Origin: Thermotoga profunda AZM34c06 | GTDB lineage: Bacteria > Thermotogota > Thermotogae > Thermotogales > DSM-5069 | NCBI RefSeq assembly: GCF_000828675.1 | Contig: NZ_AP014510.1 | Location: forward strand, 310,001 to 374,000 | Reading direction: 5' to 3' | DNA: 64,000 nucleotides | Shown here: in pieces, positions 1 to 64,000 of the stretch | Layout of the letters: each line of letters opens with the position of its first letter | How positions within the stretch are numbered: position 1 is the first letter of the stretch | Translations under genes and position numbers: made by a program | The notes under the pieces: generated by a model | Database searches by the model: none | What the model was told of the DNA's origin: nothing | The model's input: only the letters and a program-made list of their open reading frames with translations

Positions 1-774
1 AGAAAGGCTGTGACCTTTAGGAAGGATATGATTGATAAGGTTAAAGAGGGAACAAAATTCTACCATCCATTGCCAAGACCGAAGATCAATCCAGAAATAC
101 CAACTTTTCTGGACGAACTATCTCTTAATGGTTGGGAAACACAAGCGAGAAATGGTTTCTGGATAAGAGTTGTTTTATTATCAATGCTTGGTGGAGCTAT
201 CACAATGGAATGTGATGAACCAGAAAAAACGCCAATGGAGGAAGATGAGTATGAATTCATCATACCAGCCCAGATAGTTCATGGAACAAAAGGTGTTGCA
301 AAAGAGGGAAAACGTGGCATCAAACCCATTGAGAATGGAACGGTGATCGATCATATAGCAAAAGGGAAGAGTACCGAAGAGGTTTTCAACACAGTTGTGA
401 AGATCAGAAGAATTCTGAAGCTTTATGATTGCGATAGTGCCGATGGTATCTTTAAGTCTGCCGATGGAAGTTACAAGGGTTATATCAGTCTACCAGATAG
501 ATATTTGACCAAAAAAGAGATAAAAAAGCTGGCTGCTATTGCCCCTAACACAACTGTGAACATCATAAAAGATGCCTCGGTGAAAGAAAAATATAGAATC
601 AAATTACCCCCCAAGATATACAATTTTGATGAAATCAGGTGTAAAAATGAAAATTGTATAACCCATCCAAAGAACGGTGAAAATGTAGGCGCGTCTTTTG
701 TGAGGATTGGGGATAAACTTGTCTGTGAATATTGTGAGACACCACATGAGTACAGTGAGATATGGGTAATATGA
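1..774 (+). CDS. pyrBI: Aspartate carbamoyltransferase, fused catalytic-regulatory chain, 3' part
   Basis: Pyrimidine biosynthesis: condenses carbamoyl phosphate with aspartate in the cytoplasm. The frame is open at the left edge, so the gene begins outside the window. The first ~80 residues match the PyrB C-terminus (HPLPR, then NGWETQARNGFWIR-like sequence). A PyrI-type regulatory domain follows without a stop, beginning near GTVIDHI. It ends in a zinc domain with four cysteines (CKNENC and CEYC). Separate PyrB and PyrI chains are the rule in enterobacteria; the single-chain fusion is known from Thermotoga. The stop overlaps the upstream frame of the next gene, suggesting co-transcription. 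Identity is secure; the true start is not visible. Confidence 0.93.
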   Translation, partial: RKAVTFRKDMIDKVKEGTKFYHPLPRPKINPEIPTFLDELSLNGWETQARNGFWIRVVLLSMLGGAITMECDEPEKTPMEEDEYEFIIPAQIVHGTKGVAKEGKRGIKPIENGTVIDHIAKGKSTEEVFNTVVKIRRILKLYDCDSADGIFKSADGSYKGYISLPDRYLTKKEIKKLAAIAPNTTVNIIKDASVKEKYRIKLPPKIYNFDEIRCKNENCITHPKNGENVGASFVRIGDKLVCEYCETPHEYSEIWVI

Positions 775-791
775 CACTTGGGAGTGATGTG

Positions 792-1562
792 ATGGCTTTA
801 AAAGACTTCAAATGGGCTTTGATCACTGGTGCGTCATCGGGAATTGGAAGAGAATTTGCAATTGAACTTTCGAAGAGTGCTTTGAACATAATCGCTGTAG
901 GAAGAGATCATAATAGATTGAAAGAAGTTGCTAACAAGGTGAGAGAATCTTCAAATGTCGAATTTGTGATTTATCCAGCTGACCTTTCAAAAAAAGAGGA
1001 TGTTGATTCTTTGATCAAAGATCTTTCGAAGTACCAGGTCGATTTGTTGATCAACAACGCAGGTTTTGGCCTCTATGGAGAATTCACAGAGCTTGCTTTA
1101 GATGAGATAGAAAAGATGATTGAACTCAATATCAAGACTTTAACCACCCTCAGCCATGTCTTTGCGAAGAAAATGATCGAAAGGAGATCTGGCGGAATAA
1201 TAAACATCTCTTCGGTCGCTGGGCATATACCCTTGCCATATTTCAGTGCTTATGCTGCAACTAAGGCTTATGTGTATAATTTTTCACTTGCCCTTTGGGC
1301 TGAATTGAAAAGATACAATGTTCATGTGATGTGTGTATCACCAGGACCAACAGAAACAAGGTTCTTTGAAAGGGCTTTTAGACAACAAAGTATACAGCGA
1401 TTTGGAAATAGAATGAAACCAAATGAAGTTGCCATAGGTGCACTCAGGGCATTTGAGAAGGGTTCGATCGTGTACACTCCTGGCTTGAAGAATAGATTCA
1501 TCGTTTTTGTTGGCAAAAAACTCATGCCAGACAGATTCATTGCCAAGGTTCTTGGCGGTTAG
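792..1562 (+). CDS. Short-chain dehydrogenase/reductase (SDR)
   Basis: Classical SDR of 256 residues, probably an NAD(P)-dependent oxidoreductase; the substrate cannot be read from sequence. The cofactor-binding TGASSGIG motif is close to the N-terminus. NNAG follows at about residue 85, and the catalytic Ser with YAATK (Tyr and Lys) lies further on. The start at 792 is preferred because GGAGTGA precedes it by a few bases; an in-frame ATG at 762 lies inside pyrBI and lacks a ribosome-binding site. The gene sits 17 nt after pyrBI, and its last bases overlap the convergent dipeptidase gene by 4 nt. Confidence 0.88.
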   Translation: MALKDFKWALITGASSGIGREFAIELSKSALNIIAVGRDHNRLKEVANKVRESSNVEFVIYPADLSKKEDVDSLIKDLSKYQVDLLINNAGFGLYGEFTELALDEIEKMIELNIKTLTTLSHVFAKKMIERRSGGIINISSVAGHIPLPYFSAYAATKAYVYNFSLALWAELKRYNVHVMCVSPGPTETRFFERAFRQQSIQRFGNRMKPNEVAIGALRAFEKGSIVYTPGLKNRFIVFVGKKLMPDRFIAKVLGG

Positions 1563-2527
1563 CCAAGATTGTCTTTCAGAAAATTGAAAAAATTGTACCA
1601 CGATATTTTTTCAATCTCTTTTTGTGTGAAACCATTTTTCTCCAATAACTCGATAAGGGCTGGTACTTTGGTGGTATCCTCCAGCCCTGTTGTTTGTTTT
1701 TGGACAGTGTTTTTGAGTGATTCATCCGTCTTAAGATAGTCGGAGAAATCAAAACCAAGACAGATATGATCGATACCAACCAAGTTGGCAACATAAGTTA
1801 TGTGTTCAATTACTTTTTCTATCGTTGGATTTTCACGATCTACAATCTGTGGTAATGCACTGATGCCTATCAAACCACCGGCTTGGGCTATTACCTTTAT
1901 CTGTTCATCTTTGAGATTTCTTGGAACTGGGCACAGTGAAAAAACATTAGAATGGGTTGCAATCACAGGTTTTTGAACGATCTTAATCACATCCCAGAAA
2001 CTTTTTTCACTCAAATGGGATATATCGAGGATTATCCCGAGTTTTTCCATGATCTTTATTGCTTCTTTTCCAAGATCGTTCAAACCCTTTGAGGCATCAT
2101 CGCATCCACAACCTGCTGCAAGATCGTTAACTTCGTTCCATGTCAGGCTCATTATCCTAAAACCGAGTTCGTAGAGTGTCACAATGAAATCTATATTTTT
2201 TCCTATGCCAATTAGACCTTCTATGCTTGAAATTACCGCGACTTTGTCATTTTTCAGTGCGTCAACAATTTGTGTATGAGTCTGTGCAAAAACAAAATCT
2301 TCGTGGTTCATCAATTTTATTTGTTCAGACCTTGCACCGAGCATCTGAAGAAATTTATCCATGGGATTCTCAATCTTGGGATTTGTCCACACAGCGGCAT
2401 TTATACCCCACACATTGCCAGATTTTAATCTCGGTAAATGATAGGTTCTTAGGACATCATTTTTTCCTTTCTCTTTTTTGAGAGAAACATCGTACCATAT
2501 ATCTGTGTGAGTATCAAAAGTTTTCAC
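1559..2527 (-). CDS. Membrane dipeptidase family (peptidase M19)
   Basis: Zinc dipeptidase of the renal-dipeptidase family, 322 residues. Visible hallmarks are DTHTDIW near the N-terminus (metal-binding His and Asp), a glutamate-containing SSIEG segment (bridging Glu), DISHLSEKSFWDV, and ATHSNV with a metal-ligand histidine. No signal peptide is seen, so a cytoplasmic site is likely. It probably cleaves dipeptides, possibly with D-residues; M19 enzymes vary. The start is a GTG behind GGGGTGA. It lies tail-to-tail with the SDR gene and has its own upstream region of about 220 nt, shared divergently with ffh. Confidence 0.88.
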   Translation of the reverse strand: MKTFDTHTDIWYDVSLKKEKGKNDVLRTYHLPRLKSGNVWGINAAVWTNPKIENPMDKFLQMLGARSEQIKLMNHEDFVFAQTHTQIVDALKNDKVAVISSIEGLIGIGKNIDFIVTLYELGFRIMSLTWNEVNDLAAGCGCDDASKGLNDLGKEAIKIMEKLGIILDISHLSEKSFWDVIKIVQKPVIATHSNVFSLCPVPRNLKDEQIKVIAQAGGLIGISALPQIVDRENPTIEKVIEHITYVANLVGIDHICLGFDFSDYLKTDESLKNTVQKQTTGLEDTTKVPALIELLEKNGFTQKEIEKISWYNFFNFLKDNLG

Positions 2528-2750
2528 AGTTTCACCCCGTTCTTCAATAAGCTAATGATATCACGTCTATCGATAAAAGGTTTCTCTGAATTTAGTTATT
2601 AATTTATTACTTGAATATGTTGTTTTAGATAACTCACCTAATTATAGAAACACAAGTGTAATATAAAAGTGGGTAAGCTGTTTCTTGCGTGATTTGTTTT
2701 TAATTGATTTCTTTACGTCTATACGATAACATTCAAAAGAGGTGTTTGCT

Positions 2751-4052
2751 GTGTTTGAAAATCTTCAAGAAAAACTGTCAAAGGTCTTTAGGTCTTTAAC
2801 GGGTCAGGGAAGGTTGACAGAAAGAAATATAAACGAAGCAGTGAGGCAAGTCAAATTGTCTCTGCTTGAAGCTGATGTGAATTTCAAGGTTGTGAAAGAA
2901 TTTATAGATTCTGTGAAAGCAAAGGCACTTGGAGAAGAAGTTTTAAAGAGTTTCACTCCAGATCAACAGTTTATCAAGATAGTTCGTGATGAATTGATAA
3001 ATATAATGGGAAAATCTTCGGCATCTTTGAATTTGAAACACCATCCTTCTGTGATCATGCTCGTTGGACTTCAAGGAAGTGGAAAAACCACAACAGCCGC
3101 AAAGCTCGCCAATTATTTGAGAAAATCTGGGCGTAATGTCCTACTCGTGGCTGCGGATGTTTACAGACCAGCGGCGATAGACCAACTCGAAAAACTTGGA
3201 AAATCGATTCAGATAAATGTTTTTGTCGGCGATAAGAAAAATCCCGTGAAGATAGTGAGAGAGGCTCTCGAGTATGCGAAGAATTCTCAATACAATGTTG
3301 TTGTCCTTGACACTGCTGGTAGGCTTCACATAGACGAAGAGATGATGAACGAGCTGGAACAGATAAAACAGATGTCCAATCCCGATGAAATTTTAATGGT
3401 AGTCGATGCAATGATAGGTCAAGATGCAGTTAACTCTGCCACGGAGTTTAACAAGAGATTAGATCTCACGGGGTTTATTGTCACAAAGATGGATGGCGAT
3501 GCCCGTGGTGGCGTCATTCTTTCAATAAGTCATATCACGGGAAAACCTGTGAAATTTATTGGTGTCGGGGAAAAGATAGATGCATTTGAGCAATTCTATC
3601 CAGATAGAGTGGCAGCGAGAATACTTGGTATGGGTGATGTGCTCACATTGATTGAAAAGGCAGAAAGAGAACTCGATAAAGAAAAGATGGAAACGATGGG
3701 TAAGAAGATGCTTCAAGCCGAGTTCACACTTGAAGATTTTCAAGAACAATTGAAAGAGATGAAAAAGCTCGGACCACTTTCATCGTTGATAGAGATGTTG
3801 CCAGGTGCACCAAAGGTAGATCTTGAAAACAGCGAAAAACAACTCAAACGTACCGAAGCGATCATAAATTCCATGACACCAGAAGAAAGGAGAAATCCAA
3901 AGATTCTCAACGCCAGTAGAAAGATTCGAATTGCAAAAGGAAGTGGTACGACTGTGCAAGAGGTGAACAAGTTGCTCAAATCTTATGAAGAAATGAAGGA
4001 ACTCATGAAGAAAATGAAGCATGGGAAGCTAAAGCTTCCGTTCAAAATATGA
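2751..4052 (+). CDS. ffh: Signal recognition particle protein Ffh
   Basis: SRP GTPase that binds SRP RNA (encoded at 37.1 kb here) and nascent signal sequences, delivering ribosomes to the membrane. Domain order is a helical N domain, a G domain with [20 protein letters not shown] and [10 protein letters not shown], then a methionine-rich M domain at the C-terminus. GTG at 2751 is preferred to the GTG at 2742 because AGAGGTG lies six bases upstream and [13 protein letters not shown] is the usual family start. It opens a tight operon running through rpsP, khpA, rimM, trmD, a SPOUT methylase, rplS and lepB; its stop overlaps nothing, and rpsP follows after 14 nt. Confidence 0.97.
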
Positions 4053-4066
4053 CAGGAGGTGTAAAG

Positions 4067-4363
4067 GTGGTAAGGATAAGATTAACACGAATGGGAAAAA
4101 GACACATGCCCTTTTACAGAATTGTGGTGGTGGATTCAAGGAAAAAGCGTGATGGTGCTTATATTGAATCACTCGGTTACTACAATCCTTTGAGAGAACC
4201 TGCTCAGATCGATGTGAATGTTGAAAAAGCTGTTGAGTGGATCTTGAAAGGTGCACAACCAAGTGAAACAGTTTCGAACATCTTGAGTAAAGCCGGAGTT
4301 CTTGCAAAAGTTCATCAGATTAAATACGCGAAAAAGGAGAAAAGTGATGAAGGAATTGGTTGA
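4067..4363 (+). CDS. rpsP: 30S ribosomal protein S16
   Basis: Small-subunit ribosomal protein of 98 residues with the family N-terminus [11 protein letters not shown] and the typical RRPFYRIVV-like and SLGYYNP segments. The start is a GTG at 4067 behind a perfect AGGAGGT (4054-4060); an earlier in-frame ATG at 4049 would place that ribosome-binding site inside the gene. The last bases overlap the start of khpA (17 nt), consistent with coupled translation in the ffh operon. Confidence 0.96.
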
Positions 4364-4571
4364 GTACATTCTCAAAGGTATTGTGAAACACCCTGAGGAT
4401 GTTGTCGTGGTTGAATTCAATGAGAATGATAACAGAGTAGTCGAGATCGTTGTGAATGAAGAAGACGTTGGACAAGTTATTGGAAAAGATGGAAGGACAA
4501 TCAAGTCTCTGAAAGTTTTGCTCGCGGCACTCTTTGATGATGAAAACTTCACTCTAAGGGTGATAAGGTGA
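4347..4571 (+). CDS. khpA: KH-domain RNA-binding protein KhpA
   Basis: Small single-KH-domain RNA-binding protein, 74 residues. The KH signature [15 protein letters not shown] is in the middle, and the family N-terminus MKELVEYI is present. KhpA-type proteins bind RNA and affect cell elongation and division in Firmicutes; its position between rpsP and rimM is the common bacterial arrangement. The ATG at 4347 follows AAGGAGAAAAGTG. An earlier ATG in frame (4302) lies within rpsP. The TGA overlaps the rimM GTG start by 4 nt. Confidence 0.93.
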
Positions 4572-5073
4572 GAGATTACGTGGCTATTGGTAAGATCACA
4601 AAAACCCATGGATTGTTGGGAAATGTCAAAGTTCAACCTATGACAAATGTGCTCGAGGTCTTTGATAACTTTAAAGAGGTCTTCATACACGATGAAATTC
4701 ATAATGAACTTTACAAACTCGAAGTAGAAGATATCAAAAGAACCGGCAAGACATTTGTGGTGAAGTTTTCTGGTATTGACAGCGAAGAGAATGCAAAAAA
4801 GATTGTAGGATTAGAAGTAGTCATGAAAATCGAAGATCTACCGAGATTGAGTTCGCCAGATGAATACTATTACTATGAGATCCTCGATGTAGATGTTCTT
4901 GATCAAAACGGTAATTTTCTTGGGAAGGTATGTGACGTGATCGCTACGGGTTCAAACGAAGTATTGGTTGTGAAAAACAAAAATGTAGAGATTTTGTTGC
5001 CAATGATACACGACTACATTTTGGAATTTCAAAGGCAGAGACAATTGATTGTGAAGATGCCGGAGTGGATTTA

Positions 5074-5074
<1 letters not shown>
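4568..5074 (+). CDS. rimM: 16S rRNA processing protein RimM
   Basis: Ribosome-maturation factor for the 30S head, acting with S19; 168 residues, normal length. The N-terminal beta-barrel begins VAIGKITKTHGLLGNVKV. The PRC-barrel part contains the Tyr-rich YYYYEILDVDV segment and the closing LPMIHDYI. The GTG start overlaps the khpA stop. The TAA (5072-5074) overlaps the trmD ATG. It belongs to the ffh-lepB operon. Confidence 0.95.
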
Positions 5075-6741
<1,667 letters not shown>

Positions 6742-6742
6742 G

Positions 6743-7590
6743 ATGCCTCCCAAAAGGAGCTTGAAAAAAGAGGCAATAGAGTGGGGTAAAGCCCTGCTCT
6801 ATGCTGTTGTCGCAGCCACGATAATAAGGCTGTTTGTTTTTGAGACGATGCTTGTTCCAACTGGTTCGATGATACCAACTATAAACATAGGTGATAGATT
6901 ATTTATAGAGAAGATCACTTACACAGCAAGAGAGCCAGAGATCGGTGATATTGTTGTCTTTTGGTCTCCTTTCATTGATGAGCGTGCTCAAACGATGCTT
7001 CGTTTATTTGACAAGTTCATGGATCTTTTTGCGCCGGCTCGATTCAAGGGACATGTAAAATACGTAAAGAGGCTTGTTGCAAAAGGTGGAGATGTAATAC
7101 AGTTGAAGATCCATGAGGATGGTAAATACTATCTGTATGTCAATGGCAAGATTCCAGATGGTTTTGAAGAAAGAACTTACTCACCAGAAGGAATCTTTGG
7201 ATATCCTCAGCTTATTAACCTCTTTATAGAGGCAAGTCGCCTTAGAAATAAGCCAACTGAGTACAAATCGTACCTGCAAAATTTAGCACGGCAGGATTCG
7301 TACTTGGCAAATCTGGTTTTTTCTGTAGTGGGTGGTATGTACCCAGTTCCCTTGGGTGTGCCGTTTGACAAAACTTATGATGAAATCTACAAAGGCATCG
7401 ATTTATCCAAGTACGTACGTAAAACAGCCGACGGTGTAGAAGTAGAAATACCAGATGGTTTTTATTTTTTCATGGGTGATAATACAAAAGACAGTTTTGA
7501 CAGTAGATATTTTGGATTTGTTCCAAAAGATCATGTGATAGGAAGGCCTATATTGCGTATCTGGCCTTTGAAAGAATTTGGGCCTGTACA

Positions 7591-7600
<10 letters not shown>
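6743..7600 (+). CDS. lepB: Signal peptidase I
   Basis: Membrane serine protease (S26) that removes signal peptides from exported proteins. One transmembrane helix lies near residues 14-34. The nucleophile Ser is in VPTGSMIPTI at about residue 40. The general-base Lys is in YVKRLVAKGGD, and the conserved MGDNTKDSFDSRYFG is near the C-terminus. At 285 residues it carries an insertion between the Lys box and the GDN box that shorter bacterial forms lack. Last gene of the ffh operon; a hairpin plus T-run starts within its stop region. Confidence 0.95.
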
Positions 7601-8269
<669 letters not shown>

Positions 8270-8320
8270 ATTCATTTGATGTACTATACTTGAGAAATAC
8301 AAACTCAAGGAGTGATTTTC

Positions 8321-9823
8321 TTGAAAAGATTTTCAAGGGCTTTATTGATCGTCTGCCTTATTATTTTGATCTTAATCTCAGTAGGATGCACTGATCTTTA
8401 TTCATCAAACTGGGTAATAAAATCAACAGACCAAACGAAAACTGTGGGACGTGTGGGTTATATAGAAATAAAATTGACCACTCAGAGTGGTGTACCTATT
8501 TCAGATACGCAGATCAAGATAATGTACAAAGAAGATAGTCAATGGGAGAGTTTCAAAGATCCATTGACTGGAAAAGAGACTTTTGTAACAGACAAAAATG
8601 GGACTGTGACAGTTTCTGTATTTTCATCAAAAGAAATAACTTGGCAGTTCAATGCCTATGTGGTTGACAATCCATCGATAAAAACAGAGTTCACCGTGAG
8701 ATTTGTAAAACCAAATTGGCTGTTCATGGTCTGGATGTGCGCGGATAATAATTTAGAAAATTATGGTTTGAATGATCTTGAAGAGATGAAAAATGCCAAT
8801 GCTAATGTGTCTGTCATAACCTTTTTTGACGGTAGAAAGAATCCAGATGCGGCATACTTTCTTGACGAATTCGGTGAACAGAAAAAGATTTATACATTCG
8901 ATCAAGATCTTAACTCTGGAGATCCAGATAAGTTATTGGAATGGATGGGTTCCATATTCGGTGAGTATGAATCATCTTACCGCGCCTTGATCTTGTGGGA
9001 CCATGGTAGTGCATGGGTTGGAGATAGTAAGAGCCTATCAGCCACATACACTCCAAAAGCTATCTGTTATGATGACACATCTGGAAGTTCAATCTCTGTA
9101 GCAGAGCTTCGAGAAGTTTTGGAATCTTACACTGGTCCTGAGATAAATCTTCTTGGTATGGATGCATGTTTGATGGGATCAATAGAAGTTTTGTATGAAT
9201 TAAAAGGTCTTGTCGACTATGTAGTTGCATCAAGTTTTAGTGTGCCAGGTGATGGATACAACTACAGTTTTCTAAACCAAATAACTTCCACTGACGATAC
9301 ACTGGATGTCGGTGAAAAGATAGTGGATGCCTATAGGCAATATTACGATGGCAACAGTTCTTTGGAAAGTGAAGGTCTCAGCTTGGCAGTCTATGACATG
9401 AGTAAGGTTGAATCCACAACCCTTTATATAAGCCTTCTGGGATCGAGACTGTTCAACATAATGAATAGCAGTATCAGAAGCACGATTCACAGTTTCTATC
9501 AAGATCTGACTGTATATTATTATCTGAAAGATCAGAATAATGTCTACTATCCTGTTTTAGTCGATCTCAACGATTGTGCATATCTTATGGAATTGTATAT
9601 CAATGATTCTGATGTTCAAAATTACGCGCGACAGATTCAAGAATATCTGGAAGAACTTGTAGTTTATGAATATGTCGAAAAAACAGGTCGTACAATCTCC
9701 AATCCCGTGAGCATCTTTACGCCGAAAAACACCAATATTTTCAACAGCTATATTAATGACTACAGCACGCTTTTGTTCAAAAACCTCAAATGGGATGATT
9801 TTTTGCAAAGTTGGTTGAATTAA
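8321..9823 (+). CDS. Clostripain-family (C11) cysteine peptidase lipoprotein
   Basis: Secreted or membrane-anchored protein of 500 residues. It has a hydrophobic signal segment ending in the lipobox ISVGC, then an immunoglobulin-like region to about residue 130. A C11/clostripain-type domain follows, with the catalytic His in ILWDHGSAWVG and the catalytic Cys in LLGMDACLMGS. Clostripain enzymes cut after Arg or Lys and need activation; specificity cannot be deduced here. TTG at 8321 is preferred because AAGGAG precedes it; the GTG at 8312 overlaps that site. A 6-bp inverted repeat (CTTGAG/CTCAAG) surrounds the leader region. Confidence 0.88.
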   Translation: MKRFSRALLIVCLIILILISVGCTDLYSSNWVIKSTDQTKTVGRVGYIEIKLTTQSGVPISDTQIKIMYKEDSQWESFKDPLTGKETFVTDKNGTVTVSVFSSKEITWQFNAYVVDNPSIKTEFTVRFVKPNWLFMVWMCADNNLENYGLNDLEEMKNANANVSVITFFDGRKNPDAAYFLDEFGEQKKIYTFDQDLNSGDPDKLLEWMGSIFGEYESSYRALILWDHGSAWVGDSKSLSATYTPKAICYDDTSGSSISVAELREVLESYTGPEINLLGMDACLMGSIEVLYELKGLVDYVVASSFSVPGDGYNYSFLNQITSTDDTLDVGEKIVDAYRQYYDGNSSLESEGLSLAVYDMSKVESTTLYISLLGSRLFNIMNSSIRSTIHSFYQDLTVYYYLKDQNNVYYPVLVDLNDCAYLMELYINDSDVQNYARQIQEYLEELVVYEYVEKTGRTISNPVSIFTPKNTNIFNSYINDYSTLLFKNLKWDDFLQSWLN

Positions 9824-9826
9824 AAA

Positions 9827-9847
9827 AAGAGGGGATCAACCCCTCTT
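9827..9847 (-). terminator. Terminator between convergent genes, stronger on the minus strand
   Basis: AGAGGGG pairs with CCCCTCT around a five-base loop. Read on the minus strand it is followed by seven T residues, ending the alpha-mannosidase operon. On the plus strand only TTAATT follows, so it is a weaker terminator for the lipoprotein gene. Confidence 0.85.
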
Positions 9848-9857
9848 AATTGCTCAA

Positions 9858-12800
9858 TCATGCGAATAAAAATGTGTAGATCTTAAATGGTTGAAAATCA
9901 AATGGTAACTTGATTTTTTGTTTTTGTTCTTCGAGTATGTTACTCAAAAAGATGTCCTTTTTGAACCACGGTATTTCGATTTTCAGTTTACCAGATGTGC
10001 CAAGAACTTCTACCAATCTCAAGACTAAATCTCCATCTTCGTTTTTTCTAAACGAGGTTATTTTGAAATTACTTGGTGTGATTTTCACAATTTGTGATGG
10101 TATTTCTAAGATTCCAGGATTAACGAGGATGGGTTTATTTAAATCTTCTGATTCCTTTACAACAGCCTTGATATCATCATAAGGGTGAACGTATACAGAA
10201 TAAGTGAATTCGTGTGAACCTTCATCGGAAAAGAAGTCTGGGAATATACCTGCCTTTATCAAGGATATTGACACGAGATTATCTTTGATACCATAACCAT
10301 ATTTTGAATCTGTGATAATGGCAACGCCAAAATCAGTTTGGGATAGATCAACCCATCTGTGTGCTGATACTTCAAAACGTGCTTTTTCGTAGTTGGTGTT
10401 TCTGTGTGTGGATCTTTCTATAAAACCTCCTGAGATATCAAATCGAGCCTTTCTTGTTAGAACATTCACGGGAAAGTAGGCTTTCAGCAACGCTCGTCTC
10501 GTGTGCCAATCGATGATGGTATTGATATCCAGTCTTCTTGAGTTCTTCATGAGTATATAATCTTGGATGATTTTGCTACCTTCTGCTTCGTATTCTACTC
10601 TCACCACTTCTCTGACTGGACCTGATTCAAGTTTTTCTATTCTTGAGGCTTTCAAGGAAAAACCAGTCTTTTCTACGCCATCTGTGATATCCCAGTTATC
10701 CCAGTAAGCGGGAATGTTCTTGTGCATTTTCAGAATATTTCCTTCTCCTTGGAATGCGAATCTTTCCATTTCTTTGTCGTATATCTGTACAGTACCGTTG
10801 TCACTTATCTGTACACTTAAGTATTCGTTTTCCATGGAGAGACTGTTGTCTCTCTCTAAGAACTTGGATTTCTGATCTTTCACTTCGAACTCCATTTTCG
10901 TGAAGGGCTCTATTTCACTATCCAAAAGGTAGATATATCTTCCATCGTGTGTTCTTTGAAAATCAATTTCCTTTCCTTTAAAATGTAAATTGATACCTTT
11001 ATTTAGAAAGAAAACAGTCTTTTTCGGGAAAGATGATAGGTTTATGATAGATATGACGTTATTATCATTTTTTCTAACAGAATCTAATGTTTCTCTTAGA
11101 AACTCTTCTGCCTTGTTTACCACTTGTGAGAGCTCTTTCTCGGTCTTTTCATATACTTCTTTGATAGCAGAACCTGGGAGAATATCGTGAAATTCGTTTC
11201 TCAAAACTATCTTCCAGAGTTCGTCGAGTTCCTTGGAATAATTTCGTTTAGAAAAAATTGAAATAATCTCTGTTGCATAAAGTGCGTCTTCGGCTTGTTT
11301 GTGAAGTTTTTTTGTACGAGATTGGGAAGTATAGGTTCCTCTATGGCATTCAAGATAGAGCTCGTTGTCCCAGACTGGGAGATTTTTCTGAAGTTCCAAT
11401 GATTCAAAATATCTTTCAACGCTTTGAATTTCGAGTTTTGGGAGATTTGGAAATTCTTTTAAAATACGATAATTTTGCAACATCTCTTCTGTCGGACCTC
11501 CGCCGCCATCACCATAACCAAATGAGAGGAGGACTCTATCTGTCAGCTCTTTCTGCCTGAAATTTTTCCATGTCTCATAGATTGTATCTGGGTCTATCTT
11601 GCCATTGTAACCTTCATTGGGATTGTTGAAACTGCAATACAAAACCTTGGAGCCGTCTATTCCACGCCAGATGCAAAGATCATAAGGAAATTCGTTGGTA
11701 TCATTCCAGTTCAATTTTGTTGTGACAAAGTACTCTATGCCAGCTTGCTTGAGAATCTGTGGTAATACCCATGAAAAGCCAAATACATCGGGTAACCAGC
11801 AAACTTTGCTTTTCCTTCCAAATTCTTTTTCAAAGAATTTCTGACCGTAATAGAATTGTCTTATCAGAGATTCAACGGTCGGGATATTGCAATCTGACTC
11901 TACCCACATACCGCCTGCTGGTTCCCATCTGTTTTGTTTTACAAGTTCTTTCACAGTTTCAAATAGCTCAGGATATTTTTCCTTCAAATCTTGATACATC
12001 TGAGCGGAAGATTGAGAGAAAACAAATTCTGGGAACATTTTTGATAGCATAACTGCGTTTGCAAATGTTCTTGCAATTTTTCGCTTTGTTTCCTCTACCG
12101 GCCACAACCAGGCATAATCTATATGTGAATGACCAACAAGATGAACTGTTCCAACAGGAGGATGCTCTTTCTTGAGTTTTTCAAGTTTGTTTTTGAAGAT
12201 TGTGTATCTATTAATCAGTTGTTCTTTGAATTCTTTTTTCAATTTTATCCCCGTGAATTCTTCGAATTTTGGTGCGTTCCAGATGTTTTCAATATCTCCT
12301 TTAACTCCTATGTCTTGTTGGACAGTTTCGAGATATGTTTTTGTATCTCTTGGTACCCATACGTTTGAGAGAAATTCATCGCAGATATCAAAAAGTTTTT
12401 TTGATACAGGTTCTTCCAAGATATTTGCTGTCCTTATGGTAATTTCCACTGTTTTTAATATTTCTGAGATTTCTTCATCGATAATGAGTAGGAAAGCTTC
12501 CGAAAAAACTGGTTCTTGTGGTTTACCGAATAGGCCTCTTGGCATTACCTGTGCTTCCACGCGGTGAGTTTTTCCATCACAGAGTGGTGTAATATTGAGC
12601 AATCTGTGGTATTCGTTTATTTCACCGTAAGGTTTTCCATCCACTAATATGAGACTTTCCCCACCAAACCAGAATCTCAGGTAAATTCTCTGACCTTCTT
12701 GATGTGAAATGGGTTCTAAATCTTTCATAAACCAAACTGGTGCCTTTTCAAAATCCCATTTAAATGGGAAGGTGACGTTCTTTTCATAACCCGCTGGTCT

Positions 12801-12920
12801 TTCTTCAAGTGGACCGTTGGTGAAATACCAGATATTAAGAGACCTTTGTTCCAAAATTGTGTAAGGAAGAATCTCTGAAACGTTTTTAAGAAGTCTGTAG
12901 AAGTTTTGCTTTTTCTTCAC
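9858..12920 (-). CDS. Alpha-mannosidase, glycoside hydrolase family 38
   Basis: Zinc-dependent retaining alpha-mannosidase, 1020 residues, no signal peptide, so it should act on sugars imported by the linked ABC transporter. The zinc site is in VGHSHIDYAWLWP. The nucleophile Asp is in CWLPDVFGFSW. SFGYGDGGGGPTEEM is a further GH38 landmark, and a long beta-sandwich C-terminal half follows. The GTG at 12920 lies eight bases after AGGAGG; the frame is open 12 codons further upstream to a TTG at 12956, but that has no site. Last gene of the minus-strand operon, ending at the 9.8 kb terminator. Confidence 0.93.
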   Translation of the reverse strand: MKKKQNFYRLLKNVSEILPYTILEQRSLNIWYFTNGPLEERPAGYEKNVTFPFKWDFEKAPVWFMKDLEPISHQEGQRIYLRFWFGGESLILVDGKPYGEINEYHRLLNITPLCDGKTHRVEAQVMPRGLFGKPQEPVFSEAFLLIIDEEISEILKTVEITIRTANILEEPVSKKLFDICDEFLSNVWVPRDTKTYLETVQQDIGVKGDIENIWNAPKFEEFTGIKLKKEFKEQLINRYTIFKNKLEKLKKEHPPVGTVHLVGHSHIDYAWLWPVEETKRKIARTFANAVMLSKMFPEFVFSQSSAQMYQDLKEKYPELFETVKELVKQNRWEPAGGMWVESDCNIPTVESLIRQFYYGQKFFEKEFGRKSKVCWLPDVFGFSWVLPQILKQAGIEYFVTTKLNWNDTNEFPYDLCIWRGIDGSKVLYCSFNNPNEGYNGKIDPDTIYETWKNFRQKELTDRVLLSFGYGDGGGGPTEEMLQNYRILKEFPNLPKLEIQSVERYFESLELQKNLPVWDNELYLECHRGTYTSQSRTKKLHKQAEDALYATEIISIFSKRNYSKELDELWKIVLRNEFHDILPGSAIKEVYEKTEKELSQVVNKAEEFLRETLDSVRKNDNNVISIINLSSFPKKTVFFLNKGINLHFKGKEIDFQRTHDGRYIYLLDSEIEPFTKMEFEVKDQKSKFLERDNSLSMENEYLSVQISDNGTVQIYDKEMERFAFQGEGNILKMHKNIPAYWDNWDITDGVEKTGFSLKASRIEKLESGPVREVVRVEYEAEGSKIIQDYILMKNSRRLDINTIIDWHTRRALLKAYFPVNVLTRKARFDISGGFIERSTHRNTNYEKARFEVSAHRWVDLSQTDFGVAIITDSKYGYGIKDNLVSISLIKAGIFPDFFSDEGSHEFTYSVYVHPYDDIKAVVKESEDLNKPILVNPGILEIPSQIVKITPSNFKITSFRKNEDGDLVLRLVEVLGTSGKLKIEIPWFKKDIFLSNILEEQKQKIKLPFDFQPFKIYTFLFA

Positions 12921-12952
12921 AATCAATTCCTCCTTGTTTGTTTTTGAATCTT

Positions 12953-13783
12953 TCAACCTTTTAACCCTGTGAATTTTATACTTTCCAAAAGATGTTTTTG
13001 TGCAAAGATGAAGAAAATCAATGTAGGAATAACAGCTATGGTTGCAGCTGCCATCATCTGATTCCAGAGGGTACCATATCTATCTAAAAATTGTGGTAAT
13101 CCAAGGGCTAAGGGGTATTTTTTCTCATTTGTTAAATATATCAAAGGTCCAAGATAGTCATTCCAGGAGGCTATGAACTGAAAAAGTCCGACTATTACAA
13201 GGGTGGGTTTGATTAGTGGAAGAGCTATCTTGAAATATGTTTGAAACTCTGAAGCTCCATCTATTTTAGCAGCTTCAAATAGATCGCGTGGAAGTGTGAG
13301 AAAAAACTGGCGAATGAGAAAGATATAAAATGGATGTCCAAAAAAAGATGGCAAAATCAGAGGCCAGAAAGTGTTAACCATGTTCAATCTGCTGAAGATC
13401 AAAAAAGTTGGTATCAATGTAACAGCGTTTGGTAGCATGATAGTTGCCAAGATTGCGTAAAAGACAATCTCCCTACCCTTCCATCTCAAAATAGATAGGC
13501 CATATGCCACAAGAGGACAAGAGATCAAAACACCTAAAACAGCACCACCTGCTATTATTAAACTATTTCTGAAATATATAAAGAAAGGAAATCTCTGCAA
13601 AGCTTTTGAATAATTAGTAAACTCAGCAATTGATGGGATCAATTTTGGAGGAAATTCATAAAGTTCGTAATTTGGTTTTAGAGAAGTAGAAATCATCCAG
13701 AAAAAAGGTGCCATATAGATTATGGTGATTAGAATTAAAAATATTGCATGAAGGAGTGCTTGTATACTGAATTTTTTGTTCAC
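12953..13783 (-). CDS. Sugar ABC transporter permease (MalG type)
   Basis: Inner-membrane permease of a carbohydrate-uptake-1 ABC importer, 276 residues with about six hydrophobic segments. The EAA loop that contacts the ATPase is visible as DLFEAAKIDGASEFQTYFKIALPL. The GTG at 13783 is preferred; GAGGGA lies upstream and a TTG one codon earlier is possible. No ATP-binding subunit is encoded in this locus, so a shared ATPase elsewhere is expected, as is common for this importer class. Confidence 0.93.
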   Translation of the reverse strand: MNKKFSIQALLHAIFLILITIIYMAPFFWMISTSLKPNYELYEFPPKLIPSIAEFTNYSKALQRFPFFIYFRNSLIIAGGAVLGVLISCPLVAYGLSILRWKGREIVFYAILATIMLPNAVTLIPTFLIFSRLNMVNTFWPLILPSFFGHPFYIFLIRQFFLTLPRDLFEAAKIDGASEFQTYFKIALPLIKPTLVIVGLFQFIASWNDYLGPLIYLTNEKKYPLALGLPQFLDRYGTLWNQMMAAATIAVIPTLIFFIFAQKHLLESIKFTGLKG

Positions 13784-13796
13784 CAAAATTCCCTCC

Positions 13797-14666
13797 TCAA
13801 CTGTAAAAGACCCATTTCTTTGAGGTTCTAAAATAAAGGATACATACCCCTAAAGAGATCAGGAATATAAACCACGCCATTGCAGATGCATATCCCATAT
13901 TTCCATATCTAAAGGCATGTCTATACAAATAGATTGCTATTGATAAACTGGCATTATTTGGTCCTCCTCCAAACATAATTTGGGGTAATTCGAAGAACTG
14001 AAGTGCTAATATAGACGAAGTGATGAAATAATAGAGAATAGCTGGAGTTATCAATGGCAAGGTTATCTTTTTGAAAATTTGCCATTTGTTTGCCCCATCT
14101 ATTAATGCGCTTTCATAAAATTCCTTTGGAATATCTTTCATTGCTGCCATGAGTATCATTGCTTGTTGACCTGCTCCCCACTGCGCAATAAGAATTATTG
14201 TGAGTTTGACAAGTTTGTCATCTGCAGTCCATAGGGGACCTGGTACACCAAGTTTTGCAAGAAAACCATTTACAAGTCCCAGATATGGATTAAAGAAATT
14301 CAAAGCAACCACGGCAAATGCATAGATAGGGACGACAGATGGCATGTACATAACTGCTCTAAAAAAACTCACTCCTTTGAAATCCTTCACAAGCAAGAGA
14401 GCGAGTAAGATCCCTACTACTAAACCAACCGGTACCAAGCCAATAAAATACACGAACGTATTCTGAAGACTTTTTATGAAAAGAGGGTCGTGAAACAGCT
14501 CTTTGAAATTTTCCAATCCCACCCATTTTGGTGGCAAGGTTATATGATATTCAGTGAAGCTGAAAAAGAAAGAAGCAAGAATTGGATATATTCTGAAAAC
14601 CAAAAGGCCAATTATCCCTGGTAGAACAAAAAACATTGCTGTGAAAAATTGTTTATGCTTTTTCAT
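13797..14666 (-). CDS. Sugar ABC transporter permease (MalF type)
   Basis: Second inner-membrane permease of the sugar importer, 289 residues. The EAA motif is FYESALIDGANKWQIFKKITLPL, followed by hydrophobic helices to the C-terminus. The ATG at 14666 is preceded by GGAGGG. It lies between the binding-protein gene (separated by a hairpin) and the MalG-type gene (10 nt). Confidence 0.93.
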   Translation of the reverse strand: MKKHKQFFTAMFFVLPGIIGLLVFRIYPILASFFFSFTEYHITLPPKWVGLENFKELFHDPLFIKSLQNTFVYFIGLVPVGLVVGILLALLLVKDFKGVSFFRAVMYMPSVVPIYAFAVVALNFFNPYLGLVNGFLAKLGVPGPLWTADDKLVKLTIILIAQWGAGQQAMILMAAMKDIPKEFYESALIDGANKWQIFKKITLPLITPAILYYFITSSILALQFFELPQIMFGGGPNNASLSIAIYLYRHAFRYGNMGYASAMAWFIFLISLGVCILYFRTSKKWVFYS

Positions 14667-14697
14667 GATATTTGCCCTCCTGAATGTATAACAAAAG

Positions 14698-14724
14698 CAG
14701 CCACTCTTGTCAAAAGAGTGGCTG
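14698..14724 (-). terminator. Attenuating hairpin after the sugar-binding-protein gene
   Basis: An 11-bp perfect stem (CAGCCACTCTT with AAGAGTGGCTG, five-base loop) followed on the minus strand by CTTTTGTTAT. Its place inside the operon, between the binding protein and the permeases, suggests partial termination or 3'-end stabilisation that yields more binding protein than permease. Confidence 0.8.
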
Positions 14725-14742
14725 TGGATGATAATTATTTTT

Positions 14743-16044
14743 TCATTTTGTCAACCATTTATCAAGTTCTTTCTGCACTTTTTCTTGTGCGGTTTTCAAT
14801 GCTTCAGTTGCACTTTTTTCACCATAGATAACTGCCTGCATTGCATTCGTAAGTTCATCCCAAAGTAAAGCTCCTACAGGGATAACGGGTCTTACATGAG
14901 CTGTTGGTAAAAGATCGGCGAAAATCTTCTGTTCTGGTGGAGAAACTTTCAAAAGTCCTGGAACGGCCTCTCTCAAAGTAGGAAGATGCTGAGTATCAGC
15001 GGCGTATTTTATCTGTCCTTTAGTTGCCATGTAATAGATAAATTCTGCGGCTTCTTTTGGATGTTTTGCTCCTTTTGGTATGACGAGTGACCATCCACCA
15101 GCCCAAGTACTGTTTTTCTCACCATACTCAGGAGCCGGTATTGGAGCTATACCAAACTCGAAATCTTTCGGAGCCAATTGTTTTATCTGAGCTAATAACC
15201 AGTTTCCATCAACTACCATTGCGAGCTTTCCGGCTAAGAATGGGTTTATCGGTTCAGCTCCACCTATACTTGCTCCTGAGAAACTCATTCCAAATGAAGA
15301 GACAAAGGCTTCTAATTCCTTTATATTGTATTTCTTTGCCCATTCTCCAAGCCATTCGAAAGCTTTCACAATTCTTGGATCATCAGCGAATATGAGTTTC
15401 TGGCTTTGAGTGTCGTAGAAATTTCCTCCAAAAGCCCAACCCCATGTATAATGCCATCCTTGAAATGCCCATGGTATGAAACCAACTTGGGTATACCTTC
15501 CTGCAGTTTTTTTGGTGAGTTTTTCGGCATAAGTTTCTAATTCTTTCAGTGTTACAGGAGGTTTGTCTGGATCCAAGCCGGCTTCTTTGAAGAGTTTCTT
15601 GTTGTAATACAGAGCTCTGTTGTCGGTATCCCATGGTAATGCCCATATTTTATTGTTCCATTGACATTCCTCGATTGCAAAGTTGAAGAACTCTCCTTTC
15701 AGTTTAATAGCATCATAGCCAAGTTGAACAAGATAGTCTTCTAATGGTTCAAGTACCCCATACGCAGCTCTTTGCGCAACGGTAAAACGATCAAGATAGT
15801 AGACGTCAGGACCTGTTCCACCGGCAACAGCTGTCATGAGTTTTGTAATCTCAGTTTCTGATCCTGGCACAATAACGATATTCACTTTGATATTTGGATG
15901 TGTCTTGCTAAACTCTGCTACAGCTCCAGCTATACTTTCTCTTTCTACAGGGTTGGTCATATTGTGCCAGAAAGTGATTTCAACTACTTCCCCCAAAAGA
16001 CAAATTGCAAGACTTAGAAGAAGAGCCACAAACAACCGCTTCAT
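14743..16044 (-). CDS. Extracellular sugar-binding protein of an ABC importer (family 1)
   Basis: Periplasmic-type solute receptor, 433 residues, with an N-terminal signal peptide (KRLFVALLLSLAICLLGEV). Family-1 hallmarks are ITFWHNM, GGTGPDVYYLDRF, LPWDTDNRALYYNKKLF and GNWLLAQI. The ligand is probably a mannoside, because a GH38 alpha-mannosidase closes the operon; that is an inference from context. The ATG at 16044 follows GGAGGTGAAACC. Transcription should start at the promoter near 16083-16111. Confidence 0.92.
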   Translation of the reverse strand: MKRLFVALLLSLAICLLGEVVEITFWHNMTNPVERESIAGAVAEFSKTHPNIKVNIVIVPGSETEITKLMTAVAGGTGPDVYYLDRFTVAQRAAYGVLEPLEDYLVQLGYDAIKLKGEFFNFAIEECQWNNKIWALPWDTDNRALYYNKKLFKEAGLDPDKPPVTLKELETYAEKLTKKTAGRYTQVGFIPWAFQGWHYTWGWAFGGNFYDTQSQKLIFADDPRIVKAFEWLGEWAKKYNIKELEAFVSSFGMSFSGASIGGAEPINPFLAGKLAMVVDGNWLLAQIKQLAPKDFEFGIAPIPAPEYGEKNSTWAGGWSLVIPKGAKHPKEAAEFIYYMATKGQIKYAADTQHLPTLREAVPGLLKVSPPEQKIFADLLPTAHVRPVIPVGALLWDELTNAMQAVIYGEKSATEALKTAQEKVQKELDKWLTK

Positions 16045-16082
16045 GGTTTCACCTCCATCAAGAGTTGAGTTTCAACGGCAAA

Positions 16083-16111
16083 ATACTACATTGGTTTTTA
16101 AGATATGTCAA
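16083..16111 (-). promoter_or_regulatory. Promoter of the sugar importer operon
   Basis: On the minus strand TTGACA (16111-16106) and TAGTAT (16088-16083) are separated by exactly 17 bp, close to the sigma-A consensus. Transcription would start about 30 nt before the binding-protein ATG. Confidence 0.8.
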
Positions 16112-16160
16112 ATTATCTTGTATGCTATATCAACTAATTTTTACCAGTTATACCTGATTA

Positions 16161-16178
16161 TACTTGTATATACAAGTA
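16161..16178. promoter_or_regulatory. 18-bp perfect palindrome, probable operator of the adjacent GntR-LacI type repressor
   Basis: The sequence TACTTGTATATACAAGTA is its own reverse complement. It lies 50 bp upstream of the importer -35 box and just beyond the repressor gene's stop. Its TTGTAnnTACAA core resembles the known AraR operator of Bacillus (ATTTGTACGTACAAAT). A lone CTTGTA half-site lies 45 bp away at 16118-16123, close to the -35 box, which could allow looping or cooperative binding. Confidence 0.72.
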
Positions 16179-16202
16179 AAAACAAAGAAATGCTCGGTAC
16201 TA

Positions 16203-17243
16203 CTACTTGTTACAACCACAAGATTCTCTAACTACCAAACTCACTGGTATTCTCTCTTCAAATTTGAAAGATTCTCCCAAGAAAATTTTGACTAATTGCA
16301 ACGCGGCTAATTCACCCATTGCCTGAAAATCCTGATGAACGGTGGTGAGACGAGGATGGACATAGATGCTTGCTCTTAGATTATCGAAACCATAGACAGC
16401 GATATCCTCAGGAATGCCTTTTCCATATTCTCTAAGATATGTAATACCCCGAATGGCAAGATAGTCATTGCAGAAAAATACAGCTTGTATGTCTTCTTTT
16501 TTGACCATCTCAGTAACGACTTCAAAATCTTTATCGAAATCACCTATCATCTTCCATGTAGTTTCTGTGATTTCATCTCTCACTCCTTCAAATCTTTCCT
16601 TAACACTGGAGACATCAAAAGATTCTTCTGTGACAAAAAGGACATTCTTTACATGATGCTTCTTCATGTGCTTACCTATCAACTGTCCCCCGTTTCTATT
16701 GTCAGAAAAGACAACAGGGACTTGAGGAAATCCTTCTATCATTCTGTCTACAAAAACAACGGGGAAGTTTTCTTTAATCAGATTCAACAGCAAGGTATCT
16801 GAAAGAGAGGTTATACGTGGCTCTATTATCAAACCCTTTATCCCGAGTTTCAAAAGTTCTCTTAGCATTTTTTCTTCATGAAATGGATTGGCAAGAAATG
16901 CGTCTAAATTAAATGGAATAACATCCATTGAGAATTTCTGAAGGGTTCTTACAATACCAAACAGCATCGAAGCACGAGTGTCTTGGTAATTTGTTATCAA
17001 AACTCCTATTCTTCTACCCTTCAAAGGTTCCTGAGCGGATGCTACAAATGTTCCTAAACCTTGGATTCTGGTCACCATGCTTTCATATTCCAAATTCTCT
17101 AAAGCTTTTCTTGCGGTTAATCTACTGACATTGAATATTTTCGCCAATTCATTCTCGGATGGGACCTTATCTCCTGGTTTTAGTTCTTTCGATAGTATCT
17201 TGTTTTTCACGTAATCCATTATCAATGAATAAGCAGGTTTCAT
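16203..17243 (-). CDS. Transcriptional regulator, GntR wing-helix with LacI-type effector domain (AraR-like)
   Basis: 346-residue regulator. Residues 1-70 form a GntR winged helix (PSENELAKIFNVSRLTARKALE, with a GLGTF wing). Residues ~78-346 form a LacI/periplasmic-binding-fold sensor starting RRIGVLITNYQD and containing VFFCNDYLAIRGI and VYGFDNLRASIYVHPRLTTV. This domain order is that of AraR. The effector is presumably a sugar handled by the neighbouring importer. A GAGGAGG site precedes the ATG. It is transcribed in the same direction as the importer but separated from it by the operator region. Confidence 0.9.
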   Translation of the reverse strand: MKPAYSLIMDYVKNKILSKELKPGDKVPSENELAKIFNVSRLTARKALENLEYESMVTRIQGLGTFVASAQEPLKGRRIGVLITNYQDTRASMLFGIVRTLQKFSMDVIPFNLDAFLANPFHEEKMLRELLKLGIKGLIIEPRITSLSDTLLLNLIKENFPVVFVDRMIEGFPQVPVVFSDNRNGGQLIGKHMKKHHVKNVLFVTEESFDVSSVKERFEGVRDEITETTWKMIGDFDKDFEVVTEMVKKEDIQAVFFCNDYLAIRGITYLREYGKGIPEDIAVYGFDNLRASIYVHPRLTTVHQDFQAMGELAALQLVKIFLGESFKFEERIPVSLVVRESCGCNK

Positions 17244-17505
17244 TCGCTTCCTCCTCGCCGATCAGAGTCTCTATCCTGTTTTATCAGATGAGCAGTGATT
17301 TGCAATAGTTCGTAGATAAACTTACGAGATTTAAACTTAACACATTTATTATACTGAGTTCTTCTTCTTTGAAAACAATACAGATCAATCCCTATTCGGT
17401 TCATCTGAGGTTGTCTGCCATATCAATAATGGTAATCTCAAATTCTTGTTTTTTCAACCTTTTAATGATTCAATGGTTTTGAAAAACAATGAAAGGAGAA
17501 AGACC

Positions 17506-18108
17506 GTGCTGAAGAATATTGTATTTGATCTTGGAAGAGTTCTGGTGAGTTGGGGACCTTATGAGTTTATGTTGAAAAATTTTCCCAAAGAGGTTGCGGA
17601 CCATTTGAACGCGGAGATATTTGAACATCCAGATTGGCAAGAGATAGATAGAGGAAGTATCAGTCAAGAAGAATTTTGGGAAAGAAAATTGCAAATTCTC
17701 GTTGAGTATAAGCAATATATACTTTCACTCAAAAAAGAAGTACCAAGACTGCTTAAACCTATCCAAGAGAACGTGAGGCTACTTCCCATACTTAAAGATA
17801 AAGGTTTCAGGTTGTTCGTTTTGTCGAATTTTGGTAAGGACAATTTTGAGATGATATATAGGGATTTTGAATTTTTCAAAATCTTCGATGGAATAGTTGT
17901 TTCAGCTTATGTTCATTCTATCAAACCAGAGGAGAAAATATATCTGGAATTGATCAACAAATACAAAATCGTTCCACAACAGAGTCTTTTCATAGATGAC
18001 AAATTTGAAAATATCCAGATTGCCCAGAATTTGGGTTTTAAAACATTACATCTTCCAAAAAGCGATGAATTGAGTGAAAAATTATTCAAGATAATAAACA
18101 GGGTATAG
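17506..18108 (+). CDS. HAD-superfamily hydrolase (phosphatase)
   Basis: Haloacid-dehalogenase-like phosphatase, 200 residues. Motif I is VFDLGRVLVSW, where the second Asp of the usual DxD is replaced (D-L-G). Motif II is FVLSNFG, the Lys of motif III is in SIKPEEKIY, and motif IV is FIDDKFENI. The DLG form is also common in the YihX/epoxide-hydrolase-like HAD group. The GTG at 17506 lies seven bases after GGAG; an upstream in-frame ATG (17446) has no site. Substrate unknown, perhaps a sugar phosphate. Ends near a bidirectional hairpin. Confidence 0.87.
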   Translation: MLKNIVFDLGRVLVSWGPYEFMLKNFPKEVADHLNAEIFEHPDWQEIDRGSISQEEFWERKLQILVEYKQYILSLKKEVPRLLKPIQENVRLLPILKDKGFRLFVLSNFGKDNFEMIYRDFEFFKIFDGIVVSAYVHSIKPEEKIYLELINKYKIVPQQSLFIDDKFENIQIAQNLGFKTLHLPKSDELSEKLFKIINRV

Positions 18109-18158
18109 TTCTATTTGATTGCAAGAGGGTGTGCAATTTCATTGGTTGAAAAGCAAAA

Positions 18159-18191
18159 AATAAAAGGGATATCGTTGATATCCCTTTTATT
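18159..18191. terminator. Bidirectional terminator between the HAD gene and the tRNA genes
   Basis: AATAAAAGGGATATC pairs with GATATCCCTTTTATT around GTT. An A-rich left flank and a T-rich right flank make it usable in both directions: for the HAD gene on the plus strand and for the two tRNA genes on the minus strand. Confidence 0.85.
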
Positions 18192-18220
18192 GTTATGTGC
18201 TTATCCAACGTTACAATATC

Positions 18221-18297
<77 letters not shown>

Positions 18298-18335
18298 ACG
18301 CATATATCTTCAAGAGATCATTTTTTATCTCCATC

Positions 18336-18423
18336 TGGTGCCGGGGATCGGACTCGAACCGACACGGAGGCTCCCTCCAGCGGATTTTAAGTCCGCAGCG
18401 TCTGCCTATTCCGCCACCCCGGC
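18336..18423 (-). tRNA. tRNA-Leu (TAA)
   Basis: 88-nt class II tRNA on the minus strand with acceptor stem GCCGGGG/CCCCGGC, discriminator A and encoded CCA. The loop CTTAAAA contains anticodon TAA, reading UUA/UUG leucine codons, and a long variable arm is present. First gene of a tRNA-Leu/tRNA-fMet transcript. Confidence 0.96.
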
Positions 18424-18434
18424 GACCAAGAATC

Positions 18435-18463
18435 AGTTTACCATTAACTGAGTTTGTTGTCAA
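18435..18463 (-). promoter_or_regulatory. Promoter of the tRNA pair
   Basis: On the minus strand TTGACA (18463-18458) and TAAACT (18440-18435) are separated by 17 bp, and the predicted start falls a few bases before tRNA-Leu. It lies just downstream of the nrdJ stop codon. Confidence 0.75.
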
Positions 18464-18484
18464 GTTTTGCGATAAACATCGTTC

Positions 18485-21007
18485 TTAGCTACATCTGGAC
18501 CAGCCGCATGCTTTGCAACTTGTACATCCTTCTTGCATTATCAGGGAGTTTTTGGAAAGACATGATGGACAATATGTGTTTCCATCGATATCTACATAGT
18601 AACCTTGTTTCCACTCAAGGCCATTTGCTACAACGAATTTTTCTATTTCTTCTGGAGTTTTTGCCGTTCCATCTATCTTGAGAAATTCATCTTGCATAGT
18701 TTCCTTCTGATTCCATAATTCACTGAAATCTTCTATTGCCTTTTTGATCTCGTATCCTACGTTTTTCACATAATCTCCCTTGACCTTTACAAGTTGTTCG
18801 ATTATCTCATCGACTGATACACCTGCTCGCAAAGCCGTTGAAGAGAGTCTTCCTATTGCCTCAGCTGTTTCGGTACCGTTAGAGAGGAATATCTCTATTG
18901 CTTCACCGGTATCATCGAAAGAAACGGTTATGTATGTCGTTCCTGAAGAACTTTTATATTTTCTTGTGACACTGCGAAGGGTTTCTTTTCTGGGTTTTGC
19001 CCTGAGTCTGTGTTTATCGTCGAGAATGAAAAATTTGATCTTTGGCGCATCTTTTGTTTTTGCGGACTTTGTTGACGTCAGAACCTGTGTCTGTAATGAA
19101 CCATCGCGGTAAATTGTAAGACCTCTGATCTTGTGCTTTAATGCCTCAACATAAATCTCAAGTACATCATCTACCGTCGCACTGTTGGGCATATTTATGG
19201 TCTTTGAAATATTGTTGTCTACATAACATTGAAATGCCTCTTGCATTAAAAGATGGTCTATCGGTTTTATATCATGCGACACCACAAAGATTTTTTTGAG
19301 TTTCTCATCTACTTCAAGGTGTTTCATTGTACCATCTTCGATCAATCTATCTTTTATCTTTTCCAGTAATTCTGCGGGTATTTTTTTCTTGAGAACCTCG
19401 TTGACATAGAACAATGCCTCTCTCTCATTGCTGTTTTGTTTGTTTACGTATCTTACGTAAGCCAACAAGAAATTTGGTTCAAGACCTGATGAAGTGTCGG
19501 CAATGTTAGAAATCGAGCCAGTAGGTGCTATTGCAAGTACTGCAACATTTCTTTTGTACTTTCTTGCCTGTGTTCTGAAGTGCTCGGCGATTGCTTGGTC
19601 ATAATCGCTTTCGTCCATAGAGAAAGGAATAAAGCCTTCTTGTGAGAAGTATCTACTTTTTTCAAACAATGGGAAATTACCTTTTTGTTCACCGAGTTTT
19701 GAAGACTCTTCATGGGCATTTATCGACATGAATGCCATTATATTTTTTGCCAATTTTCTTGCTTGTTCTGAATCGTATGGTATCTCCATTTTGTAAAGTA
19801 GATCTGCAAAACCCATGATTCCAAGACCAAGGCGCCTTGAGTCTTTAACGGCTTTGGTGATTTTGTCTATGGGAAATACGTTGACATCTATCACATTGTC
19901 TAAGAATCTGGTTGAAATTCTGACAATCTCGCTCAGTGCGTCCCAGTCGAACCTTCCTGAATCATCACATAGTTTTGCAAGATCTATTGAGCCAAGATTA
20001 CAAGCCTCGTAAGCACCAAGTCCTATTTCTCCACATGGATTTGTTGAAATGATTTCTTTTTCAGGATAAAGTGCATAATACCTATTCATTTCTCCAAGAA
20101 AAACCATACCAGGATCGCCTGTCTCCCAAGCATTTTGCGCCATTTTTTGTAAAATCTCTCTTAGCTTTACTTCTTTTTGTGAATGCCACTTTGGGTGGCT
20201 TAGTTTTATCATCCCGTCGTTTTCATAGATTCTCAGTAACTCTTCACGTCTCATTGGTATTCCAACGGATATGTTGAAAAATCTAAGGACTTTTTCACCA
20301 TCATTTCCCTTTTTAGCAGAGATGAAATCCAGTATATCGGGATGATCGATATTCATGATTCCCATTAAAGCACCGCGTCTTCTATAACCTTGCTCGACAA
20401 CTGATACTGCTGAGTTGAAGACATGCATGAAGCTTATCGGTCCCGATGCTTTACCATGTGTTCCTGCAACGAAACTCCCATTCGGTCTAAGGGAACTGAA
20501 ATTGCTGCCTATTCCTCCACCGGCTTTTGTGATCAGTGCGTATTCTTTTACAGCCGTAAAAATACCATCAATGCTGTCTTCGACAGGTACCACAAAACAT
20601 GCGGAAAGCATGTGTAAATGGTTTCTTGAATTTAGTATCTTTTCATAATCTTCAAGAGTCATTTGTTCAATGGGTTTGTACAGAAGTTTGTAATCTACAC
20701 CCATTCCTGCGTTGAAAAGTGTAGGGCTGTTGGGGATAAAGATCCTACTCGCCATTAGATCAAAAAACTTCTCTTCGAGATCTTTCACGAATTCGAGTTT
20801 TTGGTTGGCGGACAATTTTTCCAACTGTGGGTTGTTGATTAATTCTGCTGCTGCCACAACTCTTGAAACCCGGCGTGCAACATCTTCCCATGAGTTTTCT
20901 AATAATTCTCCATCAGCCGTTTTGATGAAATACCTTTCTTTGAGTATTTTCATCGCATTGTCTGAAGGAGTTATGTTTTTGTACTTTTGAATAAGATCTG
21001 AATACAT
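18485..21007 (-). CDS. nrdJ: Adenosylcobalamin-dependent (class II) ribonucleoside reductase
   Basis: Reduces ribonucleotides to deoxyribonucleotides with a B12-generated radical, independent of oxygen. 840 residues, no N-terminal ATP-cone. Active-site landmarks are STNPCGEIGLGAYEACNLG and LAIAPTGSISNIAD. The C-terminus carries redox cysteines (CPSC and CKACGWSRC) typical of NrdJ tails. The ATG at 21007 is ten bases after GGAAGGGGG; a TTG at 21016 is also in frame. The promoter contains two NrdR-box-like sites. A second, anaerobic reductase is encoded at 48.7 kb. Confidence 0.96.
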   Translation of the reverse strand: MYSDLIQKYKNITPSDNAMKILKERYFIKTADGELLENSWEDVARRVSRVVAAAELINNPQLEKLSANQKLEFVKDLEEKFFDLMASRIFIPNSPTLFNAGMGVDYKLLYKPIEQMTLEDYEKILNSRNHLHMLSACFVVPVEDSIDGIFTAVKEYALITKAGGGIGSNFSSLRPNGSFVAGTHGKASGPISFMHVFNSAVSVVEQGYRRRGALMGIMNIDHPDILDFISAKKGNDGEKVLRFFNISVGIPMRREELLRIYENDGMIKLSHPKWHSQKEVKLREILQKMAQNAWETGDPGMVFLGEMNRYYALYPEKEIISTNPCGEIGLGAYEACNLGSIDLAKLCDDSGRFDWDALSEIVRISTRFLDNVIDVNVFPIDKITKAVKDSRRLGLGIMGFADLLYKMEIPYDSEQARKLAKNIMAFMSINAHEESSKLGEQKGNFPLFEKSRYFSQEGFIPFSMDESDYDQAIAEHFRTQARKYKRNVAVLAIAPTGSISNIADTSSGLEPNFLLAYVRYVNKQNSNEREALFYVNEVLKKKIPAELLEKIKDRLIEDGTMKHLEVDEKLKKIFVVSHDIKPIDHLLMQEAFQCYVDNNISKTINMPNSATVDDVLEIYVEALKHKIRGLTIYRDGSLQTQVLTSTKSAKTKDAPKIKFFILDDKHRLRAKPRKETLRSVTRKYKSSSGTTYITVSFDDTGEAIEIFLSNGTETAEAIGRLSSTALRAGVSVDEIIEQLVKVKGDYVKNVGYEIKKAIEDFSELWNQKETMQDEFLKIDGTAKTPEEIEKFVVANGLEWKQGYYVDIDGNTYCPSCLSKNSLIMQEGCTSCKACGWSRCS

Positions 21008-21033
21008 AAAATTCAAACCCCCTTCCGGGGGTA

Positions 21034-21082
21034 ATTATACTATAGATTGTATTTGATTGCAAGATAGTACTATATATTGTAT
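21034..21082 (-). promoter_or_regulatory. nrdJ promoter with two NrdR-box-like sites
   Basis: On the minus strand TTGCAA (21062-21057) and TATAAT (21039-21034) are 17 bp apart. NrdR-box cores match C-w-A-t-A-T-a-T-w-G: CAATATATAG at 21079-21070 matches fully, and CAATCTATAG at 21049-21040 has one change. The cores are 30 bp apart, about three helical turns, as expected for paired NrdR boxes. The distal box lies inside the last codons of rex. Confidence 0.82.
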
Positions 21083-21699
21083 TCCTGTGAAACAACAGAA
21101 TGGACGAGTGTTTTGAAAAAGACGGTTATGTCCACGTACTCAACTGGTATGTTACAGTCCAAGGTCACAGGTGCAAAACATATTATACCCCTAATTCCTG
21201 CCTTTTCCAACCTCTGTGTGACAGATTGAGCTGCCTCTGCCGGAGTGGCAATAACCGCAATTTCTGCCTGATTTTGGGCGATAAATTCTTCCAACGAATT
21301 CATGTCAGATATTACAAGATCATGAGTTATCTGCTTCCCCACTTTTCTTTTGTCTGTGTCAAAAATTCCAATGATCTGGAAATTGTGCTTTTCTATTTGC
21401 CTGAATCTTGCTATAGCTTGGCCTATGTTTCCAGCACCGATTATCACAACCTTCCACTTTTTGTGAATCCCGAGTATCTTTCGGATCTCATTCAACAACT
21501 TCTGGATATTGTATCCAATGCCACGACGACCAAAGTTCCCAAAATATGAAAGATCTTTTCTCACCTGAGAATCTTTGATATGCACCATCTGAGCAAGCAG
21601 TTTGGACGAAATGTTTTCTTCACCTTGCTGTTCTAACCGCTCAAGACATCTGTAGTAAATCGCCAGCCTTCTCACGGTGGGTTTTGGTATCTTTTTCAT
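21070..21699 (-). CDS. rex: Redox-sensing transcriptional repressor Rex
   Basis: NADH/NAD+ sensing repressor, 209 residues. The N-terminal winged helix contains KDSQVRKDLSYFG. The Rossmann domain starts VVIIGAGNIGQAI, continues through GIFDTDKRKVG, and ends in a swapped C-terminal helix. Rex normally represses fermentation and respiration genes when NADH is low. Its last codons overlap the nrdJ promoter box. A perfect-arm palindrome (21735-21752) and a TTGTGAA half-site lie just upstream. Confidence 0.95.
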   Translation of the reverse strand: MKKIPKPTVRRLAIYYRCLERLEQQGEENISSKLLAQMVHIKDSQVRKDLSYFGNFGRRGIGYNIQKLLNEIRKILGIHKKWKVVIIGAGNIGQAIARFRQIEKHNFQIIGIFDTDKRKVGKQITHDLVISDMNSLEEFIAQNQAEIAVIATPAEAAQSVTQRLEKAGIRGIICFAPVTLDCNIPVEYVDITVFFKTLVHSVVSQEYNI

Positions 21700-21734
21700 T
21701 CAGGAACCCCCTTAGTTCTCTTTTTCACAAATAT

Positions 21735-21752
21735 ATTCTATCACGATAGAAT
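21735..21752. promoter_or_regulatory. Palindrome in the rex promoter region
   Basis: ATTCTATC and GATAGAAT are perfect inverted arms around AC. On the minus strand it fills the spacer between TTTTTG and TATATT, possible -35 and -10 elements 17 bp apart. It does not match the usual Rex operator, so the binding protein is unknown. A separate Rex-like half-site (TTCACAA on the plus strand) is at 21725-21731. Confidence 0.55.
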
Positions 21753-21811
21753 CAAAAAAATATTTTGATCTTAGAAAGTGGCGTTGAGATATCTTCAATT
21801 GGCCTCAAATT

Positions 21812-22756
21812 TTATTTATCATGAATCTTCAAGATTACTTTCAGAGAATTGTTTCTTGCCACATCGAATGCCTTTTGATAATCTGAGAGATCAAAAACGG
21901 CTTGAATTAAATCACGAACTTCAAGTCCTTCTTTCAGAGCAGAGATTGCCATTGGGAATGGACCACACCTTGAACCAATCATTTTGATCTCGTTAACGGC
22001 TACCAGACTCAAGTTCAGGTCAATTCGATCTGCTATTGTTGTCTTTAAAACAATAGTACCTTCGGGTTTTACAAGAGAAAGTGCTTGTTCTATACCCGAT
22101 TTTCTTCCCGTTGCATCGATGACAACGTCAAAATATCTATCATATCTTCGAAAGTTCTGTGAAGATTCAGTAGATGTCCAGGTACGGGCTAATGATAATT
22201 TTTCTTCGTGTTTTCCAAAGAGTAAGTGATCGATCTTTGAAAAACTCAAGGCTTTGGAGATGAGTAAACCGAGTTTTCCATCGCCAAGTATCGCCACTTT
22301 TTGTGGATTTGATATACTGATCTGCTCAAGTATTCTAAAAGCAGCAGCGAGTGGTTCTATAAATACAGCTCTTTCATTTTCTATTTCTTCTGGTACTACA
22401 TGAAGGTTTTTCACTGGCAAAAGCGTATATTCAGCGAACACGCCATCGTAATTTTTTATTCCGAGTACTTTCATGTTCCGGCAGTGTCTGTGAAGACCTT
22501 GAATACACAAATCACACTGCTCACATGGAATGTTTATTTCTCCGACAACCCTTTTACCAACAAGTTCCTGTGGACCTTGTTCAACGATTCCAACGAACTC
22601 ATGACCAAGGATACCTTTGAAATTCATGTATCCTTTCAATATCTCAAAATCGGTGTTACATATACCAGCAAGGAGAATTTTTATGAGTGCATGATCTGTC
22701 TTTATGATTGGTTTGTTAACATCTGAAAGTTTGAGATCTTGTCCATCATAGATCAA
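21812..22756 (-). CDS. Zinc-type alcohol dehydrogenase (medium-chain dehydrogenase family)
   Basis: NAD(P)-dependent polyol or alcohol dehydrogenase, 314 residues. The catalytic-zinc region has GICNTDFEI and LGHEFVG, and the structural-zinc cysteines are in CEQCDLCIQGLHRHC. The nucleotide-binding fold contains AILGDGKLGLL, where the last Gly positions follow the GxGxxG pattern loosely. Substrate unknown. The frame begins at TTG 22756, but the three codons before it (ATA AAA GCC) would restore the usual KALIYDG start. The gene overlaps or abuts the PfkB kinase upstream, implying an operon. Confidence 0.85.
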   Translation of the reverse strand: MIYDGQDLKLSDVNKPIIKTDHALIKILLAGICNTDFEILKGYMNFKGILGHEFVGIVEQGPQELVGKRVVGEINIPCEQCDLCIQGLHRHCRNMKVLGIKNYDGVFAEYTLLPVKNLHVVPEEIENERAVFIEPLAAAFRILEQISISNPQKVAILGDGKLGLLISKALSFSKIDHLLFGKHEEKLSLARTWTSTESSQNFRRYDRYFDVVIDATGRKSGIEQALSLVKPEGTIVLKTTIADRIDLNLSLVAVNEIKMIGSRCGPFPMAISALKEGLEVRDLIQAVFDLSDYQKAFDVARNNSLKVILKIHDK

Positions 22757-22761
22757 GGCTT

Positions 22762-23541
22762 TTATTTTTCATCACTAAGACTTTTCATCTTACTGAAGGC
22801 TCCTTTGATCGATTTGGCAGCATACTGAGCTTTCTTTACAGCTTCTTTTAAGGCATGGACTTTATCTGCTTTAGAAAGTAAATTAAAGATCAATACTACG
22901 TCAAAGACATCTCCAGTACCTATTTTATAAGGATGATCTATACCATCTCCATCTATCATGAGATCTCCCCACTTAGCACCTTTTGGTCCAAGTTTAATCA
23001 CGTCGCAATCGATTTTTTCAGATTCCTTGGCGTTACCAATCACGAGTAGGTTATCAGACAACTTTTTTACGTCTTTTCTCAAATTCGCGAGTGGTCCAAT
23101 GTCCAGGAAAATTCTTTTTTCTTTTGAGAGTTCGATAACTTTATAAACACTCTCGGGTGGCACTTCGGTGTTGATCACAAAACAATCGAAAGATTTTATG
23201 TGCTCTTGATCTACTTGAACTGGTAGTCTATTCACACCCCTATTCACTGCTATGGGTTTTTCATTCAGAGCGATGTGGTATCCTGTTGTTCCTTGTATTC
23301 TTCTGATATACTGTGTGTTAAAATTCAATCGCGTGAGTTCTGCCATGATCAGATCTGCCTTGTAATCGTTACCTATGTTGGAAAAAAGTGCAACATCAAA
23401 ACCCATCATTTTGAGACCAAAGGCGATGTTTAGACCAGAACCACCGCACATCTCCAATATTTCTGCACTGTGTGGTTGGTCACCATAAATATAAACATCC
23501 CAAAAAATTCCGCCGACTACAGCTATTTTTATGAAGATCAC
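22762..23541 (-). CDS. PfkB-family carbohydrate kinase
   Basis: Ribokinase-type sugar or nucleoside kinase, about 257-260 residues. Family features are IAVVGGIFWDV at the N-terminus, CGGSGLNIAFGLKMMGF (substrate-binding GG), and the C-terminal KIGTGDVFDVVLIF, where the usual GAGD anion hole reads GTGD with the catalytic Asp kept. Substrate unknown. GTG 23541 is the nearest conventional start but lies inside the ribosome-binding sequence GGTGATC and only a few bases from the likely transcription start; ATA at 23532, giving KIAVVGG, fits better. Confidence 0.83.
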   Translation of the reverse strand: MIFIKIAVVGGIFWDVYIYGDQPHSAEILEMCGGSGLNIAFGLKMMGFDVALFSNIGNDYKADLIMAELTRLNFNTQYIRRIQGTTGYHIALNEKPIAVNRGVNRLPVQVDQEHIKSFDCFVINTEVPPESVYKVIELSKEKRIFLDIGPLANLRKDVKKLSDNLLVIGNAKESEKIDCDVIKLGPKGAKWGDLMIDGDGIDHPYKIGTGDVFDVVLIFNLLSKADKVHALKEAVKKAQYAAKSIKGAFSKMKSLSDEK

Positions 23542-23552
23542 CCATAGAAAAG

Positions 23553-23559
23553 TATAATA
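23553..23559. promoter_or_regulatory. Shared -10 element of two divergent genes
   Basis: TATAATA reads as TATAAT on the plus strand (23553-23558) and TATTAT on the minus strand (23559-23554). It sits about 20 bases from both the MoaD-like gene and the PfkB kinase gene, so both could be fired from one symmetric element. Clear -35 boxes are lacking on both sides. Confidence 0.5.
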
Positions 23560-23575
23560 GAAGTGAGGTGAAAAA

Positions 23576-23869
23576 GTGAAGGTCAGATTTGGAAATATCG
23601 TAGATGCGATGGTAGGTATCAAAGAAATAGAGGTGAAAGAGAGTAATTTGAAAAAGATTTTTGAATCTATTTCTCAAGCATTGAAAAAGCGCGTAGAGAT
23701 CATTATCGATGAAAAAGAAGAGAGTGTTTATTTATTGACTGAAAAGGATGGTAAACTCATCAGAAATTGGGTTGTCGTTTTGTGCGATGGTGTGAATATA
23801 CTTGATTGTGATACCAACCATCTTAGGAGTACAGAAATGACCATCTTTGTCCCTGTCAGTGGTGGATAA
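23576..23869 (+). CDS. MoaD/ThiS-like sulfur-carrier protein
   Basis: 97-residue ubiquitin-like beta-grasp candidate whose C-terminus ends exactly in the diglycine VPVSGG, needed for adenylation and thiocarboxylation. The next gene encodes an E1-like adenylating enzyme, which supports the pairing. It may serve molybdopterin or tungstopterin synthesis, or another sulfur-transfer pathway; sequence alone does not decide. The GTG at 23576 follows GTGAGGTG. Translation of the next gene begins 1 nt after its stop. Confidence 0.8.
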   Translation: MKVRFGNIVDAMVGIKEIEVKESNLKKIFESISQALKKRVEIIIDEKEESVYLLTEKDGKLIRNWVVVLCDGVNILDCDTNHLRSTEMTIFVPVSGG

Positions 23870-23870
23870 A

Positions 23871-24527
23871 ATGTTTGAAAGACATTGTCGACTACTTGAA
23901 GGATGCATGGATAGGATCACTTCAGCAAAAGTATTCGTTGCCGGTGCTGGTGGTCTTGGGTGTACGGTTTTGTCGTTGCTCGTTAGACTTGGTTTTGAGA
24001 ATATATACTTAGTTGACCATGGTATCGTTGATGAACCAGATTTAAACAGGCAGATTTTGTACGATCGGGAAAGTCTGGGAAGATCAAAAACCACTGTGGC
24101 AAAAGAAAGGCTAAAAAAGGTAAATCCATCGTGTAATGTAGTTACATTCGAAGAAACTATAGATGATAATTTTTGTCTTCCAAAGGTTGATGTTGTGGTT
24201 GATTGCCTTGATAATTTCAGATCCAAATTGATACTGGATAAACTCTGTCAAGAAAATTCAGTACCGCTTGTACACGCAGGAGTGCAGGGTTTTGTTGGTC
24301 AAATCACAACTATCTTATATGGTGAAACACCCACACTCAATCAATTGTTCAGAGGGATTCAAGATCAAAAAGATTCGCAGATTTTTCCACCTTTAGTAGT
24401 TTTGGTGGCATCAATGCAGGTAGCCGAAGTGGTTAAATTAATTTGCAAGAAGAAAGAGATATTAGCTGGTAAAATTCTGATGGTTGACCTTCTAAGCAAC
24501 CACTTTGAGACTGTGAAGATAATTTAA
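23871..24527 (+). CDS. E1-like adenylating enzyme (ThiF/MoeB family)
   Basis: Probably adenylates the C-terminal glycine of the MoaD-like protein encoded immediately upstream. 218 residues. The nucleotide-binding VAGAGGLGCTVLSLLVRLG is near residue 25, followed by LVDHGIVDEPDLNRQIL and DRESLGRSK. DVVVDCLDN is present. The two CxxC zinc pairs usual in MoeB/ThiF are absent, so it belongs to a zinc-free subgroup. The ATG at 23871 follows GTGG; an in-frame TTG at 23847 lies inside the previous gene. Confidence 0.88.
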   Translation: MFERHCRLLEGCMDRITSAKVFVAGAGGLGCTVLSLLVRLGFENIYLVDHGIVDEPDLNRQILYDRESLGRSKTTVAKERLKKVNPSCNVVTFEETIDDNFCLPKVDVVVDCLDNFRSKLILDKLCQENSVPLVHAGVQGFVGQITTILYGETPTLNQLFRGIQDQKDSQIFPPLVVLVASMQVAEVVKLICKKKEILAGKILMVDLLSNHFETVKII

Positions 24528-24539
24528 TTTGGTGGTGAT

Positions 24540-25286
24540 ATGGTGAAGAGAGTCTTGGTGACAATTTATTTTCTTGTGGCTGCTGTTTTATACATTTTGA
24601 TTTATGGAACTGTTGTCTTGTTCATTGGGTTGATCATTCGTATTTTTGCAGATAAAAATAAGGCGAGAAAATTCATTGACGGTCAGATCAAGATCTTTGG
24701 TAAGAATGCTTTTAGATTCATGTTCTCACCTGTGATTGTAATGGGGCAGGAAAATGTTTGCGAAAGATGTCTTGTAGTCGCAAATCACCAGAGTTTGATG
24801 GATATACCTTTGATACTCGGTTATGTTGGTCCCATGCCTATGGTTGCCAAGAAGGAGCTCTCGAGAGTACCTGGTGTGAATTGGTTTGTCAAATACATGG
24901 GAGGCTTCTTTCTTGATAGAGATAACCCAGCCGAGGGAGCTCAAGTAATTAAAAAGATCATAAAGACACTTTCATCTGGGAATTCTCTGTTGATCTTTCC
25001 AGAAGGTACTCGATCTGTTGATGGTACGGTTGGTAGGTTCAAGACGGCTATTTTCAAGATAGCAAAGAAACTCAACGTCAAAGTGTTACCCATTTCAATT
25101 TGGGGTACAATATCTTTAGTACCAAAACGCAGTCTTTTTTTGAACCCTGGTCCAGTTTCCATGATAATTCACCCACCAATTAGTCCAAATGACTTTCCCA
25201 GTGAAGAAATGCTTGCTCAGAAAGTGGAAGAGACTGTGAGACTTGGGGTTGAGAGACTTAAAGCCACTGGAGGTGATTCGAAATGA
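24540..25286 (+). CDS. plsC: 1-acyl-sn-glycerol-3-phosphate acyltransferase
   Basis: Second acylation of glycerol-3-phosphate in membrane lipid synthesis. 248 residues with an N-terminal hydrophobic segment (residues ~8-35), the catalytic NHQSLMDIP (NHx4D), and the FPEGTRS substrate motif. It overlaps the downstream bifunctional-nuclease-family gene by 4 nt (ATGA). Part of a run from the MoaD-like gene to the TPR gene. Confidence 0.94.
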   Translation: MVKRVLVTIYFLVAAVLYILIYGTVVLFIGLIIRIFADKNKARKFIDGQIKIFGKNAFRFMFSPVIVMGQENVCERCLVVANHQSLMDIPLILGYVGPMPMVAKKELSRVPGVNWFVKYMGGFFLDRDNPAEGAQVIKKIIKTLSSGNSLLIFPEGTRSVDGTVGRFKTAIFKIAKKLNVKVLPISIWGTISLVPKRSLFLNPGPVSMIIHPPISPNDFPSEEMLAQKVEETVRLGVERLKATGGDSK

Positions 25287-25834
25287 GAAGGGCTTGGATT
25301 AAAGCATTGGTTTTAGACAAGGTACACAATTCTCCGGTTGTGATATTGGGAATCGAAGGAACTAACAAGGTGGTGCCGATTTGGATAGGAGCATGTGAAG
25401 CGAACGCTCTTGCAATAAGCCTTGAGGGTCTTGGCTTTCCAAGACCTCTGACACACGATTTAATCGTGAATATTCTTGAGGCACTCGATGCACGTCTTGA
25501 GAAGGCAATCATTCACTCAGTAAAAGACAACGTTTACTATGCGACACTTGTGATACGTGATTTGACGTATGTAGAAGGAGAAGAAGACGAGGGTTCAGAT
25601 GAACACGCCTTGATCGAAATGGACGCAAGACCATCTGATTCCATAGTCCTTGCCGTGAAAAAGGGCATACCACTTTATGTGAGTAATGAAATAGTAGAAG
25701 AACACGCAATTGATTTACAGATACCTGAAGATACATCAGATGAGGAATTCAAAAAATTCGTTGAAAATCTGGATATAGATAAATTTAGACAGATGCTCAG
25801 AGACGAGCCACAGGATCAAGAAGATGAAGAATGA
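25283..25834 (+). CDS. Bifunctional nuclease family protein (DUF151)
   Basis: 183-residue protein of the BFN/DUF151 family (TM0160 type). Family segments include VVILGIEGTNKVVPIWIG, EALDARLEKAIIHSV and MDARPSDSIVLAVKKGIPLYV. Plant homologues were reported to have RNase and DNase activity; the bacterial role is unclear. The C-terminus is strongly acidic (DEPQDQEDEE). Overlaps plsC by 4 nt and the prenyl synthase gene by 11 nt. Confidence 0.9.
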   Translation: MRRAWIKALVLDKVHNSPVVILGIEGTNKVVPIWIGACEANALAISLEGLGFPRPLTHDLIVNILEALDARLEKAIIHSVKDNVYYATLVIRDLTYVEGEEDEGSDEHALIEMDARPSDSIVLAVKKGIPLYVSNEIVEEHAIDLQIPEDTSDEEFKKFVENLDIDKFRQMLRDEPQDQEDEE

Positions 25835-26654
25835 GGATTTTCTTGAAGTATTCAACAAAAAACTGCAAAATTTGATCCCAAAATCCAGCAAAGTCGAAGA
25901 GGCTATGAACTATAGCCTTCTGTCTGGTGGTAAACGAATCAGACCAATTCTGATAAAAACCATCTGTGAAGACATGATGGTAGATATCGATTTAGTGTGG
26001 CACCCTGCACTTGCAATCGAACTTTTTCACACCGGCTCTTTAATTCATGATGATCTTCCACAGATAGATGATTCACCTCTCAGGCGAGGCAGACCGTCCT
26101 GTCATGTGGTTTATGGAAATGATTTTGCGATACTTGCAGGAGATGGGTTGATGTTGAAGTCTTTTTGTGTACTCAGCCAGTCTCCTGCCAATGAAAATGT
26201 AAAGGCCGTTCTATTTAGAGAATTTTCAAGATCGACTTATGATGTTTTGATTGGTGAGGCACTTGATGTCGAATACACTGGTAAACGCCAGGAGCTCGAT
26301 AAAGTTATTAAAATGTATGCAAAGAAAACCGGTGGCCTTTTCTCGTTTTGTGTTGCATCAGGCGCTATGCTTTCAGAGAAATTTCATTTAATAGACAAAC
26401 TTTCTAAATTGGGCTCGTTGCTTGGTGTGTGGTTTCAAGTAGTTGACGATTTGAAGGATGCTTTGTCTGATGAAACAGCAGTTGGTAAGACAGTTGGGAG
26501 AGATAAAATACTCGGAAAACCAACAGTTGTGAGTATCGTTGGGATTCAGAAGGCAGAGAATTTTGCCGATAAGTTATTGAAAGGAGTTGTGAAAAGATTC
26601 AGTGAACTTGGAATGAACGGGACGGTTGATTTTCTGAAATCTCTTGCCAAATGA
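25824..26654 (+). CDS. Polyprenyl (farnesyl/geranylgeranyl) diphosphate synthase
   Basis: Head-to-tail condensation of isopentenyl diphosphate with allylic diphosphates. 276 residues. GGKRIRPIL, the first aspartate-rich motif HDDLPQIDD, and the second one QVVDDLKD are all intact. Product length cannot be fixed safely; the extra two residues in the first motif (DDxxxxD) resemble the short-chain FPP/GGPP type of bacteria. Starts inside the BFN-family gene. Confidence 0.92.
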   Translation: MKNEDFLEVFNKKLQNLIPKSSKVEEAMNYSLLSGGKRIRPILIKTICEDMMVDIDLVWHPALAIELFHTGSLIHDDLPQIDDSPLRRGRPSCHVVYGNDFAILAGDGLMLKSFCVLSQSPANENVKAVLFREFSRSTYDVLIGEALDVEYTGKRQELDKVIKMYAKKTGGLFSFCVASGAMLSEKFHLIDKLSKLGSLLGVWFQVVDDLKDALSDETAVGKTVGRDKILGKPTVVSIVGIQKAENFADKLLKGVVKRFSELGMNGTVDFLKSLAK

Positions 26655-26667
26655 GAGAGTGAGATTT

Positions 26668-28998
26668 GTGGAAAAGGTTATTGAGTTACTTGGGTCTATA
26701 CTGAAAAAGAAATTACTTTTGCTCATCGTTATTGGTTCTATCATAGTAGTTTTGATTGTCCTTTTAGGATTGAATATCTTTAGAAAAACTTTTACAACCA
26801 AACCCGAGAAAGGTGCGAGTGTCATGACCGAGGCTTTAACGATCTCGGTGTCTGAAGGTGCATATAGTAGACCCAAATCCTTTGAGATAAGAAAGATATC
26901 TTCTTCAAACCTTCCTTTGCAACTTGCTTCGATATTTGTCTCTGACGTGTATGAAGTCACTCCTGTTGATAAAATCGAGGAATTTGCAATGAAACCAATT
27001 TTGATTCGTTACCGTTTACCGGCGAATCTATATCTTGGCGAGGATTATGCAAATGTGAGATTAGCCTATATTCCAAATACTTCAGAGCCTATCTACAGAA
27101 CCTTTGGTGGTGCTTACATAGATATGGATGAAGTGGGACCGTATATTGAAACCGAGGCCTTTCACACATCAACGATTGGATTAATTGCGAATGTACCACA
27201 AAAACAGAAACTTGGTTTGCAACTGATCAAGGAAAACTCAAAGAGTGCGGAGCCTGTTTTGTTACTCATACCAGATATAGACAGAAATTTTTTGGGTTTC
27301 ATTCCGAGTACTCTTAAGCAAGATATAAATATCTGGAGTGAGCTCTTTCCAAGTAGAACGATCATGTATTATGAATATCCAATAGTCGATACAAAGTCAA
27401 AGTCTTACATGAACGGCTTCAGACAGTTTTCTAAGAATTCCGACATAAATAGCTTCTTGCTTTATGAGGCAGAAAAATTGTCGGCAGAGCTTCTCAGGTT
27501 AAAATCTCTTGACTTTGATATCCTTGCCCATGGAATGGGTGGTTTGATAGCTCGTTTGGCATTGGAAAGACATCCAGAGATAAAGAACATCAGGACCGTT
27601 GTTTTGGTGAGCACCCCGAACAAAGGTACAAATATAGTGAACCCAATTTACTTTGGAACCTTACTTTTTGGCAAACCTTCAGAGCTGATCGCAAACAATT
27701 TTGGCACGGACAAATCCACTGTAGATTCCATGAAATCACATTTGTTATCTTATCTTGAGTCAGTTGGTCCGCTGTATAGAGAGATATCTGCATCCTCTAA
27801 ATTGCTGAGTTTGATAGGTTCTCCACGCAAAGATATTAAATATCTCTGTGTGGTTGGAAATAAACCTCCGATGTCCATAGACTTGAAAGGTACACCACTT
27901 GAGAGTTTCTATCCGGAGTTGGTAACTGGTTCTGGAGATGGTGTTGTTACAAAACAGAGTGCAACGATAGATGGAGTTGAGCTTTTTGAGTCAGATGGGT
28001 CATTTTTCGATTGTTACCTTTCACCAAAGTTTCACGAGAAGCTAAAGAAGATTCTGGATTATCAACTCCCAAAGGTTCCCGAGTACAAAGTGGAAACTTA
28101 TTCTGAAAGAGTGCCAGGTGTAAAAGAAACAGAAACTGTTCCAAAACCTATACAGACCTTACAGGTCAAAACACCGAGTTCTTTCAAAATTGCTCAATTG
28201 ATGAAAAAAATAAAGACACTTGACCAGCAAGCGATCGATATTTTTCAAGTTGGTTCAAAGATTCTAATTCAACGTAGTAGTGGTTTATATGACTTGAATG
28301 GGAAAGTTTTATACCAAGGAGATCTTCAATTTGCACATGTTGTTTCAGGTAAACTCGGATTTTACAGCAACAAAAATGCGATAATATATGATGGCAGTGG
28401 TATATCTCAGACTTCTGGTGTGAATCTTTTGGAGAATTGCGTGGATTTCTTGGTCAGTGATATAGGGATATTTTCAGTAGTGAAGAGCAAAGGACTATCT
28501 CTTTATAAGTGGGAAAGAGAATGGAAAAAAGTAACTGACCTATCTGGAGAATATGCGAGATTTATCGATGGAAACAGTCCGCTTTTGTTGACAAATGAAG
28601 CTGTGTACAGTTTGTCGAGTAATTCGAGTGTTTTGAAAAAACTCGTGAGCTCTTCTGACATAAACATAAAAGGAAAGTCGGTCGATTTCACAACTTGTAT
28701 TGAGAAAGATGATCTGCTGATTTTGGGTTTGAGAAGTTATTCGATAATTTTGTTCAACCTCTCAACAAAGTCACGTGTTATCGTGGCTGAAGGATGGATA
28801 GATCCAATTTATATTGGGCAAGGTGAGAGATATTTATTAATTAGTGGAAGTTCTTCTGTTCTTTTCTTTGATCTGAAGAATATGGCGCTTAGAGAAGAAA
28901 TACACAAATTTGATGGGAAGATCAAGAAGATTGTACCAGTTGGAAAGGAGGTCTACGCACTTGTAGACAGGAGGATAGAGATCTATGAGTTACCTTAA
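26668..28998 (+). CDS. Membrane-anchored alpha/beta-hydrolase-like protein lacking the nucleophile Ser, with C-terminal repeat region
   Basis: About 776 residues. A transmembrane anchor lies at residues ~12-38. A lipase-like fold follows, with ILAHGMGGLIARLALE at about residue 288 in the position of the nucleophile elbow GHSMGG: Ser is replaced by Gly (codon GGA). The later GSGDGVVT (acid) and FHEKL (His) elements remain. The last ~250 residues are beta-rich and look like a propeller, unassigned. Function unknown; binding rather than catalysis is suspected. The start is uncertain between GTG 26659 and GTG 26668. It follows the prenyl synthase gene and overlaps the TPR gene by 14 nt. Confidence 0.72.
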   Translation: MEKVIELLGSILKKKLLLLIVIGSIIVVLIVLLGLNIFRKTFTTKPEKGASVMTEALTISVSEGAYSRPKSFEIRKISSSNLPLQLASIFVSDVYEVTPVDKIEEFAMKPILIRYRLPANLYLGEDYANVRLAYIPNTSEPIYRTFGGAYIDMDEVGPYIETEAFHTSTIGLIANVPQKQKLGLQLIKENSKSAEPVLLLIPDIDRNFLGFIPSTLKQDINIWSELFPSRTIMYYEYPIVDTKSKSYMNGFRQFSKNSDINSFLLYEAEKLSAELLRLKSLDFDILAHGMGGLIARLALERHPEIKNIRTVVLVSTPNKGTNIVNPIYFGTLLFGKPSELIANNFGTDKSTVDSMKSHLLSYLESVGPLYREISASSKLLSLIGSPRKDIKYLCVVGNKPPMSIDLKGTPLESFYPELVTGSGDGVVTKQSATIDGVELFESDGSFFDCYLSPKFHEKLKKILDYQLPKVPEYKVETYSERVPGVKETETVPKPIQTLQVKTPSSFKIAQLMKKIKTLDQQAIDIFQVGSKILIQRSSGLYDLNGKVLYQGDLQFAHVVSGKLGFYSNKNAIIYDGSGISQTSGVNLLENCVDFLVSDIGIFSVVKSKGLSLYKWEREWKKVTDLSGEYARFIDGNSPLLLTNEAVYSLSSNSSVLKKLVSSSDINIKGKSVDFTTCIEKDDLLILGLRSYSIILFNLSTKSRVIVAEGWIDPIYIGQGERYLLISGSSSVLFFDLKNMALREEIHKFDGKIKKIVPVGKEVYALVDRRIEIYELP

Positions 28999-29851
28999 AA
29001 ATGTGAAACCTCTTGTTGTTTGGTTGGTTATATCTGTCGCATTGGTTTTCGCATCAAATGAGTATTACACATCGGCACTGAATGCTTATATTTCTGGAAA
29101 TTACGAACAGGCTCTACAATGGTTTGAAAAGGCTGTGCAGATAGAGCCTTCATTGGAATCTTATGATAGTTTACTCAAATTGAAAATGGGTATCTGTGCC
29201 TTTGCCATAGGAGATCTGCAAAAGGCAAAGACATATTTAGAACAGTATCAGAACACCAATCCAATCTCTAAACAGATCTTGGCTTTGATCAAACAGGGTA
29301 CTCAACCAACCGAAGAATGGATGACATGGATAAGAGCAAGAATTCCACAAACCACTCCAACTCCTACAGAATTGCCTCAGAAGAAGGGTGTTTCTTTACT
29401 TCTCATCATAGGTGTATTTGTTGTTAGTTTCTCTGTGAGTTTTCTTGCAATGTATTTGTTGAAAAAACGGAAAGAAAAGAAAGTGCGGGTGGAAGTATCA
29501 AAAGAATCTACCGAGCAAAAAATCGATGTTGAAACTCAAGTTGAAAGTAGTATAAGTGAGGTTGAAAAACTCGTTCAGGAGATATCTACTTCAACACAAA
29601 CACCTGTTGTCGAGTCTGATGAGAAGTTCAAAGAAATAGAGGCACAGCTTGATTCAATAGTTCAGGAGATTTTGTCGAAGGAAAAACCCAAAGAAGAAAC
29701 TCGATTGAGCAGTCAAGATGATCCTTTTGAGATTCTAAAGAAACTTGAAGAAAAGACCGCTTATGATGAAGAAGACGCAAAGGTTTTATCAGATTTGATG
29801 AACAAGATCATCAATACCCAGGGAAAATCACAAGGCGAGACGGAACACTGA
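28985..29851 (+). CDS. TPR-containing membrane protein
   Basis: 288 residues: an N-terminal hydrophobic signal or anchor (~10-24), then tetratricopeptide-like repeats (YYTSALNAYISGNYEQALQWF, then a second motif around LQKAKTYLEQY). A second transmembrane helix lies at ~140-160, and a long charged, probably coiled, cytoplasmic tail follows. Function unknown; TPR proteins scaffold complexes, here perhaps with the upstream membrane hydrolase-like protein. Its 3' end overlaps convergent mreC by 41 nt. Confidence 0.78.
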   Translation: MSYLKNVKPLVVWLVISVALVFASNEYYTSALNAYISGNYEQALQWFEKAVQIEPSLESYDSLLKLKMGICAFAIGDLQKAKTYLEQYQNTNPISKQILALIKQGTQPTEEWMTWIRARIPQTTPTPTELPQKKGVSLLLIIGVFVVSFSVSFLAMYLLKKRKEKKVRVEVSKESTEQKIDVETQVESSISEVEKLVQEISTSTQTPVVESDEKFKEIEAQLDSIVQEILSKEKPKEETRLSSQDDPFEILKKLEEKTAYDEEDAKVLSDLMNKIINTQGKSQGETEH

Positions 29852-30470
29852 ACTGGTTATCAATGACATAGTACGGTCCATCTCTATCGATAACTGTACC
29901 CAATTTTCCAAATCCGAGATTTTTCAAAAGCGTTCCACATGGAAATACATCAGATATTTTCACCTCAAAACCCATGATTTCTATATTTTCATAAATCCTG
30001 AGCCTGTTGCCGAAAAAAAGTTCTCCATCTGTTTTTACCGTTGAGGATTCGACTGTGACCTGTATAGCCATTTGTGGGGAAAATATAGATTCTACCCAGC
30101 TGATTTGTTTGTCAGAGCTTCTGACGATCCCAACCAAACATTTTCTATCGGGATCTACAGCTATATCGCCTGGTTTTGAATCTCCAGCAATGATGATGTA
30201 TTGTTCTCTCAATCCTAAAACAGGAGAACCTTCTGAAGGAGATTGAATTTGCCGTTCCATGACTGTATCATTGTTTTGATTTAGAGAGATCTTTATTCCT
30301 TCTAAGATATGTAACGCGAATATCCTACTTTTGAGAGGTAAAACGGTCAAGGGATGAAAAAATGATTGTAAAGCAAAACTTATGCGATGTAAGGATAATA
30401 TATCGAGCACGAAGATCAAGATGAAGATAAAAAAAAGTGCGACAACCTGATTAACTTTTCTGATTGGCAT
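29811..30470 (-). CDS. mreC: Rod-shape-determining protein MreC
   Basis: Cell-shape factor linking MreB to the cell-wall machinery; 219 residues, shorter than most MreC (about 260-330). N-terminal transmembrane helix (~9-25), a short helical part, then the beta-rich region (GIVRSSDKQISWVESIFSP, LGTVIDRDGPYYVI). It directly follows mreB (adjacent stop and start). Assigned mainly by position next to mreB and the domain pattern. Overlaps the TPR gene by 41 nt tail-to-tail. Confidence 0.85.
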   Translation of the reverse strand: MPIRKVNQVVALFFIFILIFVLDILSLHRISFALQSFFHPLTVLPLKSRIFALHILEGIKISLNQNNDTVMERQIQSPSEGSPVLGLREQYIIIAGDSKPGDIAVDPDRKCLVGIVRSSDKQISWVESIFSPQMAIQVTVESSTVKTDGELFFGNRLRIYENIEIMGFEVKISDVFPCGTLLKNLGFGKLGTVIDRDGPYYVIDNQFSVPSRLVIFPGY

Positions 30471-31484
30471 TCAGTCCACCTGCTGGAGTTTTTTCAGTAT
30501 TTCTACTTTGTCAAGTACCTTGCCAGCGCCTTTAGCAACACACGACATTGGATCTTCAGCCCTAACGACTTTTATTCCTGTTTCTCTTTCAATGAGTTTG
30601 TCTATGCCTCGTAGTAAAGAACCACCACCTGTTGCCACTATTCCACGTTCTACGATATCCGTTGCCAGTTCTGGAGGAGTTCTCTCTAAAGTGGATTTTA
30701 TACTGTCGATTATGGCTGCGATTGGTATCATCAATGCTTCACGAATCTCTGCACCTTTTAGAATGGTTCTTCGTGGTAACCCAGTTGAAAGATCGATGCC
30801 GGTTACCACTGTTTCTAATGCGTCGTATTCTTGGTTTTGAAAGACATTTCCGATGTCTATTTTTATCTTCTCACCAGTTCTTTCACCTATTGCTATTCGA
30901 TATGTTTCTCTGACATATTGAACTATTGCTTCGTCCATCTCATCTCCTGCAATCCTTATTGAATCCCATACAACGATGCTCCCCAAGGATATCACAGCAA
31001 CCTCTGTTGTTCCTCCTCCTATGTCAACGATCATATTCCCATTTGGTTCTTCAACATCGAGATCTATACCTATTGCACTCGCCATGGGTTCTTCTATCAA
31101 AAAAACCCTTGAAGCGCCTGCTTCGAGCCCAGCTTCGAGTATTGCACGCCTTTCAACATCAGTTATTCCTATGGGTACACCTATGACAACCCTTGGTTTG
31201 AGAAAGGACATAGCTGGTTTAGTTTTACCAATGAAGTATTTGAGCATTGAGAGAGCCACATCGTAGTCTGCAATGACACCATCTCTCAGTGGTCGTAAGG
31301 CTATTATCGATGCGGGAGTTTTTCCAAGCATCATCTTTGCTTCCATACCAACCTTGAGGACTTCACCTGTATCTGCGTTGATTGCCACAACAGATGGCTC
31401 GTTTATAACGATTCCCTTACCCCTCACGTACACAAGTGTATTTGCCGTTCCAAGATCTATACCAAGGTCACGTCTCATGTTCAC
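30471..31484 (-). CDS. mreB: Rod-shape-determining protein MreB (bacterial actin)
   Basis: Actin-like ATPase that organises cell elongation. The phosphate-1 loop is [36 protein letters not shown] is the phosphate-2 loop, and [13 protein letters not shown] is near the C-terminus. GTG 31484 lies eight bases after GGAGG; ATG 31478 two codons later is the alternative. It precedes mreC with no gap. A divergent promoter region of about 100 nt separates it from the next gene. Confidence 0.95.
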
Positions 31485-31583
31485 AACATCATCCTCCATT
31501 GATACGACTCAGATACATTTTATCATGAAGGTTGAAAAAATAACAGATCGTGGTAAAGTAATAGAGCAAAAAGGTGATGCGTT

Positions 31584-32594
31584 GTGCGAACAAAAATCCT
31601 GATAGGTGTCATTCTGAGTTTGGGAATGACTGCGTTAATATCACTTTTCGGTGCAAAAGAGAGTCTTTTGGCAGCGTTCAAGTCCATTGATCTTCGGATA
31701 TTCTCGATTGCATGCTGTGCTTACTTTATTTTTATGCTGATTGATGCACTTAGAACAAAGATTTTATTGTCGCATAATGGATTAAAAGTTAGCTATTTAT
31801 TGTGTTTTCAAAACACTGTGCTTGGTCTTTATACGAGTGCTATAACCCCTTTTTCAGCAGGTGGTCAACCTTTTCAGATATATCATCTGGTCAAGAACAA
31901 CATTTCAATAGAAAGATCATCGATGGCAATTGGTGTGAAATTCATCACATCACTGACTCTGATGATTACAACTTCATTTTTTCTGATTTTGTTTCGGGGT
32001 AAGAAACTCATATCTGATAACAGTTCGGCTTTTATGGTTTATGCTGGTCTTATACTCACAAGTGCCATTTATGTATTTTTTCTACTTCTCATTCTTTCAA
32101 AGAATTTCACATATAGAATTTTCACCTCGAAATTTTTAACAAAGGTGATATCCCGTTTGACTAAGAAAGATATACAATTAGTTCTTAAGAAAACAGTTGA
32201 TTCCCTATCAAATTATTTTGAATTGCTCAAGAATCTGTGGACCTCTTCAAAGATACTCCTGTTGGTCAATGTGTTTTTGACTGGTTTAGAGATATTATTG
32301 ACAATGAGTGTTCCGTATATATTAGTATTGAGTTTTGGTTTTTGCAAGGTGAATTACCTTGAGTTCTTGGCGGCAATACTTGCGATGACTATGGTTGTGT
32401 ACTTCTTACCAACACCTGGCTCTTCTGGCGGTGTTGAAGGTGCCTTCTACATAATGTTTAAAAATTTGATTTCACGCGATATTGTTGTTGCAACTGTCAT
32501 AACATGGCGCTTGATCACGTATTATACAATGATTGCTCTTGGGACTTTGCTGCTGTCAAAAATGCTTTTGACCTTCAAACAAACAAAGCCGTAA
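31584..32594 (+). CDS. Flippase-like integral membrane protein (lysylphosphatidylglycerol synthase TM family)
   Basis: 336-residue protein with 7-8 hydrophobic segments of the YbhN/LPG_synthase_TM family. The family landmarks TPFSAGGQPFQIYHL and LPTPGSSGGVEGAFY are clear. It lacks the catalytic aminoacyl-transfer domain, so a lipid or lipid-linked-substrate transport role is likely. The GTG start follows AAGGTGAT. Its last 20 nt overlap a small convergent gene. Confidence 0.87.
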   Translation: MRTKILIGVILSLGMTALISLFGAKESLLAAFKSIDLRIFSIACCAYFIFMLIDALRTKILLSHNGLKVSYLLCFQNTVLGLYTSAITPFSAGGQPFQIYHLVKNNISIERSSMAIGVKFITSLTLMITTSFFLILFRGKKLISDNSSAFMVYAGLILTSAIYVFFLLLILSKNFTYRIFTSKFLTKVISRLTKKDIQLVLKKTVDSLSNYFELLKNLWTSSKILLLVNVFLTGLEILLTMSVPYILVLSFGFCKVNYLEFLAAILAMTMVVYFLPTPGSSGGVEGAFYIMFKNLISRDIVVATVITWRLITYYTMIALGTLLLSKMLLTFKQTKP

Positions 32595-32775
32595 TGAAAG
32601 ACAATGCGTACATAGCTCCGCATAACATCAGAGCTTTCCAACCTCTTTTGTTGTGACCCTTCATCTTTTCCTTTTCGTCATTCTTCATGGCTCTCAAACC
32701 TAATTCGAAGCTCAAGATGGCGAATAACAATATACCAGATCCCACAAAGAACAAGATATTTGAAACAACCTTCAA
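32575..32775 (-). CDS. Small two-helix membrane protein
   Basis: 66 residues, not recognised. Two hydrophobic helices (~5-24 and ~46-64) flank a charged loop rich in Lys and Glu (MKNDEKEKMKGHNKRG). The TTG start is preceded by a good GAGGTGAT site, which supports it as real. It follows the YitT-family gene by 38 nt on the same strand and overlaps the flippase-like gene by 20 nt. Confidence 0.62.
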   Translation of the reverse strand: MKVVSNILFFVGSGILLFAILSFELGLRAMKNDEKEKMKGHNKRGWKALMLCGAMYALSFITALFV

Positions 32776-32813
32776 GTTATCACCTCGCGATATACCTTAT
32801 CTTTTGTGTTTCA

Positions 32814-33674
32814 TTAGAAAACGTTTCTGATATTTTGAAATCCCTCACCGAAAGTATAACGTGCCTCGTTGACGATTATGAAAGAACTCTTGTCGGTTTT
32901 TCGGATGAAAGATATCAACTCACCGAGCTCTCTTCTTCTCAAAACTATTAACAATATCTTTCTGTATTTTTTGGTGTATGCGCCATATCCGTCCAGATAC
33001 GTTGCACCTCTTTTCAATTTGTTCAAAACAAAATCTGCTATTTGTTCATTCTTTTCTGATATTACTATAACTTGTGTAGATGTTTCGATGCCTTTCATCA
33101 CAAAATCGATCGTCATGCCATTTATTATAATGGCCAGAATTGCATACATACCCGTTCTCACACCAAATGTCAAACCTGCGAGAACACCGATAATAAAATC
33201 GACGATTAACAAGGTTGTTCCCATCGGTGCAGCGTAATATCTGTTTAATATCCTCGCTACTATATCTGTCCCACCCGTGGAAGCATTTTGAGTGAAGGTG
33301 ATAGCCATTCCGATCGCAGTGAGAACATCTCCAAAGAATACTGCAAGCATCATATCTCCAGCGATGTACCTTGGTAACTTTATGAATCTATCGAAAAGGT
33401 CCACAAGAAAAGTTATTAAAAAGGTGCAGTATATCGTTTTTATGCTGAAGTCAAAACCGACCGTGAGAAAGGCGATTAAAAATAACAAACCATTTATTAT
33501 ATACATCCAGACACCAACCGGCAATTTGATCACACCATTGAGAACCATGGCAAGTCCACTTGCACCACCAGCGGCTATGTTGTTTGGTATTAGAAAAACC
33601 ACAAGACCTATAGCTGTTATCAACACACCAACGCTCGCAAGTATGTATTCTCTGATGACTAAGCTCTTATTCAT
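32814..33674 (-). CDS. YitT family membrane protein
   Basis: 286-residue membrane protein with five or six helices (pattern PNNIAAGGASGLAMVLNG, FTQNASTGGTDIVARIL) and a C-terminal soluble DUF2179 domain (LKRGATYLDGYGAYTKK). Function is not established for the family. The ATG at 33674 follows GGAGGGGTGAG. Its upstream DNA carries a symmetric set of TGTGA/TCACA half-sites. Confidence 0.88.
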   Translation of the reverse strand: MNKSLVIREYILASVGVLITAIGLVVFLIPNNIAAGGASGLAMVLNGVIKLPVGVWMYIINGLLFLIAFLTVGFDFSIKTIYCTFLITFLVDLFDRFIKLPRYIAGDMMLAVFFGDVLTAIGMAITFTQNASTGGTDIVARILNRYYAAPMGTTLLIVDFIIGVLAGLTFGVRTGMYAILAIIINGMTIDFVMKGIETSTQVIVISEKNEQIADFVLNKLKRGATYLDGYGAYTKKYRKILLIVLRRRELGELISFIRKTDKSSFIIVNEARYTFGEGFQNIRNVF

Positions 33675-33714
33675 TCGCTCACCCCTCCTAATTAGCAAGA
33701 TTTTACCATGGAGA

Positions 33715-33767
33715 AAATCACAACTTCACAACCATTTGTGAGTTTCACAAATGAGAAAGTGTGATTT
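33715..33767. promoter_or_regulatory. Nested inverted repeats with five TGTGA/TCACA half-sites
   Basis: Inner repeat CATTTGTGA (33733-33741) with TCACAAATG (33745-33753); outer repeat AAATCACA (33715-33722) with TGTGATTT (33760-33767), almost concentric. Further TCACA lies at 33726-33730. Such half-sites suit CRP/FNR-like or Rex-like proteins. The array lies between yitT-type and groES promoters, closer to the former. Confidence 0.5.
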
Positions 33768-33882
33768 GATTAGATAATACCTCTATTTTATGATTTTATC
33801 GTATATAATCACCGTTATTTGGGCGTAATTTCTTGCGATTGCCAAAAATGACACTTGATTACTTATCATGAGTGGTGTATTC

Positions 33883-33914
33883 TATAATTAGCACTCAAAT
33901 AGGTAGAGTGATAA
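33883..33914 (+). promoter_or_regulatory. groESL promoter -10 element with CIRCE operator
   Basis: TTAGCACTC (33888-33896), nine bases, then GAGTGATAA (33906-33914): the CIRCE element, with one mismatch in the right arm, bound by HrcA. A TATAAT (33883-33888) overlaps the left arm, as in repressed groE promoters. A clear -35 with 17-bp spacing is not seen. Confidence 0.9.
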
Positions 33915-33946
33915 GATTTTATAAAAATGAAAGGAGGTCTGATTTT

Positions 33947-34216
33947 ATGAAAGTTACGCCACTTGGCGAGAGGCTGTTGATCAAACCCTTGAAAGAGGAA
34001 AAAAGAACCGAGGGAGGTATAGTTTTACCAGATTCGGCAAAGGAAAAACCAATGAGAGCCGAGGTAATTGCTGTTGGGGAAAAAGTTGAAAACATCGACG
34101 TAAAAGCCGGAGACAAAGTTATCTTCTCAAAGTATGCTGGTACTGAAATCAAAATTGATGAGGTTGATTACATCATCATTGATGCGAATGATATTCTTGC
34201 AAAGATCGAAGAGTGA
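33947..34216 (+). CDS. groES: Co-chaperonin GroES
   Basis: Ten-kilodalton lid of the chaperonin, 89 residues. Recognisable are MKVTPLGERLLIKPL at the start, the mobile loop EEKRTEGGIVLP, and YAGTEIKID. The ATG at 33947 follows AAAGGAGGT. Fifteen bases separate it from groEL. Under CIRCE/HrcA control. Confidence 0.97.
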   Translation: MKVTPLGERLLIKPLKEEKRTEGGIVLPDSAKEKPMRAEVIAVGEKVENIDVKAGDKVIFSKYAGTEIKIDEVDYIIIDANDILAKIEE

Positions 34217-34228
34217 AGGGAGGAATGA

Positions 34229-35851
<1,623 letters not shown>

Positions 35852-35868
35852 TACTAAAGAAAAATGGC

Positions 35869-35899
35869 AAGGAGGGCGGATGCCCTCCTTATTTTTTAT
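35869..35899 (+). terminator. Intrinsic terminator after groEL
   Basis: AAGGAGGGC pairs perfectly with GCCCTCCTT around GGAT and is followed by ATTTTTTATT. Confidence 0.92.
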
Positions 35900-36009
35900 T
35901 AATTTGAGAGTTAGTTTTGTATAAGTTCTGTACATAGCTATTTGACAAGTAAAGTTTGAAATTTGATTGAATATTCGCTCTACAGAATAATTTCCTTCAA
36001 TTGTTAGTT

Positions 36010-36027
36010 TTATACGTTTCGTATAAT
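36010..36027 (+). promoter_or_regulatory. Promoter -10 element inside a palindrome, upstream of the decayed region
   Basis: TTATACG and CGTATAA flank TTT (36010-36026), and the right arm forms TATAAT (36022-36027), a -10 match. The best -35 with 17-bp spacing is weak (AATTGT). No intact gene follows; the sequence after it is degenerate. Confidence 0.45.
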
Positions 36028-36032
36028 ATATA

Positions 36033-36522
36033 ATGGAAGGCGCCAACCAGGATCCTGGAAAATCTCATTTCGTATATTGGCATAAGTCTACTCTTTTGGA
36101 AATTAGACACCTTATATTTATCTTTTGATCTTTTCAAAGCTTTCAACATCTCCATCAACGACATAGAAAAGCTTATAGAAAAATGGCCAGAAGACACATT
36201 CCATTTATGGGATTGTGATGAATGGCTTTGACAAATCATAAACAATGATGTATTATAATGTACATAAAAGGGAATGAATACACACTCTTAAAGTATACTG
36301 AGAGACATGTCAAACACTCCATTGAGTCCAACAACCTATGGATAGGCTTCATGAACAGTCTATCGCTCAATGGAGTAAAGGAAATAGCAACGTAAGGGTA
36401 TCTCTGAATCCAGTTAATGCTGGATAGGAGTAGAAGGCACTTGACTCGCCCAGTCAGAGTAGCGATAGCTACGTACTGACTCAAAGAATCCTATCCCCTT
36501 CAGGGGATTGGGAGTAGGTCAA
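36033..36522 (+). mobile_element. Decayed mobile-element remnant with an IS200/IS605-like right end
   Basis: No intact gene. Short plus-strand stretches read like protein (36240-36395, then 36410-36480 after two stops), giving fragments such as RPVRVAIATY and LKESYPLQG. The 3' part (36450-36522) folds into two hairpins: AGTCAG..TAGC with GCTA..CTGACT, and CCTATCCCC with GGGGATTGG. It ends GTAGGTCAA, resembling the IS605-family right end with cleavage at TCAA. An 11-bp inverted repeat ACTCCATTGAG/CTCAATGGAGT lies at 36316-36326 and 36366-36376. Assignment to IS605 rests on end structure, not on an intact transposase. Confidence 0.42.
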
Positions 36523-36904
36523 TTGGGTTAACATGTTCTCTGTTGAGCAACTCCAAATATTTTTGATGATCTCTCTTTTGAAGTTTTCTGAGTAGATGTT
36601 CAAATTCATACCGAAGTTGACCTTTTGTGACTTTTATTTTTATGGAACTATCTACTTGTGAAAGATCGATTTTTGAAAGATCAAAGTTATAATTTCTTGA
36701 TTTTGATTCTTCATAGATATAGAAAAGATACGTGTTTATTGCCTTCAGAGGATTAGAATGACTCTTGAATCTCTCCAACTGAGGATGATTTTTATACCCC
36801 TTGGTTTTAAAAGATAAAACGGCTTTTGCAAGGAGTGCCTCTCTCCATACAGCGAGTAATCCTTTTCTGTCTAAATAACTAAAATCTATCGACCACAATC
36901 TCAT
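36500..36904 (-). CDS. Pyrimidine dimer DNA glycosylase family protein
   Basis: 134-residue protein of the T4 endonuclease V / Pyr_excise type, which starts base-excision repair of UV dimers. Family features are MRLWSIDFSYLDRKGLLAVWREALLA, KTKGYKNHPQLERFK and VTKGQLRYEFEHLLRKLQKRD. The C-terminus LLPIP plus stop is encoded by the terminal hairpin of the neighbouring element remnant, so the original end may have been replaced. Start ATG at 36904 follows a GGTGATCG site. UV repair in a dark-living thermophile would be of general base-excision use. Confidence 0.83.
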   Translation of the reverse strand: MRLWSIDFSYLDRKGLLAVWREALLAKAVLSFKTKGYKNHPQLERFKSHSNPLKAINTYLFYIYEESKSRNYNFDLSKIDLSQVDSSIKIKVTKGQLRYEFEHLLRKLQKRDHQKYLELLNREHVNPIDLLPIP

Positions 36905-36974
36905 TCGATCACCAAAATAATTATTATCATAAATCTTGTGCGGATTTCTAAAAAGTCAATATTTTCACATTTTT

Positions 36975-36999
36975 CCGCAGCTATCAGCTGCGGTTTTTT
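36975..36999 (+). terminator. Strong plus-strand terminator with no plus-strand gene before it
   Basis: CCGCAGCT (36975-36982) pairs with AGCTGCGG (36986-36993) around ATC, followed by six T residues. On the minus strand no T-run follows. The nearest plus-strand gene, groEL, has its own terminator 1.1 kb upstream, so this may end an unannotated transcript or act as a barrier before the SRP RNA gene. Confidence 0.85.
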
Positions 37000-37031
37000 G
37001 TTTAATGTTTTGCCAGTGATTTTTTATGAGG

Positions 37032-37060
37032 TTCGATAATCTTTGAGTTCATAGTATAAT
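37032..37060 (+). promoter_or_regulatory. Promoter of the SRP RNA gene
   Basis: TTCGAT (37032-37037) and TATAAT (37055-37060) are 17 bp apart; transcription is predicted to start at about 37067. Confidence 0.78.
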
Positions 37061-37067
37061 TGAACAT

Positions 37068-37341
37068 GGTGCCACGATAGGCGGGGGGTTGGCGGTCCCC
37101 TGTAACCCGAAATCCGCCATAGCGGGGCTGAAGGCCTATCTGAGGCTACTCAGGTTAGGAAATGGGCTGTATGGAAAGCGTTGAAGGTTGGGTCCTGTGC
37201 AACGATGGGCTGTGAACCTGGTCAGGTCCGGAAGGAAGCAGCCATAAGCAGTTTCCGTCGTGTGCCGCAGGGAAGCCTGACTGGAGCTGGAAATACAGTA
37301 CCGTCCTGGTCTGGGTCAGTCGAAGATAGGTTCGTGGCACC
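37068..37341 (+). ncRNA. ffs: Signal recognition particle RNA, large bacterial type
   Basis: About 274 nt. The ends pair (GGTGCCAC with GTGGCACC), and the conserved domain IV is seen in GGTCAGGTCCGGAAGGAAGC at about 37221-37240, with the GGAA loop and the asymmetric AGC/loop that Ffh binds. The 5' part (TGTAACCCGAAATCCGCC) looks like an Alu domain, as in Firmicutes and Thermotogae, unlike the short 4.5S RNA of E. coli. A T-rich tail (TTTTATTTT) serves as terminator. Pairs functionally with ffh at 2.75 kb. Confidence 0.95.
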
Positions 37342-37406
37342 TTTTATTTTGCCTTGTTTTTACACCCGCTCAATGTGGTATTTTTAAAATCCTATAATTA
37401 AAATTC

Positions 37407-37435
37407 TTGACAGTTTATAAAATTAACTATATAAT
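37407..37435 (+). promoter_or_regulatory. Consensus promoter of the marR-epimerase operon with operator-like repeat
   Basis: TTGACA (37407-37412) and TATAAT (37430-37435) are perfect and 17 bp apart. Inside the spacer AGTT and AACT form an imperfect 17-bp inverted repeat (37412-37428), a plausible autoregulatory MarR operator. Confidence 0.85.
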
Positions 37436-37452
37436 TCACTTGGGGTGGGTAC

Positions 37453-37890
37453 ATGAAAATTGACGCAGAGCAGATTATGAAATCTATTTTCGATTTGGTC
37501 TTAACATTTTCGAGGATGCTCAACTTTAACAATGAAATTGAGAATTTAAGAGCTATTGAACTGTATGTACTTTTATATGTTGCTCAAAGAGGATCACAAA
37601 AGATGAGTGAACTTGCTCAGGCATTTTCCATGACAAAGAGCAACATAACTTTTCTTGTTGATTCACTTGAGCAAAAGGGTTTTGTCATGCGATCAAGATC
37701 AAATGAAGACAGACGCGTCGTAATGATTGAGTTAACTCAAAAGGGTCAGCAAATATACAAACAGATTCTTTCAGATTTTTCAAAACTGATAGACAAGGTC
37801 ACCTCCCAGATACCTTCCCAGGATCTGGCGGTGATGGCTGATGGCTTTGAAAGACTTTCAAAGCTTTTTGGAATGGGTGAAAAACGATGA
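37453..37890 (+). CDS. MarR family transcriptional regulator
   Basis: 145-residue winged-helix regulator. KMSELAQAFSMTKSNITFLVDSLEQKGFV is the recognition region and RSNEDRRVVMIELTQKG the wing. Such proteins repress genes responding to phenolic compounds, oxidants or drugs. Starts at ATG 37453 after GGGGTGGG. Its ATGA overlap with the next gene and the strong promoter in front suggest it controls its own two-gene operon. Confidence 0.92.
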   Translation: MKIDAEQIMKSIFDLVLTFSRMLNFNNEIENLRAIELYVLLYVAQRGSQKMSELAQAFSMTKSNITFLVDSLEQKGFVMRSRSNEDRRVVMIELTQKGQQIYKQILSDFSKLIDKVTSQIPSQDLAVMADGFERLSKLFGMGEKR

Positions 37891-38906
37891 TTTTGGTGAC
37901 GGGAGCAACGGGTCATTTAGGGAATGTCCTTGTTAGATTACTTGTTGCATCAAAACAAAATGTCAGAGCGATGGTAGTACCTTTTGAAGATACTCTACCA
38001 CTTGAAGGTTTACCAATACAAATTGTTAAAGGAGATATAAGAGACTATGATTTTGTTCGTGATGCGAGCAAAGACGTTGAGGTGGTTTATCATCTTGCTG
38101 CAATGATATCGATTCTGGGAAAGAAAAGAATGGTTTATGAAGTGAATGTAGGTGGTACTGAAAATATCATAAAAGCATGTAAAGAAAACAGAGTTCAAAG
38201 ACTTGTCTATGTAAGCTCTATACACGCATTTTCTGAGCCAAAACCAGGCTCACTCATAGATGAATCGGTTCCTATAGATCCCCAAAAGACATCGGGGGAC
38301 TACGCAAAATCAAAAGCAATGGCTACATTGAAAGTTCTCGAATCAGCAAAAGAAGGCTTGAATGCAGTTATTGTCTGCCCTACAGGGATTGTTGGGCCAT
38401 ACGATTGGCGAGTATCTGAAATGGGAAATCTGTTGCTTTTGTATTCGAAAAACCTTCTCAAAGTTGGTGTTTCAGGTTCCTTTGATTTTGTCGATGTACG
38501 AGATGTAGCAAATCTTTTGATCAAGACTTGTAGTGAGGCTGAAAAAGGAGATTTGTTCATTGCAAGTGGTCATTACACAACAATAAGAGCTTTTATTCAG
38601 ACTCTTCAAAAGATTAGGTCTTCAAGATCTGTGAACATCTTCTTGCCGAGTTATGTAGCCTATCCTGTTTCCTTAATTACATCGGTTTACTATCTCATAA
38701 GAAAGAAGAAACCTTTGCTGACGCCATACAGTGTCCACACCTTGACAAGAAACTATGTTTATTCACATCAAAAAGCCACAGAAAAACTCGGCTATAGTCC
38801 AAGACCTCTTTGTGATTCTTTGAGAGATGCTCTGCAATGGTTTGAAGACAATGGTTATCTGAAAAAAATTAGCTCTGCTCTGACTTTTGCTGAACGATCT
38901 TCATGA
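37887..38906 (+). CDS. NAD-dependent epimerase/dehydratase (extended SDR)
   Basis: 339 residues. NAD-binding GATGHLGNVLVRLL at the N-terminus; HLAAMI, the catalytic Ser in VYVSSIHAF, and an offset YAKSK (Tyr and Lys) follow. It resembles dihydroflavonol-4-reductase-like or sterol dehydrogenase-like members; substrate unknown. Starts on the marR stop (4-nt overlap) and overlaps convergent mgsA by 38 nt. Confidence 0.87.
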   Translation: MILVTGATGHLGNVLVRLLVASKQNVRAMVVPFEDTLPLEGLPIQIVKGDIRDYDFVRDASKDVEVVYHLAAMISILGKKRMVYEVNVGGTENIIKACKENRVQRLVYVSSIHAFSEPKPGSLIDESVPIDPQKTSGDYAKSKAMATLKVLESAKEGLNAVIVCPTGIVGPYDWRVSEMGNLLLLYSKNLLKVGVSGSFDFVDVRDVANLLIKTCSEAEKGDLFIASGHYTTIRAFIQTLQKIRSSRSVNIFLPSYVAYPVSLITSVYYLIRKKKPLLTPYSVHTLTRNYVYSHQKATEKLGYSPRPLCDSLRDALQWFEDNGYLKKISSALTFAERSS

Positions 38907-39354
38907 TCTTTTCTTTAAGTTCTGATTCATAATCTGGTTGTATTCGTTCATATTCAGATTTAAAAAGCGGTGAAGATATTAAAAAGTCCGCCGTTGATCT
39001 TGTAATCGCGACTGGTATATTGTATACCGTGGCAATTCTTATGAGTGCTTTTATATCAACGTCATGTGCGAGAGGTTCAAGGGGATCCCAGAAGAAGATC
39101 AATATATCTATCTCACCGTTTGATATCTTTGCCCCTATTTCCTGATCTCCTCCTAAGGGTCCGCTTTTGAATTTTGTCACTTTAAGACCTGTCTTTTGTT
39201 CAATCAAAGAGCCTGTGGTCCCCGTTGCAAAGAGTTCATGTTCCGACAAGGTACCCTTGTTGAATTCTACCCATTCAATCAAGTCTTTTTTTCTTCTGTC
39301 ATGGGCAATTAGAGCTATTCTTTTTTTCCTTGTCATGATAATTCTTTTTTGCAT
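38869..39354 (-). CDS. mgsA: Methylglyoxal synthase
   Basis: Converts dihydroxyacetone phosphate to methylglyoxal as a glycolytic bypass under phosphate limitation. 161 residues. IALIAHDRRKKDL, FATGTTGSLIEQKTG and KSGPLGGDQEIGA (phosphate and catalytic region) match the family; the catalytic Asp is in FFWDPLEPLAHDVDIKAL. Start ATG 39354 lies after GGGGGTG. Overlaps the epimerase gene tail-to-tail. Confidence 0.94.
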   Translation of the reverse strand: MQKRIIMTRKKRIALIAHDRRKKDLIEWVEFNKGTLSEHELFATGTTGSLIEQKTGLKVTKFKSGPLGGDQEIGAKISNGEIDILIFFWDPLEPLAHDVDIKALIRIATVYNIPVAITRSTADFLISSPLFKSEYERIQPDYESELKEKIMKIVQQKSEQS

Positions 39355-39525
39355 GTGACATTCACCCCCATAGTCAATGTTAATCGATTGGATGGTTCAT
39401 TTCAAGTTCGGCATTTTGAAGATATCAGAAAAAGATTTTAAAACCACAACGATGAAAATGTTTGTTATACGAACTTTAATTGCTTGTTGCGTAACATCAA
39501 ATTCAATTTAAATACGTAAATTCGG

Positions 39526-39534
39526 TGGTATGAT
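39526..39534 (+). promoter_or_regulatory. Possible extended -10 promoter of the peptide-utilisation operon
   Basis: TGGTATGAT matches the extended -10 pattern TGnTATnnT. It lies about 75 bases before the first amidohydrolase start in the only sizeable gap here. No good -35 was found. Confidence 0.4.
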
Positions 39535-39610
39535 TAGCGACAATAAAAACAGTTAAGGGATTTTTCAAGACATTTTTGTAGATCTATATATTCCTTTGGG
39601 AGGGTCTATC

Positions 39611-40741
39611 TTGAAAATCAAATGCGGGGTTCTGCTCACACCATTTGAGCAGATGAATGATGTTACCATTCTCGTCGAAGATGGAAAGATCAGACAAATC
39701 ACGAGAGAATATGGCTTTCATGGTGTTGAAGATTGTATCGATGCCAGCAATTATTACGTCGTACCTGGTTTTATCGATCCACATACACACGTAGGAATAT
39801 ACCGCCTTGAGGGTGAAAATGGTGATCATGGATTTGAGGGTTCAGACCCTTTGACCCCTCATTTGAATGTAGTGGATGGAGTTGACCCATTTGATCCTGC
39901 TTTCGAAGATGCAATAAGGGCTGGTGTAACGACAATTGGCATACTTCCAGGTTCATATATGTCTTTTGGCAGTAGCGTGGAAAAAATCACCATTATACCA
40001 GGGCAGGGTGCGATTTATAAGACGAATCGAAGATTGATCAAAAAATCAGCATGCATCAAAGCTGCGCTTGGAGAACACCCAAAGAGATTTCTCACAGAAC
40101 GTAAGATGACACCTACCACGAGGATGGGAATAGTGTCTGAGATAAGATCAATTCTCACGCAGACACAGCAATATATGAAAGACACCCATGAAAAAACAAA
40201 TCCAAAGTTGGAAGCTTTGATCCCTTTATTTGAGAAAAAAATTCCATTGAGAATTCATGTTCATACTGTTAGAGACATTGTTGCTGCAAAAAGACTTGCC
40301 GAGGAATTCGATATAAAAATCATACTTGACCATGGAACCGAAGCTTACATGTTAAAAGATGATCTAAGAGATATACCTGTTGTTTATGGTCCTGTGGTTT
40401 TCTCCAAAAGAGGAGTCGAGTTGAAAAATTTAGACAGTTCAAATCTCTCGAAAATGAAGGGTATGGATTTCTGCCTCACAACGGATCATCCTACGATTCC
40501 TATTCAGTATCTTGATTTACTCGCTGGTTTATCTATATCTGAAGGTTTCTCCATTTGTGAAGCATTATCTCTTATCACCATCAATGCCGCAAGAATTCTT
40601 GGTATAGATGACGAGACAGGATCGATAGAAATCGGGAAGTCCGCAGATCTTGTGATTCTCTCAGGTAAGCCTTTTCAACCAGATACGAAAGTGGTATGCA
40701 CAATCGTCGATGGTCAAGTCTACTGGGGGAATGAAAGATGA
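39611..40741 (+). CDS. Metal-dependent amidohydrolase, first of a tandem pair
   Basis: 376-residue amidohydrolase (COG1228/imidazolonepropionase-like). The metal site HxH is in PGFIDPHTHVG. Further His in IHVHTVRD and LDHGTEA and the Asp in TTDHPTI complete the pattern. The TTG at 39611 follows GGAGG. It is a paralogue of the next gene, with the same architecture. Association with a peptide importer and a carboxypeptidase suggests cleavage of an imported peptide, N-acyl amino acid or cyclic amide. Confidence 0.85.
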   Translation: MKIKCGVLLTPFEQMNDVTILVEDGKIRQITREYGFHGVEDCIDASNYYVVPGFIDPHTHVGIYRLEGENGDHGFEGSDPLTPHLNVVDGVDPFDPAFEDAIRAGVTTIGILPGSYMSFGSSVEKITIIPGQGAIYKTNRRLIKKSACIKAALGEHPKRFLTERKMTPTTRMGIVSEIRSILTQTQQYMKDTHEKTNPKLEALIPLFEKKIPLRIHVHTVRDIVAAKRLAEEFDIKIILDHGTEAYMLKDDLRDIPVVYGPVVFSKRGVELKNLDSSNLSKMKGMDFCLTTDHPTIPIQYLDLLAGLSISEGFSICEALSLITINAARILGIDDETGSIEIGKSADLVILSGKPFQPDTKVVCTIVDGQVYWGNER

Positions 40742-41865
40742 TCGCAATTATTGGAGGCACTATCTGGACTGGATTTGAAACTATCGAAAACGGGTTGGTG
40801 CTGGTCAGAAACGGAAAGATAGATTATGTTGGTAAAATGGTTGGTTTTGACTCTGAATACAGAAAGATAGATGCAGCGGGAAAGTTCATCACCCCAGGTT
40901 TTATCGATGCGCACAGTCACATTGGTTTGATCCCAGAAGGATTGGATTGGGAATACAGTGATGTCAATGATTTTTCAGGACCTATAACTCCACAGATGAG
41001 GGCAATAGATGCAATTGATTTCTTCGATAAAGCTTTTTATGATGCTATATCTGGTGGAGTGACCACAGTCTACACTGGACCAGGCAGCGCCAATGTAATT
41101 GGAGGAGTAGGGTTAGTAACAAAAACCACAGGCAGAGTATTGTTAGAAGAGGCAGCTCTGAAGATGGCACTGGGTCCCAAAGGAATCAGAGAATACAAAT
41201 CCAAGGAGCCATATCCATCCACTCGGATGGGAACGGTCGCTCTTTTGAGAAATACTCTGCATGATGTGAAAAGATGGATAGAAAACCCACAGAATGTTGA
41301 TAATGTGAAAGAATTTCAGTATCGCTATATATCGAAAGTACTGAGAAAGGAAATGATGGCAAAAATTCACCTTTCAACTTCTCCTGATGAGATCATTGCA
41401 GTTTTGAATATCATAAAAGAATTCGGTCTTTATGCAACGATTGATCATGTTTTTGCGGGAGATTTACTTGTAAATGAAATAAAGCAATCTGGTGTTCCAG
41501 TTGTGTACGGTCCTGTGATGTTTTCAAAACTCTATTCGGCTTTCAGGTATGTCAATGACAAGATACCCGTGAAGTTGTTAAAAGCAGGTATATGTACTGC
41601 TTTAATGACAGACCATCCAGTTATTTCACAAAAACATTTGAGATTGCTTGGTAGTGTGGTTGTTAGGAATGGACTTTCTTACGATGATGCCTTAAAGATG
41701 ATCACTATCAATCCAGCAAAAATGCTTAGAATTGACGATAGAGTTGGAAGTATCTGTGTTGGGAAAGATGCAGATCTGGTTGTATCAAACGATCATCCCC
41801 TAAAACCAGATGCAAAGATTGAAACCGTAATTGTAGATGGAAAGATTGTTTACAGTTGTTCTTAA
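40738..41865 (+). CDS. Metal-dependent amidohydrolase, second of a tandem pair
   Basis: 375 residues, paralogous to the preceding gene (shared PGFIDAHSHIG, TTRMG-like STRMGTVALLR, TDHPVI, and the closing VGKDADLVVSNDHPL). The position of HVHT in the first copy reads IHLST here, so one histidine differs while DHV and TDH remain. This suggests different substrates or a heteromer. 4-nt overlap with the first copy; followed 25 nt later by the binding-protein gene. Confidence 0.85.
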   Translation: MIAIIGGTIWTGFETIENGLVLVRNGKIDYVGKMVGFDSEYRKIDAAGKFITPGFIDAHSHIGLIPEGLDWEYSDVNDFSGPITPQMRAIDAIDFFDKAFYDAISGGVTTVYTGPGSANVIGGVGLVTKTTGRVLLEEAALKMALGPKGIREYKSKEPYPSTRMGTVALLRNTLHDVKRWIENPQNVDNVKEFQYRYISKVLRKEMMAKIHLSTSPDEIIAVLNIIKEFGLYATIDHVFAGDLLVNEIKQSGVPVVYGPVMFSKLYSAFRYVNDKIPVKLLKAGICTALMTDHPVISQKHLRLLGSVVVRNGLSYDDALKMITINPAKMLRIDDRVGSICVGKDADLVVSNDHPLKPDAKIETVIVDGKIVYSCS

Positions 41866-41890
41866 TTAAACTGTTTAAGGAGGTGTTATC

Positions 41891-43453
41891 ATGGGAAAGA
41901 AACTGCTTGTTCTGGTATTTTTGGTAGCCTGCACGTTGTTACTCATCGCCGCCCAAACACCTAAAAAAGGTGGAACTTTGGTTATTGCCTATTGGGGTGA
42001 TCCTATCTCTTTCAACCCAAATGCAAAGACTGACGATGCTGGAAATGGGATTTACGGATGTATTTTCAGCAAACTCGTAGCTTTAGATGCTGATTACAAT
42101 GTGATACCAGACCTTGCTGAAAGCTGGGAAGTCTCTTCTGATGGACTCACTTATACTTTTCATCTTAGAAAAGGTGTAAAGTGGCACGATGGTGTACCAT
42201 GTACAGCTGAAGATGCAGTCTGGACGTACAGCCAGATCAAATCTCGCCCAGAGGCAACGGCTTCAAAGTACTTTGAAAAGGTTGTATCAATCGAGGCAAA
42301 GGATGATTACACAGTAGTTTTCAAAATGAGTCAACCACAAGCAGCTTTCCTGGGATTTTTGGCTTGGTATGGAACGTGGGTGATGCCAAAACACATATAC
42401 GATATAACCAAAGATGGGTCTCCTGTCGATTGGATGGATAATCCAGCCACGCAGAAACCTGTTGGGACAGGACCTTTTAAATTTGTTGAATGGGTAAAAG
42501 GCAGTCACGTTACTTTACAGAAGAATCCTGATTACTTTATGGGTGAACCTTATCTTGATAGGATTATTTTTAAGATCATACCAGATCAAGACACCGCTCA
42601 ACAAGCTTTGCTGAGTGGCGAAGTTGATGTAAATAGCAACGTTAGCGTCGTACACATTCCAATCTATCAAAAGATGCCAGATTTAGTTGTTTTTCAAAAA
42701 CCGGCTCCAAGTAGATATTATATGGGATTCAATGTCGCAAGGCGCTCATCACCTTTTAATAACCCAAAGGTGCGTTTTGCAGCTGCTTATGCTCTCAATA
42801 GGCAAGAAATTTTCGACAAAGCAATTAAATACGGATCTGTAAGTGATGGATTTTATACGATAGGTATCCCCTGGGCTTACAACCCAAACACAAAGGCACC
42901 AAGTCAAGATTTGAAAATGGCTGAAAAATTGTTAGACGAAGCAGGATATCCAAGAGGAAAAGATGGTTATAGATTTGAGGTTACTTTGGTTTATTTCCAA
43001 GGACAGGTTTGGAGGGATATGGCTACAATTATAAAAGAGCAATTGGACAAGGTTGGTATCAAGGTAAAGTTGGAAGAATATGAAATAGCTGCCTACATAG
43101 AAAAGTGTTTAAAGGCAGGAGATTTTGACCTAACAGTTCTCAATGGTTTCCAAGGGCCCGATCCAGATAATCTTAAGCTCAGAGTAGGTACAGGTGGAGA
43201 TATAAATGTGATGGGTTATTCTTCTAAGGAAGTTGATGAGTTGCTTGATGAAGGTGCAACTGCTGTAGATCAAAACAAGAGAAAGGAATATTATTTCAAA
43301 ATTCAAGAAATACTCGCACAAGATCTCCCATTTTATCCAATTGGCGAAGTTGCGATCAATTATGTACACAAGAAATATGTAAAGGATATGCCATATCAGT
43401 TGATTGGAAAGATAGCTCTCAATAACTACGCAAAGACTTGGTTGGATAAATAA
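41891..43453 (+). CDS. Peptide-binding protein of an ABC importer (family 5)
   Basis: 520-residue extracellular receptor with an N-terminal signal peptide (KKLLVLVFLVACTLLLIAA). Family-5 landmarks are PISFNPNAKTDD, LAESWEVSSDGLTYTFHLRKGVKWHDG, PVGTGPFKFVEW and YALNRQEIFD. Probably binds oligopeptides or dipeptides. The ATG follows AGGAGGTG. A hairpin after the gene may set a higher level of receptor than of permeases. Confidence 0.93.
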   Translation: MGKKLLVLVFLVACTLLLIAAQTPKKGGTLVIAYWGDPISFNPNAKTDDAGNGIYGCIFSKLVALDADYNVIPDLAESWEVSSDGLTYTFHLRKGVKWHDGVPCTAEDAVWTYSQIKSRPEATASKYFEKVVSIEAKDDYTVVFKMSQPQAAFLGFLAWYGTWVMPKHIYDITKDGSPVDWMDNPATQKPVGTGPFKFVEWVKGSHVTLQKNPDYFMGEPYLDRIIFKIIPDQDTAQQALLSGEVDVNSNVSVVHIPIYQKMPDLVVFQKPAPSRYYMGFNVARRSSPFNNPKVRFAAAYALNRQEIFDKAIKYGSVSDGFYTIGIPWAYNPNTKAPSQDLKMAEKLLDEAGYPRGKDGYRFEVTLVYFQGQVWRDMATIIKEQLDKVGIKVKLEEYEIAAYIEKCLKAGDFDLTVLNGFQGPDPDNLKLRVGTGGDINVMGYSSKEVDELLDEGATAVDQNKRKEYYFKIQEILAQDLPFYPIGEVAINYVHKKYVKDMPYQLIGKIALNNYAKTWLDK

Positions 43454-43459
43454 TCAGTT

Positions 43460-43490
43460 GCCACCCACTACTGTGGGTGGCTTGCCTTTA
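43460..43490 (+). terminator. Attenuating hairpin inside the peptide importer operon
   Basis: GCCACCCAC (43460-43468) pairs with GTGGGTGGC (43473-43481) around TACT, then TTGCCTTT, a poor T-run. Likely partial termination or mRNA protection after the binding-protein gene. Confidence 0.7.
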
Positions 43491-43509
43491 AAGGAGAGTG
43501 TGCTTTTAC

Positions 43510-44484
43510 ATGGATCATTTTGCTCGTTATTTAACAAGAAGGATTATCTCTGCTGCCATATTGGTGTTTTTAGTTCTGACTTTGAATTTTTTCATTATAC
43601 ATTTTGCGCCGGGTGATCCTGTCACTATAATGGCGGGGCTTGAAAATCCATCAAAGCAGATGATAGAAGCACTCAGAAAAAGATATGGACTTGATCAACC
43701 GGTTGTTATGCAGTATTTCAAATACATTGGAAATCTATTAAAAGGAGATTTTGGTTATTCTTATGTATATGATCAGCCAAGCTGGACTCTGATAAAACAA
43801 AGAATCGTTCCAACTCTCATTTTAACAATCACAAGTAGTCTTATTGCTTTCTTCATAGGCACCTATCTTGCGATACTTGTGAGTAGAACACAAAAGACAC
43901 ACAGTGATACGATTGTATCGATTATTTCCTACATATTGTATGCAATGCCATCTTTTTGGCTTGGTTTGATAATGATCCTTGTATTTTCAGCAAAACTTCG
44001 ATGGTTTCCAACTTCGGGTATGTTCAATCTAAGGGAATCTTATGAGGGAATACGTAAATTTGCTGATTTACTACATCACTTGACTTTGCCTGCTATAACA
44101 CTTATTTTGATCCAAATGCCGGTTTTTTACAGAGTGACAAGAGCAAGTATAATTCAAAATTATAAACAAGATTATGTAATAACCTTGACTGCTATAGGCT
44201 TACCAAGAAAGAGACTTTTCAAGAAATACGTGATAAGAAATGCCATTATACCTTCTTTAACTGTTTTTGGCATAACCATGGGATTTTCTGTGACTGGTGC
44301 AACGATTATTGAGACAGTTTTCTCATGGCCTGGGATGGGTAGATTGCTGCTGGATGCAATATATAGAAGAGATTATCAATTGATACTTGGTATTTATTTT
44401 TTAATGGCCGTCTTCATAAGTGTGGCTATGATTATAACAGATTTGGTGATCGCCTTTGTCGATCCAAGGATTAGACTGACTTAG
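43510..44484 (+). CDS. Peptide ABC transporter permease (DppB type)
   Basis: Inner-membrane permease, 324 residues, with HFAPGDP near the N-terminus and the loop RVTRASIIQNYKQDYVITLTAIGLPRKRLF (EAA-like contact with the ATPase). Six hydrophobic segments. ATG 43510 lies 13 bases after GGAG, a long spacing; GTG 43498 in frame is the alternative. Confidence 0.93.
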   Translation: MDHFARYLTRRIISAAILVFLVLTLNFFIIHFAPGDPVTIMAGLENPSKQMIEALRKRYGLDQPVVMQYFKYIGNLLKGDFGYSYVYDQPSWTLIKQRIVPTLILTITSSLIAFFIGTYLAILVSRTQKTHSDTIVSIISYILYAMPSFWLGLIMILVFSAKLRWFPTSGMFNLRESYEGIRKFADLLHHLTLPAITLILIQMPVFYRVTRASIIQNYKQDYVITLTAIGLPRKRLFKKYVIRNAIIPSLTVFGITMGFSVTGATIIETVFSWPGMGRLLLDAIYRRDYQLILGIYFLMAVFISVAMIITDLVIAFVDPRIRLT

Positions 44485-44494
44485 AGGTGATTAT

Positions 44495-45340
44495 GTGAGC
44501 AGATTCAAATCTTTTTTGAAAAGATACCTATCAAACAAATATGGAGTAGCAGGTTTATTCATTTTCTTGACGATGGTTTTTCTAGCAATATTTGCTTTTC
44601 GAATAGCTCCCTACAGAGCCGGTGAGATGACAGGTGATGTCCTTGAAAGACCTGGGTTGAAACATCTTTTTGGCACAGATCATCTTGGAAGAGATGTATT
44701 CAGCCGAGTCGTGTTTGGTAGTAGAACTTCACTTCTTGTTGGTTTTGTTGCCGCTGGTCTTTCAGCACTGATAGGTATTTTCATTGGCACTTTGTCTGGT
44801 TATTACGGTGGTATAGTTGACGAGATAGTGAGTAAGATCATAGATTCTTTTCTGATGATTCCGGTATTCTTTTTGATACTCATCATAGTTGCCATATTTG
44901 GTAGAAATCTTTTTTATATAATGCTCGTTATAGGTTTGACAACATGGCCTTCAAACGCAAGGATTATGAGAGCACAGACCTTGAGCATAAAAGAAAGGGC
45001 TTTTGTGAAGATAGCGCGCACGAATGGCGAAAGTACTCTTAGAATAATGTTTTCTCATATAATTCCAAACGGGATGTACCCAGTTGTGGCAAATAGTGCA
45101 CTTCAAATTGGTGGGGCTATCTTGACGGAAGCGGCATTGAGTTTTCTTGGACTTGGTGACCCCAATGTAACAAGTTGGGGCAAGATGATAAGTGAAGGAA
45201 AGTCATATATGACCTTTGCTTGGTGGATCATAGTTTTCCCTGGGATTTTCACGATTCTTACTGTTATTGGATTTTCCTTCATTGGAGATGGATTGCAAAA
45301 GGCACTTTATCCATCTCTTGGTGAGGTGACCGAAGAATGA
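44495..45340 (+). CDS. Peptide ABC transporter permease (DppC type)
   Basis: 281-residue inner-membrane permease. HLFGTDHLGRDVFSRVVFGSR is the family hallmark, and the ATPase-contact loop MRAQTLSIKERAFVKIARTNG follows. GTG start after GAGGTGATTATGTG. 4-nt overlap with the ATPase gene. Confidence 0.94.
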   Translation: MSRFKSFLKRYLSNKYGVAGLFIFLTMVFLAIFAFRIAPYRAGEMTGDVLERPGLKHLFGTDHLGRDVFSRVVFGSRTSLLVGFVAAGLSALIGIFIGTLSGYYGGIVDEIVSKIIDSFLMIPVFFLILIIVAIFGRNLFYIMLVIGLTTWPSNARIMRAQTLSIKERAFVKIARTNGESTLRIMFSHIIPNGMYPVVANSALQIGGAILTEAALSFLGLGDPNVTSWGKMISEGKSYMTFAWWIIVFPGIFTILTVIGFSFIGDGLQKALYPSLGEVTEE

Positions 45341-46314
45341 ATGCGCTCAATGTGAAAGACCTAACTGTTAGATACATCGTTGGAAAAAAAGAAATACATG
45401 CCGTTGAAGATTTAGATATTTCTGTCCAAAAGGGAAGATTTCTTGGTGTTGTTGGTGAATCGGGTTCAGGCAAAAGTACTCTTGCACATACAATAATGCG
45501 ACTTCTTCCAAAAAACGCATATGTAGTAAAGGGAAGGATAGAGTTGCTCGGTCATGAAATAACTTCAATGAGTGAAGATGAGCTTACAAAAATAAGATGG
45601 AAAGAATTTTCGATGGTTTTTCAACGATCGATGAATGCCCTGAGCCCTGTTCATAAGATTGGAGTCCAAATGTCAGAAGCGCTGGTGATACACAACCCAC
45701 AGATAACTGAGGAAAAAATCAAAGAAAGACTTGAATTTCTTTTGAATACAGTTAATTTGCCAGTTAGAGTTCTGGATTGTTACCCGCACCAACTCTCAGG
45801 TGGTATGATGCAAAGAGTTATGATAGCGCTCGCTCTTGTCAATTCGCCAAAATTTGTGATCTTGGATGAAGCTACCACTGCCCTCGATGTGGTCACACAG
45901 GGACAAATAATAGAAGAATTGAAAGATTTGATTGAAAGATTTTCTCTAACGGGTATGGTGATAAGTCATGATTTAGGTGTTGTGGCAGAACTCTGTGATG
46001 ATATCGCCGTAATGTACGCCGGAAGACTCATGGAATATGGGAGAAAGGACGATGTAATTCACAGACCATTGCATCCATATACAAAGGCTCTTGTTACTTC
46101 ACTGCCAGATTTTGCTGAAAAGGGCGGAAAATTACACAGCATACCGGGAAATCTTCCTGATCTCTCAAAAGAAATAAATGGATGTGTTTTTGCAAATAGG
46201 TGCAATTTAGTTTCAAATGAATGTTTTACAATGATCCCCAAAATCGTTGAATTTGGAGAACGCCATGTAGCTTGTTTGAAAGTGGGGAATAGATCATGCG
46301 AATATTGCAAGTGA
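45337..46314 (+). CDS. Peptide ABC transporter ATPase (DppD type)
   Basis: ATP-binding subunit, 325 residues. Walker A is GESGSGKST, the signature LSGGMMQR, and Walker B VILDEATTALD. The C-terminal oligopeptide extension has cysteines (GCVFANRCN.. and later CLKV) as in Opp/DppD. Overlaps the second ATPase gene by 19 nt. Confidence 0.95.
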   Translation: MNALNVKDLTVRYIVGKKEIHAVEDLDISVQKGRFLGVVGESGSGKSTLAHTIMRLLPKNAYVVKGRIELLGHEITSMSEDELTKIRWKEFSMVFQRSMNALSPVHKIGVQMSEALVIHNPQITEEKIKERLEFLLNTVNLPVRVLDCYPHQLSGGMMQRVMIALALVNSPKFVILDEATTALDVVTQGQIIEELKDLIERFSLTGMVISHDLGVVAELCDDIAVMYAGRLMEYGRKDDVIHRPLHPYTKALVTSLPDFAEKGGKLHSIPGNLPDLSKEINGCVFANRCNLVSNECFTMIPKIVEFGERHVACLKVGNRSCEYCK

Positions 46315-47240
46315 ATGGTTTGAAAAAATATTTCACAGTGGGCTTGTTGAGAAAGTACATCATAAAGGCACTCGATAATGTGAGTTTTGATATAGACCAA
46401 AGTGAGATATTCGGTGTATTGGGGGAAAGTGGTTGTGGTAAATCAACACTTGGCTTGGTATTGAGTAGGATAGAAAGAGAAACAGATGGCGAGATTTTGT
46501 TCAAGGGAAAAAGAGTAGATGGTTCAACTAAATTGGATCCAGATACAAGAAGAGAGATCCAGATAATATTTCAAAATCCATATGAATCTTTTGATCAAAG
46601 ATTGACTATAGAAGATTCTCTTATGATACCACTGAGAATAAACAAGATTGGGGAAAATGACCATCAAAGAAAAGAGATAATAAGACATTTTATGCATCGT
46701 GCTGGTCTTGAGCCCGCTCAATCTTTCTTGGTTAGATATCCACATGAATTATCTGGAGGGCAGTTGCAAAGAATCTCATTGTTGCGGGCAATGATGTTGA
46801 ATCCATCTTTTTTGATAGCAGACGAATGTGTTTCGATGCTTGATCTGTCCGTAAGAGCCAGTGTCATAAATCTCATGCTTGATCTTGTCAAAACACAGAA
46901 GACCACTGTGATGTTTATAACACACGATATATCCTTGGCTAAGTACGTGAGTGACCGAATAGCAGTTTTGTATCTTGGCAAAATTGTAGAACTTGGGACA
47001 TCTTCGCAGGTTGTAGAAAGATCGCTGCATCCATATACAAAGGTTCTGGTGAGCTACTCGCCATCGATTTTTGAGAAGAAGCAAAAGATTAAACCCAAGG
47101 AATTGATAGGAATCTTTCAACCAGAGATTGGATGTAATTTTGCAAACAGGTGTCCATATGCAGATATTGAGTGCGAAAAACAGACTCCGCAGCTTAGACA
47201 AATAGAACCAGGTCACTATGTTTCGTGCCTGAAGGTATAG
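46296..47240 (+). CDS. Peptide ABC transporter ATPase (DppF type)
   Basis: Second ATP-binding subunit, 314 residues. Walker A GESGCGKST, signature LSGGQLQR, and a Walker B region LIADECVSMLD where the usual Ser/Thr pattern reads ECVSMLD. The C-terminal cysteine extension (CNFANRCPYADIEC) is present. Ends 12 nt before the carboxypeptidase gene. Confidence 0.94.
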   Translation: MRILQVNGLKKYFTVGLLRKYIIKALDNVSFDIDQSEIFGVLGESGCGKSTLGLVLSRIERETDGEILFKGKRVDGSTKLDPDTRREIQIIFQNPYESFDQRLTIEDSLMIPLRINKIGENDHQRKEIIRHFMHRAGLEPAQSFLVRYPHELSGGQLQRISLLRAMMLNPSFLIADECVSMLDLSVRASVINLMLDLVKTQKTTVMFITHDISLAKYVSDRIAVLYLGKIVELGTSSQVVERSLHPYTKVLVSYSPSIFEKKQKIKPKELIGIFQPEIGCNFANRCPYADIECEKQTPQLRQIEPGHYVSCLKV

Positions 47241-47252
47241 GGAGGGAAAAGG

Positions 47253-48614
47253 ATGAGCATTGTTGAACAAGTTATCAAGCAAGTCCCAGATTACAGGAAA
47301 TTCATGACTGTCAATGAACTGAATGAGTCCTCGAAGAAGTTAAAAGCTCAATTTCCACAGATTGTCGATCTTTTTGAAGCTGGGAAATCAACAAGTGGCG
47401 AACCGATTTTGTGTTTGAAAATTGGTAACGGAAGTAAATCTGCATTGCTTTATGGTTTTCCTCACCCAAATGAACCTATTGGGAGTGTGATGTTAGATTA
47501 TCTGTCCTGGAAGCTGGCTGAGAATAAAGAATTCAGAGATATCTTTGATTTCACTTGGTATATTGTGAAGGTTGCCGACGTGGATGGTGCAAAACTCAAT
47601 GAAGGGTGGTTCAAAAAACCTTATTCCTTCAAGCATTATGTGTATAACTATTACAGACCTGCAGGTAATGAACAGGTAGAATGGTCTTTCCCCATAGAGT
47701 ACAAAACTCTCAAATTTGATAAACCAACACCAGAAACACAGGCACTCATGAATATAATAAATCAGACGCCACCTTCGTTCATATACAGTTTGCACAATGC
47801 AGGTTTTGGTGGTGTTTACTATTACATAAGCGAGGATGCTCCTTTGTTGTATCCCATTTTTGAAAAGGCTGCCAATGATCAAAATGTGCCACTTTCACTT
47901 GGTGAGCCGGAGATACCATATGCAAGGCAATTTCATCAAGCTGTTTTTTTGATGCCTACGACAGTTGATGCTTACGATTACTATGAGAAATACGCAAATG
48001 TCGATCCTGCAACGATTATAATGAGTGGAGAAAGTAGCATTGGATATGCAAAGCGTTTCAACAAAAACGTCTTTGAACTTGTATGTGAGGTACCATATTA
48101 CTACGATGAACGAATCGAGAATACTAAACCAACAAAGATAAGTAGGAGAAAATTAGTTCTTGAAGACCTTGAATCAGATAAGAACGATATGGAACATCTC
48201 ATATCGTTGTATGAAAAGATAAAGAACAAGATCGATACTCACACCAAGTTTCAGGATGCACTTGAATATTTCATGGAATCGTTCAAGAGATCTTATCAGG
48301 CAAGACTTCGTTGGGCTCAGACTGCTGAGGAGCTCAACAGAAATGCAACTGTTGCTGAAAAATTCGACAATCAGATAAGTGCTAAATCCTACTCTTTGTT
48401 CAAATGGGGAATGTTCTACCGACTCATAAAGTCCCAGAAGAGTAAAGATCGGGTACTTTCAGAAACATCAGAAAAAGTCAGAGAAATTATCGATTCGCGT
48501 ATCGGATTATTAGAGAAAAAGACGAAATTCAACGTGATTCCAATTAAAAAATTGGTTCAGATTCAGCTAACAGCCGGCCTGTATACCTGTTTATACACCT
48601 CCCTCAAGAAGTGA
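47253..48614 (+). CDS. Zinc carboxypeptidase-like protein (M14 family)
   Basis: 453 residues, no signal peptide. The zinc HxxE is visible in GFPHPNEPIGS (His and Glu), and a later histidine in IYSLHNAGFGG fits the third ligand. The catalytic Glu was not pinned down; FELVCEVPYYYDER is a candidate segment. It would trim C-terminal residues from imported peptides in the cytoplasm. Last gene of the operon; a hairpin follows the stop. Confidence 0.83.
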   Translation: MSIVEQVIKQVPDYRKFMTVNELNESSKKLKAQFPQIVDLFEAGKSTSGEPILCLKIGNGSKSALLYGFPHPNEPIGSVMLDYLSWKLAENKEFRDIFDFTWYIVKVADVDGAKLNEGWFKKPYSFKHYVYNYYRPAGNEQVEWSFPIEYKTLKFDKPTPETQALMNIINQTPPSFIYSLHNAGFGGVYYYISEDAPLLYPIFEKAANDQNVPLSLGEPEIPYARQFHQAVFLMPTTVDAYDYYEKYANVDPATIIMSGESSIGYAKRFNKNVFELVCEVPYYYDERIENTKPTKISRRKLVLEDLESDKNDMEHLISLYEKIKNKIDTHTKFQDALEYFMESFKRSYQARLRWAQTAEELNRNATVAEKFDNQISAKSYSLFKWGMFYRLIKSQKSKDRVLSETSEKVREIIDSRIGLLEKKTKFNVIPIKKLVQIQLTAGLYTCLYTSLKK

Positions 48615-48615
48615 A

Positions 48616-48650
48616 TGGCAGCGCTTATGCGCTGCCAACTTTCTTGTGTT
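48616..48650 (+). terminator. Terminator of the peptide-utilisation operon
   Basis: TGGCAGCGC (48616-48624) pairs with GCGCTGCCA (48629-48637) around TTAT, followed by ACTTTCTTGTGTTT, a moderately T-rich tail. Confidence 0.82.
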
Positions 48651-48684
48651 TCTCCATATTATCAATTGATAATACCCTGTCTTC

Positions 48685-48735
48685 TTGACTTTATACTATA
48701 TATAGTATATTATTGATCATGTACACATTATATAG
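48685..48735 (+). promoter_or_regulatory. nrdDG promoter with two NrdR-box-like sites
   Basis: TTGACT (48685-48690) and TATTAT (48708-48713) are 17 bp apart. The spacer holds CTATATATAG (48696-48705), a full match to the NrdR-box core. CATTATATAG (48726-48735), one change, lies 30 bp further downstream beyond the start of transcription. The geometry fits repression by NrdR, with the same spacing as at nrdJ. Confidence 0.83.
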
Positions 48736-48754
48736 TAGATGCGGGGGTGTGACG

Positions 48755-50542
48755 ATGTCTTTTGATACTGTTGATTTAATTGAAAGATACCTCTCTTTGC
48801 AAGACTGGCAAGTGAAGGAAAACAGCAATATGAATTATTCACTTCAAGGAATGAATAACTATATAGTCTCGGCATTGACTACAAAATATTGGTTGGAGAA
48901 GGTCTATCCAGAGAAAATCAGTCAAGCTCATTTAAATGGTGATTTTCACATTCATGATTTGAATCTTCTCGCCCCTTACTGCTGTGGATGGGACTTGAGA
49001 GATCTTTTAATAAGAGGTTTTGGGGGTGTTGAACAAAAGGTTGAAAGCAAACCCGCAAAACATTTTAGAGTAGCATTAATGCAAGTAGTTAACTTTTTTT
49101 ATACTTTACAAGGTGAAGCGGCAGGTGCTCAAGCATTTTCTAATTTTGACACATTTCTTGCTCCTTTTATAGCTTATGATAGACTATCTTATTCAGATGT
49201 GGTGCAATGTATGCAAGAATTTATCTTCAATTTAAATGTCCCAACAAGGGTTGGTTTTCAAACTCCTTTTGTGAACATAACAATGGACGTAGTAGTACCA
49301 AAATATCTTGCTCGTGAGCCGGTTATCATAGGGGGAGAGTTTCAAGATAAATGTTATGGAGATTTTCAGAAGGAAATGGATATGCTTAACAAGGCATTTT
49401 GCGAAATAATGCTTCAAGGTGATGCTAAAGGAAGGATTTTTAGTTTTCCTATACCGACTTATAACATCTCTCATGACTTTCCTTGGGATAGTGAAGTTGC
49501 AGAGATGATTTTGAGAATGACCTCAAAGTATGGTGTACCATATTTTGCCAACTTTATAAGTTCTGGCTTGGCGCCAGAAGACGTGAGAAGTATGTGTTGT
49601 AGATTGAGACTTGATAATCGTGAATTGCGCAAAAGAGGGGGAGGACTATTTGGTGCAAACCCGATGACGGGTTCTGTTGGTGTTGTAACCATCAACATGC
49701 CTCGGCTTGGATATCTTTCAAATTCAGTTGAAGAGTTTTTTGAAAGATTGTCAGATGTAATGGATCTGGCAAAGGAGAGTCTCATAATCAAACGTGGATT
49801 CATTGAAAGATTAACTGAGATTGGGTTGTATCCATATTCAAGGGTTTGTCTAAAAAATATCAAAGAATTTTTTGGACAATATTGGCACAACCATTTTAGT
49901 ACAATTGGTTTAATCGGTATGCACGAAGCTCTTATGAATTTGTTTGGAAAAGGTATAGATACTGAAGAAGGCAGAGATTTTGCCATAAAGGTTCTCGATT
50001 TCATGAGAACACGATTGATCGATTACCAAAAGGAGACAGGGAATCTATTTAATCTTGAAGCAACTCCTGCTGAAGGTACTTCTTATAGGCTTGCAAAGAT
50101 CGATAAACAGCGTTTTGGTGATATATTCACAAACGGTGATATCGAACCATTTTATACAAATTCAACTCAACTCCCCGTAGGCCAAATTGAAGACCTTTTC
50201 GAAGCACTTCAAATGCAAGAGGAATTGCAAATCAGATATACCGGCGGAACGGTTTTCCATATTTATTTAGGTGAACAAGTAGAAGATCCGATGGTAATCG
50301 GACTTCTTATCAAAAGAATCTTTGAGAATTATCGGTTGCCTTATATCACAATTACTCCGACTTTCAGTATATGCCAGGACCATGGGTACTTATCGGGAGA
50401 ACATTACAACTGTCCGGTGTGTGGTCGGGCGACAGAAGTTTGGAGTAGGGTAGTTGGTTTTTATAGACCTGTTCAGAATTGGAATCCAGGAAAGCAAGAA
50501 GAATTCAAATTCAGAGATGTTTATAAAATTCACCATGAGTGA
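48755..50542 (+). CDS. nrdD: Anaerobic (class III) ribonucleoside-triphosphate reductase
   Basis: Glycyl-radical reductase, 595 residues, with no N-terminal ATP-cone. The glycyl-radical site is in SRVVGFYRP near the C-terminus. A zinc site with CQDHGYLSGEHYNCPVCG lies just before it, and DFHIHDL is near the N-terminus. ATG 48755 follows a GGGGGTG sequence; the in-frame ATG at 48713 lies in the promoter region and precedes the second NrdR box. Co-transcribed with nrdG six bases downstream. Confidence 0.95.
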   Translation: MSFDTVDLIERYLSLQDWQVKENSNMNYSLQGMNNYIVSALTTKYWLEKVYPEKISQAHLNGDFHIHDLNLLAPYCCGWDLRDLLIRGFGGVEQKVESKPAKHFRVALMQVVNFFYTLQGEAAGAQAFSNFDTFLAPFIAYDRLSYSDVVQCMQEFIFNLNVPTRVGFQTPFVNITMDVVVPKYLAREPVIIGGEFQDKCYGDFQKEMDMLNKAFCEIMLQGDAKGRIFSFPIPTYNISHDFPWDSEVAEMILRMTSKYGVPYFANFISSGLAPEDVRSMCCRLRLDNRELRKRGGGLFGANPMTGSVGVVTINMPRLGYLSNSVEEFFERLSDVMDLAKESLIIKRGFIERLTEIGLYPYSRVCLKNIKEFFGQYWHNHFSTIGLIGMHEALMNLFGKGIDTEEGRDFAIKVLDFMRTRLIDYQKETGNLFNLEATPAEGTSYRLAKIDKQRFGDIFTNGDIEPFYTNSTQLPVGQIEDLFEALQMQEELQIRYTGGTVFHIYLGEQVEDPMVIGLLIKRIFENYRLPYITITPTFSICQDHGYLSGEHYNCPVCGRATEVWSRVVGFYRPVQNWNPGKQEEFKFRDVYKIHHE

Positions 50543-50548
50543 GTATCT

Positions 50549-51289
50549 ATGCGTTTGATTCAAGGCTGGACCAAAGTCAGTCTTTTGGATTACCCGGGTT
50601 ACCTATGCTCTGTGGTGTTTACAGCTGGATGTAATCTCAGGTGTCCTTATTGCCATAATAAAAATTTGATTAACAAAAACGGATCACACTATCAGATCGT
50701 ATGGGAAGAAGTCGTAAATTGGCTATCGAAAAACCATCAAATGATAGATGGTGTATGTTTCACAGGAGGTGAACCGACTCTCTGTTCGGATTTAGAGTCG
50801 ATGATCTACGATGTCAAGAGATTAAATATGATGGTGAAACTTGATACGAATGGCACAAACCCACTTGTATTGAAAAAATTGCTTGATCTGCATCTGATAG
50901 ATTTTGTAGCGATGGATATAAAGGCTCCGCTGGATAAATACACCCAGATTTGTAGATCCAATGTTGATATTTTCAGTATACAAAAATCAGTTGAATTAAT
51001 AAGAATATATGCACCAAATTATGAATTTCGGACAACTTTTCACCCTTCACTACTTTCAATCGAAGATTTCCATCGAATTTGTGAGTGGCTAAAAGGTATC
51101 GATATTTATGTCATTCAGAATTGTAGAGTTGGCAATAACCTCGATCCTTCCTTCAATGAACTACCACAGGTTGATTACAAATATATCCAAGATATAGCAA
51201 ATCTCTGCAAAAGTTATTTTTCAAAATTCATTCTTCGTGGTTTTACAATACCTTTGCAAAAGACCGCTGACAGCCTTCAAAGGGTATAA
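50549..51289 (+). CDS. nrdG: Anaerobic ribonucleotide reductase activating protein (radical SAM)
   Basis: Generates the glycyl radical on NrdD with S-adenosylmethionine and a 4Fe-4S cluster. 246 residues, longer than enterobacterial NrdG (about 154). The cluster motif CNLRCPYCHNKNL is near residue 30, CFTGGEPTL is the GGE motif, and KLDTNGTNP follows. The length resembles the YjjW/PFL-activase-like group seen in Thermotogae. Starts after GTGAGTATCT with weak Shine-Dalgarno support. Confidence 0.92.
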   Translation: MRLIQGWTKVSLLDYPGYLCSVVFTAGCNLRCPYCHNKNLINKNGSHYQIVWEEVVNWLSKNHQMIDGVCFTGGEPTLCSDLESMIYDVKRLNMMVKLDTNGTNPLVLKKLLDLHLIDFVAMDIKAPLDKYTQICRSNVDIFSIQKSVELIRIYAPNYEFRTTFHPSLLSIEDFHRICEWLKGIDIYVIQNCRVGNNLDPSFNELPQVDYKYIQDIANLCKSYFSKFILRGFTIPLQKTADSLQRV

Positions 51290-51308
51290 TCTATTTGGGA
51301 GGCTTTTG

Positions 51309-52103
51309 GTGAGGATAGGCCTTTTGGTTGAAGGTGTATGCCCCGGTTTCAACAAGTTTATTCATACGCTCGTCCAGAAATCTGAAAATGTTATTGTAGG
51401 TTTTTCGAATGGCTGGGGAGGGCTTTATCGTGATGAATCACATTTTATAGACGTACGAATGACAGCTGGATTTGAGAACCTTGGTGGATCAATTCTACCA
51501 AGTTTATTTTTAAAAGATATACCAAAGGGCTGGAAATACAAAATAATGCAGAACCTCCTCAAGTACAAAATAGACCTGCTACTTGTCGTTGGTAATGAAT
51601 ATTCTCTTGATCTTCTCAATGAACTTTTTTCAGCTGGAGTAAGAGTGATATTAATTCCATCAGCAGATTTTGGACTAAACATCGGATCGTACAAAATGGG
51701 TTTGAATACCATTTTGAACAAGCTCAGTGAATGTATGTATTATTTCAAGAATTTCTCGAAAACATCAGGTAGAAAAACTGTACTTTGTTTATCTCAAAGG
51801 TTTAGAGACTTCGTGATTCAAATGAAAAATGTGCACAATTTTTTCATGAATGAGGTTTCTGACCAAATCTTTATCTCGTGGGATGGACATTATGATTGTA
51901 CAGTGAAAATCGATGGGATTTTGAGTGCAAGTAAGCCACTCAAGAAGGATCTCTCTTTTGCTGAAGATCTTGCAAAAGTACTTTTGTCACGTTCATCTTT
52001 AAGGGGAGGAAGTATGCTCGTTTATGATGAGGATTTTGAGTTTCTCACGCTTCAGAGTTTTCGAAATACAGGGGTAATAAAGAGGGGGGAAGTAATAACA
52101 TGA
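51309..52103 (+). CDS. Phosphofructokinase-fold protein with degenerate active site
   Basis: 264-residue protein aligning by eye along the first two-thirds of [27 protein letters not shown] matches the PFK start with GGDxPGxN reduced to [15 protein letters not shown] stands for the Mg/ATP-binding GGDGS, and [21 protein letters not shown] for VPxTIDNDxxGTDxTxGFDTAL. Only the first Asp of TIDND is kept, and the MGR substrate motif is absent. Phosphoryl transfer is therefore unlikely; function unknown. GTG 51309 lies six bases after GGGAGG. It sits between nrdG and an AMMECR1 gene (4-nt overlap), in one operon. Confidence 0.7.
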
Positions 52104-52624
52104 AAGGTGAACATCCATATGTAAAATGGGCTATCAGGAGTATCGAAGCCTGGATAAAAGAACATATAATGATCGATCCGCTTAAGGACGAAGCACCACA
52201 AGAACTTTTGAAAAGAAAATCTGGAGCCTTTGTGAGCTTGCACAAGCTGAATGGCGAATTGAGAGGGTGTATAGGTACCTATCTTCCAACCAAGGCAAAT
52301 TTAGCCGAGGAGATAAGAGATAACGCAATCGCAGCTGCTACAGAGGATCCGAGATTTACACCACTCACACAGAGAGAACTTGACGAAATCGAAGTCAGTG
52401 TGGATATTTTGAGTGAACCAGAGAGAATATCAGATGTGGATCAACTCGATCCAAGAAAATATGGGGTAATAGTTGTTAGTGGCTTTAAAAGAGGACTCCT
52501 ACTACCAGATTTACCGGGTGTTGATACTGTCGAACAGCAGATTAATATTGCAAAGAGAAAGGCTGGTATCTTTTCCGGTGAAAAAATCACCATATACAGA
52601 TTCACTGTTGAAAGGTATCACTGA
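52100..52624 (+). CDS. AMMECR1 domain protein (AmmeMemoRadiSam system protein A)
   Basis: 174-residue AMMECR1-family protein. The invariant LRGCIGTY is present (residues ~52-60), with [20 protein letters not shown] and [14 protein letters not shown] following. It overlaps the PFK-like gene by 4 nt and is followed 12 nt later by its radical-SAM partner. The MEMO-type third partner is not encoded adjacent to it. The biochemical role of the family is unsettled. Confidence 0.93.
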
Positions 52625-52635
52625 GGGGTGATTGA

Positions 52636-53625
52636 GTGCAAAAAATGGCGCTCTATTTCACTGGTCTTGGTGATGGAAAAGTAAGGTGTGAGCTCTGTCC
52701 ACATCACTGTGTTTTATCAGAAGGGCAAATAGGGTTGTGTCTTACCAGAAAGAATCAGGACGGTGTGATGGAATTGATGAACTACGGGCAGATCACCTCG
52801 ATTGCCATTGATCCCATAGAAAAGAAGCCTTTGTTCCATTTCAACCCTTCTGATAAAATACTCTCGGTTGGAACCTTTGGGTGCAATATGAAATGTGCTT
52901 TCTGCCAAAACTGGGAGATATCTCAGCAGATGACTCCAACAAGGCGAGTCCTTCCACAGCAGATAGTATCTATTGCAATTGAACGGGGCTCAAAAGGGAT
53001 TGCATATACTTATAATGAACCCTTCACTTGGTTTGAATTTGTTCTTGACACCTCGAGGATAGCGGCTAAGGAAGGTTTATATAATGTCTTGGTGACAAAT
53101 GGTCTTGTGGAAAAAGAACCACTTAATTTGTTACTTCAGTCTATTCATGCTATGAATATCGATCTCAAAGCCTTTGATGAGAAGATCTATCACCTTTTAG
53201 GTGGAGACTTAGACACTGTGAAACGGACTATTGAGAGATCCTTAGCCTATGGGATTCATGTAGAGATAACCACTCTAATTGTACCTGGTGTGAATGACGA
53301 TAGAGAACAACTTGAGAATGAATTCAAGTGGTTGTCGAGTTTAGATCGATCCTTACCACTTCATCTGTCTCGTTATTTTCCAAACTATAAAATGACCAAT
53401 CCGCCAACTCCTTCAGAAAAATTAATAGATTTTTATGATCTTGCACATGAGTATCTTGATTTTGTCTATATTGGCAATCTCTGGGATCCACGATATGAGA
53501 GCACGGTATGTCCAGATTGTGGGACAATGGTTATCCAGAGAGAAGGCTACAATGTTCAGATCAAAGCATTAGATTCAGAAGGTAGGTGCAAAGAGTGCGG
53601 AAAAAAGATAGCAAAAATATTCTGA
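52636..53625 (+). CDS. AmmeMemoRadiSam system radical SAM enzyme
   Basis: 329-residue radical SAM protein. An N-terminal cysteine set (CELCPHHCVLSEGQIGLC) precedes the 4Fe-4S motif CNMKCAFCQNW, and AYTYNEPFTWFEF follows. A zinc-ribbon-like C-terminus ends in CPDCGTM..CKECGKK. The domain plan fits the radical-SAM component of the AMMECR1-MEMO system. GTG start after GAGGGGTGATTGA. The end overlaps apbE. Confidence 0.92.
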   Translation: MQKMALYFTGLGDGKVRCELCPHHCVLSEGQIGLCLTRKNQDGVMELMNYGQITSIAIDPIEKKPLFHFNPSDKILSVGTFGCNMKCAFCQNWEISQQMTPTRRVLPQQIVSIAIERGSKGIAYTYNEPFTWFEFVLDTSRIAAKEGLYNVLVTNGLVEKEPLNLLLQSIHAMNIDLKAFDEKIYHLLGGDLDTVKRTIERSLAYGIHVEITTLIVPGVNDDREQLENEFKWLSSLDRSLPLHLSRYFPNYKMTNPPTPSEKLIDFYDLAHEYLDFVYIGNLWDPRYESTVCPDCGTMVIQREGYNVQIKALDSEGRCKECGKKIAKIF

Positions 53626-54647
53626 GAATAAGCAATTTCGTTCTTGTGATTTTTTTGATTGGAATTGCTATCACTGTGGCTATTTTAGTGATGGTTTTTG
53701 TGCGTATACCACCGAGTTATTATGAATATACAGGTTTTACCTTAGGCACGTATTGCAGGATTGTGGTATCTTCCAAAAAGGGTTCGAAGAACCTATCAGA
53801 GATTATCTTCAATGAATTGGACCGAGTTTACAAAAAATTTGATCCAAATAATCCAGATAGCACTATTAGCAAGATAAATTCATCAAAAGATTGGGTTGAT
53901 CTTGATGAAGAGAGTTTCGTGTTGATTGATGCAGCATTGAAATTTTCACAGATCACTGAAGGCGCGTTCGATCCAGCCTTAGGTAACTTGATAAAACTCT
54001 GGGGTTTTGACAGAATAGCTGAGCGTGTACCCACAAAAATACCATCTCAGTCAGAGATCGATGAGATTCTAAGGCATTGTGGAGTGGAAAAGGTTGAATT
54101 GGATGGCAGAACAAGGAGAGTGAGATTGAACGATGGTGTGAAACTGGATCTTGGTGGAATTGCGAAAGGTTATGCATTGGACAGAGCTTACCAGATAGCC
54201 AAAGAAATAGATGCGAAGTGTACAGGGTTTGTAGAAGCCGGCGGAGATATTAGGATTTTGGGACCAAAATTCGGCTCCAGACCTTGGGTAATTGGTGTGA
54301 GAGATCCCCGAAAATCAGAGTCAGCAATTGATTATATCTATTTAACAGATGGGGCGGTGGCAACGTCTGGAGACTATGAAAGATACTTCATCGTTGATGG
54401 AGTGAGATATCACCACATTTTTGACCCAAAGACTGGTTATCCTGCCCACGGTGCACAATCGGTGACTGTCATCGCAAAGGATGCGACAACGGCTGATGTT
54501 TTGTCCACATCGGGTTTTGTAATGGCGCAGGAATGGGAATATGTTGTTTTAGAATATCCACGATTTGGCGGGAGTGTTTTACTAATCGGTGAAGATGGTG
54601 CAATTCATAAATCACCATCATTTTCAGTTTATGAACGGGCAAAGTAA
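53595..54647 (+). CDS. apbE: FAD:protein FMN transferase (ApbE)
   Basis: Attaches FMN covalently to Ser/Thr of extracytoplasmic electron-transfer proteins. 350 residues with a transmembrane anchor (~12-36). Domains show GTYCRIVV, LDLGGIAKGYALD, VEAGGDIRILG and HIFDPKTGYPAHG. GTG 53595 is preferred (AGGTG upstream); GTG 53586 lies three codons earlier. Overlaps the radical-SAM gene by 31 nt and the NusG-II gene by 17 nt. Confidence 0.93.
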   Translation: MRKKDSKNILRISNFVLVIFLIGIAITVAILVMVFVRIPPSYYEYTGFTLGTYCRIVVSSKKGSKNLSEIIFNELDRVYKKFDPNNPDSTISKINSSKDWVDLDEESFVLIDAALKFSQITEGAFDPALGNLIKLWGFDRIAERVPTKIPSQSEIDEILRHCGVEKVELDGRTRRVRLNDGVKLDLGGIAKGYALDRAYQIAKEIDAKCTGFVEAGGDIRILGPKFGSRPWVIGVRDPRKSESAIDYIYLTDGAVATSGDYERYFIVDGVRYHHIFDPKTGYPAHGAQSVTVIAKDATTADVLSTSGFVMAQEWEYVVLEYPRFGGSVLLIGEDGAIHKSPSFSVYERAK

Positions 54648-54999
54648 GATTTTTAGGATATCTGATCTTTTTATTGTTGTCGCCATAATTGTTGTTTTCC
54701 TGGCGTTTTGGTTTTTGACACATCAAAGTAGTCTTACAGGATATGTTGAAGTCTACAAAGATGGACGATTGATTGCTGTGTTGAAACAAGATATCAGATA
54801 TGAGTTAAAAAACGATGGAAAACACATCATGGACATTGTTTTTGATGGTAAGAGAGTTCATGTAGAGAACAGCGATTGTCCTTTGAAGATCTGTGAAAAG
54901 ACCGGTAAAGTTGGGCCAAATGGTGTGATAGTGTGTATTCCGAACAAAGTTGTCGTGAAATTTATTGGTAAAAGTGATGTGGATGTGATGACTTGGTGA
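54631..54999 (+). CDS. NusG domain II-containing protein
   Basis: 122-residue protein with an N-terminal transmembrane helix (~12-30) and an extracytoplasmic NusG-II-like beta domain. HVENSDCPLKICEKTGKV holds the two conserved cysteines, and VVKFIG is near the end. The family commonly sits between apbE and a Gx transporter gene; function unproven but linked to membrane flavinylation clusters. Starts inside the end of apbE. Confidence 0.85.
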   Translation: MNGQSKIFRISDLFIVVAIIVVFLAFWFLTHQSSLTGYVEVYKDGRLIAVLKQDIRYELKNDGKHIMDIVFDGKRVHVENSDCPLKICEKTGKVGPNGVIVCIPNKVVVKFIGKSDVDVMTW

Positions 55000-55544
55000 G
55001 GAGTAAAAAGATAGCTTTGAATTCTCTTTTCATTTCCTTGGGTATAGCGATATACGTTCTTGAAAGTTTTGTACCCTTTCCATTTCCAAATGGGAAGTGG
55101 GGTTTTTCAAACTTCGTTGTACTTTTGTCAATAGTTCTTTTCGGTGCAAAGGATGGTTTGATCGTTGCAATCGGAAAGAGTTTTGTTGGATCATTGGTTA
55201 CAGGTCATTTTTTGGATGTAGCTTTTTTTATGAGTGTTTTTGGATCGATTTCAGCGGCATTCATCGAATCGGCAGCATTCAAGGTGAGGATTTTTGGGTT
55301 GATAGGTGTGAGCATTTTGGGCAGTGTTACCAACAACGTTGTACAGACTCTCGTTGGATCGGTTTTTGTTGGTAGTAAAGCGCTTTTTTGGATTTTGCCT
55401 TATATGATAATACTTGGTTTGCCTGGTGCTTTTGCAAACGCATATATAGCCGGAAAGGTGATACCTCGTGTTCAAAAGAATTATATTGGCATCTTCATCT
55501 CCACGCAGACAGAAGATTCTAAAGACACTGTTCGAAAACTTTGA
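54996..55544 (+). CDS. Gx transporter family membrane protein (Hpre_diP_synt_I)
   Basis: 182 residues, about five hydrophobic helices (SLFISLGIAIYVLESFVPFPFPNGKWGFSN at the N-terminus, later SVFGSISAAFIESAAF). Belongs to the family first named heptaprenyl diphosphate synthase component I but better seen as a substrate-binding S component or transporter. GTG 54996 (TTG 54993 one codon earlier). Its last 77 nt are shared out of frame with maf. Confidence 0.82.
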   Translation: MRSKKIALNSLFISLGIAIYVLESFVPFPFPNGKWGFSNFVVLLSIVLFGAKDGLIVAIGKSFVGSLVTGHFLDVAFFMSVFGSISAAFIESAAFKVRIFGLIGVSILGSVTNNVVQTLVGSVFVGSKALFWILPYMIILGLPGAFANAYIAGKVIPRVQKNYIGIFISTQTEDSKDTVRKL

Positions 55545-56064
55545 AATAGTAATTCCTCAGATTGAAGAAATACACGACGACGACGCGATACATACTGTGG
55601 AAAAGCTCGCACTTCTGAAGGCTTTGAATGTTTTTGATAAAGTCAAGGATGCTGTGGTTATTGGTGCTGATACAGTTGTAGAGATAGATGGAACCATTCT
55701 TGGAAAACCAAAAGACCTCTGTGATGCTGAATCGCAACTTTGTAAATTACTTGGAAAATGGCATTCGGTCCATACGTGTGTTGCGGTTGTCAGTTGGGGT
55801 GAGATGTGGTTGAAAACACAAACTGCGAGAGTGAAATTTAGAAAAGTACCAAAAGAAGTTGTGAAATATTACGCACAAAACTATTCTCTGGGTAAAGCTG
55901 GGTCTTATGGTTTACAGGATTTTGGTGGAGTATTTGTCGAATCAATAGTTGGGGATCCATATGTTGTCATAGGTTTACCCATAGCTGATTTGTGGGAGTA
56001 TTTCTATAGGAAAGGATGGTGGAGTTCTGAAACCAAGAGAACGGATGATGAAGGTTGGTTCTGA
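55468..56064 (+). CDS. maf: Maf-like nucleotide pyrophosphatase
   Basis: House-cleaning nucleoside triphosphate pyrophosphatase, 198 residues. ASSSPRRQKIL, VIGADTVVEIDGTILGKP and the GKAGSYGLQDFGGVFV segment are family features. Starts with GTG after AAGGTGAT inside the previous gene and overlaps the radC frame at its end (WFF-stop at 56064). Confidence 0.93.
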   Translation: MFKRIILASSSPRRQKILKTLFENFEIVIPQIEEIHDDDAIHTVEKLALLKALNVFDKVKDAVVIGADTVVEIDGTILGKPKDLCDAESQLCKLLGKWHSVHTCVAVVSWGEMWLKTQTARVKFRKVPKEVVKYYAQNYSLGKAGSYGLQDFGGVFVESIVGDPYVVIGLPIADLWEYFYRKGWWSSETKRTDDEGWF

Positions 56065-56776
56065 GGGATTATCTGAGCAAGAACTCATTGCCATACTTCT
56101 GAGAACAGGTACTAAGGGGAAGGATGTGTATCAACTTTCCGAAGAACTGTATGATAAATTCGACAGATCGCTCAGAACCTTGTCAAATGCTGGATTAGAA
56201 GAAATTGCCTCTGTCAATGGAATTGGACTTGCAAAGGCAACTTCTTTGAAGGCTGCACTTGAACTTGGAAAGAGATTATACCAAGAACTTTCAGATGTAC
56301 GCATTGCTTTGGGTAAACCGGAATCGGTTTTTGAGTACTGTCATGATATGAGGTTGTTTGAAAAAGAGGTATTACGTGTTATTATTGTTGATAGTAAACT
56401 ATTTGTAGTTTTTCACAGGGATATAACGCAAGGAACGAATAATCAAACTCTATTTCATCCTACTGAGATTTTCAGGATCGCAGTTAGATCAAACGCAAAT
56501 GCGTTGATCATTGTTCACAACCATCCATCTGGAGATCCAACACCGAGCGAAGATGACAAAAGAGCAACCGAAATGATAGCCAATGCTGGTAATATACTTG
56601 GTATCAGGTTGATAGATCATTTAATAATAGGTAGAGAAAGTTATTACAGTTTCAGAGCACATGGTTTATTGGAGGACAGTTCAAATGGAAGAAGAGAAGG
56701 ACGAAAGGATTCTGAATCTGTTGAGGTTAAAAATGGAATTAGAAAAAGATCTTGGAAAAAAAGGGGTGAAACATAA
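56027..56776 (+). CDS. radC: RadC family JAMM-motif protein
   Basis: DNA-repair-associated, probably metalloprotease-like RadC: helix-hairpin-helix part (EEIASVNGIGLAKATSLKAALELG) and the JAMM motif IVHNHPSGDPTPSEDD. The first ATG is at 56045, but six codons upstream (CTG at 56027) read KPRERM, the conserved family N-terminus; a GGTGG lies four bases before. CTG is therefore the likely start. The normal family C-terminus is reached near 56690; the rest (to 56776) is an extension read through the start of the next gene. Confidence 0.85.
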   Translation: MKPRERMMKVGSEGLSEQELIAILLRTGTKGKDVYQLSEELYDKFDRSLRTLSNAGLEEIASVNGIGLAKATSLKAALELGKRLYQELSDVRIALGKPESVFEYCHDMRLFEKEVLRVIIVDSKLFVVFHRDITQGTNNQTLFHPTEIFRIAVRSNANALIIVHNHPSGDPTPSEDDKRATEMIANAGNILGIRLIDHLIIGRESYYSFRAHGLLEDSSNGRREGRKDSESVEVKNGIRKRSWKKRGET

Positions 56777-57893
56777 GGAACAACCCAAGAAAGATGTCAC
56801 CCCATCAAAGCCTAAGATAACGCTTGAGGAAGAACTGAATATACCTGTTCAGGATATATGGTCTATCTATGACTTGAATTATTTCACTTACGGTGAAAGT
56901 GATCTTCTCATACAACGTTCAATCCATAAAAGAATAGGGCAAGTTGAGGATAGAATTCATAGAATCTTTTTGGAACAATTAAAATTATTTTTGGAAGGTG
57001 ACTTTGCCAGACAGGGCTCTGTTGGAGAAAAAAGCGTCTATTTTGATTCACTGAATTTGACAAAGGATTTGTATGCGACTAGTAGATCACCCATAGAAGC
57101 TTTAAAGAATTTGCTTAGAGAATATTCATCATCACCTGTTGCATTACTATCGGTTGCTGAAGTTTTACTCTTCGCCGGTAAATTCCGCGACGCCGCAAAA
57201 CTTTTCAGGTCTGCCTTCAGTATTTTGAAGGATCCTTATATTGGGCTTTTGCTCGAGGCATATGACACTGGTCAGATAAACGCCGCTTTATTCGCAAACT
57301 GTATATCGCAAGGTGGCTATAAGCTTTTGGTTTTGTTGATCTCTGCATTAACAGAAGATGAGGAAAGAGCCATTAAGATCGCAGATGTTTTGGACAAGAA
57401 ATCTTATGCGTGTGCCAAATACGCTGCTTGCAGGGCAAAGATGTCGAAGAACGATGAATATACTTTTTGTCCAAGGATTGTCATACTTAACCAGGCAATC
57501 GATTATGCTAACAAAGGATCTTTCGACAAGAATTTGGTTGAAGCTCTCTCGAACTTCGATCCTCAAGCATTGGTGCTTCTTCTAAGTGAAGCCGCTGCTA
57601 AGAAAGATTACGAAGGTATAAAAGAATACCTATCTAAACTGATCAATTCATCGGAGTCTGTTACATTTGCCACGGCGAACAAAACCAACTTGCCTATTTG
57701 TACAAGGGGAATTTTTGGAAGATATGCGCCAAGCAAGAATTTTATATCTATAAACGATCCTGAAGAAGGTGCGAAAAAACTCATAGAGTTAATTGTTCAG
57801 TTTGGTGATGTTCAGATTGTGTTTAAAGATATGGAATTTCTCAGACTTTATTATGGTGAACGGCATTGCAGAAATCTCTATAGGAGGGCGTGA
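56685..57893 (+). CDS. Helical hypothetical protein
   Basis: 402 residues, not recognised. A charged N-terminal helix (EEEKDERILNLLRLKMELEKD) and a Lys-rich linker are followed by many amphipathic helices with TPR/HEAT-like spacing (PVALLSVAEVLLFAGKFRDAAKLF is TPR-like). Two Cys-rich places occur (CAKYAACRA, and FCPR). No membrane segments. It overlaps radC by 92 nt; ATG 56685 lies ten bases after GGAGG, which supports this start. Confidence 0.7.
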   Translation: MEEEKDERILNLLRLKMELEKDLGKKGVKHKEQPKKDVTPSKPKITLEEELNIPVQDIWSIYDLNYFTYGESDLLIQRSIHKRIGQVEDRIHRIFLEQLKLFLEGDFARQGSVGEKSVYFDSLNLTKDLYATSRSPIEALKNLLREYSSSPVALLSVAEVLLFAGKFRDAAKLFRSAFSILKDPYIGLLLEAYDTGQINAALFANCISQGGYKLLVLLISALTEDEERAIKIADVLDKKSYACAKYAACRAKMSKNDEYTFCPRIVILNQAIDYANKGSFDKNLVEALSNFDPQALVLLLSEAAAKKDYEGIKEYLSKLINSSESVTFATANKTNLPICTRGIFGRYAPSKNFISINDPEEGAKKLIELIVQFGDVQIVFKDMEFLRLYYGERHCRNLYRRA

Positions 57894-57894
57894 T

Positions 57895-58443
57895 ATGTTG
57901 AAAAGAGAAGATGCTCTTGAGCTTTTAAAGAATCATGTGAAATCGAAAAATCTCATCAAACACTGTCTCGCAGTTGAAGTTGTAATGAGAGCGCTTGCAC
58001 GAAGACTTGGTGAAGATGAAGAACTCTGGGGTCTTGCCGGTCTATTGCATGATCTTGATTATGACTACACAAAGGACGATCCTCAAAATCATGGGTTTAA
58101 AACCGTTGAATTACTAAAAAGTTATGAACTTCCAAAACCTGTTCTTGATGCGATATTGGCTCATTGTGAAAAAAAGGAGATTGTAACAACTATGGAGAAG
58201 GCCATTTATGCGGCCGATCCTGTAACAGGATTTATTGTTGCAGCTGCATTGATAACGCCCGAAAAATCACTTTCGGTTATTGACACAGATTTCTTGGTTC
58301 GCAGATTCAAGGAAAAACTTTTTGCTAAGGGTGCAAGCAGAGAGCAGATGAAGAGTTGTGAAGAGTTTGGATTGTCTCTTGAGGAATTTTTGACATTGTC
58401 TTTGGATGCTATGAGAACGATCAACAAAGAGTTAGGGTTGTGA
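57895..58443 (+). CDS. HD-domain protein
   Basis: 182-residue HD-superfamily protein, potential metal-dependent phosphohydrolase. The HD motif is in GLAGLLHDLDYDYTKDD, with another His in AILAHCEKK and an Asp in AADPVTGF completing the ligand pattern. Substrate unknown. The ATG at 57895 follows AGGAGGG. Precedes deoC, whose upstream ribosome site overlaps its stop. Confidence 0.88.
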   Translation: MLKREDALELLKNHVKSKNLIKHCLAVEVVMRALARRLGEDEELWGLAGLLHDLDYDYTKDDPQNHGFKTVELLKSYELPKPVLDAILAHCEKKEIVTTMEKAIYAADPVTGFIVAAALITPEKSLSVIDTDFLVRRFKEKLFAKGASREQMKSCEEFGLSLEEFLTLSLDAMRTINKELGL

Positions 58444-58454
58444 GGTGGTTTTTT

Positions 58455-59195
58455 GTGAACAATATAGAATATGCTATTGAAGAGAGAATAGTGAAATACA
58501 AAAAAGAATATTCATTCCAGATTGAAGATAGAAAAGTTACTATCGATGAACTTAAGCAATCTATTGAACACACTCTACTCAAACCAACTGCGACATTAGA
58601 AGAGATCTCGAATTTATGTGATGAAGCCATAAAATACGGATTCTATGGTGTTTGCGTAAATCCTTCTTTTGTGAAGTATGCAGTCGACAGACTGAGTGGA
58701 TCTAAGGTAAAGGTAGTGAGCGTAGTTGGGTTTCCGCTTGGTGCCGTGACTCAATTTGTCAAGGCAAGAGAAACTGCAGAATTGGTTCAACTTGGTGCTG
58801 ATGAGATCGATATGGTGATTCATGTGGGTATGCTTAAATCGAAAGAATGGACCTATGTCTATGAAGATATTTGTTCAGTAGTTGAAGCTGCCAATGGTAG
58901 ACCAGTGAAGGTTATAATTGAGACATGTTATCTCAGCGATGAAGAAAAGATAGCCGCTTGCGTATTGAGTGAATTGGCAAGGGCTAACTTTGTCAAGACT
59001 TCAACGGGTTTTGGAACCGCTGGAGCGACAGTTCAAGATGTTCATCTCATGAAATGGTGCTCTGAAAAACTCTCGGTTAAAGCATCTGGTGGCATCAGGA
59101 GTTTCTCGCAGGCGATTGAGTTAATAAAAGCCGGAGCGAGTAGAATAGGTACAAGTTCCTCAGTTAAAATACTCTCAGAGGGGGTGGAGGGATGA
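58455..59195 (+). CDS. deoC: Deoxyribose-phosphate aldolase
   Basis: Cleaves 2-deoxyribose-5-phosphate to glyceraldehyde-3-phosphate and acetaldehyde in deoxynucleoside catabolism. 246 residues. IEHTLLKPTAT at the start of the barrel, DEIDMVIHVGML, and the Schiff-base lysine in FVKTSTGFG; KASGGIRS follows. GTG 58455 follows GAGGTGG. 4-nt overlap with the cyclodeaminase-like gene. Confidence 0.95.
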   Translation: MNNIEYAIEERIVKYKKEYSFQIEDRKVTIDELKQSIEHTLLKPTATLEEISNLCDEAIKYGFYGVCVNPSFVKYAVDRLSGSKVKVVSVVGFPLGAVTQFVKARETAELVQLGADEIDMVIHVGMLKSKEWTYVYEDICSVVEAANGRPVKVIIETCYLSDEEKIAACVLSELARANFVKTSTGFGTAGATVQDVHLMKWCSEKLSVKASGGIRSFSQAIELIKAGASRIGTSSSVKILSEGVEG

Positions 59196-59830
59196 ATTTT
59201 GCCAAGCTCTCAATAAGGGAATTTGTTGAGAAAGTCTCTGATAAAAGTCCAACACCAGGTGGTGGCGCCGTTAGTGCGCTGGTTGGTGCTTTGGCTGCTT
59301 CATTAATTGAAATGGTTGCCAATCTCACTCTTTCAAGGTCAGATTATTCTGACTGGCATGCAGAGATGGAGAGAATTGTGAGTACAATGCAGGAAAAACG
59401 AACGATCTTACTTGATTGCATAGATCTTGATGTAAAAGCCTTTGATCAAGTTATGAGTGCGTACAGGTTGCCAAAAAACACTGTAGAAGAGAAAGAAAAG
59501 AGAAGTCAGGCAATTCAAGAGTCACTAAAACAAGCCGCACGTGTACCTTATGAGACTTGTCGCCATTTGAAAGAAATTTTGAAGCAGGCGGTAGCTGTTG
59601 CGCAATGGGGTAATATAAATGCAATTTCTGATGTTGTAAGTGCGGCTGAACTTGCGGAAGGTGCTTTTAATTCTGCCAAGGCAAATGTCTTGATAAATTT
59701 AAAGTCACTCAAAGATGAGAAATTCAAAGAGAATCTTCTGCACGAATTGAAAACTTTCACAGGTGAAGTGGAAGGAGCGTTGAAGAGTGTCAGAGAAATC
59801 ACAGCTCAAAGGGCAGACATTAGGGTTTGA
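59192..59830 (+). CDS. Cyclodeaminase/cyclohydrolase family protein
   Basis: 212-residue all-helical protein of the formiminotransferase-cyclodeaminase C-terminal family (FTCD_C). SPTPGGGAVSALVGALAASLIEMVANLTL is the hallmark. It may act in one-carbon metabolism. Overlaps deoC by 4 nt and tgt by 44 nt. The pair deoC/FTCD_C next to tgt is as remembered for Thermotoga. Confidence 0.9.
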   Translation: MNFAKLSIREFVEKVSDKSPTPGGGAVSALVGALAASLIEMVANLTLSRSDYSDWHAEMERIVSTMQEKRTILLDCIDLDVKAFDQVMSAYRLPKNTVEEKEKRSQAIQESLKQAARVPYETCRHLKEILKQAVAVAQWGNINAISDVVSAAELAEGAFNSAKANVLINLKSLKDEKFKENLLHELKTFTGEVEGALKSVREITAQRADIRV

Positions 59831-60968
59831 GATAAAAGTTTGTAACGGGAAAGCGCGCGTTGGGAAACTTCATACATCACATGGTGTCTTTGACACTCCT
59901 ATCTTTATGCCCGTTGGAACAAATGCAAATGTTAAATTGATGCGCGCTGATGATTTGAAAAGTATAGGAGTTGGAATTCTTTTGGGAAATTCCTATCATT
60001 TAGCTGTTAAACCTGGATTAGATGTGATAAAAATCCATGGTGGTTTACATAGCTTTATGAACTGGAATGGTGGTATACTTACTGATAGTGGTGGATTTCA
60101 GGTTTTCAGTCTACGGGATTTGCGCCAGATAAATGATGATGGCGTGTTGATAAGGTCGCCAGTCGATGGCTCTAAATTGTTCCTGACACCAGAACTTTCA
60201 ATTGAGATACAAAGGGTGCTGGGTTCTGACATTGTTATGGTCCTTGATCACTGTCCAGGACCCATGGACAGTTATGAAGAAGCGCTCAAATCTTTGAGAA
60301 GAACCCATCAATGGGCAGATAGGTGTTTGAAATACGGTGTTAATGAAGGGCAGATGTTGTTTGCAATAGCGCAGGGTGGGATGTACGAAGATCTTCGACG
60401 GTTAAGCGCTCAAGAGCTCGCCAAAATGCCTTTTGATGGTTTTGCAGTAGGTGGACTGAGCCTTGGAGAGGAATTTGAGAAGACTTTACACTTAACCGGT
60501 GTTACAGTAGAATCTTTACCCATAGAAAAGCCAAGGTATTTTATGGGTGGTGGGTCACCGGAATTAATAGTTCACCTTGTAGAAATCGGCGTTGATATGT
60601 TTGATAGCGTCTTTCCAACAAGGCTTGCAAGACACGGTACGGCGTTGACTTTCAAGGGAAGATTGAACATAAAGTCTGCAAGGTTCAAGGACGACTTGGA
60701 TCCGATAGAAGAAGGTTGTGATTGCATAGCCTGCAAAAACTATACAAGATCATATATACATCATTTGTTCGACCGAGGCGAAGCTCTTGGTGGAATATTG
60801 CTTACAAATCATAATTTGCGTTTCATGATGAGATTTATGGAGCGATTGAGACGTTCAATTTACGATGGAACCTTTGTCGATCTGAAGAAGGAGGTGATCA
60901 ATTCATATGTCAAGGGTGAGGGTGATAAGCTTTGTTATGATTCTGTTGACAATACTGTGTTTGGGTGA
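59787..60968 (+). CDS. tgt: tRNA-guanine transglycosylase (queuine/preQ1)
   Basis: Exchanges G34 for preQ1 in tRNAs with GUN anticodons. 393 residues. GKLHTSHGVFDTPIFMPVGT at the N-terminus, DSGGFQVFSL (active Asp), FAVGGLSLGE, the zinc cluster CDCIACKNYTRSYIHHL and the second Asp in DMFDSVFPTR. Start GTG 59787, inside the previous gene, after GAAGGAGC. The last 62 nt lie within the next gene. Confidence 0.95.
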   Translation: MSEKSQLKGQTLGFEIKVCNGKARVGKLHTSHGVFDTPIFMPVGTNANVKLMRADDLKSIGVGILLGNSYHLAVKPGLDVIKIHGGLHSFMNWNGGILTDSGGFQVFSLRDLRQINDDGVLIRSPVDGSKLFLTPELSIEIQRVLGSDIVMVLDHCPGPMDSYEEALKSLRRTHQWADRCLKYGVNEGQMLFAIAQGGMYEDLRRLSAQELAKMPFDGFAVGGLSLGEEFEKTLHLTGVTVESLPIEKPRYFMGGGSPELIVHLVEIGVDMFDSVFPTRLARHGTALTFKGRLNIKSARFKDDLDPIEEGCDCIACKNYTRSYIHHLFDRGEALGGILLTNHNLRFMMRFMERLRRSIYDGTFVDLKKEVINSYVKGEGDKLCYDSVDNTVFG

Positions 60969-61752
60969 CATTATCGATTTTGCAGGCGATGGGCGTTATG
61001 TGGGTGCGACGGGACCTTGGGCTTTCAGGGTGAATCCTGCGGGTATAGTTGAAAACGAATTGCGTCAACTTTTGATATCCAACACTTTGAGATTAGGCGC
61101 GAGTAATGTTCGCAGTTTCTCGGTTTCTTTAATCCAACCGGCAAAAGATTCTTTAGCGGGTGTTCTCAGTCTCTCAAGTGATTTCAGTGATTTCAACAAA
61201 GAAAGACTTAGTTTTCTGTATGGAGTAGCGGGTAGGTCGGGAAATGTTGATCTTGGAATGAATATAGGATTAGAGCGGATTAAGGAAGATTCTTCGGAGA
61301 ATTATTCTGTCTTCGTAGATGTTGGTGTGAGAGGAAAATTTGTGGAAGATGGTTATGCTTATTACAGCATAGTGGTGAAGAAGTTCAGGGTTTGGTCGTC
61401 GGATTCTGATTTGATAAACACGGCAGATCTTGGAGCTGGAATCTCATTGGAATTTGACCAAATGAAATTTTCTTTTGATGCAATGTATGTATCGAATGAG
61501 TTTTGGAATTTGGCTCCTGGCGCTCAGTTGAATCTCTTGCCTGTGAATTTGTATTTTGCAGTGCCGTTTTTTTATAAACCTGAGAACTCCAAGAGTAGTT
61601 TATCGCTCGATTTCGGTGGAAACGTGCAAATTGGTGATTTCAATATCGGTGTTTCTGTGTATTATCCGTTTTCGAAGCAAACAGGCTCTGATTTGTTCAA
61701 CGAGCTTAATTATGACTGGCATATAGATTTTCGTGTTGGTATAAAATGGTGA
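60907..61752 (+). CDS. Signal-peptide-bearing beta-rich protein, probable outer-membrane barrel
   Basis: 281 residues, not recognised. A signal-like N-terminus (VRVISFVMILLTILCLGDII) is followed by alternating hydrophobic beta strands, ending IDFRVGIKW with a C-terminal aromatic, as in beta-barrel outer-membrane proteins. Probably a toga/outer-sheath component. The ribosome-binding site AAGGAGGTGATC is a perfect twelve-base match to the 16S anti-SD, implying strong translation although it lies in the end of tgt. 7-nt overlap with pyrR. Confidence 0.68.
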   Translation: MSRVRVISFVMILLTILCLGDIIDFAGDGRYVGATGPWAFRVNPAGIVENELRQLLISNTLRLGASNVRSFSVSLIQPAKDSLAGVLSLSSDFSDFNKERLSFLYGVAGRSGNVDLGMNIGLERIKEDSSENYSVFVDVGVRGKFVEDGYAYYSIVVKKFRVWSSDSDLINTADLGAGISLEFDQMKFSFDAMYVSNEFWNLAPGAQLNLLPVNLYFAVPFFYKPENSKSSLSLDFGGNVQIGDFNIGVSVYYPFSKQTGSDLFNELNYDWHIDFRVGIKW

Positions 61753-62279
61753 ACAAGATCAAAGTATTGAATGCCGAAGATATAAAAAGGTCTTTGATGA
61801 GAATAGCCCATGAGATTGTTGAAAAAAACCACGGTGTTGACCAATTGGTCTTTATTGGTATCATGACACGAGGTGTATTCTTGGCACGAAGACTTGCTGG
61901 CTTTGTGAAATCGATAGAGGGAAAAGAGTTACCAATTGGTGAGCTTGATGTTGGACCGTATAGAGATGACGAAAAGCGCACAAGTGAAGATAAAACAAAG
62001 ATGGATTTTTCAATAGACAATAAGACAGTCGTGTTGATTGACGATGTACTTTTCACCGGTCGTACGGTTCGAGCTGCACTTGATGCGCTTTCAGATCGCG
62101 GGAGACCTCGCTGTGTTCAATTAGCTGTGCTTGTAGATAGGGGACACAGGGAATTGCCAATAAGACCAGACTTTGTGGGGAAAAATCTTCCTACCTCTAA
62201 GAACCGGGAAAGGGTTAATGTCACTTTGAACGAGATAGACGGCGAGGATGCTGTTTATATAGTTCATATGGAGGAATAA
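61746..62279 (+). CDS. pyrR: Bifunctional pyr regulator / uracil phosphoribosyltransferase PyrR
   Basis: RNA-binding regulator of pyr operons with uracil phosphoribosyltransferase activity. 177 residues. IGIMTRGVFLARRL, the PRPP motif VVLIDDVLFTGRTVRAALDAL, and VDRGHRELPIRPDFVGKN. No pyr attenuator is present in the window. Starts ATG 61746 or GTG 61749 within the end of the previous gene. Confidence 0.94.
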   Translation: MVNKIKVLNAEDIKRSLMRIAHEIVEKNHGVDQLVFIGIMTRGVFLARRLAGFVKSIEGKELPIGELDVGPYRDDEKRTSEDKTKMDFSIDNKTVVLIDDVLFTGRTVRAALDALSDRGRPRCVQLAVLVDRGHRELPIRPDFVGKNLPTSKNRERVNVTLNEIDGEDAVYIVHMEE

Positions 62280-62281
62280 CT

Positions 62282-62500
62282 GTGGTATACGAAAGATATG
62301 CCAAAGCTATCGAGAAGGTTCTTGGTGGCATCGTTCAAAGAGAACATTATGATGTGGATATCAGTGAAATTTGGATCGAAACCTCTATCCCTCAAGACCT
62401 GATAATTGAGATCATCGAGAAAATTCCCTTACAACTGCCCGAAACACTTCATTCAATAACCTTGGGTGATAAAATCCTTTGGAAACGCAAAGACAGTTGA
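62282..62500 (+). CDS. Small hypothetical protein
   Basis: 72 residues, not recognised, no signal or membrane segment; acidic, with two amphipathic helices and short strands. GTG start 2 nt after pyrR, with GGAGGAA just upstream inside it. It is in the same frame as priA, separated by one TGA and two codons. Confidence 0.55.
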   Translation: MVYERYAKAIEKVLGGIVQREHYDVDISEIWIETSIPQDLIIEIIEKIPLQLPETLHSITLGDKILWKRKDS

Positions 62501-62506
62501 TTGTTG

Positions 62507-64000
62507 ATGGTGTACGAAGTTGCCATCTCAAAAATCCCGTTGAGAAAGACTTTTTTATACTCCTTTGGGGATAATCTCGAGTTGGGAGAACGTGTGCTTG
62601 TTGATTTCAATAACAGAGTCACCATCGGATATATTGTAGGATCGGTAGAATCTAAACCTGGTATTAAGACGATAACAGAAAGGATAGATGGTGCAAGTTT
62701 CTTATCTGTTCATGACGTTAAGATGATCAAGTGGGCTTCTGAACGTTTTTATTCTCCCATTGGACAGTTATTTGATCTGATGATACCGACATTTGTTGAT
62801 GAGTATGCCGAAGTTTTCGTCGAACCGATATCTGATTTGATAGGTTTAGAAAGATTGAGGTTGAAAGATTTTCTCTCTGTTCATGGAGAAAAAGTCCTCG
62901 ACAATTATTTAAAAAAAGGTTTTGTGAAATTACGAAAAGTCCCTGCGATGAAAACTCCAAAGCCAAGGTTGAGAGAACTTTTTGTAATTTTGAATTCATC
63001 ACTTGGAGAATCACTTCGTATTGCGAAAACACCTGATGAGTATGATGTCATCAACTATCTTTTTTCAGGAGAAGGAGCCACAGTCGGTCAGGTGATCGAA
63101 GCGACTGGAGTGGGTATAGAAAAACTCAGGAGAATGGAAAAAAAGGGTTTGATAAGATTCACACAAACTCCTATTTTGCACAATCTTGTTTGGGAGAAAA
63201 ACGATCTGTCTTTACCATCTGGACTTGAATGTAAAGAATGGTTAGTGGTTAAAGGATCGATCGAAAGAAGGTTCAAAGTAATCTCTGATGTTTTAAGAAA
63301 AACACTTGAAGAAGGTAAATCGGTACTTTACCTTATTCCTCTTTCATCACAGATACCGTATTTAACAGGGATGCTGCAAAAGTATCTTGGTGTAGAAATC
63401 TGTGTCTATCATGGCGGAATATCAAAGTCTCAAAAAGCTATGACGTGGTTCAATGCAATCAAAGGAGAGCCAAAGATCTTCGTTGGTACACGAATAGGCG
63501 TTTTTTTGCCGATAAAAAACTTGGGGCTTGTTGTTGTAGAGAGTAATGAAGACGAGAGTTATTATCAATTCGATGAACCGGTTTATGATGCCGTTGAAAT
63601 GGCGAGAAGAAAGGCTCTAATGATGAATATACCGATCATCCTCTCTTCAACAACTGGTCGGATAGATGATTACCACCGTTTGGATAAATCCAGGATTTTC
63701 AACCTGCCAGATGACTCAAAGAATATCCTTGTTATTGATACAAGAAAGCAAACCAGTTTTCTTTCAGACAAGTTGCTCGAGCAGATGAGAGATACACTTG
63801 AAAATAACAGGGGAATTATTATAACCGTTAGAAGGAAAGGTTATGCACCTTTCGTCACTTGTGCGATTTGTGGATATACAGTCATATGTCCAAAATGTGA
63901 TGTGGCGATGTCTTTTCACAAATCTGCGAATTTGTATAAATGTCATCAATGCGGTCATACCGAACCTGTTGATGATCTGTGTCCGAAATGTGGAACTCGC
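62507..64000 (+). CDS. priA: PriA-like primosomal protein, degenerate ATPase motifs, 3' end outside the window
   Basis: Replication-restart protein; 498 codons are visible and the frame is open at the right edge. The N-terminal DNA-binding part (ISKIPLRKTFLYSFG, then RFYSPIGQLFDLMIP) and the zinc region (CAICGYTVICPKCD, then CHQCGH and CPKCG) fit PriA. Where PriA has GVTGSGKTEVY the sequence reads VVKGSIERRFK (about residue 245). Where PriA has DEEH it reads ESNE (about residue 344). The usual start ATG 62507 is two codons after the previous TGA. Confidence 0.88.
   Translation, partial: MVYEVAISKIPLRKTFLYSFGDNLELGERVLVDFNNRVTIGYIVGSVESKPGIKTITERIDGASFLSVHDVKMIKWASERFYSPIGQLFDLMIPTFVDEYAEVFVEPISDLIGLERLRLKDFLSVHGEKVLDNYLKKGFVKLRKVPAMKTPKPRLRELFVILNSSLGESLRIAKTPDEYDVINYLFSGEGATVGQVIEATGVGIEKLRRMEKKGLIRFTQTPILHNLVWEKNDLSLPSGLECKEWLVVKGSIERRFKVISDVLRKTLEEGKSVLYLIPLSSQIPYLTGMLQKYLGVEICVYHGGISKSQKAMTWFNAIKGEPKIFVGTRIGVFLPIKNLGLVVVESNEDESYYQFDEPVYDAVEMARRKALMMNIPIILSSTTGRIDDYHRLDKSRIFNLPDDSKNILVIDTRKQTSFLSDKLLEQMRDTLENNRGIIITVRRKGYAPFVTCAICGYTVICPKCDVAMSFHKSANLYKCHQCGHTEPVDDLCPKCGTR

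Follow-up and report, generated by a model that had tools for sequence, protein, structure and literature searches.

The alpha subunit of plant PFP is a presumed regulatory homologue of phosphofructokinase (PFK), full in length and paired with a catalytic beta subunit. The degenerate PFK-family protein described here, which we refer to as PFKL, might likewise be read as a regulatory PFK homologue, but PFP alpha differs from it in being full-length and in having the catalytic beta subunit at its side. Closer counterparts are the intact PPi-type PFKs (with a GGDD motif; e.g., that of G056) encoded in other Thermotogota, which occupy the same genomic slot, give the best profile match and share the CPG loop with PFKL; unlike PFKL, they possess 340 amino acids, complete PPi-PFK motifs and a full F6P-binding domain. 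The predicted large domain of PFKL (residues 1-126 and 205-256) superposes on the PfkA proteins from E. coli and Geobacillus with Z-scores of about 16-17, but PFKL is without most of their small domain, the MGR and GHxxRGG motifs, D12 and R72. A further relative, the GGR paralogue found in Pseudothermotoga and in Fervidobacteriaceae-like genomes, resembles PFKL in that it has a changed Mg-site motif and is encoded in the same genome; it is nevertheless full length (~340 amino acids), has kept TIDND, and falls into a separate clade nearer to the ATP-PFKs. In the literature searched, we found no functional characterization of the radical-SAM/AMMECR1/Memo set, no report linking AMMECR1 and PFK (one co-mention aside), and no description of the PFKL protein.

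A PFK-Family Gene Upstream of AMMECR1

In the window, i.e., the entire stretch of 64,000 nucleotides that was analyzed, PFKL is co-directional with nrdD and nrdG upstream and with four genes downstream:

48713..50542, + strand, nrdD; upstream in the window's genus only
50549..51289, + strand, nrdG (NrdG2, TIGR02495); upstream neighbor in the window's genus only
51309..52103, + strand, PFKL, a degenerate PFK-family gene (264 amino acids, GTG start)
52100..52103, + strand, ATGA overlap of the PFKL stop and the AMMECR1 start, read from the sequence
52100..52624, + strand, AMMECR1 (AmmeMemoSam_A, TIGR04335)
52636..53625, + strand, AmmeMemoRadiSam radical-SAM enzyme (TIGR04337)
53586..54647, + strand, putative ApbE-like gene, judged from the sequence; same order conserved, orthologues placed by phmmer
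54589..54999, + strand, small protein that looks NusG-domain-II-like; found in this order at most of the loci

A plausible Shine-Dalgarno sequence (GGGAGG) lies ahead of the GTG start codon, and the ATGA overlap makes translational coupling between PFKL and AMMECR1 likely.

The resemblance to PFK on which a first-pass annotation had remarked was confirmed by the Pfam profile PF00365 (54 bits, E = 2.1e-14; cut-off 30.9). Both Pfam and NCBIfam name PFKL as a PFK, albeit for residues 1-158 only, and PFK homology recognizable from the sequence stops near residue 157. Among PDB chains, PfkA from E. coli matches PFKL at 5.8e-6, and a profile-profile comparison with the operon PFKs yielded 1.8e-17. 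A tblastn search of plasmids returned partial matches covering up to 72% of the query; those over an annotated gene hit a PFK. The following segments can be discerned in the protein:

51333..51347, + strand, GVCPG (residues 9-13), remnant of the GGDxPGxN donor-phosphate loop with one residue deleted and D12 lost
51588..51599, + strand, VGNE (residues 94-97), remodeled GGDG/GGDD loop with E97 at the D103 position
51657..51668, + strand, PSAD (residues 117-120), from a (K)TIDND loop that has been remodeled and shortened by one deletion; its D120 corresponds to the catalytic D127
51723..51920, + strand, what is left of the shortened small (F6P-binding) domain, at about residues 139-204, without MGR and the helices behind it; the model is poorly determined here
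51921..52076, + strand, predicted helix-strand segment at the C-terminus (residues 205-256), assigned to PFK domain A from the AlphaFold model and its structural alignment

In place of the donor motifs GGDxPGxN and GGDGS/GGDDT, PFKL reads EGVCPGFN and GNEYS, and PSADF stands at TIDND, where D120 aligns with the catalytic base D127 once the one-residue deletion is taken into account. The Mg-site acid D103 is E97 in the window PFKL and an Asp in the sister genus. The annotation was thus right about the alterations that it quoted and about the absence of MGR, but it overstated the case in holding every PFK motif to be altered, since D120 corresponds to D127 and E97 is found at D103. It was mistaken in regarding length and spacing as conserved: with 264 amino acids, PFKL is 76 residues shorter than its nearest intact relatives (340 amino acids), and little of the small F6P-binding domain is left. 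A stretch of about 105 amino acids in these relatives (MGR...GAHLILIP...AEGF...RTGYET) corresponds to about 43 in PFKL, and the segment bearing the F6P site (MGR, E222, GHxxRGG and the small domain itself) is missing. In comparison with the operon PFKs, PFKL has furthermore lost D12 of the first loop, R72, and the stretch behind MGR. PFKL probably no longer phosphorylates F6P.

The GxCPG loop is found in 9 of 10 PFKL orthologues, and its G, C, P and G recur in 20 of 20 intact operon PFKs, while GN[DE] is present in 8 of 10 orthologues at a position where all intact relatives have GG. One orthologue (G006) has neither the GxCPG loop nor the Asp of PSAD, and the copy from G004 is also without this Asp; the donor site is hence not universal in the PFKL family.

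Distribution of PFKL and Its Neighbors

The family to which the window genome belongs (the Pseudothermotoga line) was represented in our sample by eleven genomes. A clear PFKL orthologue directly upstream of AMMECR1-radical SAM-ApbE was present in ten of them, that is, in 10 of 10 assembled loci. The eleventh genome (G004), which is 71% complete, contains a longer degenerate copy, cut off by the contig end, in which GGDD has become GQET and KTIDND has become PTVGS. This copy (L237:2255-3148) follows fabK-fabD, encodes at least 298 amino acids and has apparently kept part of the small domain; it is possibly an intermediate stage.

In other families of the Thermotogota, the same slot is filled by an intact PFK of 340 amino acids (GGGDCPGLN, GGDDT, PKTIDND, MGR). 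Asp at position 104 is a signature of PPi-PFKs (PMC10339645), and the operon PFKs are of the PPi type. The operon PFK is the only PFK match in five basal sister-family genomes (G013, G029, G031, G033, G037). The other PFKs of the window genome include one ATP-type and one PPi-type enzyme with intact motifs, whose genes lie about 190-210 kb away from PFKL. The genus of G021, which we take to be Thermotoga, possesses AMMECR1-radical SAM-ApbE but no PFK, the slot being occupied by a gene on the opposite strand; in the Thermotoga-like genomes (L159-L165), this gene encodes a membrane protein that looks to us like DUF1385. A third family of the Thermotogota has the radical-SAM-ApbE pair without adjoining AMMECR1 or PFK. 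One class-level family includes two genomes (L181, L188) whose PFK-AMMECR1 pair is set apart from the radical-SAM gene, which sits with ApbE elsewhere (L180, L189); the pair in L181 follows an ATP-synthase epsilon-like gene. Outside the Thermotogota, the AMMECR1-radical SAM loci that a genome scan sampled from other phyla had no PFK adjoining AMMECR1. Given this absence and the loss of the gene in Thermotoga, we rejected the idea that PFK is a general or constant member of the AmmeMemoRadiSam set.

The constant neighbors of PFKL are all found downstream (AMMECR1, the AmmeMemoRadiSam radical-SAM gene, and ApbE), and the gene upstream of the PFK slot varies (nrdDG, fabKD, the ATP-synthase-epsilon-like gene, and others). 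The first-pass annotation had held that a conserved order of nrdG, the PFK-like gene and AMMECR1 would speak for a linked function; AMMECR1 is indeed downstream in every assembled locus, but nrdDG is specific to the four genomes of the window's genus, and fabK-fabD takes its place upstream of PFKL in the sister genera. One member of the window's genus (G002) has retained fabKD about 4 kb upstream of PFKL, separated from it by nrdDG, which suggests that nrdDG was inserted there later.

Descent of PFKL

Profile comparisons ranked the operon PFKs first (8e-20), ahead of the ATP-PFKs (5e-16), the GGR-PFKs (4e-13), and the long PPi-PFKs (1e-7). In a maximum-likelihood tree, the PFKL family is placed among the operon PFKs, with a branch length of 3.6 changes per column. 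Because the AU test rejects none of the alternative PFK parent clades (p 0.24-0.42; long branch), the parentage of PFKL rests mainly on its genomic position and its best profile score. Its homology to PFK and its residence in the same slot point to descent from the PPi-type PFK encoded upstream of AMMECR1.

The locus presents a traceable loss of the catalytic sugar half of a central metabolic enzyme whose gene has been retained: certain relatives have an intact PFK as their sole PFK match, Pseudothermotoga has a degenerate copy, and Thermotoga has none.

Selection on PFKL

Pairwise dN/dS values for PFKL, obtained with the simple NG86 estimator and with several dS values near saturation, were 0.16 (window-G001), 0.22 (G001-G003), 0.14 (G010-G007, overlap removed), and 0.35 (G008-G009), and they are below 1 with Fisher p-values from 1e-6 to 1e-27. 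For the same unsaturated pairs, AMMECR1, the radical-SAM gene and ApbE gave values of 0.03-0.10, so that PFKL, with dN/dS several-fold higher, is constrained, but far less so than its neighbors. PFKL is not a pseudogene; it is under purifying selection that is relaxed in comparison with the adjoining genes.

The PFKL orthologues of the two main genera share a mean identity of only 19%. Of the 23 conserved columns, ten fall into the 17 that make up the donor loops (p = 2e-7, or 3e-6 when the count is confined to the N-terminal part). These p-values are indicative, as the loops were defined from known PFK motifs after the alignment had been seen. Three of the conserved donor-loop positions, N96, S118 and A119, are derived and common to both genera.

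Predicted Fold of PFKL

An AlphaFold model of PFKL was built with four eligible relatives; inclusion of full-length PFK rows in the input led to a poor C-terminal half, which improved when only their N-terminal parts were used. The model has a mean pLDDT of 55 and a pTM of 0.57 and is reasonable at residues 1-53, 70-120, and 210-240 but not at residues 121-209, with pLDDT values under 50 in its middle. VIA-align matched residues 1-256 of the model to residues 2-304 of the E. coli PFK chain with a Z-score of 17.2 over 168 residues (rmsd 2.7), which agrees with the PFK fold that the first-pass annotation had proposed. The top Foldseek matches listed were all PFKs, proteins with which the predictor behind the model was already familiar. 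Domain A of the E. coli enzyme comprises residues 1-138 and 251-305, so the parts retained in PFKL are those of domain A. Compared by profile only, the C-terminal third showed no homology that was significant against column shuffles, so that its assignment rests on the structure model. The large donor domain is predicted to have the PFK fold, and PFKL as a whole would fold as domain A of a PFK. In its broader claim, that PFKL was kept as a fold and not for glycolysis, the annotation finds support in this PFK-derived fold, in the probable loss of the glycolytic activity, and in the retention of the gene under purifying selection.

Possible Functions of PFKL

These data could be accommodated by a history in which separate ATP- and PPi-PFKs took over glycolysis in the Pseudothermotoga line and the operon copy then lost most of its F6P-binding domain. 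PFKL would have retained the large domain for the phosphate donor, its site now remodeled (GxCPG, GN[DE], PSAD), and would bind a phosphate compound (PPi, a nucleotide or a phosphosugar) without glycolytic turnover. It would be produced along with AMMECR1, and its likeliest role would be that of an accessory or a ligand-sensing partner in the AMMECR1 module. In its general form, a non-glycolytic PFK descendant whose core still binds phosphate or nucleotides and whose translation accompanies that of AMMECR1, this is our best reading, and we judge its chances of being correct to be about even. The narrower proposal, that in Pseudothermotoga PFKL serves the AMMECR1-radical SAM module as an accessory or sensor that binds PPi or nucleotides, is tentative and on balance unlikely; if true, it would tie this module to the phosphate or energy state of the cell. 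A partnership with AMMECR1 or the radical-SAM enzyme is suggested by their adjacency, but this adjacency may have been inherited from the time when PFKL was a plain PFK gene and would then be weaker evidence than it appears. The lasting neighborhood of PFK and AMMECR1-radical SAM offers a testable handle on the chemistry of this pair.

The main rival to the phosphate-binding reading is decay shielded by translational coupling: PFKL would be a slowly eroding relic, whose frame stays open mainly since its translation feeds the overlapping AMMECR1 start. The ATGA overlap or tight spacing of the two genes, the several-fold elevated dN/dS, the stepwise shortening from 340 to 264 and 243 amino acids, and the complete loss of PFK in Thermotoga fit such a course of events. 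Coupling alone, however, would not preserve amino acids, and dN/dS values of 0.14-0.35 are far from 1 (p down to 1e-27), while derived donor-loop residues have become fixed across genera at 19% identity; we therefore consider a mere relic rather unlikely. Acidic residues at the D127 and D103 positions in most orthologues, together with the retained GxCPG loop, might instead suggest that PFKL is still an enzyme in which Asp120 and Glu97 act on PPi or an NTP with another acceptor or none, as a hydrolase or transferase. This suggestion, drawn from the sequence, is improbable, given that the window protein has lost or altered the first-loop D12, R72, MGR, and the His and Arg of GHxxRGG and that Asp120 is absent from two orthologues.

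By analogy with plant PFP alpha, PFKL could be a subunit that regulates one of the catalytic PFKs of its own cell. PFKs are oligomers, and the separate ATP- and PPi-PFKs of this genome have intact motifs, but most of the small domain of PFKL is gone, and it is AMMECR1 that always adjoins PFKL, with the intact PFK genes about 190-210 kb distant; we regard such a role as highly improbable. The chances are slimmest for the job in deoxynucleotide control that the first-pass annotation had envisaged, i.e., regulation of the anaerobic ribonucleotide reductase NrdDG. In four genomes, all from one genus, the genes adjoin and run in the same direction, but the sister genera have fabKD upstream of PFKL and nrdG elsewhere (e.g., in G007 at C1:3449 vs 112693). 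A function of PFKL as an accessory of the class III Nrd enzyme was consequently rejected as a genus-specific linkage.

Related Observations

The GGR paralogue (L058:6569-7594, G000 C1:151568-152593; relatives in L229, L230, L231, L234, L235, L236) is a candidate for a second PFK pseudoenzyme. Its members comprise 333-342 amino acids and have GGR in place of GG[DE]GS, i.e., an Arg at the position of the Mg-site Asp103; TIDND is kept, as is MG[RK]PxGW in most of them. They form a separate clade (100/99) that occurs in Pseudothermotoga and another family, and the gene lies near ATP- and PPi-PFK genes on the chromosome.

We also considered PFKL as a replacement for Memo and rejected this, as Memo is encoded elsewhere in the window genome (G000 C1:423284). 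A protein of 440-505 amino acids that includes AMMECR1 is encoded next to the radical-SAM gene in Clostridia and other bacteria (L084, L085, L087-L089, L093, L094, L097-L100, L106, L108, L117, L128); judged by its length, this protein is probably a Memo-AMMECR1 fusion.
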